From an uncultured SAR86 cluster bacterium (GTDB lineage: Bacteria > Pseudomonadota > Gammaproteobacteria > Magnimaribacterales > D2472): 47,747 nt of DNA. The notes beneath the pieces were generated by a model, which searched no databases, had not been told where the DNA came from, and saw only the letters and a program-made list of their open reading frames with translations. Positions 1 to 47,747 of this stretch are shown one piece after another. The DNA is taken from contig CACEDQ010000008.1 in the NCBI GenBank assembly GCA_902558375.1, forward strand, positions 1 to 47,747. Reading direction: 5' to 3'. Position numbers and translations under genes: made by a program. Every line of letters starts with the position of its first letter. Position 1 is the first letter of the stretch.

Positions 1-558
1 GATCTATGCCAAGATTCATGGATTTATATATCAAATGATATTTTTGCTCTCAAGCTTCTTAAAAATGAAGTCGGTTCTTCTACCATGCCGCATAAAGTAA
101 ACCCAATTGATTTTGAAAATGCAGAAGGTAATTTTGGTATCTCCTCTGCACTTCTTGATTTTTTTGCAAATAAATTAACTAAATCAAGACATCAAAGAGA
201 TCTTTCAGATTCAACCGTTCTTAGAAATATAGGTTTAGGCTTTGGTTATTCAGCTTTAGCAATTAAATCTACAAATAATGGTTTAAATAAAATAACACCA
301 AATAAAGAGGTAATTGATACAGAGCTTAATAATAATTGGGAAGTTTTGACTGAAGCGGTTCAAACATTGATGAGATACGAGGGTATTCCGGATGCTTATG
401 AGCAGTTAAAAAACCTCTCAAGAGGCTCTAAATTAGACCAAGAATCATATATTAATTTTATAAATTCTCTTAAAATCAGTAATGATTCAAAAAATAAACT
501 TCTACATCTTAAGCCAAGTCTTTATATTGGTAATGCTAAAGATATAGCCAAATCATAA
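1..558 (+). CDS. purB: Adenylosuccinate lyase PurB, C-terminal part (5' end outside window)
   Basis: The reading frame is open from base 1, so this is the last 185 residues of a gene that begins before the window. PurB cleaves SAICAR and adenylosuccinate, releasing fumarate, in purine synthesis. The family signature loop GSSTMPHKVNP is encoded at about 73-105. It is followed by the PurB-specific stretches QRDLSDSTVLRN and NNWEVLTEAVQT and by a C-terminal NYIG-like end (LYIGNAKDIAKS), matching the gammaproteobacterial PurB subfamily. An internal ATG at 85 lies inside the signature loop and cannot be the start. aceA follows 139 bases downstream; the purB then aceA neighbourhood also occurs in Pseudomonas. 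Confidence 0.95.
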   Translation, partial: DLCQDSWIYISNDIFALKLLKNEVGSSTMPHKVNPIDFENAEGNFGISSALLDFFANKLTKSRHQRDLSDSTVLRNIGLGFGYSALAIKSTNNGLNKITPNKEVIDTELNNNWEVLTEAVQTLMRYEGIPDAYEQLKNLSRGSKLDQESYINFINSLKISNDSKNKLLHLKPSLYIGNAKDIAKS

Positions 559-572
559 TATTAAAAATAAAT

Positions 573-587
573 TGTAGTATTACTACA
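573..587. promoter_or_regulatory. Perfect 15-base palindrome upstream of aceA, HexR/RccR-like operator
   Basis: TGTAGTATTACTACA has two exactly complementary 7-base arms around one central base. From memory, RpiR-family sugar-acid regulators (HexR, RccR) of gammaproteobacteria bind sites of the type TGTARTWWWAYTACA, which this fits at every position; RccR controls aceA in Pseudomonas. The site lies 110 bases before the aceA start and 48 bases before a TTGACA element. The regulator itself is not in the window, so the assignment is inference. Confidence 0.5.
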
Positions 588-635
588 TAAAAATATGTCT
601 TAAAATGCTATTAATATAGGCTTTTTTAAATAATG

Positions 636-664
636 TTGACATAAAATACCTATTATTATTAACT
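636..664 (+). promoter_or_regulatory. Candidate aceA promoter
   Basis: A perfect -35 hexamer TTGACA lies at 636-641. The best -10 at 17-base spacing is only TTAACT (659-664); TATTAT repeats lie closer and CATAAT (671-676) farther. An AGGG ribosome site at 687-690 precedes the ATG at 698. The -35 is convincing and the -10 is not. Confidence 0.3.
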
Positions 665-697
665 ACACTACATAATTCTTATTAATAGGGAAAAATT

Positions 698-2278
698 ATG
701 TCAGAACACGAAAATATCAAAAATAAGGTATCAGATATAGATGCTATGTCAGCATCCAATTGGAGTTCAATTAATCCAGAATACGTTGCTCGAATGAGAA
801 TGCAAAATCGTTTTAAAACGGGCTTGGATATTGCTAAATATACCGCATCTATTATGCGTAAAGATATGGAAGAATATGACGTTGATACATCTAAATACAC
901 ACAATCGCTTGGATGTTGGCATGGTTTTATAGGACAACAAAAACTTATATCAATTAAAAAGCATTTTAAAACAACTAATAAAAAATATCTTTATTTATCA
1001 GGCTGGATGATAGCAGCCCTTAGATCAGAGTTTGGCCCCCTACCAGACCAATCTATGCATGAGAAAACCTCAGTTGCTAGCTTAATTGCAGAGCTATATA
1101 CATTTCTCAGACAAGCAGACGCACGTGAGCTTGGTGATTTATACAGAAAATTAGATAATGCATCTGACTCAGAGAAGGCTGATATACAAAATCAAATTGA
1201 TAATTTTGAGACACATGTAGTACCAATTATTGCAGATATAGATGCTGGTTTTGGTAATGAAGAAGCTACATATTTGATGGCTAAACAAATGATTGAAGCA
1301 GGTGCATGTGCTATTCAAATTGAAAATCAAGTATCTGATGAAAAACAGTGTGGTCACCAAGATGGAAAAGTGACCGTTCCACATGCTGACTTTTTAGCAA
1401 AAATTAACGCAGTCAGATATGCATTTCTTGAACTAGGTGTTGATGATGGTGTTATCGTAGCTAGAACTGATTCATTGGGTGCAGGCTTAACCAAGCAGAT
1501 CGCTATTACTAATGAAAAAGGTGATCTTGGTGATCAATATAATTCATTTTTAGATGTTGAAGAAGTTGATTCAGACAATATGAATCATGGTGATGTAATG
1601 ATAAATCAAGATGGAAAGTTGGTTAGACCCAAAAGATTGCCAAGTAATCTATATCAATTTAAAAAAGGCACTGGTGAGGCAAGATGTATTTTAGATTCAA
1701 TTACAAGTTTACAAAACGGCGCAGACTTAATTTGGATCGAAACTGAAAAACCTCATATAGGTCAGATCGGTGGAATGATGAAAGAAATTAAAAAAGTTAT
1801 ACCAAATGCTAAATTAGTATATAACAATAGTCCGTCATTCAATTGGACTCTAAATTTCAGACAACAAGTATTTGATGCTATGGAATCTGAAGGTAAAGAT
1901 GTTTCAGCATATGATAGAGCTGATCTTATGAATGTTTCATATGATGATAGTGAATTAGCTATTGAAGCTGATAATAAAATTCGAACTTTTCAGGCTGATG
2001 CAGCTAGAGAAGCTGGAATTTTCCATCATCTAATCACTCTTCCTACTTACCATACAGCCGCTTTATCAACTGATAATTTAGCTAAAGAATATTTTGGCGA
2101 CCAAGGAATGTTAGGTTATGTTGCAGGTGTTCAAAGAAAAGAAATTAGAGAAGGCATAGCTTGTGTTAAACATCAAAATATGTCTGGTTCTGATATGGGA
2201 GATGACCATAAAGAGTATTTTGCTGGTGAGGCTGCATTAAAGGCAGCTGGAAAAGACAATACTATGAATCAGTTTTAG
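698..2278 (+). CDS. aceA: Isocitrate lyase, long Pseudomonas type
   Basis: Splits isocitrate into glyoxylate and succinate, the first step of the glyoxylate shunt, which allows growth on acetyl-CoA from fatty acids. At 526 residues it is the long subfamily known from Pseudomonas (about 530) rather than the E. coli type (about 434). The catalytic segment reads EKQCGHQDGKV with the active-site cysteine at residue 218. Other family stretches are IADIDAGFGN near 178, IWIETEKPHI and YNNSPSFNWTLNF. The end KAAGKDNTMNQF is typical of the subfamily. The start is supported by AGGG seven bases upstream. Malate synthase is not in the window. The 3' end overlaps nqrM tail-to-tail by 17 bases. The palindrome at 573-587 suggests control by a HexR/RccR-type repressor. 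Confidence 0.96.
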   Translation: MSEHENIKNKVSDIDAMSASNWSSINPEYVARMRMQNRFKTGLDIAKYTASIMRKDMEEYDVDTSKYTQSLGCWHGFIGQQKLISIKKHFKTTNKKYLYLSGWMIAALRSEFGPLPDQSMHEKTSVASLIAELYTFLRQADARELGDLYRKLDNASDSEKADIQNQIDNFETHVVPIIADIDAGFGNEEATYLMAKQMIEAGACAIQIENQVSDEKQCGHQDGKVTVPHADFLAKINAVRYAFLELGVDDGVIVARTDSLGAGLTKQIAITNEKGDLGDQYNSFLDVEEVDSDNMNHGDVMINQDGKLVRPKRLPSNLYQFKKGTGEARCILDSITSLQNGADLIWIETEKPHIGQIGGMMKEIKKVIPNAKLVYNNSPSFNWTLNFRQQVFDAMESEGKDVSAYDRADLMNVSYDDSELAIEADNKIRTFQADAAREAGIFHHLITLPTYHTAALSTDNLAKEYFGDQGMLGYVAGVQRKEIREGIACVKHQNMSGSDMGDDHKEYFAGEAALKAAGKDNTMNQF

Positions 2279-2444
2279 TACAAGTATTCATCTCTGTTTT
2301 ACCACAGATAGAACAAGTACCATCTTCTGAGGTCATAACACCACCACATGATCCTTCTATTGGTTTATTTCTTAGAATTAGGCCAATAGCAAGTGCTGAA
2401 AATGCAATTGCTATTACTAGAAATGCTGCTATAAATGTGCTCAT
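2262..2444 (-). CDS. nqrM: Na+-NQR maturation protein NqrM (DUF539)
   Basis: A 60-residue protein with one N-terminal membrane helix (about 3-24) and a cysteine-rich tail: C33 in GSCGG, C44 and C47 in CSIC, and C55. This is the NqrM pattern. NqrM is required to mature Na+-NQR, probably by delivering iron for the membrane-embedded cluster held by NqrD and NqrE. The start codon overlaps the apbE stop (ATGA, 2441-2444), so it is translationally coupled and is the last gene of the nqr operon, as in Vibrio and Pseudomonas. Its last 17 bases overlap the convergent aceA end. All four cysteines are present, so it looks functional. Confidence 0.92.
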   Translation of the reverse strand: MSTFIAAFLVIAIAFSALAIGLILRNKPIEGSCGGVMTSEDGTCSICGKTEMNTCTKTDS

Positions 2445-3430
2445 ATTCCTAAATTATACCATTCATTAGAAAACATTAATTTAAATTCATTATCAAGCTC
2501 AACTACCAACATTAAAGCTATGTTGTGCTTGTTAGCATAATCAAGTGACTTTGGATAACCTAAGGCGTTAAATGCAGTAGCAAGTGCATCTGCATAGGTT
2601 GCAGAAGTCTTATGAGCAACTGTTACTGATAAAGCATTGGATTTAATAGAGGATAATGTTTTTGGATTTAAAGTATGTGAGATTTTTTCACTATCTGAAT
2701 TAACTTTGTAATTTCTATACTCACCTGAAGTAGCTATAGATAAAAAATCATTATTATTTTCTATAATATAAATTGCATTATCTGATAAAGAAGCTGGATT
2801 TTGGATACCAACTTTCCATGGCTGATCCTTGTTACTACCGTTGATAATTAATTCTCCTCCAATATCAATAAGATGATTAGGTAAATTATTTTGTATTAAA
2901 TATTCATGTATAAGTTGAACTGCATACCCTTTTGCAATAGAAGATAGGTCAAACCAATTATTAGATGACTTAATAATTGTTAAGTTATCTAGTAATACAT
3001 AACCAGATAATGAATCTTGCTTTAAATCTTGATTAAATGATGGAGCGAAACCCAGTTTACTAGAGACTTTACCTAAGGAGATATCATAGAAACCATCAGA
3101 AATGTTATGAATATCTTTTGCTATTTCTAGAATATTATACAAATCAGAGGTTATTGTGATGGGTGTATCAAGCGGTCTTTGATTTAATAGAGCTATCTCT
3201 GAGTTAGGTTTATAGTTCGAGGCAACCATATCAACCCTATTAATAATTTTTATAATGTTTTTTTCATGATGATCAGCAATGAATTCTGTGGAGGTAACAG
3301 ACCAGTAAGTGCCATAAGCAGATCCATTTATTGAGTATGTGTTGCTATTATTGGATGAATAAGCAATGTATACACATATACAGCCTACTATTAATGCAAG
3401 TAATTTAGAAAAGAATTTTCTTGAAATCAA
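2441..3430 (-). CDS. apbE: FAD:protein FMN transferase ApbE
   Basis: Attaches FMN covalently to threonines of NqrB and NqrC, using FAD as donor. It is 329 residues with an N-terminal membrane signal. I14-V15-G16-C17 could act as a lipobox, in line with many ApbE proteins being periplasmic lipoproteins. Family stretches visible are GSAYGTYWSV near 37, DLSSIAKGYAVQ, LIDIGGELIINGS, ATSGEYRNY, SHTLNPKT, and the ATYADALATAFNALG segment near the C-terminus. It lies 6 bases after nqrF and overlaps nqrM, so its targets, itself and the second maturation factor are made together. Confidence 0.95.
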   Translation of the reverse strand: MISRKFFSKLLALIVGCICVYIAYSSNNSNTYSINGSAYGTYWSVTSTEFIADHHEKNIIKIINRVDMVASNYKPNSEIALLNQRPLDTPITITSDLYNILEIAKDIHNISDGFYDISLGKVSSKLGFAPSFNQDLKQDSLSGYVLLDNLTIIKSSNNWFDLSSIAKGYAVQLIHEYLIQNNLPNHLIDIGGELIINGSNKDQPWKVGIQNPASLSDNAIYIIENNNDFLSIATSGEYRNYKVNSDSEKISHTLNPKTLSSIKSNALSVTVAHKTSATYADALATAFNALGYPKSLDYANKHNIALMLVVELDNEFKLMFSNEWYNLGI

Positions 3431-3436
3431 ACTAGA

Positions 3437-4663
3437 TTAGCCACCAAAGTCATCTAAGGCAATATTCTCTGGCTCAACTCCAATATTTGTAAGTAGATCT
3501 ATCACAGCCTTATTCATCATTGGTGGTCCACACATGTAGTACTCACAGTCTTCAGGTGCTTCATGATGTTTTAAATAATTTTCATATAAAACATTATGTA
3601 TAAAACCAGTATCACCATCCCAATCATCCTCAGGCTGAGGGTCTGATAAGGCAACATGCCACTCAAAATTATCATATTTTTCTGCTAATGCATTAAACTC
3701 ATCAACATAAAACATTTCTTTTAAACTTCTAGCACCATACCAAAACGTTATCTTTCTATCTGTATTAATTCTAAGTAATTGATCAAATATATGTGAGCGC
3801 ATTGGTGCCATACCAGCTCCACCACCCACAAATACCATTTCATTATTAGTCTCCTTAGCAAAAAATTCACCAAAAGGACCAAAAACTTTCACTTTATCAC
3901 CTGGTTTTAAATTAAATGTCCAAGATGACATTATTCCAGGAGGAAAATCAGTTCCTGGAGGTGGTGATGCTATTCGAATATTAAATTTGATAATACCCTT
4001 CTCTTCTGGGTAATTAGCCATTGAATAGGCTCTAATAACCGGTTCTGTATTTATTGATTTATTATCCCAAATCTTAAATTTATCCCAATCAGTATGATAC
4101 TCCTCTTGAATATCAAACGATTTATAATCTATATCATATGCTGGAGCTTCAAGCTGCACATAACCTCCAGCTCTAAAGTCTACATTTTCACCCTCTGGTA
4201 ACTTTAAAACTAGTTCTTTAATAAATGTAGCAACATTATCATTAGAGATAACTTCACACTCCCATTCTTTAACACCAAATATTTCTTCAGGTACCTCAAT
4301 TTTCATATCACTTTTTACTGGAACCTGACAAGAAAGTCTCCAACCGTCATTTTTCTCACGTGAATTGAAATGTGACTCTTCAGTTGGAAGGATTGAGCCA
4401 CCTCCATCTAAGACAACACATTTACATTGACTACAAGTACCCCCGCCACCGCACGCTGATGATAGGAATATCTTATTATCGGCAAGTGTTTGAAGTAATT
4501 TTGAACCAGCAGGAACAACTAAAGGGTTTGAAGAATCTCCATTAATTTCAATTGAAACATCACCAGTTGAGACAAGTTTTGATCTAGCACCAATAATTAC
4601 TATAACTAATGTTAAAACTATTCCTGAAAAAGCTAAAACTCCAAGTATTAAATCAATCTGCAT
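3437..4663 (-). CDS. nqrF: Na+-NQR subunit F, NADH-oxidising
   Basis: The NADH entry subunit of the sodium pump: NADH passes electrons to FAD and then to a [2Fe-2S] cluster. The 408 residues comprise an N-terminal membrane helix (about 3-25), a ferredoxin domain with cluster cysteines C71, C77, C80 and C112 ([10 protein letters not shown]), and a ferredoxin-reductase domain with RAYSMANYP (FAD) and [10 protein letters not shown] (NADH). The C-terminal [12 protein letters not shown] and end DDFGG are typical of NqrF. Cysteine spacing matches Vibrio cholerae NqrF (70, 76, 79, 111) shifted by one. It is downstream of nqrE with a 14-base gap. Confidence 0.97.
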
Positions 4664-4677
4664 AATTCATTTCTCTT

Positions 4678-5289
4678 TTATAGAGATATACCTCCAAATG
4701 ACATGAAACCAAAACTCATTAGCCCAACAATGATAAACGTAGCACCTAAACCTTTTAAACCTTCAGGAATATCAGAATATTTAAGCTTTTCTCTTATTCC
4801 AGCAAGAATAACAATTGCCATTGCCCAACCAAAACCAGCACCAAGACCATATACAACACTTTCACCAAACATAAGATCTTTTTCAACCATGAATAAAGAG
4901 GCCCCTAGAATGGCGCAATTAACAGTAATTAGAGGTAGAAATACGCCTAATGCATTATATAAAGCTGGGACATATTTATCTAAAAACATCTCTAATATTT
5001 GAACAGCTGCTGCAATAACTCCTATGTAACTAATAAGTTCTACAAATTCTAAATTTGTATCAGGTAGACCTGCCCAAGCTAAAGCACCATCCCTAAGTAC
5101 ATAGTTAAATATCAGATTATTGAGAGGCACTGTTATCAAACAAACTACTATGACAGCAATTCCCAACCCTATAGCGGCATCAATTTTTTTTGAAATAGCT
5201 AAAAATGTACACATACCAAGGAATACGGAAAGAGCAATATTCTCAATGAATACTGTTGTGATAAATATATTTAAATAATGTTCAAACAT
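4678..5289 (-). CDS. nqrE: Na+-NQR subunit E
   Basis: Six-helix integral membrane subunit of 203 residues, homologous to NqrD with inverted topology. C27 (LGMCTFL) and C125 (VNCAILG) sit in half-helices that, with the matching NqrD cysteines, hold the intramembrane iron-sulfur cluster. The N-terminus [21 protein letters not shown] is typical. The start overlaps the nqrD end by 8 bases. The same fold occurs in RnfA, but the surrounding six-gene nqr order settles the identity. Confidence 0.96.
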
Positions 5290-5968
5290 TTAATTCTCTT
5301 TTAGTTAAATCTTCGTTGGTTTGATGTTTTGATAAAGCAAAATCATCCTCTTCAACCTGTGATGGTTTGTATGATCTTATTGCCCATATAAATAAACCAA
5401 TAATAATAAATGAACTAGGTGGTAATAAGAGAAGATTGTTAGCCATGTACCAACCACCATTTGATACTAGAGGAAGTATTTCATAACCCATTAATGTTCC
5501 AGCTCCAAAAAGTTCTCTAATGGTAGCAACACCAATTAATATAACACTATATCCAAGTCCATTCCCAAGACCGTCAAAGAAACTAAGTAAAGGCTTCTCT
5601 TTCATGGCGAAGGCTTCAGCTCGTCCCATCACAATACAATTAGTAATTATAAGACCGACAAAAACTGATAATTTTTTGCTAGTTTCATAGTCATATGCTT
5701 TTAATAACTCATCAACAACAATAACTAGCGATGCGATAATAGTCATTTGAACGATTATTCTAATACTGCTGGGAATATGATTTCTTATTAAAGATATAAA
5801 TAAATTTGAAAATGCACAAACACTTGTTAAAGCTACGCACATTACCAAAGTAACTGTTAAATTATTTGTAACAGCTAAAGCTGAACATATGCCTAAAATC
5901 TGAAGAGTTATTGGATTCTCATCGATAAGCGGTTTAAATAAGGCTTCTTTATATCTATTAAGATTCAT
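5282..5968 (-). CDS. nqrD: Na+-NQR subunit D
   Basis: Six-helix membrane subunit of 228 residues, paralogous to NqrE. C28 ([11 protein letters not shown]) and C111 ([14 protein letters not shown]) are the cluster ligands shared with NqrE. The [15 protein letters not shown] motif and [13 protein letters not shown] are family signatures. It has a slightly long hydrophilic C-terminal tail (about residues 205-228) compared with the roughly 210 residues I expect. It overlaps nqrC by 11 bases and nqrE by 8. Confidence 0.96.
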
Positions 5969-6746
5969 AATCTAATTCACTAAATAAATTTGCATAACCA
6001 GAATCACTAAACCAATATTTAATCATATTGCTTACACCCCTACTTGTAATAGTTGCGCCAGATAGTCCATCGACTTTATATGCTAGATTGGAGTCATCTT
6101 CAGGAACCTTGCCTTTGATAACTTCTAATACAACCTCATCATCTTTATAAAGTTGTTTACCTGGCCATAGGGCCTTCCATTTTGGATTATCAACTTCGGC
6201 ACCAAGACCTGGAGTCTCTTTATGTTCATAAAATTCAAGACCAGCAACTGTATTAAAATCATTTTCAATAGAAATATAACCAAACAAAGTTCCCCATAAA
6301 CCATAACCTCTTACAGGAAGAATTACTTTATTAATAGAGTTATCGTCATTACGCAATAAGTAGAATTTCCCAACATTTTCTCTATTTTTAATAATAGCAA
6401 TGTCTTCTGATGTTGAGAGAGATTTAGAGTAATTACTGTCTCTTGTTGCAGCAATCTGATCGTAATCACCTTTATGCTCAGATAAAAATTCTTCTAAAGA
6501 TAAACCAGTTAAAAGCTTGCCAGAATTAAAATCAATATATTTAGGTTCAAGGGTTTCAAATTGTTCTTTAATATCTTTTGAAGGATCAAAAATTCCAGCA
6601 GCTTGCAGAATTTTCATCCTTTTGTCATTGGCTTTATTCTCATTTTGCATATCTCGAAGACTTACAGCAGTTGAAGATACAACGAAAGAACAAATTAAGC
6701 ATATTGCAAATGCAACACCTAAAGTTTTTACTATTGAATCATTCAT
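5958..6746 (-). CDS. nqrC: Na+-NQR subunit C, FMN carrier
   Basis: Membrane-anchored periplasmic flavoprotein of 262 residues: one N-terminal helix (about 8-28), then an FMN-binding domain. The flavinylation motif SGATIT is at 229-234, so FMN should be ester-linked to T232 by Apb[11 protein letters not shown] and ETPGLGAEV are standard NqrC stretches. It takes electrons across the membrane cluster and hands them to NqrB. The start overlaps nqrB by 4 bases. Confidence 0.96.
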
Positions 6747-7969
6747 TGTGTTAGAGCCTTTCTTCTGTTTATATTTGAAACCATAACCATATGATCAATT
6801 ACTGGAGCCAGTAAATTAGCAAAAAGAATTGCTAACATCATGCCCTCAGGAAACGCTGGATTAATAACCCTTATTAATACAACCGTGACACCTATTATAA
6901 ACCCATAAATCCATCTTCCGGTATTAGTGCCGGAACCAGAAACAGGTTCTGTTGCCATAAAAACTAGACCAAATGCAAAACTTCCAATGACTAAATGCCA
7001 ATACCAAGGGATTGCAAACATAGGATTGGTATCAGAACCCACTATATTTAGGATTCCAGACATAAATATCATTCCTAACATAGTTGCAACAACTATTCTC
7101 CAAGATGCTACTTTTGTAGCTAGAAGAATTATTAATCCTATACCAATAGCTATTATTGAGGTTTCACCTATGGAACCTGGTATATATCCTAGAAAGGCAT
7201 CCATCCAAGTAAAGTTTTGATTAATACCAGCCATACCACTTTCTGCTGCTACTCCTAATGCTGTTGCTCCACTGTAGCCCTCTGGAACAATGTTATTATC
7301 AGCTAAACCTGCAATCCAAACTTTATCTCCGGATATTTGTGAAGGATATGCAAAATATAAGAATGCTCTTCCTGTTAATGCAGGGTTTAGAAAGTTCTTA
7401 CCTGTTCCACCAAAAATTTCTTTACCAATTACTAATCCAAATGTAATACCAAGAGCTGCTTGCCACAAAGGTAAGTCAGGCGGGCAACTTAATGAAAATA
7501 AGACAGTAGATACAAAAGCTCCCTCATTTATTTCATGTTTTCTAACGACTGCAAATAAAGTTTCCCAACCAATTCCAACTACAAATACAGTTATGTAGAT
7601 AGGCATAAAATAACATGCACCAAACCAAAGCTTTGAAATAAAACTTGATGAGTCATAACCCACTAAACTTACTAAATAATGATGCCAATCACCTGTATTT
7701 AATTGATTAATTGATTCTAAATATTCAAGTGAATGAGAACCAAGGTTATACATACCAAAAAACATCGCTGGAAAAGTAGATAACCAAACAATTACCATGA
7801 TTTTTTGTATATCAACACCATCACGAACATGGACTGGATTTGAGGTTTTTGTTTGTGTTGAAAATACAAAGTTTTCTACAGCATCAAATAATGGGAACCA
7901 TTTTGAATATTTGCCCTCACCAACAAAATTTGGTTTGATAGAATTTATGTAACTTCTTAAGCCCTTCAT
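6743..7969 (-). CDS. nqrB: Na+-NQR subunit B, sodium channel subunit
   Basis: Ten-helix membrane subunit of 408 residues forming the sodium path. It carries covalent FMN on T236 in the motif GYSGATALG, at the same number as in V. cholerae NqrB. NPALTGRAFLYFAYP and GSFAFGLVFMATEPVSGSGT are strongly conserved signatures. Riboflavin and ubiquinone are also bound in this subunit in studied homologues. It overlaps nqrA and nqrC by 4 bases each (ATGA type), consistent with fixed stoichiometry. Confidence 0.97.
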   Translation of the reverse strand: MKGLRSYINSIKPNFVGEGKYSKWFPLFDAVENFVFSTQTKTSNPVHVRDGVDIQKIMVIVWLSTFPAMFFGMYNLGSHSLEYLESINQLNTGDWHHYLVSLVGYDSSSFISKLWFGACYFMPIYITVFVVGIGWETLFAVVRKHEINEGAFVSTVLFSLSCPPDLPLWQAALGITFGLVIGKEIFGGTGKNFLNPALTGRAFLYFAYPSQISGDKVWIAGLADNNIVPEGYSGATALGVAAESGMAGINQNFTWMDAFLGYIPGSIGETSIIAIGIGLIILLATKVASWRIVVATMLGMIFMSGILNIVGSDTNPMFAIPWYWHLVIGSFAFGLVFMATEPVSGSGTNTGRWIYGFIIGVTVVLIRVINPAFPEGMMLAILFANLLAPVIDHMVMVSNINRRKALTQ

Positions 7970-9270
7970 TGTTCTAAATATAGTTCATTTAAATTATTAG
8001 CAAGTATTGAACAATAGTCATACTTACTAGGACAGATGTAAGAACATATAGCCAAATCTTCAGGTGCTAGTTCTAGCATTCCTAAATCAACAGCTTGTTC
8101 TCTATCACCTACTACCAATGCTTTTAATAATTGTGGGACTAATATGTCCATAGGAAGAACTTCATCATATGATCCAACTGGAACTATAGCCCTATCACCA
8201 CCATTCACAGAGGTATTAAATATAAACTTAGAAGGCTTTAACAATGAAGAAATAAAAACATTTAATTTTGAATGCAAGTTTGAGCCTGGCATTAACCAAT
8301 TTAAAAATATGTCATTAGCTTCGTCAGGAATTGCAGAAATAAGAGAGTCATAAAACCCTAGATAATTCATTACACCCTCAGATGAGTGGCCATAGAGAAC
8401 AGATCCTGAAATAATTCTAGATCCAGATTCAATTTTACCTGCAGTTATTTCATCAATATTTCCTGAAATCCTAGCTTTAATTAATGATGGATTAAATACA
8501 GATGGTCCACCTAGCGCAATTGTTTTATGTGTTCTTAGTGAATTATGTTCAAGAAGATATCCAATAGAGATTATGTCTTGAAATCCAATGGTCCATGCTA
8601 CTCTTTTTAAATTAACAGGATATATTTTACTAATGTGTGTGCTGGATAGACCAGCTGGATGAGGACCAGAAAATTGATGATAATTAACATTATCAATTGA
8701 AGTGTCAAAATCAGAATTTTGATAACAGCAATGAATAGGACATGAAAATGATTCGGATAATACTTTTAATGCTAGATTAAAATATTTTAGATCATCTTGA
8801 ATTATATAATGTGGATCTATAGCAAGCGGATTAGTGTCGCAAGCATTTATAAATAATGCATCGGGGTTTGCCCCTATCCCTGGTGTTCTATTAAATGGCC
8901 TAGACCTAAAAGCATTCCACAGACCTGACTCAACTAGAAGCGATTTGACATTACTAGTATCAAAATGGACATAGTCTTCGTTATCAGAAATCTCAATGTC
9001 AATTGATAAAAACTTTCTTTTATCTCCTCTGCTAATTTCCTTAACAACACCTCCAGCTGGAGATGTAAAGAAAACACCTGGATTTTTTTTATCTTCAAAA
9101 ATTTTAGTTCCTCTTTTTACAGAGTCACCTAATTTAACAAGCATTGTTGGCTTCATGCCAATAAAATCATTGCCTAATAGAGATACAGATGTAACTTTAG
9201 GAGTATCTGTAATTACAGGGTCAGGAATACCAGAAATTGGTAAATCTAGACCTTTAGAAATTTTTATCAC
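7966..9270 (-). CDS. nqrA: Na+-NQR subunit A
   Basis: Soluble 434-residue subunit that caps the quinone site; first gene of the operon. The N-terminus IKISKGLDLPISGIP matches V. cholerae NqrA (IKIKKGLDLPIAG-like), which fixes the start as a GTG at 9268-9270. Other signatures are SPAGGVVKEISRGDKR and RPFNRTPGIGANPDALF. The leader contains an 11-base palindrome (CTTAGCCTAAG, 9276-9286) just before the start, and a TATAAT element further up at 9315-9320. The ribosome site is weak (AGG about 10 bases upstream). Confidence 0.96.
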   Translation of the reverse strand: MIKISKGLDLPISGIPDPVITDTPKVTSVSLLGNDFIGMKPTMLVKLGDSVKRGTKIFEDKKNPGVFFTSPAGGVVKEISRGDKRKFLSIDIEISDNEDYVHFDTSNVKSLLVESGLWNAFRSRPFNRTPGIGANPDALFINACDTNPLAIDPHYIIQDDLKYFNLALKVLSESFSCPIHCCYQNSDFDTSIDNVNYHQFSGPHPAGLSSTHISKIYPVNLKRVAWTIGFQDIISIGYLLEHNSLRTHKTIALGGPSVFNPSLIKARISGNIDEITAGKIESGSRIISGSVLYGHSSEGVMNYLGFYDSLISAIPDEANDIFLNWLMPGSNLHSKLNVFISSLLKPSKFIFNTSVNGGDRAIVPVGSYDEVLPMDILVPQLLKALVVGDREQAVDLGMLELAPEDLAICSYICPSKYDYCSILANNLNELYLEQ

Positions 9271-9314
9271 GTGTGCTTAGCCTAAGTATATTTAAATCCA
9301 TCGAAAACGTGATG

Positions 9315-9343
9315 ATTATAAATGTAAAGAGCCCTTGATTCTA
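9315..9343 (-). promoter_or_regulatory. Candidate nqr operon promoter
   Basis: On the minus strand a perfect TATAAT lies at 9320-9315, about 45 bases before the nqrA GTG. The hexamer 17 bases upstream, TAGAAT, is a poor -35. The element sits in the only sizeable gap before nqrA, right after the GAPDH stop codon, so the operon probably starts here. Read-through from the GAPDH gene cannot be excluded. Confidence 0.35.
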
Positions 9344-9348
9344 GCGTT

Positions 9349-10851
9349 TTATTGAATTGGTTTCGGAAATCTTTTTAAGGAGATTCCAGCTACTTTTTTA
9401 GCTAAATTAATAACTTGTTTAGAGTATCCGTACTCATTATCGTACCAACAATATAAAGTAATTCTTTTACCACTTGTTATTGTTGCTTGAGAATCAATAA
9501 TTGAAGCAAAAGGACTTGAATAAAAGTCTGATGAGACAATCTCAGGTGAGTTTACATAACCAATAATTTCTCTATATTTAGAATGAAAAGCCATTGATTT
9601 TAAGTAATCATTAAACTCTTCTCTAACAACTTCTTTATCTAAAACCAATGAAAGTATTGCCAAACTTACATTTGGAGTAGGAACTCTAATAGCATTTCCT
9701 GTTAATTTACCCTCTAATTCAGGTATAGCTTTCGCAACAGCTTTTACAGCACCGGTTGTTGTTATTACCATATTCAATGGAGCTCCGCGACCTCTTCTGT
9801 CACCTTTATGAAAGTTATCAATCAAGTTCTGATCATTAGTATATGAGTGAACAGTTTCAATATGTCCACCATCTACGCCATATTTATCATTAATGACTTT
9901 TAAAACAGGAACAATTGCATTCGTTGTACATGAAGCAGCTGAGATAATATTATCTGCATCTTCTAAAATTGAATCATTTACTCCGTAAACAATATTTTTA
10001 ATATTTCCCTTACCTGGAGCTGTAAGAATTGTCTTTGAGGCTCCTGAATTAATGTGCTTAGAAAGACCATCTTCATCTCTCCATACACCAGTATTATCTA
10101 TGACAAGAGGGTCATGAATACCATGATCTGTATATTTAACATCATCCGGACCTGCAGCATAAATAATTTTTACAGGATTTCCATTTATAACGAGTAAAGA
10201 TTTTTCTTCATCAACTCTTACTGTGCCATCAAATGAACCATGAACAGAATCTCTTGTTAATAAACTGGCTCTTTTGTATATATCATCATCACCAGCTTTT
10301 CTAATAACTACTGCTCTTAATCTATAATAATTTCCAGGGCCAGTGTTTTGAATCATCATCCTTGTAACAAGTCGGCCAATTCTACCGAATCCATATAAAA
10401 CTATATCTTTAGGTTTTTTTGGTCTATTTGGTTTAGTATCTATAACACCCTTAAGCTCAGCATTAATGTATTCACTTAAACCAGAAGTATCATTTTTTAG
10501 TTGGCTAAAGCCTGGATATTTAATTGCTAACTCACCAATATCTATTTCGCAGTCAGCTAAATTGAGGGTGTCAATATATTGAAGAGTTGGAAATGTTTCT
10601 AATTCACTGAGCTCATTATCATCTGCCTGACGAGCAAACCTATGAGCTCTCATAATTTCTACAGGAGACTGGTTAACAAGAGATTTTCCATATATAAGAA
10701 TATTAATGCCATCGCGATATAGTCCACCTATGATTGGGACCATTAATTCAGCAAGACCCTCTCTCCACTTCCAATCTCCAAATGAATCTTCAGGTAATAT
10801 GCGATCCTGACGTTTAGTTGATTGAAAGCTTAAATCTCTTTTATCATCCAT
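9349..10851 (-). CDS. gap: Glyceraldehyde-3-phosphate dehydrogenase, long form
   Basis: NAD(P)-dependent GAPDH with the dinucleotide loop GFGRIGR at 154-160 and the active-site cysteine C308 in AASCTTNA. At 500 residues it belongs to the long class (Pseudomonas PA3001, about 460) with a roughly 145-residue N-terminal extension of unknown role. Visible extension motifs are GGLYRDGINILIYGKSLVNQ and AHRFARQ near 42-74. It differs from the short glycolytic enzyme (about 330 residues), and a gluconeogenic role is plausible next to fatty-acid genes and aceA. Position between nqr and mfd matches Pseudomonas. No Shine-Dalgarno is seen before the ATG; instead a palindrome (10854-10868) lies 3 bases from it. 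Confidence 0.93.
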   Translation of the reverse strand: MDDKRDLSFQSTKRQDRILPEDSFGDWKWREGLAELMVPIIGGLYRDGINILIYGKSLVNQSPVEIMRAHRFARQADDNELSELETFPTLQYIDTLNLADCEIDIGELAIKYPGFSQLKNDTSGLSEYINAELKGVIDTKPNRPKKPKDIVLYGFGRIGRLVTRMMIQNTGPGNYYRLRAVVIRKAGDDDIYKRASLLTRDSVHGSFDGTVRVDEEKSLLVINGNPVKIIYAAGPDDVKYTDHGIHDPLVIDNTGVWRDEDGLSKHINSGASKTILTAPGKGNIKNIVYGVNDSILEDADNIISAASCTTNAIVPVLKVINDKYGVDGGHIETVHSYTNDQNLIDNFHKGDRRGRGAPLNMVITTTGAVKAVAKAIPELEGKLTGNAIRVPTPNVSLAILSLVLDKEVVREEFNDYLKSMAFHSKYREIIGYVNSPEIVSSDFYSSPFASIIDSQATITSGKRITLYCWYDNEYGYSKQVINLAKKVAGISLKRFPKPIQ

Positions 10852-10853
10852 AT

Positions 10854-10868
10854 TGTAAAAAATTTACA
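10854..10868. promoter_or_regulatory. Palindrome at the GAPDH gene start
   Basis: TGTAAAAAATTTACA has 6-base complementary arms (TGTAAA/TTTACA) and ends 3 bases before the GAPDH start codon on the minus strand. It differs from the HexR-type pattern TGTARTWWWAYTACA only at one symmetric pair. A close copy is found before mfd at 13233. Position suggests an operator or a translation-blocking site; AT-richness makes chance a real alternative. Confidence 0.35.
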
Positions 10869-10911
10869 TCAAAGGATTATTTTAATCGATAAAAGTTTAA
10901 ATAAAAATCAT

Positions 10912-12006
10912 TTATTTAGAGAATGATTTTAGATGGAAATCAGCATTACCAAACATAGCATCAATGGCAACCATCTTTTTTAAATAATGGCCAATCATCA
11001 TTTCTTCACTAACGCCCATGCCTCCATGAAGTTGAACAGCGTTTTGAGCAGATAGCTTACCAAATTTTCCAACATGAGCTTTTAAAGCAGAAACATGTTT
11101 AAACTTATCTTTAGAATCAGCATCAACCTCCAACATCGCTTTATACAAAAGTGATTTGGCAAGCTCACTGTCAATAAACATGTCTACCATACGGTGTTGT
11201 AGAACTTGGAAATTTGATATTGGCTGATCAAATTGTTCTCGCTCTTTTGTGTATTGAACTGTCTTGTTATAACAAGATACCATACAGCCAACAGCTTCAG
11301 CGCTAATGCATAAAGTTGCAAGGTTAATAGTTTCAGTTAGAAGATTTTTGGCCTCATCACCAGCAGCAATAACATCTGAATCCCGAATAGATACATTTTC
11401 AAAGGTAAATTCAGCACATGTCTTTTCATCAATAGTTCTAAAAGTATTAAAAGAAACACCATCAGCAGATGTATCGACTAGCACCAAGGATAATTCTCCA
11501 TTCATAACACATGAAACAATTAACTTAGATGCATTTTTACCATTTAATACAAGTGTTTTAGTACCATTAAGTTTATTATCATCCGAAACATTGGTATCAG
11601 GTTTTAAGTATTCATAAGAATGAGCAGCCTCAGCATATGCAAGAGATACATGCACAGAGCCTGAACAAATATTTTCTATAAGCTCAACTTTACCTTCAAA
11701 GTTAGATTTATCTAAAACAGAACCAGCTAAAACAACATTAGATAAATATGGTTCGATCACGAGGGATTTTCCAAACTCTTCGAATAATATGCTTAGCTCT
11801 ATTGGACCAAAACCAAAGCCACCTGATTCTTCTGAAAATGGCATTGATAACCAACCTTGTTCAGCAAATAATGACCAGGCATTTGCATCAAAATCATTTT
11901 CTGATTTGACTACTTCTTCTCTTTTATAAAAATCGTATTCTGTTTCACAAAATTTCTGAATCTGCTCTCTGAGCATTACTTGCTCTTCTGTATAACTTAA
12001 ATTCAT
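10912..12006 (-). CDS. Acyl-CoA dehydrogenase, small partner of a heteromeric pair
   Basis: FAD enzyme of fatty or dicarboxylic acyl-CoA oxidation. The 364 residues show the ACAD N-terminal helical region (YTEEQVMLREQIQKF), middle barrel and C-terminal domain ending in QLHGGMGVSEEMMIGHYLKK near 330. It resembles small subunits such as PimD/FadE27-type proteins and is degenerate in the middle-domain motifs of the larger partner. It starts 2 bases after the larger dehydrogenase gene, so the two probably form an alpha2-beta2 heterotetramer as in ChsE4-ChsE5. Substrate cannot be read from the sequence. Confidence 0.85.
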   Translation of the reverse strand: MNLSYTEEQVMLREQIQKFCETEYDFYKREEVVKSENDFDANAWSLFAEQGWLSMPFSEESGGFGFGPIELSILFEEFGKSLVIEPYLSNVVLAGSVLDKSNFEGKVELIENICSGSVHVSLAYAEAAHSYEYLKPDTNVSDDNKLNGTKTLVLNGKNASKLIVSCVMNGELSLVLVDTSADGVSFNTFRTIDEKTCAEFTFENVSIRDSDVIAAGDEAKNLLTETINLATLCISAEAVGCMVSCYNKTVQYTKEREQFDQPISNFQVLQHRMVDMFIDSELAKSLLYKAMLEVDADSKDKFKHVSALKAHVGKFGKLSAQNAVQLHGGMGVSEEMMIGHYLKKMVAIDAMFGNADFHLKSFSK

Positions 12007-12008
12007 GT

Positions 12009-13178
12009 TTATACCCCTAGTACAAATTTAGAAATAATATTTTTTTGGATTTCGTTACTTCCACCGTATATAGATGTTTTTCTAAAGTTCAAGAATCTTT
12101 CTAACGAAACAGCAGCATGCTCAGGACCAGATGGCTTATCATTTGATCCGTATCCACCTGCTCCAGGATACATTAATGCATATTCGCCTGCTGCTTCAAC
12201 AAAAAGCTCAGTAAGGCCTTGTTGTATTTCTGTGCCTTTAATTTTTAAAATAGATGATTCAGCACCTGGATGACCACCATTTTCAAGATCTGATAGTAGT
12301 CGTAATTCTGTCATTTCTAAAGCAGATATGGCAATTTCCATCTCAGCAACTTTCTTATCTAAATCTGAATTATTTAACTCAGAAACAACTTCTTTTAACT
12401 GATTTAGAGCTCTCATAGAAGCCCCAACAGCAGCTATACCAAATCTTTCATGAGCAAGTAAGAATTTTGCGTATGTCCAACCTTTACCCTCTTCACCAAC
12501 TAAGTTCTCTGCTGGAACTTTTACATCTGTAAAAAATACAGAGTTAACTTCATGATCACCATCAATAGTAATTATTGGTTTAACTTCTATACCAGGGGTT
12601 TTCATATCAACCAAAAGGAAGGATATGCCTTCTTGTTTTTTACCAGTAGAATCGGTTCTCACTAATAAAAAGATCCAATCAGCATTTTGAGCTAAAGTCG
12701 TCCATGTCTTAGAACCGTTAACTACATAGTGATCGCCTTCTTTGACGGCTTTTGTTTTGAGTGATGCTAAATCAGAACCGGAACCTGGTTCAGAATAACC
12801 CTGACACCACCAAGTATTAAAGTCTAAAATATCAGGTAAGAATCTTTTCTTTTGTTCTTCGTTTCCAAATGTCCAGATAACTGGTGCAACCATGCTTACA
12901 CCAAAAGCTAAAAGCGGAGGGCAACCTGCCATTCCAAACTCTTTGTTAAATAAATATAGTTGAGTTGCGCTCCAACCAGTTCCACCATATTCAACAGGCC
13001 AGTTATAACCCATCCATCCTTTCGCAGATAAAGCTTTATGATAATCAACCATATCTTGCCTAGTAAGATGTTCACCTTTATCCATTTTTTCTTTAACATG
13101 TTTTGGATAGTCGTTGGCCAACCATTCTCTTAGATCATCTCTAAAAGCCAGATCTTCTTTTGAAAAATTAATGTCCAT
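12009..13178 (-). CDS. Acyl-CoA dehydrogenase, large partner of a heteromeric pair
   Basis: 389-residue ACAD similar to PimC/FadE26-type large subunits. FAD-site motifs are WCQGYSEPGSGSDLASL at 124-140 and YVVNGSKTW at 151-159. The usual catalytic glutamate position of medium-chain enzymes (YEG) reads YGGSNEIQ here. A glutamate at 244 in AHERFGIA sits where isovaleryl-CoA dehydrogenase and ChsE4 keep their base, so I infer E244 is catalytic. The gene is the first of a two-gene unit with the smaller ACAD and is divergent from mfd. Such pairs act on bulky or dicarboxylic acyl-CoAs in studied cases. Confidence 0.87.
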   Translation of the reverse strand: MDINFSKEDLAFRDDLREWLANDYPKHVKEKMDKGEHLTRQDMVDYHKALSAKGWMGYNWPVEYGGTGWSATQLYLFNKEFGMAGCPPLLAFGVSMVAPVIWTFGNEEQKKRFLPDILDFNTWWCQGYSEPGSGSDLASLKTKAVKEGDHYVVNGSKTWTTLAQNADWIFLLVRTDSTGKKQEGISFLLVDMKTPGIEVKPIITIDGDHEVNSVFFTDVKVPAENLVGEEGKGWTYAKFLLAHERFGIAAVGASMRALNQLKEVVSELNNSDLDKKVAEMEIAISALEMTELRLLSDLENGGHPGAESSILKIKGTEIQQGLTELFVEAAGEYALMYPGAGGYGSNDKPSGPEHAAVSLERFLNFRKTSIYGGSNEIQKNIISKFVLGV

Positions 13179-13232
13179 AATTACCTATATTATTTTTGAG
13201 TTGATAGAATATGCACAACATTATACAAGTAT

Positions 13233-13247
13233 TTGTAAAAAATTTAC
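13233..13247. promoter_or_regulatory. Near-palindrome before mfd, repeated at the GAPDH gene
   Basis: The 15-mer TTGTAAAAAATTTAC at 13233-13247 is identical to that at 10853-10867 beside the GAPDH start. Here it lies 6 bases before the mfd ATG. A TTGATA (13201-13206) and TATACA (13222-13227) pair, 15 bases apart, could place the transcript start on it. Function unknown. Confidence 0.3.
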
Positions 13248-13253
13248 CATTAA

Positions 13254-16200
13254 ATGCTTAAAAATAAGGACCATAGATTCGCACATCAATTGATTGATAA
13301 ATATCATGATTCTGATACTTCTTTATGTATTATTGTTAGAGATAATAAGGAGGCCAGACTCATAAATAATGAACTATGTTTATATTTAAATTCAGAAAAC
13401 ATTAAATATTTTCCAGAAAATGAAATATTACCTTACGATCATTTCTCTGCTCCTGATAATATTTTAAGTGATCGCTTTTCAATTCTTAATTCATTAGACA
13501 ATGAAAAGAAAATTATTATTACAACAATAAAGAGTTTATTTGAACTGTACCCTACAAAAGATTTTTTTCAATCAAAAGAAACTTTCAATATAGGTGATCC
13601 TTTATCGTTAAATAACCTTGAAAAAATTCTTACTTCTTTGAATTACGAAAAGGTAAGTAGAATTGAAGGAATTAATCAATATTCACTCAGAGGAGGAATT
13701 ATAGATATCTATACTCCTATATACAGAAATCCTTTGAGAATTGAGATTTTTGATAATGCGGTTGAGTCTATTAGATTTTTTGATCTTGAAACACAATCAT
13801 CTATTGAAAAATCAAATAATTTTAGGTTATCGAAAAGCTCTCTATATACATTTGATGATCATAATTTAAAAATATTTCGTGATAATTGGAGAGAATATTT
13901 TCAAGAATATGACGAAAGACATTGCGAAATATTTCAAAATTTAAATACCTCTAGAAAAGCAGAAGGTTCAGATATTTACTTACCTTTATTTTTTTCAAAA
14001 ACTTCAAATTTTTTTGAAATATTTGATACTCATTTATTTATTGTGTTAGATAATTTTGATGATGAAATTGACTCATACAATGACTATATTCAACAAAGAT
14101 TTGATGATGAAAATATTGACTCACAAAGACCGCTATTATTACCTAATGATTTATTTTGTTCTCTAGAAACCATTAAAAATAAACTTCCACAGGAAAGTAT
14201 CTGGGATTTTGATAATTATGAAGATTTTAATTACGAAGATATTAATGATCTTGTTAAAGATATTGGTCTAAATAAATTAGAAAAATATAAAATTGTCTTA
14301 ATTACATCACTTCAAAGTGAATATGAAACATTATTTGATCGACTAAAGCCAGATATTAAAGAAATAAAAAATATTTCTGAAGCATCATATGGAATAAATT
14401 TAATGATTTCTGATATTGTTAGACCTATTCATATAAAAGAAAAACTTATTATTTATAATAATGAATACAGACAAGATTCAAACTTAGTATTTCTTGAGAC
14501 TCAGGAAAGAAAATCAGTAACTCATAACAAAGACCAACTATTTAACGATGGTGATTATGTTGTTCATGAGAATTATGGTATTGGCATATATGAAGGTTTA
14601 GAAGTTGTAGAAACTAATAACAATTCTAATGAATATATGAAGATTATGTATTCATCAAATGAAGCCTTATATGTGCCACTTAGAAGTGTTGATTTAATTA
14701 GTAAATATCATAAAAATGATTTAACTGAAAATATAAAACTTGATTCTTTATCATCAAATAAATGGCTTAAAAATAAAGAAAAAGCTCAAAAAAGAGCTTA
14801 TGATCATGCCGCTGAAATATTAGATATCGAATCAAGAAGACTTGAATCTACTGCATTCGTTTTAAGGGCTAATGATGAAGATTTAAATATTTTTAACAAA
14901 GATTTTCCATTTAAAGAAACCGCAGATCAGTTAGAAGCAATTAGTGCAATTCAAAAGGATATAGCTTTGGTCAAGCCTATGAATAGAGTTTTATGTGGAG
15001 ATGTTGGTTTTGGTAAAACTGAAGTTGCCATGAGGACTGCTTTTGTGTCAATTAATTCAGATAAGCAAGTAGTTTTATTATGTCCAAGTACCGTCCTTAG
15101 TGAACAACACTATGAATCATTTTTAGAAAGATTTAAAAATACAGGTGCATCTATAAAACTAATTAATAGGCATACTACTAAAAAAAATAAAGATAGTTAT
15201 GTAAAAGGTTTTAATGATAAAAATATTGATATAGTTATTGGAACGCATGCATTATTTACTTGTGGTATTGATTTTTCTAATACTGGAATTTTAATAGTAG
15301 ATGAAGAACATAAGTTTGGTATCAGGCAAAAAGACTTTATAAAGAGCAAGCAAGAAAACATACATATACTCTATTTGTCAGCAACACCTATTCCTCGAAC
15401 AATGAATTTTATATTTTCAGGTTTGAAAGAATTTTCATTTTTGCACACACCACCATCCAACAGATTAAGTATCAAATCTTTTCTTAAGATTGAGACTAAT
15501 CAGCTTTTTAAAGAAGCTATTTCAAGAGAAATTTCAAGAGGTGGCCAATGCTTTATTGTGCAAAACAATATCGACAAAATGAATTCACTTAAAAATCAAT
15601 TAAAAAAGCTATTGCCTGATATTAAAATTAATATCGCACACGGTAAACTAAAAAAAGGTGAGATATCAAATGTCATGAGAAGCTTTGATACTGGTTCGCT
15701 GGATGTTCTTATTTGTACAACTATTGTAGAAATGGGTTTGGATATACCAAATGCAAATACAATGCTAATAATAGATTCACAAAATTTTGGATTATCACAA
15801 CTTCATCAGCTTAGAGGAAGAGTTGGAAGATCTGCAAAGCAAGGATATTGCTATTTTTTAACTCCTTCACCTGACTTATCTAAAATTGCAAAAAACAGAT
15901 TAGATTCAATAATTAAACTTTGTAATTTAGGTTCAGGATTTTTCATTGCTCAAGAAGATCTTGAAATTAGAGGCGGTGGAGAGATATTAGGTGAAAAACA
16001 AAGCGGTCACATTAATACTATTGGTATGAGCTTGTATTTATCAATGCTAAAAAATGCTATAAATACCTTTAAGAATAACGACGAAAAAGAATTTATAAAT
16101 ACAGAAATAAATTTTTATGACTCATCATATATCAATGATTCCTATCTACCCTCTCCAGTCGAAAGATTAAAAATTTATAAAAATCTTAGTAATGCATCTT

Positions 16201-16532
16201 CTATTGATGATATTGATCAAATCTCTGTTGATCTAAGAGACAGATGTGGTTTATTTACAAATGAAGTTCAGAATTTAATAGATGATTCAAAACTATTGGT
16301 AATGATTAAAAATACAGGTGTTATAAATGTTAAATCTAATACTACAAAGACCTCATTATTACTGTCTGCGAATATTAATAAATCTGTTTTCGAAAATATA
16401 TTGACTCTAGTAACAAACAAGCCCAATATTTATTCTATTAGTAAAGAAAACAAATTTATTATCGAGTTAAATGAAGACACTTCATCTCTCAGAAGAAAAA
16501 CAGTTATAAAGCTATTAAATGAAATCATATAA
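13254..16532 (+). CDS. mfd: Transcription-repair coupling factor Mfd
   Basis: ATP-driven translocase that removes RNA polymerase stalled at DNA lesions and recruits UvrA. The 1092 residues (E. coli 1148) show, in order: a UvrB-like N-terminal module (ILPYDHFSAPDNILSDR), an RNA-polymerase-interacting domain beginning GDYVVHENYGIGIYEG near 430, Walker A CGDVGFGKTE near 580, the DEEH box near 682, and motif VI HQLRGRVGRS near 860. The C-terminal TRCF domain follows. No clear Shine-Dalgarno precedes the ATG. It is divergent from the acyl-CoA dehydrogenase genes and overlaps csiV by 14 bases. Confidence 0.97.
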   Translation: MLKNKDHRFAHQLIDKYHDSDTSLCIIVRDNKEARLINNELCLYLNSENIKYFPENEILPYDHFSAPDNILSDRFSILNSLDNEKKIIITTIKSLFELYPTKDFFQSKETFNIGDPLSLNNLEKILTSLNYEKVSRIEGINQYSLRGGIIDIYTPIYRNPLRIEIFDNAVESIRFFDLETQSSIEKSNNFRLSKSSLYTFDDHNLKIFRDNWREYFQEYDERHCEIFQNLNTSRKAEGSDIYLPLFFSKTSNFFEIFDTHLFIVLDNFDDEIDSYNDYIQQRFDDENIDSQRPLLLPNDLFCSLETIKNKLPQESIWDFDNYEDFNYEDINDLVKDIGLNKLEKYKIVLITSLQSEYETLFDRLKPDIKEIKNISEASYGINLMISDIVRPIHIKEKLIIYNNEYRQDSNLVFLETQERKSVTHNKDQLFNDGDYVVHENYGIGIYEGLEVVETNNNSNEYMKIMYSSNEALYVPLRSVDLISKYHKNDLTENIKLDSLSSNKWLKNKEKAQKRAYDHAAEILDIESRRLESTAFVLRANDEDLNIFNKDFPFKETADQLEAISAIQKDIALVKPMNRVLCGDVGFGKTEVAMRTAFVSINSDKQVVLLCPSTVLSEQHYESFLERFKNTGASIKLINRHTTKKNKDSYVKGFNDKNIDIVIGTHALFTCGIDFSNTGILIVDEEHKFGIRQKDFIKSKQENIHILYLSATPIPRTMNFIFSGLKEFSFLHTPPSNRLSIKSFLKIETNQLFKEAISREISRGGQCFIVQNNIDKMNSLKNQLKKLLPDIKINIAHGKLKKGEISNVMRSFDTGSLDVLICTTIVEMGLDIPNANTMLIIDSQNFGLSQLHQLRGRVGRSAKQGYCYFLTPSPDLSKIAKNRLDSIIKLCNLGSGFFIAQEDLEIRGGGEILGEKQSGHINTIGMSLYLSMLKNAINTFKNNDEKEFINTEINFYDSSYINDSYLPSPVERLKIYKNLSNASSIDDIDQISVDLRDRCGLFTNEVQNLIDDSKLLVMIKNTGVINVKSNTTKTSLLLSANINKSVFENILTLVTNKPNIYSISKENKFIIELNEDTSSLRRKTVIKLLNEII

Positions 16533-17379
16533 ATTATTATTTCTATCACTTTTTTTAAGCTCTTTATCAGCAAATTCAGAATTAAATTTAGATTTAAAAG
16601 AATATGAAATAGAAGTAATAATTTTTAAACATAATAATACTGTAACTGATGAAAACTTTGATGAAGAATTTACAACACCATCAAATGAAACAATATCTTT
16701 CTACAATCCAATTTTACAGATTAATGAAAATGCCTATTTATCAAAACCAAAAAATAATTTTTTTAATAAGCTATTCAAAGATTTTAATCCCAGAATAAAA
16801 AATATTAATCTTTCTAATAAAGACAAAGATGTTTCAAAAGTATCTAATCCAAAGACTTGGTATAGAAAAACTAATAATCTAGTTGTTCTAAAAAAAATAA
16901 ATAGTAAATTAAAAGCCGATAATAATTATGAGTTATTAGATAGTTTCAAATGGATACAAAATATTGATTATAAAGATAATGCGCGATTCTTATTTTATGA
17001 AGATAGACAAAAGGAATATGGATTATTTTTAAAATTCTATAGAAGTAGATTTCTTCATGCAGATTTAAAATCATATTTAGGTGTTATGGCCAATGACTAT
17101 GTTGATATTACAAAAGATAAAATTGCTAAATTTGAAAAAAAAATATTAGAAGTTAATAAAAAGAATAATGAAAATTTAAAAAATAATCTAAAAATTGAAT
17201 TAAATAAACCTAACAAATATATTGATTTAAACAATAACGAGATAACATCCTCCTTAAATATATCTAAATCGAATGAGATAAATATCTTTATTGACGAACA
17301 AAGAAGAATATTTAATGAAGAGATACATTATTTTGATCATCCAATGTTTGGATTAATACTTTCTATAAAAGAAATCTAA
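16519..17379 (+). CDS. csiV: CsiV-family secreted protein (DUF2803)
   Basis: A 286-residue exported protein: signal peptide at about 1-20 (LLFLSLFLSSLSANS), then YEIEVIIFKHNN, the typical opening of the CsiV family, and near the C-terminus RRIFNEEIHYFDHPMFGLIL, its typical end. V. cholerae CsiV is a periplasmic peptidoglycan-binding protein that activates penicillin-binding protein PBP1a through LpoA. The location directly after mfd is the same as in Pseudomonas. The middle (about residues 75-240) is low-complexity and Asn/Lys-rich with little recognisable. Start overlaps mfd by 14 bases; stop abuts the nfuA stop exactly. No Shine-Dalgarno of note. Confidence 0.75.
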   Translation: MKSYKLLFLSLFLSSLSANSELNLDLKEYEIEVIIFKHNNTVTDENFDEEFTTPSNETISFYNPILQINENAYLSKPKNNFFNKLFKDFNPRIKNINLSNKDKDVSKVSNPKTWYRKTNNLVVLKKINSKLKADNNYELLDSFKWIQNIDYKDNARFLFYEDRQKEYGLFLKFYRSRFLHADLKSYLGVMANDYVDITKDKIAKFEKKILEVNKKNNENLKNNLKIELNKPNKYIDLNNNEITSSLNISKSNEINIFIDEQRRIFNEEIHYFDHPMFGLILSIKEI

Positions 17380-17970
17380 CTACTTGAAATAGGCATTATC
17401 ATCAATAGAATGATCTGTTGAGTCTTTAACAGATTTTAACTCCGGTATTTGTTCCAATAGAGTTTTTTCTATTCCATCTTTCAATGTCACATCTACCATT
17501 CCACATCCTTGACAGCCTCCACCAAATTGAAGGATAGCCTCGCCTCGATCAGTAAATTTAACAAGGCTTACTTCTCCTCCATGAGATTCAAGCATGGGGT
17601 TAATTTCATTGTAAATAACATAATTAATCCTGTCCTCAGGCGGACTTTCAGGAGATATATTAGGCAATCTAGCATTTGGGGCTTTGATAGTTAATTGACC
17701 GCCAAAAGTATCATTATCATAATTAACTTCTGCATCTACTAAAAAAGGAATACTTCTTTCCTCTACATGAACAGTAATCTTATCAAGTTTAAGAACAACA
17801 TCGTCTTTGTCTGCCTCTTCTGGTTTACAATAAGCCAAACATGTTTCAGCTTTTGGTGTTCCAGGGTCAGATATAAAAATTCTGACAGCAAGATTGGGTT
17901 CATTCTTATCTTGAAGAAGTTTTGCTAAATACTCTTCAGCTGATTCTGTAATATTTACAATTTTTTCCAT
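17380..17970 (-). CDS. nfuA: Fe-S biogenesis protein NfuA
   Basis: Carrier that holds a [4Fe-4S] cluster and passes it to client enzymes. The 196 residues consist of a degenerate A-type (IscA-like) N-terminal domain (about 1-100) and a C-terminal Nfu domain with the cluster cysteines C153 and C156 in GGGCQGCGMVDVTL. GRAEAILQFGGG-like context (DRGEAILQFGGG) is conserved. Clients in this window could include NqrF and the ferredoxin at 45208. It is convergent with csiV (stops adjoin, no gap) and divergent from the small gene at 17977, leaving just 6 bases between the two start codons. Confidence 0.95.
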   Translation of the reverse strand: MEKIVNITESAEEYLAKLLQDKNEPNLAVRIFISDPGTPKAETCLAYCKPEEADKDDVVLKLDKITVHVEERSIPFLVDAEVNYDNDTFGGQLTIKAPNARLPNISPESPPEDRINYVIYNEINPMLESHGGEVSLVKFTDRGEAILQFGGGCQGCGMVDVTLKDGIEKTLLEQIPELKSVKDSTDHSIDDNAYFK

Positions 17971-17976
17971 AAATTT

Positions 17977-18144
17977 ATGTGGTTTAGAAGAATAATTTAT
18001 TCATTATTGGGTATCAGAACAAAGCAAGACTTTGAAAAAGATATTAAACAATTCTCAATAATAAAAATAATTATCTTATTTATTCTTATCAATATAACAT
18101 TTATAGGGGTAATATTTTTTATAACAAGATTCTTTATTAATTAA
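17977..18144 (+). CDS. Small membrane protein, DUF2970-like
   Basis: A 55-residue reading frame, starting ATG at 17977 and ending in TAA directly before the trmA ATG. The protein opens MWFRRIIYSLLGIRTKQDFE, has a charged stretch (residues 15-25) and one strongly hydrophobic helix at about 28-52. The layout (S-x-LG-[IV]-x-[ST], then D-[FI] pairs, then a helix ending in RF) resembles the DUF2970 family of short proteobacterial membrane proteins, whose role is unknown. That likeness is from memory and modest. Zero-gap coupling to trmA and the tight divergent spacing with nfuA (6 bases) argue that it is a real gene. Confidence 0.6.
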   Translation: MWFRRIIYSLLGIRTKQDFEKDIKQFSIIKIIILFILINITFIGVIFFITRFFIN

Positions 18145-19155
18145 ATGAATAAATTTCAGAGAGCAACCTCACTAATAGAGGAATATTATAAAAATAATAT
18201 TGTAATCAATTTAAGTCCTGCTTATGGCTATAGATCAAGATGTGAATTTGGTTACAAGAATAATTTTTATACTATGTATTCCCCTTCGGGAGAGATAATT
18301 TATTTAGATGTATTTGCGGTTGCTAGACCATCTATTCAAGCTTTAATGCCAAAACTCTTAGGTCACATTAATAAATCGAATGCTCTTAAGAGTAAATTAT
18401 TTCAAATTAATTTTAGATCAAATAGAAAAAACAAAGTTTTAGTTTCACTCGTCTACCATAAATTATTAGATGATGAAATTAAGCGTTCAGCAGATAAAAT
18501 CTCAAATGTTTTAAATATTAGTATTAATCTAAGATCTAAAAATAATCTATATTCTACACACAACGACCTTCTAGAGGATGATATAGAACATTTAAAATCA
18601 ATACTTTATCAAACTGATCAATCTTTCTATCAGCCAAATCATTTCCATATGCCTCAAATGGTTACAAAGGCAATGAGTTTTGTAGAAGATCCAAGTGACC
18701 TGCTAGAACTCTACTGTGGATCTGGAACGTTTTCTCTCCCAATGAGAAAGTTATTTAATAAGATCTTTGCAACTGAGAATAACCGTCAATCTATAAGATG
18801 TCTAAAAAAATCAATCAATGAACAAAATATTAAAAATATTTTTCATGCGAGGCTTTCAGCAGAAGAGGTTTCTGAGTTGTTCAATGGTAGAATTTTTACA
18901 AGAATGAAAGGTATTAATATTACTGATTTTAATTTTTCTCATGTTTTAGTTGATCCACCAAGAGCAGGACTTGATGAAGATGTTATAAAATTAATTAATA
19001 AATTTGAAAATATAATTTATGTTTCATGTAACTATGAAACATATTCTAGAGATATTAAAAATCTGGCATCATATAAAATTAAAAACATAGAGTTTTTTGA
19101 TCAATTTCCAAATACAAAACATCTTGAAATAGTATCTCTTTTGTCAAAAAAATAG
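18145..19155 (+). CDS. trmA: tRNA (uracil-54-C5)-methyltransferase TrmA
   Basis: Makes ribothymidine at position 54 of tRNAs using S-adenosylmethionine. The 336 residues (E. coli 366) contain the SAM-binding motif LELYCGSGTFSLPM, the VDPPRAGLDEDV motif, and the catalytic cysteine in IYVSCNYETYSRD. The terminal HLEIVSLL carries the base glutamate. The YQPNHFHMPQMV segment is TrmA-like rather than RlmC/RlmD-like, and no N-terminal Fe-S cysteine cluster is present, which also fits TrmA. ATG follows the upstream stop without a gap. Confidence 0.93.
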   Translation: MNKFQRATSLIEEYYKNNIVINLSPAYGYRSRCEFGYKNNFYTMYSPSGEIIYLDVFAVARPSIQALMPKLLGHINKSNALKSKLFQINFRSNRKNKVLVSLVYHKLLDDEIKRSADKISNVLNISINLRSKNNLYSTHNDLLEDDIEHLKSILYQTDQSFYQPNHFHMPQMVTKAMSFVEDPSDLLELYCGSGTFSLPMRKLFNKIFATENNRQSIRCLKKSINEQNIKNIFHARLSAEEVSELFNGRIFTRMKGINITDFNFSHVLVDPPRAGLDEDVIKLINKFENIIYVSCNYETYSRDIKNLASYKIKNIEFFDQFPNTKHLEIVSLLSKK

Positions 19156-19199
19156 ATTTAAATATATTTAATTTATATACATTAAATGTTTTTAATAAC

Positions 19200-19229
19200 T
19201 TGATAACAAAGACGTTTTAATTGTATAAA
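19200..19229 (+). promoter_or_regulatory. Promoter of the unknown membrane protein gene
   Basis: TTGATA at 19200-19205 and TATAAA at 19224-19229, spaced by 18 bases, give one of the best sigma-70-type matches in the window. A start about 7 bases further would leave a leader of roughly 28 bases with the strong ribosome site at 19251. Confidence 0.5.
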
Positions 19230-19250
19230 TGAGTATTCATTAAATACCTT

Positions 19251-19258
19251 GGGAGGGG
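19251..19258 (+). promoter_or_regulatory. Strong ribosome binding site fixing the start at 19264
   Basis: GGGAGGGG lies 5 bases before ATG 19264. An in-frame TTG at 19249 would put this purine run inside the coding region, so the ATG is chosen. Most genes here have weak or no Shine-Dalgarno, which makes this site stand out. Confidence 0.7.
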
Positions 19259-19263
19259 AAATT

Positions 19264-19692
19264 ATGGATTTATTTACAAGCGTTTCTTACGAAATTGAAT
19301 TATGGAACCTTTTTGCTAGCTCTAGAGGGGCTAACGCAACAATATTTCTTGCTACTGTAATTGCTGTTTGGGTTGCAGCTAGGTTTAGCAGTGTTATGGT
19401 TGATAAAGGTGCAAATACATTAGCCAAATTAATTGGAACAGCTTTTGCTGTTTCAGTATTTTTAATAGGTCTCAATTTAGGCAATCTTATTGGTGGGACC
19501 TTCGAGGGTCATGCTATGGCTTTAAATGCACTTGATGCAGCTAATGGAGATATAGATCTTGGAGCAGGATCTCAAGCATGGTTAGCAGCACAAGCTGAGG
19601 GAAACATGATTGCCTCACTAGGTGGCTGGATGTTCTATCTTTCAGGATTATTGATTGCTGTTTTACCATTATGGTTCAATCCTAACGATTAA
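19264..19692 (+). CDS. Unknown three-helix membrane protein, probably highly expressed
   Basis: I do not recognise this family. The 142 residues form an N-terminal amphipathic part (DLFTSVSYEIELWNLFASS), helix 1 at about 24-44 (ATIFLATVIAVWVAARF), helix 2 at about 54-77, a small-residue-rich acidic loop (about 78-112: many A, G, D, N, no cysteine), and helix 3 at about 117-136 ending FNPND. Composition is far richer in Ala and Gly and poorer in Lys and Asn than neighbouring genes. It has its own promoter, the strongest ribosome site in the window and a strong terminator, so it is an independent, well-expressed unit. It is not coupled to trmA or yerC. No enzymatic motif is visible. Confidence 0.8.
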   Translation: MDLFTSVSYEIELWNLFASSRGANATIFLATVIAVWVAARFSSVMVDKGANTLAKLIGTAFAVSVFLIGLNLGNLIGGTFEGHAMALNALDAANGDIDLGAGSQAWLAAQAEGNMIASLGGWMFYLSGLLIAVLPLWFNPND

Positions 19693-19706
19693 TTTTTAAT
19701 CCTTTT

Positions 19707-19733
19707 AAGGCACTTAAAATAGTGCCTTTTTTT
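19707..19733 (+). terminator. Rho-independent terminator after the unknown membrane protein gene
   Basis: AAGGCACT (19707-19714) pairs with AGTGCCTT (19721-19728) around a 6-base loop TAAAAT, followed by a T run to 19733. It lies 14 bases after the stop codon and separates this gene from the yerC-his operon. Confidence 0.85.
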
Positions 19734-19735
19734 GC

Positions 19736-19764
19736 TTTACTTTGTATTAGCATAGTAATACACT
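19736..19764 (+). promoter_or_regulatory. Candidate promoter of the yerC-his operon
   Basis: TTTACT (19736-19741) and TACACT (19759-19764) are spaced by 17 bases, and the palindrome at 19743-19762 occupies the spacer and -10. Transcription would start at about 19770-19772, at the yerC ATG, and there is no Shine-Dalgarno, so the message may be leaderless. Confidence 0.35.
19743..19762. promoter_or_regulatory. Operator-like palindrome before yerC-hisG
   Basis: TGTATTA (19743-19749) and TAATACA (19756-19762) are exact complements separated by 6 bases, a 20-base dyad ending 9 bases before the yerC ATG and overlapping the candidate promoter. TrpR-family proteins repress by binding such dyads across promoters. 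I infer it is the binding site of the YerC-type protein encoded next. Confidence 0.5.
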
Positions 19765-19771
19765 AGCACGC

Positions 19772-20038
19772 ATGAAAAACTTAAATGAAATATTTTTATT
19801 ACTAAAAAACAAAAATGAAGTAGATGATTTCTTAAAAGATCTTTGTACTCCAGCTGAATTAAAAGCATTAGAAGAGCGCTGGTCTGTTGCACAACTTTTA
19901 TATGAGGATAATTTATCTTACAGAGAGATTGCAGCTAAATTAAAAACAAGCACAACAACTGTAACTAGGGTAGCAAGATTTTTATCAAGCGAGCCGTACC
20001 AAGGATATAAAAGAATTCTTAAAAGGATAAATAAATGA
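19772..20038 (+). CDS. TrpR-related regulator, YerC/YecD family (probable his operon repressor)
   Basis: 88-residue helical DNA-binding protein. FLKDLCTPAELKALEERW (20-37) and the helix-turn-helix at about 48-71 (LSYREIAAKLKTSTTTVTRV) match the YerC/YecD branch of the TrpR family. The gene overlaps hisG by 4 bases (ATGA), so it is the first gene of the histidine operon. Members of this branch have been predicted to control histidine synthesis in Firmicutes (HisR); ligand and mechanism here are inference. The dyad at 19743-19762 is a likely autoregulatory operator. No Shine-Dalgarno is visible. Confidence 0.88.
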   Translation: MKNLNEIFLLLKNKNEVDDFLKDLCTPAELKALEERWSVAQLLYEDNLSYREIAAKLKTSTTTVTRVARFLSSEPYQGYKRILKRINK

Positions 20039-20898
20039 AAAATAGATTAACTATTGCTGTTCAAAAAAAGGGTCGTCTTTATGATCAAAGTATTGATTTG
20101 ATTAAAAAGTCCGGTATTAATTTTTCAACTAAAGGTGATAATTTATTATCAAAATCAAATAATTTACCTATTGATATTCTTTTTGTAAGAAGTGATGACA
20201 TCCCCTCTCTTGTTTCAAATGGAGATGCTGATTTAGCTATAGTTGGTGAAAATGTATTACTAGAAAAATCATTATTTAAAAGAACTTTTATTGATAAAGT
20301 CCTTAATCTGGGATTTTCAAGATGCAGGCTATCTTTTGCATGTCCAGAAAATATAAATATTAAATCATTTAAAGGTAAGAAAATTGCTACCTCATATCCA
20401 AATACAGTAAAAAAATACTTAAAAGATAAAAACATTAATGCCTCTGTTATTAATATTCATGGGTCTGTTGAACTTACACCATACATTGGAATGTCTGATC
20501 TAATATGTGATCTTGTTTCATCTGGAGCAACTTTAGAAGCCAATAATTTAAAAGAAATTGAAACTATCCTTGAATCCCAAGCTATTCTCATAAAAAATAA
20601 AAATCTAACAATAGCTAAAGAAAAAATTGCTAAAAAAGTTATTAGCAGAATGCAAGGCGTTGTTAATGCTATTGAGAGTAAATATGTAATGCTCAATGCT
20701 GATTCTTCAAAAATTAAAGAAATTTGTAAGATACTGCCAGGATCAGAATCTCCAACGGTTATACCTCTTGAAGATGAAAATAAGGTGGCTATACATGCTT
20801 TATGCCAAGAACCAATATTTTGGGAAACTATGGAAAAACTCAAAGCTAAAGGAGCTTCCTCTATCTTAGTTATGCCTGTTGAAAAAGTCTTAAATTAA
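20035..20898 (+). CDS. hisG: ATP phosphoribosyltransferase HisG, long form
   Basis: First step of histidine synthesis: joins ATP and PRPP. The 287 residues are the long, self-contained form with a C-terminal ACT-like regulatory domain (about 210-287) that gives feedback inhibition by histidine; no HisZ is needed. Catalytic-domain signatures are IAVQKKGRLYDQS near 7, GDADLAIVGENVL near 60, and the PRPP-binding DLICDLVSSGATLEAN near 155. The regulatory domain shows PGSESPTVIPL. It overlaps yerC by 4 bases and is followed after one base by hisD. Confidence 0.96.
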   Translation: MKNRLTIAVQKKGRLYDQSIDLIKKSGINFSTKGDNLLSKSNNLPIDILFVRSDDIPSLVSNGDADLAIVGENVLLEKSLFKRTFIDKVLNLGFSRCRLSFACPENINIKSFKGKKIATSYPNTVKKYLKDKNINASVINIHGSVELTPYIGMSDLICDLVSSGATLEANNLKEIETILESQAILIKNKNLTIAKEKIAKKVISRMQGVVNAIESKYVMLNADSSKIKEICKILPGSESPTVIPLEDENKVAIHALCQEPIFWETMEKLKAKGASSILVMPVEKVLN

Positions 20899-20899
20899 T

Positions 20900-22774
20900 A
20901 TGAAAGAATTATTATTAAATAAAAAATCTACGATCTTGGAATTTAATGAATCAAAAATTTCATCAAAAGATATTAGAACAATTAACGAATTTAAAAAGCT
21001 CGTTGTAAACGAAGGTGATAATGGTCTAAGAAAGATATCTAAAGTCTTAAAAGAAAAGGAAATCAAATCTTTTAAAGCTAGTAATTCTGAATTTAAAAAA
21101 GCTGAAAAATTAGTTAATGATCAATTAAAAAATGCCATTCTTACAGCATATTCAAATATTAAAAAGTATCACGAAAAACAACTAGATGGCTTGTCAATCA
21201 ATAAAGTAGAAACAACAAAAGGTGTCTCCTTATGGTCTGAGTTTAAGCCTATTGATACCGTAGGTTTATATATACCAGGTGGCACTGCCCCATTGTTTAG
21301 CTCACTCTTAATGCAAGCAATACCAGCGATTATTGCTGGTTGTCCAAATATTGTTATTTGCACCCCTCCAGATACCAATGGAAAAATAAACCCAACTATA
21401 TTGTGGGTTGCTGACATGCTAAATATTAAAAATGTATACAAAGTTGGAGGTTCTCAAGCTATTTTTGCAATGGCATATGGAACAGAGTCTATTCCAAAAT
21501 GTTTTAAGATATTTGGACCTGGTAATAAATATGTTACAGAAGCAAAATTACAGGTTAGCAAAGATATCTCAATCGATATGCCAGCTGGACCAAGTGAAGT
21601 TTATGTTGTTTCAGACGATATAGAAAAAGTTGACATCATTGCATCTGACTTACTTTCACAACTTGAACACAGTATCGACGCCAAGGCAGTATTAATTTCA
21701 AAAAATAAAAAGTTACTTAAAGATATAAAAACAACTATCACTAATCAAAAAGAATCTTTAAACAGAAAATCTATACTCAATGAGAGTATAAATAATACAT
21801 ATTTAGTTAAAGCCAAAAATGATAAAGAAATCATAAATTTTATTAATGATAATGCGCCAGAGCACTTAATATTAATTGATGATAATTTTGTAAAAATTGC
21901 GCCATACGTTAACAATGCAGGTTCTGTATTTTGTGGTAAATATTCACCTGAATCATTTGGAGATTATGCGTCTGGTTCAAATCATACACTTCCAACTGGA
22001 CAAGCTGCCAAAACATATTCTGGACTATCTGTTAAAGACTTTGGTAAAACTATTACCTTCCAAACTGCCACCCCTGAGGGGTTTCTTGCTCTTGCTCCAG
22101 TAGTCAAGACTCTTGCAGAAGCTGAAAGCTTAGATGCTCATTCAAATGCAGTACAAGTTAGAGAAATTTATGCTATCAATGATGTTGATACATTATCTAG
22201 AACTTCTTTTATAAAACGGACTACTAAGGAGACTAGTATATTTATAAATTTAAATATTGATGGTACCGGTAATTACAATGTGGATACCGGTCTTAAATTT
22301 TTTGATCATATGCTTGAACAATTCGCAAAACATGGTCAATTTGATATCACTATAAAATCTTTTGGTGATTTAGAAATTGATCAACATCACACCATAGAAG
22401 ATGTTGCTATAGCATTGGGTGAAGCATTTAAATCTGCTCTAGGAGATAGAAATAATATCGAAAGGTATTCATCCAGCGAATCACTGGTTATGGATGAAAC
22501 TATTTCAAATGTAAGCATTGATATGGCATCTAGGACGCTTCTGAAAATGAAAACATCTAAATTAAGAGAATATGTTGGTGATTTTCCAACTGAAATGTTT
22601 GAGCATTTTTTTATATCTTTTATAAATACCCTCAATTTTACCTGCCATATAGAAACTAAAGGAGAAAATAGCCATCACATTGTTGAAGCAACATTTAAAA
22701 GCTTTACAAGAGCATTAAATAAAGCTTTACAAAGAAATGATACAAATATTGCATCAACAAAAGGAAGTTTATGA
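20900..22774 (+). CDS. hisD-hisB: Fused histidinol dehydrogenase HisD - imidazoleglycerol-phosphate dehydratase HisB
   Basis: One 624-residue frame carries two enzymes. Residues 1 to about 426 are HisD (histidinol to histidine), with VGLYIPGGTAP near 121 and all four zinc ligands: Q254, H257, D355 and H414. Residues about 434 to 624 are a complete HisB dehydratase domain with FFDHMLEQ (467-474), DQHHTIED (494-501), EMFEHF (565-570), SHHIVEA (591-597) and the usual end STKGSL. The linker is only about 8 residues, so HisD ends at its normal place and the HisB domain starts at its own. The normal E. coli order is hisD-hisC-hisB, with a phosphatase half at the HisB N-terminus; both intervening pieces are absent. 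The final 4 bases overlap hisH. Confidence 0.93.
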   Translation: MKELLLNKKSTILEFNESKISSKDIRTINEFKKLVVNEGDNGLRKISKVLKEKEIKSFKASNSEFKKAEKLVNDQLKNAILTAYSNIKKYHEKQLDGLSINKVETTKGVSLWSEFKPIDTVGLYIPGGTAPLFSSLLMQAIPAIIAGCPNIVICTPPDTNGKINPTILWVADMLNIKNVYKVGGSQAIFAMAYGTESIPKCFKIFGPGNKYVTEAKLQVSKDISIDMPAGPSEVYVVSDDIEKVDIIASDLLSQLEHSIDAKAVLISKNKKLLKDIKTTITNQKESLNRKSILNESINNTYLVKAKNDKEIINFINDNAPEHLILIDDNFVKIAPYVNNAGSVFCGKYSPESFGDYASGSNHTLPTGQAAKTYSGLSVKDFGKTITFQTATPEGFLALAPVVKTLAEAESLDAHSNAVQVREIYAINDVDTLSRTSFIKRTTKETSIFINLNIDGTGNYNVDTGLKFFDHMLEQFAKHGQFDITIKSFGDLEIDQHHTIEDVAIALGEAFKSALGDRNNIERYSSSESLVMDETISNVSIDMASRTLLKMKTSKLREYVGDFPTEMFEHFFISFINTLNFTCHIETKGENSHHIVEATFKSFTRALNKALQRNDTNIASTKGSL

Positions 22775-23346
22775 AAATTGGAATTGTTGACTCAGGGGGA
22801 GCAAATCTTAATTCAATCTACTATTCCTTTAAAAGATTGAATATAGATTCATTTATTTCTAATTCCTTAGATGAACTCTCACAAATGGATGCATTGGTGT
22901 TACCTGGTGTCGGTTCCGCAGGAAAAGTAATGGAAACATTATCAAACAAAAATTTAGATAGCTTTATTAAGGAAACCAATAAACCAGTACTTGGAATTTG
23001 TATAGGAATGCAAATTTTATTCGATTATTCTGAAGAAGATAATACTGAGTGCTTAGGTTTAATTAAAGGAACTATAACTAAATTTAATAAAAAAGATGTT
23101 ATTGCTGTCCCTCAGATGGGCTGGAATAAAGTCGAATGTATGCTTGATAATACTTTAGATGGTTACTATTACTTCGCTAACAGTTATTTCAATAAAAATA
23201 GTGATTACACTGTTGGCTATTCCACATATGGAAATCAATTCTCATCAATTATAAAAAAAGATAATCTTTTAGGCTGTCAATTTCATCCAGAAAAATCTTC
23301 AGATGCAGGCGAAGTTTTTTTAAAAAATTTTATTAATTCAATATGA
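22771..23346 (+). CDS. hisH: Imidazole glycerol phosphate synthase, glutaminase subunit HisH
   Basis: Releases ammonia from glutamine for HisF. The 191 residues form a class I glutamine amidotransferase with the nucleophile C77 in VLGICIGMQ and the HPE triad end in QFHPEKSSDAG near the C-terminus. The oxyanion segment LPGVGSAGKVM is near 44-54. It overlaps hisD-hisB and hisA by 4 bases each. Confidence 0.96.
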   Translation: MKIGIVDSGGANLNSIYYSFKRLNIDSFISNSLDELSQMDALVLPGVGSAGKVMETLSNKNLDSFIKETNKPVLGICIGMQILFDYSEEDNTECLGLIKGTITKFNKKDVIAVPQMGWNKVECMLDNTLDGYYYFANSYFNKNSDYTVGYSTYGNQFSSIIKKDNLLGCQFHPEKSSDAGEVFLKNFINSI

Positions 23347-24062
23347 AAATAATTCCTGCTATTGATATCTTAGATGGTAAATGTGTTAGGTTGCTGAAAG
23401 GAAACTATTCCAAGGTGACTGAGTATAATAATGATCCTTTAACACAGGTAAATATCTTTAAAAAAGCAGGCTTTAAAATTATTCACATAGTTGATTTAAA
23501 TGCTGCTAAAACTGGTGGCAATGAAAACCTCAGAATTATAAAAGATATTGCAAATATTGAAGATATAGAAATCCAAGTTGGTGGTGGTATAAGAACAATT
23601 GATAAGGCAAAAGATCTTATATCAAACAAAGTTAAAAGAATTATTGTTGGTACGGCAGCGATTAAAGATATTAAATTTAGAAATGATCTAAAAGAAAATA
23701 TTGATGTGGACAATATTATATTTGGATTGGACTTTAACATTATTAACAATTCCCCTCTTCTATCAGTAGATGGTTGGACAAATAATACAAATATAAATTT
23801 ATTTGATTATATTGATGAAAACTCATGGATTAAAAATATATTAGCTACTGATATTTCTGTTGATGGAACGCTTCAAGGTCCAAATCTTAATATATATAAG
23901 AACCTATTAAATTATAAAAATATAAACTTAATAGCATCTGGTGGCATTGGATCTATTGAAGATATTTACAACTTAAAATCAATATTTTGTGATGAGTGTG
24001 TTGTAGGTAAGGCTATATATGAAAATAAAATATCGCTAAAGGATTTGTTAAATGCTAACTAA
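23343..24062 (+). CDS. hisA: ProFAR isomerase HisA
   Basis: Isomerises ProFAR to PRFAR. The 239-residue (beta-alpha)8 barrel has the catalytic D8 in [15 protein letters not shown], phosphate-binding [15 protein letters not shown], and the second half phosphate loop [12 protein letters not shown]. The second catalytic aspartate is in the [12 protein letters not shown] segment. It overlaps hisH by 4 and hisF by 11 bases. Confidence 0.96.
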
Positions 24063-24819
24063 AAGAATAATCCCATGTTTAGATGTTAAAAATGGATACG
24101 TAGTTAAAGGTGTGCAGTTTAAAAATCATGAAATTGTTGGGTCAATTTTAGATTTGGCAAGTAAATATAATAAAGATGGTGCTGATGAGTTAGTGTTTTA
24201 TGATATTGGTGCAAGTACTTATGATGGTGTTGTTTCTAAAGAATGGGTTAAACAAATTGCTGAACTTATTAATATTCCTTTTTGTGTTGCGGGTGGAATA
24301 AAGAATCTAAAAGACGCTAAAAATATTCTTAATAATGGTGCTGATAAAATTTCAATTAATTCTCCAGCTCTAGCAAATCCAAATTTAATTCAAGAGCTTG
24401 CAAATGAATTTGGAAGTCAATGTGTTGTAGTTGGTATAGATTCTAGATTTATAGATAATAAATATATTGTTTATTCAAACACTGGAGATGAAAAAACAAT
24501 AAAAAATACACAAATAGAAACAAAGGCATGGATAGATCAAATTCAAAATCTGGGTGCGGGAGAAATTGTTTTAAATTGTATGAATAAAGACGGTGTTAAG
24601 GATGGGTATGACATCACACAGTTAAATATTATGCTACAAAATTGTGACGTTCCATTGATAGCTTCTGGAGGCGCGGGAACTAAAGATCACTTTAAGGATG
24701 TGCTTACTAAGACTGAATCCAGTGGCGCTCTTGCTGCAAGTGTATTTCATAAAGATTTAATTAATATCAATGAACTTAAAGATTTTTTAAGAAACAAATC
24801 TATAAACATAAGGTACTAG
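24052..24819 (+). CDS. hisF: Imidazole glycerol phosphate synthase, cyclase subunit HisF
   Basis: Uses PRFAR and ammonia from HisH to make imidazole glycerol phosphate and AICAR. The 255-residue barrel has catalytic D11 in [16 protein letters not shown] and the second aspartate in [13 protein letters not shown] near 130. Phosphate-binding stretches are [11 protein letters not shown] and [12 protein letters not shown]. It overlaps the hisA end by 11 bases and is 2 bases from hisIE. Confidence 0.96.
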
Positions 24820-24821
24820 AA

Positions 24822-25424
24822 ATGGACATAGAAAATTTAAACTATGATGATAGAGGATTAATTCCAGCAATAATTCAAGATTCAATATCTTTTAATGTGT
24901 TAATGCTTGGATATATGAATAAAGATTCAATTCAACATACACTTAGAACTGAAGAAGTTACATTTTTTAGCAGGTCAAAACAAAGACTTTGGACTAAAGG
25001 AGAAACATCTGGTAATAAGTTATTACTAAAATCTATCGAATTTGATTGTGATAAAGATGCTTTACTAATTAAAGCAAAACAACTTGGGCCAACATGCCAT
25101 CTAGAAAACTATTCATGCTTTAAATCAGAGGAAAGAAATTCCTTTTCTATCATTGCTGAACTTGAAGCTGTCATTGATGACAGGAAAGATAAGTCTTCAG
25201 AAAATTCATATGTTGCATCGCTGCTAAATAAGGGTGTTAAGGAGATTGCTAAAAAAGTTACAGAAGAAGCAGGTGAAACATCAATAGCGGCAGTTACAAG
25301 TGACGGAAGATTGATAGATGAATCAGCAGATTTATTATTTCATCTACTGGTTCTTTTAAAAAACCAGAATTATTCTATGGAAGATGTCTTTATAGAATTA
25401 AAAAAAAGAACTTCTAATCAATAG
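24822..25424 (+). CDS. hisIE: Bifunctional HisIE (PRA-CH / PRA-PH)
   Basis: Carries out steps two and three of the pathway. The N-terminal HisI cyclohydrolase domain (about 1-105) shows VLMLGYMNKDSI, FFSRSKQRLWTKGETSGN, and metal-binding cysteines in FDCDKDALL and GPTCHLENYSCF. The C-terminal HisE pyrophosphohydrolase domain (about 112-200) has SYVASLLNKGVKEIAKKVTEEAGE. The 200-residue length is normal for the fused enzyme. It is the last gene of the operon; neither hisC nor a phosphatase follows. Its last 11 bases overlap the convergent GH16 gene. Confidence 0.96.
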   Translation: MDIENLNYDDRGLIPAIIQDSISFNVLMLGYMNKDSIQHTLRTEEVTFFSRSKQRLWTKGETSGNKLLLKSIEFDCDKDALLIKAKQLGPTCHLENYSCFKSEERNSFSIIAELEAVIDDRKDKSSENSYVASLLNKGVKEIAKKVTEEAGETSIAAVTSDGRLIDESADLLFHLLVLLKNQNYSMEDVFIELKKRTSNQ

Positions 25425-26748
25425 ACTTAATTTCAATATAATCTATAAGTAATCTACCCCTATCTTTGTCCTCAAAGTTTGAACATTCAGCATCTTGACA
25501 GTACCTTGATGTGTCGGGACTTCCGCCACCATTACCTCCAGATGCTACATTTAATATTAAATAAAAGTCTTCATTAAATGGCCAGTATTCATTATTAAAC
25601 TCACTTCTGTCATCTTTGTTTATTGTGAAATATGGTTCCGTTTGTGTATCTAAGAAATATTCAATTTTATCGGTTTGCCATCTCATTGTGACTGAATGGA
25701 ACTTATCGTAAAAATCAACATCTGCCGGAACGGCTTCAATTTTCCAAATATTTCTTGATGTTCCTGTTGTACCAAAATGGATTGTAGATTGAGTTTCATA
25801 TGCTTGATGGTTCTGCATATGTTCTACTAAGTCATTTTCTCCATCATTTGGCCATTTTTTTTGTCCTTCTACAAAACCTTGTGGAAGCATCCAAATTGCT
25901 GGCCAATGGCCCATTCCCTCTGGATGTTTGAAACATACTGTAACTTCGGAACCAGTTGAAATAACTTTTTTGCCTGAGGTCATAATTCTAGCTGAAGTAT
26001 AATCCCATGTATAAGCGCAATCTTTATCAGCACAATATGGATCCTCAAATGGACTGGTACTATTATAGATCGGCTGTATTTTTAAATACCCATTTTCAAT
26101 AAATGCATTTTCAGTTGTATTTGTTTCAGAATTACAATTTTTTGAATACCCTTCATTGCAACTTGTATAGTATTGCAATTCATTGTTACCCCAGCCTTGA
26201 ACATAATCAGAGTCCCCATTTGGGCAGCCAGGAGTTGCACAAAAACCATTTGATTCTTGATATGTAAAGATTGCATTATCTAATATATTATTAGAAAACT
26301 CTTCAATCCAATAACTTGAGCCAGTATTTTCTGGATCTTTACAATATGAGCTTTTATCTTCAGCATAAATATCATTTCCAGATCCGCTAGATTCAGTAAC
26401 TTGGACAGTTACAGATTTAGTAACTGTATTTTGTGCACTCTCACCTCTACAAGTAAGCGTATACGTATAGGTACCAACCTGATCTAGGGTAAGTGATTCT
26501 GATCCAGAACCAGTTGCTTTAGTACCATCCCAGTCACCACTACCATTACATTCAATAGCATTGGTAGTTGTCCATGATAATTCAACAGTATTACCCGCCG
26601 TTATAGATTCAGGAGAGGCTGAAAAAGTATTAATAACTGGATTAAAGACTGTAGGTGGTTGTGGTTCTGGCGAGCCACCACCTCCGCCTCCACCACAAGA
26701 CACAAGAATAATAGTTAACAATAGGTTAAAAACGATTTTATGATTCAT
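25414..26748 (-). CDS. GH16 family (laminarinase-like) lipoprotein with Ig-like domain
   Basis: Secreted beta-glucan hydrolase candidate of 444 residues. In order: a lipoprotein signal with lipobox LVSC (C18), a seven-glycine and proline linker (19-33), an Ig/PKD-like domain (about 36-118, NTFSASPESITAGNTVELSW), and a GH16 catalytic domain (about 140-440). The catalytic motif is ENDLVE, with nucleophile E304, D306 and acid/base E309 in GENDLVEHM; the usual second residue is Ile or Val, so Asn here is unusual. HWPAIWMLP (281-289) and the closing DYIEI are GH16 features. At least ten cysteines in the catalytic part suggest disulfides. Substrate may be laminarin, by family analogy. It lies 32 bases after the AGCS gene. 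Confidence 0.88.
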   Translation of the reverse strand: MNHKIVFNLLLTIILVSCGGGGGGGSPEPQPPTVFNPVINTFSASPESITAGNTVELSWTTTNAIECNGSGDWDGTKATGSGSESLTLDQVGTYTYTLTCRGESAQNTVTKSVTVQVTESSGSGNDIYAEDKSSYCKDPENTGSSYWIEEFSNNILDNAIFTYQESNGFCATPGCPNGDSDYVQGWGNNELQYYTSCNEGYSKNCNSETNTTENAFIENGYLKIQPIYNSTSPFEDPYCADKDCAYTWDYTSARIMTSGKKVISTGSEVTVCFKHPEGMGHWPAIWMLPQGFVEGQKKWPNDGENDLVEHMQNHQAYETQSTIHFGTTGTSRNIWKIEAVPADVDFYDKFHSVTMRWQTDKIEYFLDTQTEPYFTINKDDRSEFNNEYWPFNEDFYLILNVASGGNGGGSPDTSRYCQDAECSNFEDKDRGRLLIDYIEIKSID

Positions 26749-26780
26749 TGAATATTTTTTATTAAAAAGAAATTATTATA

Positions 26781-28451
26781 TTAGCTTTTAGATGTGAAAT
26801 CATTAGTTAACTGTTTCATTTCACCTCTTAAAACAAATAATGCAATTAAGTTTGGTATTGAGACCAAAGCCACAACAACATATGCAATATTCCATACGAT
26901 AGTGGTATCAATTACTGCAGCTAAAATGAAACATAAAACATAAAAATTTCTATACCAAAATACACCCCTTTCACCAAAAATGTATGCAGTTGATCTATCA
27001 CCGTAATAACACCAAGTAATAGCAGTTGAAAATGCAAACAATAGCAATGCTATTGCAACGAGTTTACCTCCGTAATCACCAAAAGTTCCCTGTGAAAAAG
27101 CTTTAGCAGTTAATTCAGCAGAGCTTACAAGAGATTTTCCTTCAAGTATAACTGGATCAATTATTTTTCCATCAACAACGTTCAATGTACCTGAATATAA
27201 ATTCTTGCTTGAATTATTCTTAACTAGAACATTCTCTGCTATTGATCTTGAATGAAGAATAGTTATGTCTGAATTAATCAATTTACCATTTTCAATTGTT
27301 AGTTCTCCGCTATATTCAGAAACATTAGACTTTATTGATTGAACATAATTTGTTAGTTCATTTATATGGTCAGGAAAAACATACGATCCATCAGTATTTT
27401 TTTCATCGCTGTAGATTCCCTCAAGAATAACCATGTCTGTTTTTGCAAAAGTTGTATCAAATTTTTGTGTCCATACTCCACTTGATAAAATAACTAAAGC
27501 TGTAACACTGCAAACTACAATAGTATCTATAAAGGGTTCTAGTATTGAAACAACACCTTGGTCAATAGATTTATTCTTTGATGATGCGTGAGCTATTGGA
27601 GATGAACCTTGCCCAGCTTCATTTGAGTATAAACCTCTGGCAACACCATATTTTAAACTCATAGCAAAGCTTGCACCCAAAAAACCACCAACTGCAGCTG
27701 AGCCAGTAAAGACTTGAGAAAAAATAGCGTTAAATGAAGGAATAATATTTTGATAATTTTCTGTAAGTATTACCAAAGCTCCTCCAAAATATATCAATCC
27801 CATAATAGGTATTATTTTGCTAGCAACTGATGCTATTCTCCTGATTCCACCAATAATAATTATCCACAACAAGATTCCTAAAAATAATCCAGTGAATAAT
27901 TTTGGGACAGAAAATTCAGTATTCATAACCAATGCTATATTATTGATTTGCGGCATGTTTCCTGATCCGATAGCAGTAATCATCATTAAAAATGCAAATA
28001 AAATACCTGCCCATTTCATATTTAATGCGTGCTCAATGTAATACATAGGTCCACCTGAAATACTGCCATCTGCAAGTTTTGTTCTATATTTATGGCCCAT
28101 TGTTACTTCTACGAATTTTGTAGTCATGCCAAATATAGCTGTAATCCACATCCAAAATATAGCTGCAGGACCACCAGTCCATATAGCAAGGGCTACCCCA
28201 CCAATATTACCTGTACCAACAGCTCCAGACATAGCCGTTGTAAGAGCCTCAAAAGCAGTTGTTTCGCCCTCTCCATCTATCTTCTTATTTTTACCAGAGA
28301 CTAAATGCCAAGCTTTGCCAAAAAACCTAAATTGAGGAAAACCAAGATATATAGTAAAAAATATACCTGTTCCAACTAATAAAATTGGGAACCACCATGA
28401 TCCACTTAAATTGCCATCAAGTAATATTAAAAATTCATTAAATTGGTCCAT
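26781..28451 (-). CDS. Sodium:alanine/glycine symporter, AGCS family, with an extra domain
   Basis: Na+-driven amino acid importer of 556 residues. AGCS signatures are AMSGAVGTGNIGGVALAI (73-90), ISGGPMYYIEHAL (131-143) and GLYSNEAGQGSSPIAHA (273-289). A typical member has about 450 residues; the excess is a hydrophilic insert at about 328-442 between two helices, probably extracytoplasmic, containing a duplicated unit of about 30 residues. FAFSTAITWCYYGDRS (472-487) resumes the normal transporter. Coupling to sodium fits the Nqr and NhaB genes in the window. The gene is 3 bases after the glutaredoxin gene and likely in its operon. Confidence 0.93.
   Translation of the reverse strand: MDQFNEFLILLDGNLSGSWWFPILLVGTGIFFTIYLGFPQFRFFGKAWHLVSGKNKKIDGEGETTAFEALTTAMSGAVGTGNIGGVALAIWTGGPAAIFWMWITAIFGMTTKFVEVTMGHKYRTKLADGSISGGPMYYIEHALNMKWAGILFAFLMMITAIGSGNMPQINNIALVMNTEFSVPKLFTGLFLGILLWIIIIGGIRRIASVASKIIPIMGLIYFGGALVILTENYQNIIPSFNAIFSQVFTGSAAVGGFLGASFAMSLKYGVARGLYSNEAGQGSSPIAHASSKNKSIDQGVVSILEPFIDTIVVCSVTALVILSSGVWTQKFDTTFAKTDMVILEGIYSDEKNTDGSYVFPDHINELTNYVQSIKSNVSEYSGELTIENGKLINSDITILHSRSIAENVLVKNNSSKNLYSGTLNVVDGKIIDPVILEGKSLVSSAELTAKAFSQGTFGDYGGKLVAIALLLFAFSTAITWCYYGDRSTAYIFGERGVFWYRNFYVLCFILAAVIDTTIVWNIAYVVVALVSIPNLIALFVLRGEMKQLTNDFTSKS
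27105..27314 (-). repeat. Duplicated unit of about 30 residues in the AGCS insert
   Basis: Residues 380-410 (YSGELTIENGKLI...) and 419-449 (YSGTLNVVDGKII...) of the symporter align along their length: YSG-x-L, GK-[LI]-I, then D-x-x-IL and a Ser-rich end. The units look like beta hairpins. I do not know this arrangement in other AGCS proteins. Confidence 0.6.
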
Positions 28452-28454
28452 AAT

Positions 28455-28685
28455 TTATTCCTTATTTTGCCACCAAGCCTCTAGTTCCGTGTAACCACCA
28501 ATATCATTACCATCTATTTTGATCTGAGGAAATGTTCTTGCTGTAGGAAAAATATTAAAGAATTCCTCTCTGGTAAAATCTTTATCTAATTCTTTATAAA
28601 GATATTCAAACCCCTCTCTTTCGCACAAAGCTTTTGCTTTATCACAGTATGGGCAGAAGGTTTTTCCGTATATTTCAATCATCAT
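28455..28685 (-). CDS. Glutaredoxin (dithiol, CPYC)
   Basis: 76-residue glutathione-dependent disulfide reductase with CPYC at residues 11-14 and the TFPQIKIDGNDIGGYTEL segment that forms the cis-proline and GG glutathione site. Two ATGs open the frame; AAGGA about 8 bases upstream favours the first. It is divergent from the SDR gene and leads into the AGCS gene after 3 bases. Close to GrxA/GrxC-type proteins, but I cannot choose a symbol. Confidence 0.93.
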   Translation of the reverse strand: MMIEIYGKTFCPYCDKAKALCEREGFEYLYKELDKDFTREEFFNIFPTARTFPQIKIDGNDIGGYTELEAWWQNKE

Positions 28686-28712
28686 GATATTATTCCTTTA
28701 TTATTAATTTAT

Positions 28713-28718
28713 TATAAT
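28713..28718 (+). promoter_or_regulatory. TATAAT directly before the SDR start (leaderless candidate)
   Basis: A perfect TATAAT ends 4 bases before the ATG at 28723, and no Shine-Dalgarno exists. Transcription would start at or very near the A of the ATG. Confidence 0.4.
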
Positions 28719-28722
28719 CAAA

Positions 28723-29490
28723 ATGTCATTATTTAGCCTTAAAGATAAATCAATTTTAATAACCGGTAGTTCTAAAGGTATTGGAAAGTCTATAGCTCAC
28801 CAATCTGCGCTTATGGGCGCTAAAGTGATTATATCATCAAGAAAGCTGGATGCTTGTGAAGCAACTGCTAAGGAGATAAATGATGATATTGGTGAAGAAG
28901 TTGCTTTTCCGATAGCTTGCAATATCGCTGATGACGATCAATTAAAAAATCTTACAGATAAAACAATTGAGACTTTAGGAACTATTGATACCTTGATTTG
29001 TAATGCTGCAACAAATACATTTATGGGTTCTATGCTTGATATGAGCATTGAACAGTTTGATAAAGTGATGCATAACAACATAAGATCTAATCAACTACTT
29101 TGCAATCTCTGCCTTCCGCATATGATTGAAAAACAAGATGGTTCAATAATAATTATATCTAGTATTGCTGCTATTAAAGGCAGCTCAATGCTTGGTGCTT
29201 ATAATGTAAGCAAAGCTGCTGATGTAATGATCGTTAAAAACATAGCTGCTGAATTTGGACATAAAAATATTAGAGCTAACTCCATAGCACCAGGACTGAT
29301 AAAAACAGATTTTGCTAAGGGTTTATGGGAAAATCCAGATATTCTTGAGATGGTACTTCAAACTAATCCAATGAAGAGAATTGGTCAACCGGATGAGGTG
29401 GCTGGAGCTGCAATCTTATTGTCATCAAAAGCAGGTAACTATATTAATGGGCAAACAATTGTTATAGATGGAGGCACTACTGCTGTGTAA
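28723..29490 (+). CDS. Short-chain dehydrogenase/reductase (SDR)
   Basis: 255-residue classical SDR. The nucleotide motif TGSSKGIG is at 14-21, CNAA at 93-96 (in place of NNAG), catalytic S147, Y160 and K164 (YNVSK), and a C-terminal YINGQTIVIDGG. The serine-rich segment after GSS and the R40 after the second strand (SSRK) suggest NADPH use. It resembles DHRS4/FabG-like carbonyl reductases, and substrate is unknown. It stands alone on the plus strand and overlaps holB by 14 bases at its end. Confidence 0.9.
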   Translation: MSLFSLKDKSILITGSSKGIGKSIAHQSALMGAKVIISSRKLDACEATAKEINDDIGEEVAFPIACNIADDDQLKNLTDKTIETLGTIDTLICNAATNTFMGSMLDMSIEQFDKVMHNNIRSNQLLCNLCLPHMIEKQDGSIIIISSIAAIKGSSMLGAYNVSKAADVMIVKNIAAEFGHKNIRANSIAPGLIKTDFAKGLWENPDILEMVLQTNPMKRIGQPDEVAGAAILLSSKAGNYINGQTIVIDGGTTAV

Positions 29491-30460
29491 TAGATTGTTT
29501 TAATTCACTACAAAAATAATTTAGCACATGACTCTCATTAATTGATGAAACTTCAAAAAATTCATATCTAAGGTTATTTAAATCCATAATAATGTTTGAT
29601 ATTTTTAAATTACTAAATTTTACTTTATTAAAATATTTATAAGATCCACTTAATTCTTCGTTGATGATATTTGATCTCAAAATTATTTTTAAAAACTCTA
29701 CTAAGTAATTAATTTTTGTAATAAAGCTAACATCTAACTCATTAATAAATTTAATAGCTTGTGATTGATCAATTTTTACAGAAATAAAATCAATAATAAT
29801 TGATAAAAAATCTTTATATGAATTTTGTTTATCATTTTGAATATCTTCAACTATCGAAAAAGGAGTTGCATAGCTGGGGAAATTCATAGAATTATAGTCA
29901 CTTATTCCAATAGATTTTAACCATGTATCAATTTCTGGATCTGATATAAAAGGGATGTTAATAACCTGACATCTACTATAAATTGTTTGAGCTAATGATT
30001 TAGATCTGCTAGTTGTCATAATTATATAAGAATTTGCAGATGGTTCTTCGAGCGATTTTAAAAGTGCATTTTGAGCAATATTGTTCATAGTATCCGCATT
30101 AATCATGCATACAACTTTGTTTGCAGCAATCGATGGCGTTAAATTTAAAAAGGATAATACATCCTTAAATCCTTTATCTTCATCCCAGTTACCAGTTACC
30201 TTATTTCTTTTGATATCTTTTAAAACAAGTTTTTCTTTATCTAAAAAGTAAAAATCTGGATGATTGTTTTTTAATAATAGGTTTTTATGATTATCAGATA
30301 GTTCATTATCAAAATTTGCAATAATTTTTTCGGATAGAGCCCTGGCTAATAATTTCTTGCCAACCCCCTTGGGACCATTAATAATTATGCCGTGTGGCAA
30401 ACTTTTAAAATTAATTGAATCTAGAATGTCTTGCAACCAGATACATTTATCAATATTCAT
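29477..30460 (-). CDS. holB: DNA polymerase III subunit delta' (HolB)
   Basis: Clamp-loader subunit of 327 residues. A P-loop-like GPKGVGKK is at 29-36, followed by NHPDFYFLDKEK, the NNIAQNALLKSLEEPS sensor region and SRCQVINIPF. The clamp-loader SRC motif is kept. Only few cysteines are present, so the zinc module of E. coli HolB is lost or altered. The C-terminal collar domain is divergent and Asn/Lys rich. It overlaps tmk by 4 bases, as expected from the tmk-holB pairing in gammaproteobacteria. Confidence 0.92.
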   Translation of the reverse strand: MNIDKCIWLQDILDSINFKSLPHGIIINGPKGVGKKLLARALSEKIIANFDNELSDNHKNLLLKNNHPDFYFLDKEKLVLKDIKRNKVTGNWDEDKGFKDVLSFLNLTPSIAANKVVCMINADTMNNIAQNALLKSLEEPSANSYIIMTTSRSKSLAQTIYSRCQVINIPFISDPEIDTWLKSIGISDYNSMNFPSYATPFSIVEDIQNDKQNSYKDFLSIIIDFISVKIDQSQAIKFINELDVSFITKINYLVEFLKIILRSNIINEELSGSYKYFNKVKFSNLKISNIIMDLNNLRYEFFEVSSINESHVLNYFCSELKQSITQQ

Positions 30461-31053
30461 AATAATTTATCAATAATTTTTACAATATGTTTATGAATAG
30501 TATCTATGGTCATACTTGCATCAACAACTTTAATTCTATCTTTATTTTGATTTGCTAATTCCAAGTATCCATTTCTAACTTTCTGAAAAAAACTATTTCC
30601 AGCAGATTCAATTCTGTCTTTTTTATCATTAAACTTTCTTTTAAAGCCCTCTTCTACAACTATATCAAGTAAAAAGGTAATATCTGGTGTTGGGCAGTTA
30701 GAAAATTTTATAAGGCTATTAATTACATTAAGAGATAAGCCTCTTCCATATCCTTGATAAGCAATTGAAGCGTCATAAAACCTATCAAATAGAATTATAT
30801 CTTTATCAGAATTTAATATTTTTTCATTTATTAATTGAGCTCTAGCTGAAAACATTAAAAGAAGTTCTGATTCATTCGATAGAGTTAAAGGTGAGTTTAA
30901 AAGAATATCTCTAATTTTCTCACCTGCATCAGTTGAGCCTGGTTCTCTTAAAATTTCTATTGAATAATCTTTATTTTTTAAATATTCCTCAAGCATTTGG
31001 ATTTGTGTCGACTTACCAACACCTTCAATGCCTTCAAATGTAATTATTTTCAT
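30457..31053 (-). CDS. tmk: Thymidylate kinase
   Basis: Phosphorylates dTMP to dTDP. The 198 residues show the P-loop GIEGVGKST at 8-16, the DR motif LFDRFYDASIAYQGYGRGL near 88-106, LREPG near 35, and a LID region with KDRIESAG. It overlaps both mltG and holB by 4 bases, giving a tight three-gene unit. Confidence 0.95.
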   Translation of the reverse strand: MKIITFEGIEGVGKSTQIQMLEEYLKNKDYSIEILREPGSTDAGEKIRDILLNSPLTLSNESELLLMFSARAQLINEKILNSDKDIILFDRFYDASIAYQGYGRGLSLNVINSLIKFSNCPTPDITFLLDIVVEEGFKRKFNDKKDRIESAGNSFFQKVRNGYLELANQNKDRIKVVDASMTIDTIHKHIVKIIDKLL

Positions 31054-32006
31054 TTATCTAGTCCGAATTTTTTTATCATATTTAGGTGCTCATCATAGGT
31101 TTTAGAAAAATAATGAGAAGTTGGGGAATCTGCAACAAAAAATAAGTACTCACCAGGTTCGCTTGTTATAGCTGCTTCAATAGAGCTCAATGATGAAATA
31201 GAAATTGGAGTTGGCGGTAAACCTTTTATCATGTATGTATTGTATAGATTATTTTTATCAAGAATATCAGTTTTTCTAATATCACCATCAAAATTTGGTA
31301 ACAACCCATAAATAATTGTTGGATCAGCTTGAAGCTTCATTCCTAAAGTGATTCTTTTTAAAAAAACACTAGAAATAGCAGGTTTTTCAGTATTATTACC
31401 TGCTTCTTTTTCTATTATTGAGGCAAGAATTAATGCTTGATATTTATTATCTAATAAACCTTTGTTCGATTCAGATATCCAAATATCAGTAAGCACTTTG
31501 TTAAGTTTTTTATGACTATTGTTGAGAATAGATGATGCATTAAAACCTTTCTTGAAGAAATAAGTATCTGGATAAAAAATACCTTCTTTAAAAGGATAAT
31601 TAGTATCTATGCAAGACAAATTTTCACAATCATTATTTAGAGAACTATTTTTAATTAGCTCAATAATTTCATAACGATTCATTCCTTCTATGAGAGTTAT
31701 TGTGTGTGTGTATGTTTCTCCCGTCACAAAACGAGCAAAAAGTTCTTGAAGAGTGAGACCGGTTATCTTGTATTCACCAGCTTGAAAAGATGAAATTGAA
31801 TTTACTTTTAGAAAAACTTTAAAGTAAAAATTATTTATTAATGAACCTGAATTAAGAATATCAAGCGTTGATAGCATTGACGACCCACTTTCGATTTCTA
31901 TAAATTCTTTGTTAATTTCTGGATAGGATGATAAAAAAGCTTTATATGGTCCAATGAATGACAAGAATAGTATAAAAACAATAAAAAGTGTTCTAGCTAA
32001 TAACAT
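31050..32006 (-). CDS. mltG: Endolytic murein transglycosylase MltG (YceG)
   Basis: Cleaves nascent peptidoglycan and ends glycan strands. The 318-residue protein has an N-terminal membrane anchor (about 3-24), a LysM-like region (about 35-95), and the catalytic YceG domain. The key glutamate is E199 in ASIIEKEAG, and KLQADPTIIYG (224-234) is diagnostic. It starts 24 bases beyond the acpP terminator, so it needs its own promoter or read-through. No fabF or pabC lies between acpP and mltG, unlike E. coli. Confidence 0.95.
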   Translation of the reverse strand: MLLARTLFIVFILFLSFIGPYKAFLSSYPEINKEFIEIESGSSMLSTLDILNSGSLINNFYFKVFLKVNSISSFQAGEYKITGLTLQELFARFVTGETYTHTITLIEGMNRYEIIELIKNSSLNNDCENLSCIDTNYPFKEGIFYPDTYFFKKGFNASSILNNSHKKLNKVLTDIWISESNKGLLDNKYQALILASIIEKEAGNNTEKPAISSVFLKRITLGMKLQADPTIIYGLLPNFDGDIRKTDILDKNNLYNTYMIKGLPPTPISISSLSSIEAAITSEPGEYLFFVADSPTSHYFSKTYDEHLNMIKKFGLDK

Positions 32007-32022
32007 TTGTTATTTATAGCTT

Positions 32023-32060
32023 AAAAAAAAACGAGATTCTATTAATTTATAGAATCTCGT
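32023..32060 (-). terminator. Strong terminator after acpP
   Basis: ACGAGATTCTAT (32031-32042) and ATAGAATCTCGT (32049-32060) form a 12-base perfect stem with a 6-base loop. On the minus strand it is followed by 8-9 T residues (32031-32023). It lies 51 bases after the acpP stop and before mltG. It probably caps the abundant acpP message and limits read-through into mltG-tmk-holB. Confidence 0.88.
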
Positions 32061-32111
32061 TATATTTTGATACAAATGATAATTAAAATTAATTATACAA
32101 TATGATAGTTT

Positions 32112-32342
32112 TTATGAATTAGAATTTATATATTCTACTGCCTCATTAACTGTAGAAATCTTTTCTGCGTCCTCGTCTGCAATCTCAAGATCAAATTCTT
32201 CTTCTAGTGCCATAACAAGCTCAACCGTGTCTAGTGAATCGGCTCCAAGATCATCGACAAAAGATGAGTCGCTTTGAATCTCATCTAAAGATGTTCCTAG
32301 TTGATCACTAACGATTTTTTTAACTCTGTCTTCAATACTCAT
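32112..32342 (-). CDS. acpP: Acyl carrier protein
   Basis: Carries growing acyl chains on 4'-phosphopantetheine in fatty acid synthesis. The 76-residue acidic protein has the attachment serine S36 in [18 protein letters not shown]. Length and sequence are standard. A clear GGAG ribosome site lies about 5 bases before the ATG. It is separated from fabG by 77 bases and ends in a strong terminator, so a separate abundant message is likely. Confidence 0.98.
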
Positions 32343-32419
32343 AAATACTCCAAGGTAAAAACGTCGACATTTTACATCTATTTAATACAAGATGCACATT
32401 TATTTTCAAACTTAACTTC

Positions 32420-33136
32420 TTAGTACATAAATAAACCACCATCTACTGAGATGGTTTGGCCAGTTATATAGGAAGCATCATTGCTTGCTAAAAAAACAAC
32501 CAAATCAGCAATATCATTAGCTGAACCAAGTCTTTTTAATGGTATTTCATTAATAAGCTTTTCTTTTGCGTCACCTTCAAGATATGAGGTCATATCAGTC
32601 TCTATAAAGCCAGGTGCAACTGAATTTACAGTAATACCTCTAGAACCAACTTCTTTAGCAAGAGATTTAGTGAAGCCGCTCAGACCAGCTTTTGCTGAAG
32701 AATAATTTACTTGGCCAGGATTACCCATCAACCCAGAAACTGATGATATATTAATAATTCTTCCATATCTGTTTTTAATCATATTTTTAATGAGTGCCTT
32801 AGTTAGATTAAAAGTTCCAGTAAGATTGGTAGCTATTACATTGTCCCATTCTTCATCTCTCATTCTCAAAAAAAGCTGATCAGATGTTATCCCAGCATTA
32901 TTAATTAATATACTAGGCTTTAAATTATTATCTTTTAAGTATTCAACACAATTATTAATTGAACTTCTGTCTGCTATATCTAAGGCTAGCGGGATTAAAT
33001 TGTCTTGCTTGTTTTCAAATTTAAACTCACTTCTAGAGGTTCCAATAACTGTATGACCTAGTTGTGCAAAACTTTCAGCTATGGCAGTACCAATTCCTCT
33101 TGATGCACCGGATATAAATACAACTTCTTTGTTCAT
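32420..33136 (-). CDS. fabG: 3-oxoacyl-ACP reductase FabG
   Basis: NADPH-dependent reductase of the elongation cycle. The 238-residue SDR has GASRGIG at 10-16, NNAG at 79-82, catalytic S132, Y145 and K149 (NYSSAK), and the FabG-type VNSVAPGFIETDM and TGQTISVDGGLFMY end. Its place between fabD and acpP fixes the identity among SDRs. It overlaps fabD by 4 bases. Confidence 0.96.
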   Translation of the reverse strand: MNKEVVFISGASRGIGTAIAESFAQLGHTVIGTSRSEFKFENKQDNLIPLALDIADRSSINNCVEYLKDNNLKPSILINNAGITSDQLFLRMRDEEWDNVIATNLTGTFNLTKALIKNMIKNRYGRIINISSVSGLMGNPGQVNYSSAKAGLSGFTKSLAKEVGSRGITVNSVAPGFIETDMTSYLEGDAKEKLINEIPLKRLGSANDIADLVVFLASNDASYITGQTISVDGGLFMY

Positions 33137-34053
33137 AATAATTCTCTTAAATCATCCTCAAATGTTTCAGAAGACATTGACAGGATATTATCTAGTCCAT
33201 TCGTTTTTGCAAGTCCAGATAAAACCTTCCCAGGACCACATTCAATTACAATCCCATCAAAAGTCTTTATATATTCCATTGTTTTAGTCCATTGCACGGG
33301 TAAGGTCAGTTGCTCTATAAGTTTTTTTGGAATATTTGTAATATCCTCTTCAATTTTTGCATCAACATTATGTATTACTGAAATTTTAGGCATATTAAAC
33401 ATGCATTTGTCTAATTCTTTTTTAAAGATGCTAGCAGCTTCATCCATCAAACTGCAATGTGAAGCTACACTTACTTTTAACTGTATACACCTTTTTGCAC
33501 CAGCCTCTTTACATTTATTGGCAGCAATTGTTGCTGCCTCATCAGACCCCGCTATTACTACTTGATTTGGCGAGTTTATATTGGCGGGACTTATAACTTT
33601 ACCAGTTTCCTGCTCAACCGCCTTACATATTTGATTTATTTCATTAAGGTCTAAATTTAGGATCGCAAACATTGAGCCTTTTTGTGAATTTTCCATGCAC
33701 TTACCACGTTTATGTACAAGTGAAATAGCATCATCAATCGTGATTGAATTCGAAGCAAGTAATGCAGAATACTCACCAAGTGAGTGTCCTGCTAATAGAT
33801 TTGGGGTTATATCAAAAAGATCTAAAAATTTTTTGTAATATAAATACGATGCAATTATTAATGCTGGTTGAGTTATTGATGTTTTATTAAGATCTTCTTC
33901 TGGACCATTTTTAATGCAGTTAACTATGTCGATATCTAAAACTTCTTTTGATAGTTTAGTAACATTGTTAAGCTCATCTTCTGAAAAAGAATTAAGCATG
34001 CCGATGGATTGTGAACCTTGACCTGGAAAGATTAGACTTATATGCCTTGGCAT
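33133..34053 (-). CDS. fabD: Malonyl-CoA:ACP transacylase FabD
   Basis: Loads malonate onto ACP. The 306 residues begin with IFPGQGSQ (8-15) and carry the nucleophile S91 in AGHSLGEYSAL, with histidine in VASHCSLMD near 200. It follows rpmF by 7 bases. In E. coli plsX and fabH stand between rpmF and fabD; here both are missing. Confidence 0.96.
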   Translation of the reverse strand: MPRHISLIFPGQGSQSIGMLNSFSEDELNNVTKLSKEVLDIDIVNCIKNGPEEDLNKTSITQPALIIASYLYYKKFLDLFDITPNLLAGHSLGEYSALLASNSITIDDAISLVHKRGKCMENSQKGSMFAILNLDLNEINQICKAVEQETGKVISPANINSPNQVVIAGSDEAATIAANKCKEAGAKRCIQLKVSVASHCSLMDEAASIFKKELDKCMFNMPKISVIHNVDAKIEEDITNIPKKLIEQLTLPVQWTKTMEYIKTFDGIVIECGPGKVLSGLAKTNGLDNILSMSSETFEDDLRELL

Positions 34054-34060
34054 TATCTAT

Positions 34061-34270
34061 TTAGACAGAGGTTTCTTCTGATTCCTCTTTTTCAACTTTT
34101 CTTAAATCTTTAACAAGTCTACCCTTGTAAAAACCATCTTTGGTCATTTGATGACGTGCATGCTTTTCACCAGAAACTGGATCAATAGATAGAGTTGATG
34201 CTTTAAGAGAGTCATGAGATCTTCTCTGCCCTCTTCTAGATCTTGTTACTTTACTTTTTTGAACTGCCAT
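34061..34270 (-). CDS. rpmF: Ribosomal protein bL32
   Basis: 69 residues starting [19 protein letters not shown], the normal bL32 beginning, followed by [20 protein letters not shown] charged tail of about 14 residues ([12 protein letters not shown] end) extends beyond the usual 57-residue E. coli protein. AAGGGT lies before the ATG. It heads rpmF-fabD-fabG-acpP and is isolated from rluC by a terminator. yceD, usual upstream partner, is not here. Confidence 0.96.
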
Positions 34271-34282
34271 AGTTACCCTTAA

Positions 34283-34312
34283 AAAAAACGTATCCTATCA
34301 AAATTATAGGAT
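34283..34312 (-). terminator. Terminator after rluC
   Basis: ATCCTAT (34292-34298) and ATAGGAT (34306-34312) form a 7-base stem with a 7-base loop. On the minus strand, after ACG, it is followed by eight T residues (34290-34283 region). It sits 16 bases after the rluC stop and directly before the rpmF ribosome site. Confidence 0.65.
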
Positions 34313-34327
34313 TATTGGTAGATATAT

Positions 34328-35239
34328 TTACTTTAATGTATCTAAGAGTATTGTGAAAGCTTCATCAATTTTAGACTTAGCTTGAATCTTTATTCCGTCT
34401 TGGTCAACAAACCTTATTTCTGATGAATGCAGTGCCATTCTTTTAATTTTTTTAGGTGATATCGTCTTATTAAAATTTTTATCGCCATATTTAGCATCAT
34501 TTAGTATTGGATGTCCTATATGATTGCTTTGAACTCTAATCTGATGAGTTCTTCCTGTAAAAATATCTATTTCTACAAAACAACTAGAATTTAATAGTTT
34601 TTTTAATTTAAATGATGATATTGCTTCTTTACCATTGTTAGCATTCACAAAAGATTTACTTTGATTAATGAAATGTTTATCGATCAATGTATTAACTTTT
34701 ATGGTCTTCTTTAAATGGCCTTTAATAATAGCCACATACTTTTTTTTAACTTTATTTGAAGCTAGTTGGTTATTGAACCATTTATTTGATTGTTTATTTT
34801 TTGATAAAACAAGACAACCTGAAGTTTCTTTATCTATTCTGTGACATAAATCAATTGAAATACCATAAATATCCCTTGCTATATCAATAATGCCAAAATT
34901 ATTTTTACTACCAGAATGAACTGAAATTCCATAGGGCTTATTAATTATTAAAAAATTATTATTCTCAAAAACAATATTATCTTTTATGAAGGAATGTAAT
35001 TTGGGGTTTATAGCTACAACATTTTTATCTATGTTATCTAAATAGGGTGGAATTCTAATTTGATCACCGGTTTTAATTTTTTTGTGGGGTTTGACTCTTC
35101 CAGAATTAATTCTTACCTCTCCTTTTCTAATAATATTATAAATTTTAGATTTAGGAATATTTTTAAATATTGAAATTAGATAATTATCTAGTCTCCTTCC
35201 ATTATTATCTTGGTTTACTTCTAATATTTTGACAGACAT
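34328..35239 (-). CDS. rluC: 23S rRNA pseudouridine synthase RluC
   Basis: Modifies U955, U2504 and U2580 of 23S rRNA in E. coli. The 303 residues have an N-terminal S4 RNA-binding domain (RRLDNYLISIFKNIPKSKIY near 15-34), then the RluA-type catalytic domain with D136 in LCHRIDKETSGC. The later TGRTHQIRVQSNHIGHPILND is also diagnostic. Divergent placement from rne matches E. coli, which favours RluC over RluD. Confidence 0.92.
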   Translation of the reverse strand: MSVKILEVNQDNNGRRLDNYLISIFKNIPKSKIYNIIRKGEVRINSGRVKPHKKIKTGDQIRIPPYLDNIDKNVVAINPKLHSFIKDNIVFENNNFLIINKPYGISVHSGSKNNFGIIDIARDIYGISIDLCHRIDKETSGCLVLSKNKQSNKWFNNQLASNKVKKKYVAIIKGHLKKTIKVNTLIDKHFINQSKSFVNANNGKEAISSFKLKKLLNSSCFVEIDIFTGRTHQIRVQSNHIGHPILNDAKYGDKNFNKTISPKKIKRMALHSSEIRFVDQDGIKIQAKSKIDEAFTILLDTLK

Positions 35240-35444
35240 AAGACAAATCTATAGGATATGAGTTTAAATAACTAGATAAACTAGATATTTATATAAAAAA
35301 AGTATTAAAAAAGAAAGATATATACAACAGTTTAATAACAACCCCTAACAGGGTTAATCATGTAAGCACTGAAGATAAGACTTACTGATAGAAGCTTAAC
35401 TAAGCACACTGCTGCATTATCTTCCTATATTTAGGGAGAATAAT
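35240..35444 (+). promoter_or_regulatory. rluC-rne divergent region and rne leader
   Basis: The longest gene-free stretch, 205 bases. The part near rluC is AT-rich with no clear hairpin. The 105 bases before rne hold small hairpins: AACCC/GGGTT (35340-35355), GTAAG/CTTAC (35362-35385) and GCTT/AAGC (35394-35405). An AGGGAG ribosome site is at 35433-35438. In E. coli the rne leader hairpins let RNase E adjust its own message; this leader could do the same, but I see no sequence match to that element. Confidence 0.45.
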
Positions 35445-37487
35445 ATGAAAAGAATACTTATTAATTCATCTTATGGTGATGAATTGCGCGTAGCACTAGT
35501 TGATGGTGCTAAATTATATGATTTTGATACAGAATCACCGGATAAAGTCCTTTTAAAAGGCAGCATTTTTAAAGCTACAGTTTCACGAATAGAATCCAGT
35601 TTAGATGCTGCATTTGTTAATTTTGGATCGGAAAGACATGGCTTCTTGCCATTAAAAGATCTATCAAGTGAGTATTACAAAAAAACAAATGGTAAAACTG
35701 AATGTACACTTAAAGAGGGTCAAGAAATTGTAGTACAGGTTACAAAGGAAGAAAGAGGAACCAAAGGAGCTGCTCTAACAACTCAAATAGGTCTTGCTGG
35801 AAGATTTCTTGTCTTAATTCCTAACTCATCAAGATCAGGTGGTATATCAAGAAGAATAGGTGGTGAAGAAAGAGATCAAATTAAACAAGCTCTAGACTCA
35901 ATAAATATTCCTGACAATATGAGTGTCATTGTAAGAACAAATGGTCTTGGTAGAACTAGTGAGGAGCTAAGCTTAGATTTAGCCTATTTGTTAGCTCTAT
36001 GGGATGAAATTAATAACAATATTCCTAACACAGAAAGTCCTGCACTAATTTATAGAGACGACAAATTAATAGTAAGAGTTGTAAAAGATTATTTTAAAGA
36101 TGACATCGAAGAGATTTTAATAGATGATAAAAACACTTTTAATGAAGCAAAAGAATTTATAGATGCTGTGCTTCCAGATCATGCAGATAAGGTTATGTTG
36201 TATGAGGAAGAAATACCATTATTTAATAGATACCAAATTGAATCACAAATTGAATTAGCTTTCCAAAGAGAAATATCTTTATCATCAGGAGGTTCGATTG
36301 TAATCGATCCAACTGAAGCCATGACGGCAGTAGATGTTAACTCTGCAAGATCAACTAAAGGGAAGGACATCGAAGATACAGCATACAAAACGAACCTAGA
36401 AGCTGCAAAAGAAATTGCAAGACAGCTTAGATTAAGAGATGTTGGTGGATTGGTGGTTATAGATTTTATTGATATGTTAGATCAATCTCATCAAGAAAAA
36501 GTAGAAGCTGCTTTTAGAAAAGCTGTTTACTCTGATAGAGCAAGGGTTCAAATTTCAGGTATTTCTAAATTTGGTCTATTGGAGGTATCAAGACAGAGAT
36601 TAAGACCCTCACTAAATGAATCATATGACATTGAGCATGTATTAGTGAGAGGTCCAAGGTCGCTTGGTCAGTCAATCTTAAGAATAATTGGAGAGGATTC
36701 AGCAAAAGATAATACTGGTGAAATTCAAGTATATGTCCCCTCAGATGTAGCAAGTTATTTATTGAACGAAAAAAGAAACGATATTATTAATATTGAAAAA
36801 ACAAATAATATTAGAGTTCTTATAATAGCTGATCCTTATAAATCAAGACCATACTACAAAGTAGTTAGAGTTAAAGCCTCTGATATTAAAAATGTTGATT
36901 CGTATGACTTAACACCCAAAAGTCCTGAGCCAGATACAAGTTGGAGAGATGATAAAAATCAATCTAAGATGATGAAGCCTGTGGTTGATGGTATTAAACC
37001 ACCAAAAATGCCTAAAAAGAAAAAAGATGGATTGGTATCTTGGATTAAAAGTATTACGGGCATTGATACAAAGGATAAACCTAAAGCTAAACCTAAACCT
37101 AAAAGAGGTAATCAGAATAGAAAAAGAAAACCTACTAGTGGTAATAAGCCAAAACAAAATCAACCAAGAAACATTAATAAAAAAAATGTTTCAAGCAAAC
37201 CAGAAAAGACTCCACAAAAGAAAAAGGAGCCTAACAAATTAAAAACTGGTTCTGGTAACAACAAAACTCAAAATAAGAGAAAGAACATTGATGCGAAGCC
37301 TAAAGATAAGGCGCCAAAAAAAGTAAAGGTTAATAAAGAACAATCTAACAAGCCAAAACCGTTTAAAAAAGAAATGGATAAAGCTCAATCAAAAAAAGAG
37401 CCTGCAATTAAAGAAATTGTAAAAGAGCCAAAGGTTAAAAAAGAGATACCTACCAGAGCTGCTAACGATCCGAGATACAAGAATTAA
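35445..37487 (+). CDS. rne: Ribonuclease E, without zinc-link cysteines
   Basis: Main endoribonuclease of mRNA decay and rRNA/tRNA processing. The 680 residues start KRILINSSYGDELRVALVDG. An S1 domain covers about 37-115, the DNase I-like catalytic part has D297 (TAVDVNSARST) and D340 (VVIDFIDM), and the C-terminal tail (about 480-680) is Lys/Pro/Asn-rich and disordered, a short version of the degradosome scaffold. GLVSWIKSITG near 519-529 looks like a membrane-binding amphipathic helix. The zinc-link CPRC of E. coli (404-407) reads LVRG here (400-403), and the only cysteine in the protein is C87. The 3' end overlaps nudC by 26 bases. Confidence 0.93.
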   Translation: MKRILINSSYGDELRVALVDGAKLYDFDTESPDKVLLKGSIFKATVSRIESSLDAAFVNFGSERHGFLPLKDLSSEYYKKTNGKTECTLKEGQEIVVQVTKEERGTKGAALTTQIGLAGRFLVLIPNSSRSGGISRRIGGEERDQIKQALDSINIPDNMSVIVRTNGLGRTSEELSLDLAYLLALWDEINNNIPNTESPALIYRDDKLIVRVVKDYFKDDIEEILIDDKNTFNEAKEFIDAVLPDHADKVMLYEEEIPLFNRYQIESQIELAFQREISLSSGGSIVIDPTEAMTAVDVNSARSTKGKDIEDTAYKTNLEAAKEIARQLRLRDVGGLVVIDFIDMLDQSHQEKVEAAFRKAVYSDRARVQISGISKFGLLEVSRQRLRPSLNESYDIEHVLVRGPRSLGQSILRIIGEDSAKDNTGEIQVYVPSDVASYLLNEKRNDIINIEKTNNIRVLIIADPYKSRPYYKVVRVKASDIKNVDSYDLTPKSPEPDTSWRDDKNQSKMMKPVVDGIKPPKMPKKKKDGLVSWIKSITGIDTKDKPKAKPKPKRGNQNRKRKPTSGNKPKQNQPRNINKKNVSSKPEKTPQKKKEPNKLKTGSGNNKTQNKRKNIDAKPKDKAPKKVKVNKEQSNKPKPFKKEMDKAQSKKEPAIKEIVKEPKVKKEIPTRAANDPRYKN

Positions 37488-38277
37488 TCAGTCGTCCAGA
37501 AAGTGTTGAGTTGGGTGGTATATTAGGCAAGTTATCTATATCAAACCATTTTGCATCAACAATTTCATTACCATCTACTTTGATGTCGCCTGATTCATAA
37601 TCGCATGTGTATGCAAGCATCAGTTGGCTTGGAAAAGGCCATGCCTGGCTTGCATAGTAATTAATATTATTAACTTTAAGGGAAACTTCTTCAAAAACTT
37701 CACGAATCACTGTTTCTTCTGCAGTTTCAGATACCTCTACAAATCCAGCTAATGCACTATAAAGACCTTCTGGAAAAAGAGCATTTCTTGCTAATAGAAT
37801 TTGATTATCTTTTTTAATTAAAGCTAAAACACATGGAGATATTTTTGGATAAATCATTAAATTATTGCATTTACAAAACATAGCCTCCTCAATTGAATCA
37901 AATTCCATAACTGAACCACAGTAACCACAATGTTTACTACTATTTAAGTAATGAAGTAACTGATTTGCCCTACCAACAAGCCCTAAATCTTTTTCTGATA
38001 AAATTGTCATTAAATATCGTAGATCATATTCCACCAAGGATTTATAACCCTGATTTGAAAGATTAAAGGATTCATTTGATAAATCAGCAGCATAAATGTT
38101 TGTATTATTATCTTGAGCAATACCAATTTTTTTAAATTCAAAATTAGTAAAATTTAAAAATGATGAATTTAAAAGAAACGTTTTATCATTCAAATCATAT
38201 AAAACCTTATTATTTATAAAAATAATAAATAGATTTGAAATTTCAGGCTTAATGTCAAAAAATCTTTTAAAATGCAT
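37462..38277 (-). CDS. nudC: NADH pyrophosphatase NudC (NAD-decapping)
   Basis: Hydrolyses NADH and removes NAD caps from RNA. It has a zinc ribbon (CGYCGSVMEF and CKCNN) and a Nudix box GFVEVSETAEETVIREVFEEV. The NudC-type SQAWPFPSQLMLAY segment follows the box. I place the start at the ATG at 38277 (271 residues), because a longer 284-residue frame from 38316 would run 18 bases into the divergent nhaB gene and adds only a non-conserved hydrophobic stretch. No Shine-Dalgarno decides it. The last 26 bases overlap rne. Confidence 0.9.
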   Translation of the reverse strand: MHFKRFFDIKPEISNLFIIFINNKVLYDLNDKTFLLNSSFLNFTNFEFKKIGIAQDNNTNIYAADLSNESFNLSNQGYKSLVEYDLRYLMTILSEKDLGLVGRANQLLHYLNSSKHCGYCGSVMEFDSIEEAMFCKCNNLMIYPKISPCVLALIKKDNQILLARNALFPEGLYSALAGFVEVSETAEETVIREVFEEVSLKVNNINYYASQAWPFPSQLMLAYTCDYESGDIKVDGNEIVDAKWFDIDNLPNIPPNSTLSGRLINSCISDR

Positions 38278-38298
38278 AATTAATAATAAAATACTTAT

Positions 38299-39810
38299 AT
38301 GATTAGCGAAATACAAAAACTTTTTTTAGGTAACTCACCAATTTGGTACAAGCAGACCATTGTAGCTTTCTTAATAATTAATCCAATAGCCTTAGTACTT
38401 TTTAATTCAATTGGAATGAATGGCAATTTTATAGTTGGTTGGATGTTTTTGCTTGAATTCATATTCACCCTAGCATTAGCGCTTAAGTGCTACCCCCTTC
38501 AACCAGGAGGTTTGCTTGCGATTGAAGCTATAGTCCTAGGGCTTACAACAACAAAAGGTATTTATTATGAAATAGAGCACAATCTTGAAGTAATTTTGTT
38601 ATTGATTTTTATGGTAGCTGGCATCTATTTTATGAAAAATTTGATGCTGACTATATTTACCAAACTATTATTAAAAGTTAAATCTAAGATAAATTTATCT
38701 TTAATGTTCTGTTTTGCTGCAGCAATATTGTCTGCATTCTTAGATGCTCTAACTGTTACCGCAGTACTTATTGGTGTAACAATTGGTTTTTACAGGGTCT
38801 ATCATACAGTTTCCTCGGGTAAGGATTTTAGTAATAAAGATCACAACTATAATGATGACTCATCATTATCAGATATTGGCACTGAAGATCTTGAGTCTTT
38901 TAAAGCGTTCTTAAGAGACTTGGTTATGCATGGCGCCGTGGGTACGGCTCTTGGAGGAGTATGTACAATTGTTGGTGAACCTCAGAATTTATTAATTGCA
39001 AAAGTTGCTGGATGGGAATTTATTGAATTCGTTATTCGAATGGCGCCAGTAACTATGCCTGTATTTATAGCTGGTCTTTTAACCTGTTTTTTAGTAGAAA
39101 GATTTTCTATTGCTGGTTTTGGTAATCAATTACCAGAGAGTGTAAGAAATATATTTAATGACTTTGATGTATATGAAACTCAAAATACAACTCTTAGGCA
39201 CAAAGCAGAACTAGTTATAGAAAGCTGTGTTGCTGTATTTTTAGTATTTGCATTGGCATTTCATGTTGCTGCTGTTGGGCTAATTGGTCTTGCTGTAATA
39301 ATTTTATTAACAGCTTTTAAAGGTATAACAGAGGAACATCACCTTGGTGAAGCTTTTCATGAAGCACTCCCATTTACAGCCCTGCTAGCTGTTTTCTTTG
39401 CAATAGTAAGTGTAATCAATGATCAGCAACTATTTTTACCCGTTATAACTTATGTCCTAGCACAACCTTTGGATGTTCAGCCCCCATTATTTTTTGTTGC
39501 TAATGGCTTTTTATCAGCAATAAGTGACAATGTTTTTGTTGCTACAATTTATATTAATGAGGTTAAAGCAGCTCTTGATAGCGGTGTTATTAACAGAGAA
39601 CAGTTTGATCTATTAGCTGTATCAATTAATACAGGAACAAATATTCCAAGTATTGCAACTCCAAATGGACAAGCTGCATTTTTATTTTTACTCACTTCTT
39701 CGCTTGCACCATTGATTAATTTATCTTATCTAAGAATGGTTATGATGGCTCTTCCATACACAATTGTTTTATCAATTGTAGGATTTTTATCCATAGTATA
39801 TCTATTGTAA
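38299..39810 (+). CDS. nhaB: Na+/H+ antiporter NhaB
   Basis: Expels sodium in exchange for protons. The 503-residue polytopic protein follows E. coli NhaB throughout: [20 protein letters not shown] near 52, [54 protein letters not shown] and [20 protein letters not shown]. The C-terminus is about 20 residues shorter than E. coli. With Na+-NQR it completes a sodium cycle. Two bases separate it from dusA. Confidence 0.96.
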
Positions 39811-39812
39811 GA

Positions 39813-40784
39813 ATGTCTTATTCAAGCATGCACAAGGCATCTATTGCTCCGATGATGCAATACACTGATATGCATGACAGATATCTCTTAAGATTAATTT
39901 CTAAAAAAGTTTTTTTATATACTGAAATGGTTACAACCGGAGCCATTCTTTATGGCAAATGCTTCCATCAATTAGACTTTAATAAAGAGGAACATCCTGT
40001 TGCAATTCAGCTTGGAGGTTCTGATGTTAATGATTTGGTTAAGTCTGCAAAAATAGCTGAGGATTATGGTTATGATGAAATCAATTTAAATGTTGGCTGC
40101 CCTTCTGATAGAGTTCAAAAAGGTAGATTTGGTGCTTGCTTAATGCTTGAACCAGATCATGTAGCAGAGTGTTTAAATGCAATGCAAACAAATGTTAAGG
40201 TCCCAGTAACTGTAAAGTGTAGACTTGGAGTTGATCATCATGAAGATTATGAATTCTTAAATAATTTTGTAAATATTGTTCAAGATGCTGGTATTAATCA
40301 TTTTATCATTCATGCACGAAATGGTATTTTGAAAGGATTAAGTCCAAGACAAAATAGACACATTCCCCCGCTTAAATACGATTATGTTTATCAATTAAAA
40401 AAAGATTTTCCTAATCTAAATATTACTATTAATGGCGGTATTAAAACTATTGATGAATGCAAAGAACATCTTAAATATGTTGATGGGGTAATGATTGGAA
40501 GAGCGGCTTATGAAAATCCATTTTTAATTAAAGACATTGATACAGAATTATATGGTATTGAATCAAAAGTAAATTCTAAAAAATCAATTCTTAATCAATA
40601 TTTAGATTATGTTGAAGAAAGACTTCAAGAAGGACATGATTTATCAAGAATGATGAAGCATCTTTTTGGTCTTTCACGAGGAGATAAATTTGCAAAAACT
40701 TTTAGAATTAAAATTCTAGAAGTTATTAAAAAAGAATCGATAAAGCCATATAGGAAAGAATTAGAAGATTTATTGCTCTATTAA
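39813..40784 (+). CDS. dusA: tRNA-dihydrouridine synthase DusA
   Basis: Flavoenzyme reducing U20 and U20a in the tRNA D-loop. The 323 residues show SIAPMMQYTDMHDRYLLRL (10-28), catalytic C96 in NLNVGCPSDRVQKGRFGACLM, FIIHARNGILKGLSP and the FMN phosphate site INGGIKT. The KGLSP-like stretch and QRTDM-type opening place it with DusA rather than DusB or DusC. It overlaps mlaA convergently by 15 bases. Confidence 0.95.
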   Translation: MSYSSMHKASIAPMMQYTDMHDRYLLRLISKKVFLYTEMVTTGAILYGKCFHQLDFNKEEHPVAIQLGGSDVNDLVKSAKIAEDYGYDEINLNVGCPSDRVQKGRFGACLMLEPDHVAECLNAMQTNVKVPVTVKCRLGVDHHEDYEFLNNFVNIVQDAGINHFIIHARNGILKGLSPRQNRHIPPLKYDYVYQLKKDFPNLNITINGGIKTIDECKEHLKYVDGVMIGRAAYENPFLIKDIDTELYGIESKVNSKKSILNQYLDYVEERLQEGHDLSRMMKHLFGLSRGDKFAKTFRIKILEVIKKESIKPYRKELEDLLLY

Positions 40785-41468
40785 AAAATCATCCATATCA
40801 TCTAAGAAGTCATCCTCTACACCAAGACCGTCTTTAACCTCATAATTCATATACTGTACATATGAGTCTTTTACGAAATTATACTTATCTCCAACTACTA
40901 GCGACTCCACCTCTAATAGTCGTTCCCTCGTCTCAAGTGCATCTAAGCCTCTAAGCGCAATATTTTCATCGGTTTCTGTCATATGAAATGTAACAGAAAC
41001 AAAAGAAGATAGAGGTTTTGTAAACGTATCTCTTACAGTAGATGGACCAAGGGCTGGTAACATTATGTATGGGCCTGAAGGAACTCCCCATTTTGCTAAT
41101 GTTTGAGAAAAATCTTCTTCATGTTTTTCAAGACCCATTTGTGTAGCAACATCGAAAAAACCACCAAGACCGATAGTTGTATTTATTATAAATCTTGTAA
41201 AATCATTCATAGCAAGTCCAGGCTTGCCTTGAAACACCTGATTGATAGTAGTCTCAACTTCTTCTAAATTATTAAAAAAATTTGAAACACCTTTTTTAAC
41301 AGGGCTTGGTGCCTTTGAATATACCTTGGCAACAGGCTTTAGAAAATTATTGTCCAATGATTCGTTAAACTTAAATGTGGCTCTATTAATATCTTCAAAG
41401 GGATCATTTATCTCTTGAGCATGAACAAAAGAAATATTCAGAATTATGAATGCAAAAAGAAATTTCAT
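40770..41468 (-). CDS. mlaA: MlaA/VacJ-like outer membrane lipid transport protein
   Basis: MlaA removes mislocalised phospholipids from the outer leaflet. The DPFEDINRATFKFNESLDN motif, FINTTIGLGGFFDVA and EEDFSQTLAKWGVPSGPYIMLP are family signatures. The start chosen is the ATG at 41468, giving a clean Sec signal KFLFAFIILNISFVHA cut before QEI; an upstream ATG at 41483 would overlap mrp. There is no cysteine at the cleavage site, so it is not a typical lipoprotein as in E. coli. The other Mla genes are not here. C-terminus is acidic. Confidence 0.9.
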   Translation of the reverse strand: MKFLFAFIILNISFVHAQEINDPFEDINRATFKFNESLDNNFLKPVAKVYSKAPSPVKKGVSNFFNNLEEVETTINQVFQGKPGLAMNDFTRFIINTTIGLGGFFDVATQMGLEKHEEDFSQTLAKWGVPSGPYIMLPALGPSTVRDTFTKPLSSFVSVTFHMTETDENIALRGLDALETRERLLEVESLVVGDKYNFVKDSYVQYMNYEVKDGLGVEDDFLDDMDDFLIEQ

Positions 41469-41475
41469 ATGAAAA

Positions 41476-42168
41476 TTATACAAGTGATTCTATCTTGCTA
41501 GATATACCTCGAAAGAAAATATGTGTTTTTTTTGGATCAAAGTTATAAATATCACTTGAATAAGGAATTGAATCTAATTTATCAATATTATTATTTGAGA
41601 ATGCAGATAAATTTTTATCACTAATGTTATTCGAAATATTGTTTTCAATATAACCAAGTATATTAATATTTAATTTTTTAAACATCATAATAGTTTTAGT
41701 CGTATCATGAATAGATAGAATATTTGGAGTTGAAATTAATATTGAATAATCTAACTTTAATTCCTTTGATATTGTTAAATATGCATCGCCTGTTCCTGGA
41801 GGCATATCAACAAATAATACATCCAAGTCACCCCAATCTGTTGAGTGAATTAATTGTTTTATTGCTCCACTCAGCATTGGCCCCCTCCATAAAGCAGCTT
41901 TTTCATCATCTAAAATAAAACCCATTGAATTAAGTAAAACTCCATTAGAGTTAATTGGCTTAAATAATTTTTTTTCATCTTTGATGATAATTTCAGGCTT
42001 TGTTTTATCTACGTTAAATAATAAATGTTGATTTGGGCCATAAATATCAGCATCTAAAATACCTACTTTTAGATTTTTTGCGGCCTCTATTGCAATTCCT
42101 GCAGTAATTGAGCTTTTGCCTACTCCTCCTTTTGCAGATGCTATAGCAAATATTTTCTTAATGGTCAT
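41476..42168 (-). CDS. Mrp/ApbC-type P-loop ATPase, shortened, no CxxC
   Basis: Nucleotide-binding protein of the Mrp/NBP35 group, normally an Fe-S cluster carrier. The deviant Walker A SAKGGVGKSS is near residue 9, then LDADIYGPNQHLLF and DVLFVDMPPGTGDAYLT. It is 230 residues from ATG 42168 (E. coli Mrp 369): the N-terminal DUF59/MIP18 domain is absent and the C-terminal cluster motif (CSNCG region after GIVENM) reads ENNISNNISDKN, with no cysteine at all in the chosen frame. A 15-residue upward extension to 42213 would contain CIIC but overlaps metG by 10 bases. Divergent pairing with metG is as in E. coli, which supports orthology. Confidence 0.82.
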   Translation of the reverse strand: MTIKKIFAIASAKGGVGKSSITAGIAIEAAKNLKVGILDADIYGPNQHLLFNVDKTKPEIIIKDEKKLFKPINSNGVLLNSMGFILDDEKAALWRGPMLSGAIKQLIHSTDWGDLDVLFVDMPPGTGDAYLTISKELKLDYSILISTPNILSIHDTTKTIMMFKKLNINILGYIENNISNNISDKNLSAFSNNNIDKLDSIPYSSDIYNFDPKKTHIFFRGISSKIESLV

Positions 42169-42186
42169 ATGAGATGCTTTTTCACA

Positions 42187-42192
42187 TATAAT
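42187..42192 (+). promoter_or_regulatory. TATAAT just before metG
   Basis: A perfect TATAAT ends 11 bases before the metG ATG, with no Shine-Dalgarno between. The leader would be about 5 bases, so metG may be translated as a near-leaderless message. The -35 position (GTCATA, 42164-42169) is weak. Confidence 0.4.
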
Positions 42193-42203
42193 ACAGCTTA
42201 TAT

Positions 42204-44162
42204 ATGAGCTCAACTACAGCTAAAGGCAGAAAAATAATAATTACTCAGGCTTTGCCTTATGCAAATGCCTCACTTCATCTTGGACATATACTTGAAGCTG
42301 TTCAATCAGATATTTGGTCAAGATTCCAAAATAACTCTGGTAACGAGTGTTTATTCTTTTGTGCTGATGATACTCATGGCACTCCAGTTATGCTCAAAGC
42401 AAAAGAAATGGGCATTTCTCCAGAAAAACTTATTAAAGATATTCAAAAAGATCATGAAGAAACTTACAAGCTTTATGATATTAACTTTACAAATTATCAC
42501 TCAACTCATTCAGAGGAAAATAAGAAATACTCAGAGCTTATCTATTCAAAGGCAAAAGATAACGGTTTTATTACAAGAAATACTATTAATCAATTATTTG
42601 ATGAAAGTGAATCAATGTTCTTGTCTGACAGATTTGTTAAAGGCACATGTCCAAAGTGTGGCGCTGAAGATCAACACGGTGACAACTGTAGTGTATGTGG
42701 TGCTACATACGATGTAAGTGAAATAAAAGACCCTATATCAGTAATTTCAAACACCAAGCCAATTAAAAAAGAAAGTGAACATTTATTTTTTGATCTTCCA
42801 AAAAAAATTGATGCTTTAAAAGAATTCCTTGCAAATGGCGATTTACAAAAACCTATAACCAATAAATTAAACGAATGGTTAAATGACGACCTTCAACAAT
42901 GGGATATTTCACGTGATGCTCCATATTTTGGTTTTGAAATACCAGGTGAAGATAATAAATATTTTTATGTATGGTTGGATGCTCCAATTGGATACATAGC
43001 TTCTATTGATAATTGGGCTGCAAAAAATAAACTAGATATGAGTGCTTTATGGTCAGAGAACTCTGATTATGAAATTTATCATTTTATAGGTAAAGACATT
43101 GCTTACTTTCATGGCTTATTTTGGCCAGCCCTGTTAAGCGCGGCAAATTTTAAAATACCAAACGGTATTTATGTTCATGGATTCTTGACTATCAATGGTG
43201 AAAAGATGTCAAAATCTAAAGGTACAGGAATTATGGCAAAAGAATTTGCAAAAATTTGTGATCCTGAAACCTTAAGATATTATTTTGCTGCAAAATTGAA
43301 TGACAAGGTTGAAGATATAGATCTTAATTTTGAGGATTATGTTCAAAGAATAAACTCAGATCTTGTTGGTAAATATTTAAATATTGCTAGCAGATGCTCA
43401 TCCTTTATAGCAAAAAATGATAATAAGTTATCAGAAACATATGATCTTGATTTAATTCAAAAAGTTTCAAGTCAACATGAATCGATAATAGAAAATTTTG
43501 AAAGAAGAAATTTCTCCAAAGCTGTAAGACTTATTATGGATTTGGCTGATATTACCAATAAATATATAAACGACAATACGCCGTGGAAAAAAGATAAAGA
43601 TGAGGCTGCTTATATTGCCACAACAGCTCTTAATGCATTTAATATATTAACTATTTATCTAAGTCCAATTATTCCAAAAATAACTCAAGAAGCTTTCAAA
43701 TTTCTAAATCAAACCAACCAATCCTTTGATGATGTTGAAAAAAAACTTGAGAAAGACATTAATAAATATAAACCACTATTAAAAAGACTAGACCCTATTA
43801 TTATCCCTGAGGAAAAAGAAATGACCGAAGAAAATAACTATATTAATATCGATCAATTTGCAGAAATTGATTTACGAGTTGCAAAGATTATTGATGCGTC
43901 ACTTGTTGAAGGAGCCGATAAACTACTTCAACTTAAACTAGATGTTGGCGAGTTAGGTAAAAGAAATGTATTTGCTGGAATAAAAGCAGCATACAGCCCT
44001 GATGAATTAATTGATAAAATGGTTGTATTGGTAAGCAATCTAGCTCCTAGACAAATGAAGTTCGGTTTATCAGAGGGAATGGTTTTAGCCTCAAGTGATG
44101 ATAAAGGTATATATTTAATTTCTCCAGATTCTGGAGCTGTTCCTGGTTTAAGGGTTAAGTAA
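42204..44162 (+). CDS. metG: Methionyl-tRNA synthetase
   Basis: Charges tRNA-Met. The 652 residues include the HIGH-type motif HLGH (25-28), a zinc knuckle ([18 protein letters not shown] near 149-165), KMSKS near 333, and a C-terminal tRNA-binding domain (about 550-652; [14 protein letters not shown]) that mediates dimerisation. The subtype matches E. coli MetG. The stop overlaps the next ATG by one base (TAATG). Confidence 0.97.
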
Positions 44163-45202
44163 TGGCTAAAGAAATTGACATTGTTGTAGTCGGCGCTGGT
44201 CCTGTTGGGCTTTTTACAGTTTTTGAGGCAGGACTTCTAGGTTTGAATTGTGTTCTTATAGATAATCTCGATAAGCCAGGCGGTCAATGCGCTGAACTTT
44301 ATCCAGAAAAACCAATCTATGATATTCCTGGAGTACCCTTTCAGACTGCTCAAGAACATGTCGATGCTTTGTTAGAACAAATCAAGCCATTTAATTATGA
44401 GCTAATACTTAATGAAAGAGTTGAAGAAATAACTGAAATTGATCATAAAGATGATAAATACTGGTCTGTTACCACTAATGAGGGCACTAAACTAACTACA
44501 AAAAATATTTTTATAGCAGCTGGTGCTGGATCTTTTGAGCCAAGAAGACCTCCTAATATAGAAGATCCTGATAAATTTATTAATAAGGGTGTTACATATG
44601 CTGTGCGCTCAAAATCAACGTATGAAAATAAAGATGTCTTTATATTTGGCGGCGGTGATTCAGCTCTTGATTGGTGCGTTGAGTTAGCTGAGAAAGCAAA
44701 ATCTTTATCACTGGTTCACAGAAGAGATGCCTTTAGAGGAGCTCAGCATACTGAGGAACAAATGCGTGAATTGGTTGCTGCTGGAAAAGTGAAGCTTCTT
44801 ACGCCTTATTTGATTGATAGCATTGAAGGTTCAGATAAAGTAACAGGAGTATCATTAAAGAACTTTGATACTAATGAAATAGAACATTATGAAGCTGATG
44901 AACTTCTGTTCCTATTTGGTTTAAATAAAAAGTTAGGTCCTATCCTTGAATGGAATATAGATCTAAATGGTAAAAAAATATCTGTAAATACTGAAAATTT
45001 TCAAACATCGGTGGAAGGTATATTTGCAGTAGGAGATATTAACGATTATCCAGGAAAACTAGATCTAATCTTATCTGGTTTTCATGAGACAACACTGGCA
45101 GTTCAAGAGGCATACAAAAGGTTATATCCTGGTGAGCGAGTGCCATTTGGATACACAACTTCAAATTCAAAACTTCAAGAGAAACTTGGCGTCAAAAAGT
45201 AA
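44162..45202 (+). CDS. Ferredoxin-NADP+ reductase, thioredoxin-reductase-like type
   Basis: Flavoprotein of 346 residues moving electrons between NADPH and ferredoxin. The FAD motif GAGPVG is at 11-16 and PGGQCAELYPEKPIYDIPG follows near 38-56. The second dinucleotide motif FGGGDSALDW is near 160 and GIFAVGDINDYPGK near 283. The redox CxxC of thioredoxin reductase is missing, which is the mark of the YumC-type FNR. The gene is one base into metG and 5 bases before a ferredoxin gene, suggesting that the ferredoxin is its partner. Confidence 0.93.
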   Translation: MAKEIDIVVVGAGPVGLFTVFEAGLLGLNCVLIDNLDKPGGQCAELYPEKPIYDIPGVPFQTAQEHVDALLEQIKPFNYELILNERVEEITEIDHKDDKYWSVTTNEGTKLTTKNIFIAAGAGSFEPRRPPNIEDPDKFINKGVTYAVRSKSTYENKDVFIFGGGDSALDWCVELAEKAKSLSLVHRRDAFRGAQHTEEQMRELVAAGKVKLLTPYLIDSIEGSDKVTGVSLKNFDTNEIEHYEADELLFLFGLNKKLGPILEWNIDLNGKKISVNTENFQTSVEGIFAVGDINDYPGKLDLILSGFHETTLAVQEAYKRLYPGERVPFGYTTSNSKLQEKLGVKK

Positions 45203-45207
45203 GTAAA

Positions 45208-45882
45208 TTGGAATTAATTAACTTAATACACAAAGAGTTACCTCAAATACAATGCGGTAGATGTGATACACCGGGTTGTAAACAATATGCTCAAGCCATT
45301 GTAGATGGTGATCCTCATGACAGATGTGTGCCAGGTGGTGAAAAAACACTTAAAAATCTCAACACTATTTTGAAAAAGAATATTAAGAAAGTTGATATTG
45401 AATACGGTCCAACAATTAAGGAGCAAAAAGTTTCTATTATTGAGGAAGAATGTATTGGTTGTAAGAAATGCATTGATGCATGCCCTGTTGATGCAATTGT
45501 AGGTTCTGCAAACATGATGCACTCTATAATAAATGATATTTGTACAGGATGTGAGCTTTGCATTGAGCCTTGTCCAGTAGATTGTATAGAGATAGTCTCT
45601 ACTTCGACTAAATCAATCAAGAAAGCAAGAGATGCTTCTCAATACTTTTTTGATCTTAAAGAATCTCTTAGTAGCGATAGAAAAAGATCTAAATTAAAAA
45701 ATTTTTCAGATGAAAATCTTAATATTAGTAAAACAATAAATACTCAAATCACCAATAGAAATATAGATAAATCTAAGAATCTTAAAAATATGCAAATTCA
45801 CATAGCACAAAAAGATTTAAAGAGTATTCATGAATTAACAGATGATGCTGTAAATGATCTTATTGAAAAGAAATCTGACTGA
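45208..45882 (+). CDS. RnfB-like ferredoxin, stand-alone
   Basis: Soluble iron-sulfur protein of 224 residues. The N-terminal RnfB-type 4Fe-4S domain has C16, C19, C24 and C40 (QCGRCDTPGCKQYAQ, then RCVPGGE). Next is a 2[4Fe-4S] ferredoxin domain (CIGCKKCIDACP and CTGCELCIEPCP near 82-125), then a charged tail of about 90 residues. The membrane helix of true RnfB is absent and no rnfACDGE genes are near, so it is not part of an Rnf complex here. Start is TTG at 45208. Its stop overlaps the next ATG (TGATG). Likely electron acceptor of the FNR upstream. Confidence 0.88.
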   Translation: MELINLIHKELPQIQCGRCDTPGCKQYAQAIVDGDPHDRCVPGGEKTLKNLNTILKKNIKKVDIEYGPTIKEQKVSIIEEECIGCKKCIDACPVDAIVGSANMMHSIINDICTGCELCIEPCPVDCIEIVSTSTKSIKKARDASQYFFDLKESLSSDRKRSKLKNFSDENLNISKTINTQITNRNIDKSKNLKNMQIHIAQKDLKSIHELTDDAVNDLIEKKSD

Positions 45883-46463
45883 TGCTTAAAGATAGATTTA
45901 GAAAATATTTACCAGTAGTTGTTGATCTTGAAACTGGTGGATTTGATCCTCTCAAAAATGCCATCCTTGAAATTGCTATTACTCTTATTGAAGAAGAAGA
46001 TAAACAATTGGTTGTGGGCGAGACTCACAGATATCATATACAACCCTATAAAGGACTAATAGTTGAAGATGAATCTCTTGAATTTACTAAAATTAAATTA
46101 GATCACCCATTAAGAAATGCAGTAGAAGAAGAAGTTGCCCTAAAAGAACTATTTAAAATAATTAATCAAACAAAAAATAAATATGAATGTTCAAGAGCAA
46201 TTTTAGTTGGTCATAATGCTCACTTCGATAGTTCGTTTTTAAATGCTGCAATTGAACGAAATGGTATCAAGAGATCACCCTTTCATCCATTTTCAGTTCT
46301 AGATACCGTAACGCTTGGTGCTCTTGCTACCAACCAAACTGTATTAGCTAGAATATGTGAGTTATTAGATATTGATTATGATTCAAAGGAAGCTCATTCA
46401 GCAGCATACGATTCAGATGTTACTGCTAAAGTATTTTGTAAAATAATAAATAAATACAGCTAA
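45882..46463 (+). CDS. rnt: Ribonuclease T
   Basis: 3'-exonuclease that trims tRNA and other small RNA ends. The 193-residue DEDD protein has D15 and E17 in PVVVDLETGGFDP, GHNAHFDSSFL, and HSAAYDSDVTA near the C-terminus. SRAILVGHNAHFD and FHPFSVLDTVTLG follow E. coli RNase T closely, so it is not DnaQ. N-terminus lacks the first roughly 9 residues of the E. coli protein. It overlaps the convergent grxD by 4 bases. Confidence 0.94.
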   Translation: MLKDRFRKYLPVVVDLETGGFDPLKNAILEIAITLIEEEDKQLVVGETHRYHIQPYKGLIVEDESLEFTKIKLDHPLRNAVEEEVALKELFKIINQTKNKYECSRAILVGHNAHFDSSFLNAAIERNGIKRSPFHPFSVLDTVTLGALATNQTVLARICELLDIDYDSKEAHSAAYDSDVTAKVFCKIINKYS

Positions 46464-46774
46464 CTGGTTGCTTCTTGAATAGCTTTTAGCAAGTCACCAG
46501 AGGCATGCATTTGGGCTACTATGTCAGCGCCACCGATTAATTCACCTTTTATAAATACCTGAGGAAAAGTTGGCCAATCTGAAACAGAAGGTAATGCAGT
46601 TCTAACATCATTGTTTTCAATCACATCGACGTATGAAAACTGTGCATCACACTCTATTAATGCTTGAACCGTACGAGCAGAAAAACCACATTGAGGTTCA
46701 TAAGGAGTTCCCTTCATATAAATTAAAATATCATTCTCTTTAATTTGCTGTTTTAATTTTTCTTCTATTGTCAT
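46460..46774 (-). CDS. grxD: Monothiol glutaredoxin GrxD (Grx4)
   Basis: 104-residue CGFS glutaredoxin (C29 in PQCGFSARTVQ) that binds a [2Fe-2S] cluster with glutathione and takes part in Fe-S trafficking, acting alongside NfuA. WPTFPQVFIKGELIGGADIV is the glutathione-site segment. Full length for the family. It follows pdxJ after 2 bases and is convergent with rnt. Confidence 0.96.
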   Translation of the reverse strand: MTIEEKLKQQIKENDILIYMKGTPYEPQCGFSARTVQALIECDAQFSYVDVIENNDVRTALPSVSDWPTFPQVFIKGELIGGADIVAQMHASGDLLKAIQEATS

Positions 46775-46776
46775 GT

Positions 46777-47541
46777 TTATCCCTTAATAACCTCTATATA
46801 CCTCTTTATAGTGTCTTCAAAGCCATAATTCAAGGCATCAACTACGATTGCATGACCGATAGATACCTCATTTACACCACCTATTTTTACTAAATGAGGT
46901 AAATTAATTAAATTCAAATCATGTCCCGCATTAACTATTAAATTTTTATCTTTTGCGGTATAAATTAATTCTTCTAATTTAGTATTAATAGTTAAATCAT
47001 TTAAATCGATTAACTTTGAAAATTCACCAGTATGTATTTCAATAGTATTGGCACCAACCTTAAGTGCATAATCTATAGCATCTAAATTTGTATTATTATT
47101 TTTTAAATTATCTACAAATAAACTGATTGATGTATTTTTACAAAGATCATTCAAACTGCTTATTACGTTAATTAAATTATCATCATGATCACCACTCTCC
47201 CAGCCATGATCTGAAGTTATCTGATTTGGTAGATCTGGAACAAGGGTTGCTTGGTCTGGCTGACATGTATTTACTAAATTTACGTAGCCCTGAAAAAGAT
47301 CTGCAGGCTCAGAAAATGGATTACCTTCAATATTGAACTCTACATCTCTTTCTCTACAAATTTTACTCAATGAAATCACATCTTCGCTTGTTGCATGTCT
47401 GTGATCTGGCCTGGGATGTAAAGTGAGACCATCAACACCAAGATCAATTGCTTGGTTAGCATAATCCTCTAAAGAAGGATTATTTTCTCCTCTAGCGTTT
47501 CTTAATAAAGCAATTTTGTTTAAGTTTAAGCTGAATTTCAT
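46777..47541 (-). CDS. pdxJ: Pyridoxine 5'-phosphate synthase PdxJ
   Basis: Last step of vitamin B6 synthesis by the DXP route. The 254-residue barrel starts LNLNKIALLRNARGENNPS and has the active-site LTLHPRPDHRHA (40-51), FNIEGNPF and the NAGHDLNLINLP loop. E. coli PdxJ has 243 residues. It presumably shares a transcript with cofE upstream (26-base gap) and grxD downstream. No Shine-Dalgarno is seen. Confidence 0.95.
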   Translation of the reverse strand: MKFSLNLNKIALLRNARGENNPSLEDYANQAIDLGVDGLTLHPRPDHRHATSEDVISLSKICRERDVEFNIEGNPFSEPADLFQGYVNLVNTCQPDQATLVPDLPNQITSDHGWESGDHDDNLINVISSLNDLCKNTSISLFVDNLKNNNTNLDAIDYALKVGANTIEIHTGEFSKLIDLNDLTINTKLEELIYTAKDKNLIVNAGHDLNLINLPHLVKIGGVNEVSIGHAIVVDALNYGFEDTIKRYIEVIKG

Positions 47542-47567
47542 GTGCTAATTATAAATTATTAAGTGAA

Positions 47568-47747
47568 CTAGAAACGATATAAGTCTTCGTCTTTGTTAAC
47601 TATTAAATCATAGGCGTTATTAATAGAATAATTTGATCTATCAAACCCTTTGATTATGACCACAGGCTTCATATCATTGCCTTGGCCCATCAATAATCCA
47701 GCAGCAGCAGCTAATTCATCAGCAATGGCAATTTCTGTAGCATGCAA
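47568..47747 (-). CDS. cofE: Probable coenzyme F420-0:L-glutamate ligase CofE, C-terminal fragment
   Basis: The minus strand is open from the window edge to a TAG at 47570-47568, giving the last 59 residues. The visible protein has ATEIAIADELAAAAGLLMGQ, PVVIIKGFDRS and an end AYDLIVNKDEDLYRF. This fits the C-terminus of the CofE/FbiB F420-glutamyl ligase family (T-x-[VI]-A-[VI]-ADE-A-AA-L-MG, PVV-[IV]-[RK]-G, and an acidic DLxRP-EDLFR-like end). F420 ligases add glutamates to the deazaflavin coenzyme and are common in actinobacteria and archaea. The catalytic N-terminal part is outside the window, so function is provisional. Confidence 0.7.
   Translation of the reverse strand: MHATEIAIADELAAAAGLLMGQGNDMKPVVIIKGFDRSNYSINNAYDLIVNKDEDLYRF

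Follow-up and report, generated by a model that had tools for sequence, protein, structure and literature searches.

How can one polypeptide hold two enzymes of histidine biosynthesis that do not act at consecutive steps, when nothing for the steps between them is found in the operon? The question is raised by a gene in the window analysed here, i.e. the whole stretch of 47,747 nucleotides, which is all of contig C8 of a 1.0-Mb draft genome (31 contigs, 72% complete) of an uncultured SAR86 cluster bacterium. At 20900-22774 of the forward strand there is one open frame from ATG to stop, coding for 624 aa, in which histidinol dehydrogenase (HisD) is followed by imidazoleglycerol-phosphate dehydratase (IGPD); we call the gene hisDB. 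HisC is step 7 of ten in the available text of PMC8305728 and histidinol-phosphatase is step 8 in that of PMC5516325, so the dehydratase is step 6. A first-pass annotation of this DNA had placed the dehydratase and HisC one step too late (at 7 and 8); it was right that HisD performs steps 9-10 and that the two activities are not consecutive. For gene fusion and operon evolution the histidine pathway is a standard example.

The HisD part matches Pfam PF00815 (Histidinol_dh) on residues 26-421 with 477.8 bits (cut-off 27), near-completely at positions 13-410 of 411 in the profile, and NCBIfam TIGR00069 (hisD) with 464.4 bits (cut-off 243.8). The IGPD part matches the whole of PF00475 (positions 1-144 of 144) on residues 463-606 with 182.5 bits (cut-off 27), and NF002111 with 234.1 bits (cut-off 231). 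All ten positions compared with E. coli HisD (Y130, S237, Q259, H262, E326, H327, D360, H367, E414 and H419) are identical in the window protein. We take these to be catalytic, substrate- or metal-binding positions of the E. coli enzyme, and to include (in its numbering) the zinc ligands and the catalytic Glu-His pair. In the IGPD part H496, H497, E500, D501, H592, H593 and E596, presumably the metal-binding positions, are invariant in 17 of 17 aligned fused proteins; the alignment covers 17 of 21 fused loci, the near-identical L005-L008 being omitted. Both halves are under strong purifying selection, with dN/dS of 0.09-0.13 for HisD and 0.03-0.10 for IGPD in five pairs of fused relatives (NG86 method, dS above 1 in three of the pairs). 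We take both halves to be ordinary enzymes. The protein is not of the HisNB type, as the bifunctional model NF003937 matches it only from profile position 160, with 235.5 bits against 443. Nor is it of the HIS4/HisIED type, in which HisIE is joined to HisD, since hisIE is a separate gene here (24822-25424).

The first-pass annotation proposed a single 624-residue frame of HisD and IGPD, against which it would have counted a stop near the junction, or relatives in which separate genes occupy that place. In what follows G numbers denote genomes and L numbers loci; f1 is the family of the window's genome, and f2, f3 and f4 are other families of the order. A profile built from 17 fused proteins was used to search 199 genomes of the order, and 121 matched, i.e. 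52 in f1 and 69 in f2 and f3. The match is free of stops across the junction in 51 of the 52 f1 genomes (five of the 51 being partial elsewhere), and in the 52nd, G011, it starts within the linker, where the contig ends. Separate hisD and hisB genes at the same place were found in none of these 52. HisD and HisB are separate genes among the matches listed for f2 and f3, and neither hisD nor hisB was found in the eight genomes of f4. A draft as incomplete and divided as the window's genome could contain two genes joined by faulty assembly or by a frameshift, and in one of the 51 relatives, G114, the frames of hisG and, near its N-terminal end, of hisD are broken, with the junction intact. Yet a junction read through in 51 of 52 matching genomes, from separate public records, excludes assembly artefact or chance, and the linker differs in length by 2 and 4 residues among relatives, in frame every time. 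We give such an artefact next to no probability. Together with the Pfam and NCBIfam matches and the conserved positions, the read-through bears out the single frame.

A scan of named genomes, in which the best 80 places were kept, gave 79 loci, and the genes are fused in 22 of them. Nineteen of the 22 are titled SAR86 cluster bacterium, one 'Gamma proteobacterium SCGC AAA168-P09' and two are 'Flavobacteriales' bins. Records with AG- and SCGC names are presumably single-cell genomes, and several of the fused-locus records are titled MAG. The two Flavobacteriales contigs (L072 and L080) carry the SAR86 fusion operon, with proteins 76% and 56% identical to that of the window, and are probably misbinned SAR86. 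No HisD-IGPD fusion is present in the other 57 loci, of which L131 and L140 hold just one of the two genes. Outside SAR86, no fusion besides that of the window's genome appears among the matches listed from 369 genomes of the class, and none in 249 genomes of the phylum (matches at E <= 1e-100); in both scans a first-look step limits the places scored. Phyla other than Pseudomonadota are covered via the named-genome scan (best 80 places). Matches spanning both domains in G342, G454 and G584 were rejected as fusions, there being two genes in each. The fusion is kept across many genera of one SAR86 family.

The HisD and HisB models are separated by about 12 residues (422-433). Relative to E. coli the HisD part is complete to the last conserved arginine, beyond which E. 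coli HisD extends a further 8 residues. Part of the gap is therefore the tail of HisD itself, and the added linker amounts to a few residues only. The IGPD part starts at the stretch that comes after the phosphatase half in E. coli HisB, and in this comparison no remnant of either the phosphatase or hisC was seen in the short linker. The 12 junction codons have dN/dS of 0.54-1.54 (five pairs, NG86, three with dS above 1). Set beside the low values of the two halves, this shows that both halves are kept and that the joint is free to drift. A linker evolving this fast might be a point at which the frame yields two proteins, by internal re-initiation or by cleavage. Against this, the window gene has no in-frame ATG, GTG, TTG or CTG at residues 415-450, and 16 of 21 fused genes have none in the stretch aligned with it; the remaining five have TTG or GTG there, and L017 alone adds a Shine-Dalgarno-like word. 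In the AlphaFold monomer model (mean pLDDT 84.7, pTM 0.79) the last HisD helix (412-431) is predicted to run on into the junction, and the first IGPD strand to begin at 435. We consider two separate products very unlikely.

The operon has the order hisR(19772)-hisG-hisDB-hisH-hisA-hisF-hisIE (Table 1), and the hisH ATG shares four bases (ATGA) with the end of hisDB. PF00977 matches both HisA and HisF and cannot separate them, so these genes are named by their position. No hisC or phosphatase domain was found by Pfam or NCBIfam in any of the seven genes.

Table 1. Features of the his operon in the window (positions in the 47,747-nucleotide stretch).
Feature	Position	Strand	Basis
Candidate HisR operator, 20-bp palindrome TGTA-N12-TACA	19743..19762		9 bp upstream of hisR; recurs in fused loci
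hisR-like TrpR-family repressor gene, 88 aa	19772..20038	+	Pfam Trp_repressor 78.5 bits; TIGR02531 YerC/YecD 54.5 bits (cut-off 42.2)
hisG, long type, 287 aa, HisG_C domain present	20035..20898	+	Pfam; frame lengths in relatives
hisDB fusion gene, 624 aa	20900..22774	+	ORF; Pfam and NCBIfam matches; read-through in relatives
HisD (histidinol dehydrogenase) part, residues 1-421	20900..22162	+	Pfam; E. coli alignment
Junction, residues 422-433: HisD tail and short linker	22163..22198	+	Alignment; dN/dS; model
IGPD (imidazoleglycerol-phosphate dehydratase) part, residues 434-624	22199..22771	+	Pfam; NCBIfam; E. coli alignment
hisH	22771..23346	+	Glutamine amidotransferase domain; name from operon position
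hisA	23343..24062	+	PF00977 220.6 bits; name from operon position
hisF	24052..24819	+	PF00977 230.1 bits; name from operon position
hisIE bifunctional gene	24822..25424	+	PRA-CH 110 bits; PRA-PH 60.1 bits

By its profile matches the 88-aa gene product belongs to the YerC/HisR group of TrpR-family proteins; HisR is the product of yerC in the available text of PMC9413887. The candidate operator upstream of the gene, TGTATTAGCATAGTAATACA, has two mismatches relative to the consensus of the proteobacterial HisR motif as printed in the same text. Of 21 fused loci, 14 have TGTA-N12-TACA at the corresponding position; six lack it, and L004 is too short to hold one. A single such site means little, because there are three in the whole window. 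At the other end of the operon a protein of 444 aa with a lipoprotein-like start is encoded on the opposite strand (25414-26748), the 3' end of its gene overlapping that of hisIE by 11 bases. It has no Pfam match at E <= 1e-10, and G021, G022 and G028 have related proteins in the same position.

Where did the fused gene come from? The operon differs from that of the sister families. The HisG frame is 287-321 aa long in f1 (that of G013 is truncated by the end of its contig) and 208-239 aa in f2 and f3, and in the sister-family genomes G038 and G040 hisG and hisD follow a MurA-like gene (PF00275), with hisB and its neighbours at a distant place. Trees, all of a quick kind without bootstrap, were made from 83 chosen rows for HisD (86 with L090, L094 and L128) and 81 chosen rows for IGPD. 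The 15 fused HisD rows form one clade (value 100) within a group (value 99) of E. coli, other gammaproteobacteria and Bacteroidota; HisD of f2 and f3 groups with other gammaproteobacteria, apart from the fused HisD. The groups compared by AU tests were named after the gene orders were known. A single clade of fused and f2/f3 HisD is rejected (p-AU 0.004), as is one of fused and f2/f3 IGPD (p 0.0007). A clade of fused HisD with 25 rows of its group (gammaproteobacteria and one Oligoflexus), a set named after the tree had been seen and with downstream gene order checked for part of it, is not rejected (p 0.81) and is likelier by 17.6 log units. One clade of fused IGPD with 48 NB halves (i.e. those of hisNB) is likewise not rejected (p 0.54), being 2.2 log units better than the free search; three NB rows (L090, L094 and L137) lie outside the main NB group in the quick IGPD tree. 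The fused IGPD is thus compatible with the NB halves as one clade, a grouping not rejected and not proven.

Gene order points in the same direction. Upstream of hisG there is a hisR in 11 of 22 loci checked, ten of them gammaproteobacterial and the other L094. In nine (L181, L182, L205-L209, L115 and L135) hisD is followed by a hisC-sized gap and then NB; L178, which also has hisR, ends within the gene downstream of hisD. The check upstream of hisG gave no hisR for E. coli, L132, L179, L180, four Bacteroidota loci, two f2/f3 loci and L176, and of these L179, L180, E. coli and L132 have operons of G-D-C-NB type. The best-scoring complete HisD sequences beyond SAR86-like contigs and Lachnospiraceae loci are mostly from Bacteroidota (best 80 places). 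Bacteroidota may have been the donor, but in the four loci checked no hisR was found before hisG, and the clade with gammaproteobacterial HisD is not rejected. To judge from trees and gene order, the ancestor of the family most likely acquired a hisR-G-D-C-NB-H-A-F-IE operon in replacement of a dispersed set, and this operon was the parent. Both lines of evidence support an origin of the fusion in which a G-D-C-NB-H-A-F-IE operon lost hisC together with the phosphatase half of hisB. The first-pass annotation had suggested an in-frame deletion of just this extent; the loss would stand, and one deletion is indistinguishable from two steps. The latter is possible because in L090 and L094 hisC alone is gone and an unfused D adjoins NB.

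Unfused hisD and hisB genes also adjoin each other in other lineages. At L210:1453-3363 (G584, of another class in the same phylum) the two abut in one frame with a stop codon between them, apparently a state one step short of fusion. L176 and L177 (in G342 and G454) have the order hisG(short)-hisD-hisB-hisH-hisA, in which D and B are not separated by hisC; by its gene order this is an independent case of D adjoining B. Loss of a stop codon between hisD and an adjoining monofunctional hisB could therefore have made the fusion, without any G-D-C-NB operon. Such pairs occur in G584 (where the hisB ATG follows the hisD stop without a gap), G342 and G454, in Agathobacter/Roseburia (L086-L088) and in L139, and it is not proven that the fused IGPD groups with NB. 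However, HisD of G342, Agathobacter/Roseburia and L139 falls outside the group that holds the fused HisD (that of G584 is not in the tree), and fused HisD, long HisG and HisR all match gammaproteobacterial operons of G-D-C-NB type. We regard stop-codon loss as an improbable origin, to be kept in mind.

By either route the operon is left without genes for steps 7 and 8. The first-pass annotation held that these must be performed by enzymes encoded elsewhere, or that the cell depends on others. Judged by profile matches, candidates for both are present in the window's genome and look able to perform the missing steps, and dependence on others is not needed. One hisC gene, at L048:4903-5994 on contig C4, is over cut-off (337.7 against 276.55 bits), located between pheA and tyrA. 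It is probably resident, since the order pheA-hisC-tyrA recurs in six of six f2 loci checked (one being cut before tyrA). For step 8 there is a HAD-IB, SerB-like histidinol-phosphatase homologue on contig C2 of this genome (G000), at L215:1495-2157, that is over the subfamily cut-off of TIGR01490 (139.9 against 98.3 bits) and scores 254.3 bits with NF052360, below the equivalog cut-off of 280; none of 61 genomes has a match over that cut-off. SerB-like histidinol-phosphatases have been assigned by mutant fitness in Pseudomonas, Marinobacter and Burkholderia, according to the available text of PMC5764234, and in our reading NF052360 models these proteins.

NF052360 matches are present in 36 of 38 genomes with a hisDB-type match against 12 of 23 without, and hisC over cut-off in 31 of 38 against 7 of 23. 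Neither gene tracks the operon strictly, since 12 and 7 of the 23 genomes without hisDB keep them. The two hisDB-type genomes lacking an NF052360 match are G023 (a one-contig genome that carries the fusion) and G058. In G148, from another genus of f1, the locus L223 has the order hisR-G-DB-H-A-F-IE-hisC, and the phosphatase homologue is adjacent to hisR in divergent orientation; in G019 hisC lies in two broken frames, convergent directly after hisIE. This linkage, together with the joint absence of both genes in G021 and G028, is the best evidence that hisC and the phosphatase belong to this pathway. We note that L223 is a one-cluster histidine pathway in a streamlined genome.

Other phosphatases were considered. 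The window's genome has three proteins of the inositol-phosphatase family, to which HisN belongs, and none of them passes TIGR02067 (88-103 bits against 275). The best match of the first is to SuhB, the second is CysQ (over cut-off), and the third, at G000:C3:4229-4900 (L049:1203-1955), is without assigned role; several genomes without the operon also have three. We prefer the HAD-IB homologue to these proteins as the candidate for step 8, the protein without assigned role being a less likely one. HisB-N (HAD DDDD) is over cut-off in none of 61 genomes, with weak matches in 20, and the window's genome has no HisB-N/TIGR01261 match.

The whole his operon is cleanly absent from two genomes of the same family, G021 and G028 (loci L220 and L222), with trmA, nfuA and alsT kept, suggesting histidine auxotrophy in both. 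The alsT-nfuA stretch of G022 is also without the operon. G021, G028 and G035, in which neither hisDB nor hisG was found, likewise have no hisC over cut-off and no phosphatase match. No hisDB match was found in four genomes of the window's genus (G002, G003, G004 and G009). Auxotrophy of these relatives was rejected as a conclusion: G002 and G003, the two checked, are also without the neighbouring alsT, and a gap in the assembly is therefore no less likely than loss. Clean loss of the operon is demonstrated in G021 and G028 only.

It might be asked whether hisDB is itself a relic of a broken pathway in an auxotroph. The operon lacks hisC and the HisB phosphatase half, nothing in the genome matches HisB-N, and G021 and G028 of the same family have lost the operon altogether. 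Yet the low dN/dS of both halves counts against this, as does the fact that the genome also has hisC and a phosphatase homologue, and where the operon is gone in G021, G028 and G035 these two have gone with it, other operon-less genomes keeping one or both. A relic seems to us extremely unlikely. For streamlined marine genomes, the lack of hisC or of a phosphatase in the his operon does not on its own point to auxotrophy.

We think it probable that hisDB encodes a bifunctional enzyme of a working pathway, which arose by loss of hisC and the phosphatase half from a compact operon, with the missing steps performed by separate proteins. The ancestor of the family would have held the compact hisR-G-D-C-NB-H-A-F-IE operon. 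A resident hisC and phosphatase would have made the operon hisC and the phosphatase half of hisB redundant, so that both were lost, and this loss would have joined hisD in frame to the dehydratase half. In the present protein the IGPD half would make imidazole-acetol phosphate (step 6) and the HisD half would oxidise histidinol to histidine (steps 9-10), with HisC (step 7) and the HAD-IB SerB-like histidinol-phosphatase (step 8) as separate proteins encoded elsewhere in the genome. The tether may fix the ratio of the two enzymes and co-assemble HisD dimers with the IGPD oligomer. We infer all of these activities, the redundancy argument and the role of the tether in ratio and co-assembly. Direct channelling is unlikely, because steps 6 and 9-10 are not consecutive. 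Equal amounts and co-assembly are simpler gains, and there need be no gain if the fusion merely fixed a deletion.

HisD is a homodimer in the available text of PMC7284861, and the IGPD entries 7oj5 and 6ezm of the PDB have 24 chains each, so a large particle is possible. One doubtful but conceivable form is a megadalton particle with a 24-mer octahedral IGPD core and a HisD dimer at each 2-fold axis (24 x about 70 kDa), free HisC and phosphatase acting between anchored enzymes that bracket steps 7 and 8. If true, the fusion would act as scaffold for the final part of the pathway and not as a channel between consecutive steps. The 50 structural matches listed are all HisD-type or IGPD structures, none spanning both. 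The HisDB model has an 18 Å rmsd to most HisD crystals, which we tentatively put down to the swapped tail; domain swapping in HisD is stated in a PDB title.

Five his fusions (hisA/hisF, hisIE, hisHF, hisNB and hisIED) were listed in 2007 by Fani and others (PMC1963479), and in the available text no joining of HisD to IGPD is among them. Nor is one named in the accessible parts of the later PMC7284861, PMC10138114, PMC8305728 and PMC11237513. The statement of the first-pass annotation that it knew of no characterised HisD-HisB fusion agrees with this, and none was found in the literature searched, chiefly outside subscription papers and bioRxiv preprints and in part-text sources. The kind of event is well known; the combination HisD-IGPD is new. 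A single lineage here offers unfused relatives, the kind of operon that was probably ancestral, and candidate genes, resident or relocated, for the steps that were lost, so that channelling, a fixed ratio and mere deletion of redundant genes can be tested against each other.

The closest comparison is with HisNB of E. coli and Bacteroidota, where IGPD also carries an N-terminal histidine enzyme in a compact operon and non-consecutive steps are joined. The partner in HisNB is a HAD phosphatase, whereas in HisDB it is HisD, and the phosphatase half is absent. HisD is part of a multifunctional histidine protein in fungal HIS4/HisIED (PMC1963479, in the text available) and in the seven-activity protein of Acanthamoeba (PMC6029752, likewise). 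These proteins are eukaryotic and have HisD joined to HisIE and others, unlike HisDB. The HisR-controlled his operons of Legionella, Francisella and Xanthomonadales, in the portions of PMC9413887 at hand, resemble the hisDB operon in having a TrpR-family hisR first, and the gammaproteobacterial hisR operons checked here share with it the long HisG and a HisD of the same group. The nine in which NB comes after hisD and a gap the size of hisC include no fusion, in contrast to hisDB. In G263, of another gammaproteobacterial family, L180:3750-6116 encodes a protein of 788 aa with PF00815 at 21-428 and PF00155 (class I/II aminotransferase) at 471-780, followed by hisNB. As in HisDB, HisD is here joined to its downstream neighbour within the same type of operon, but the partner is HisC, in one genome, where that of HisDB is IGPD.
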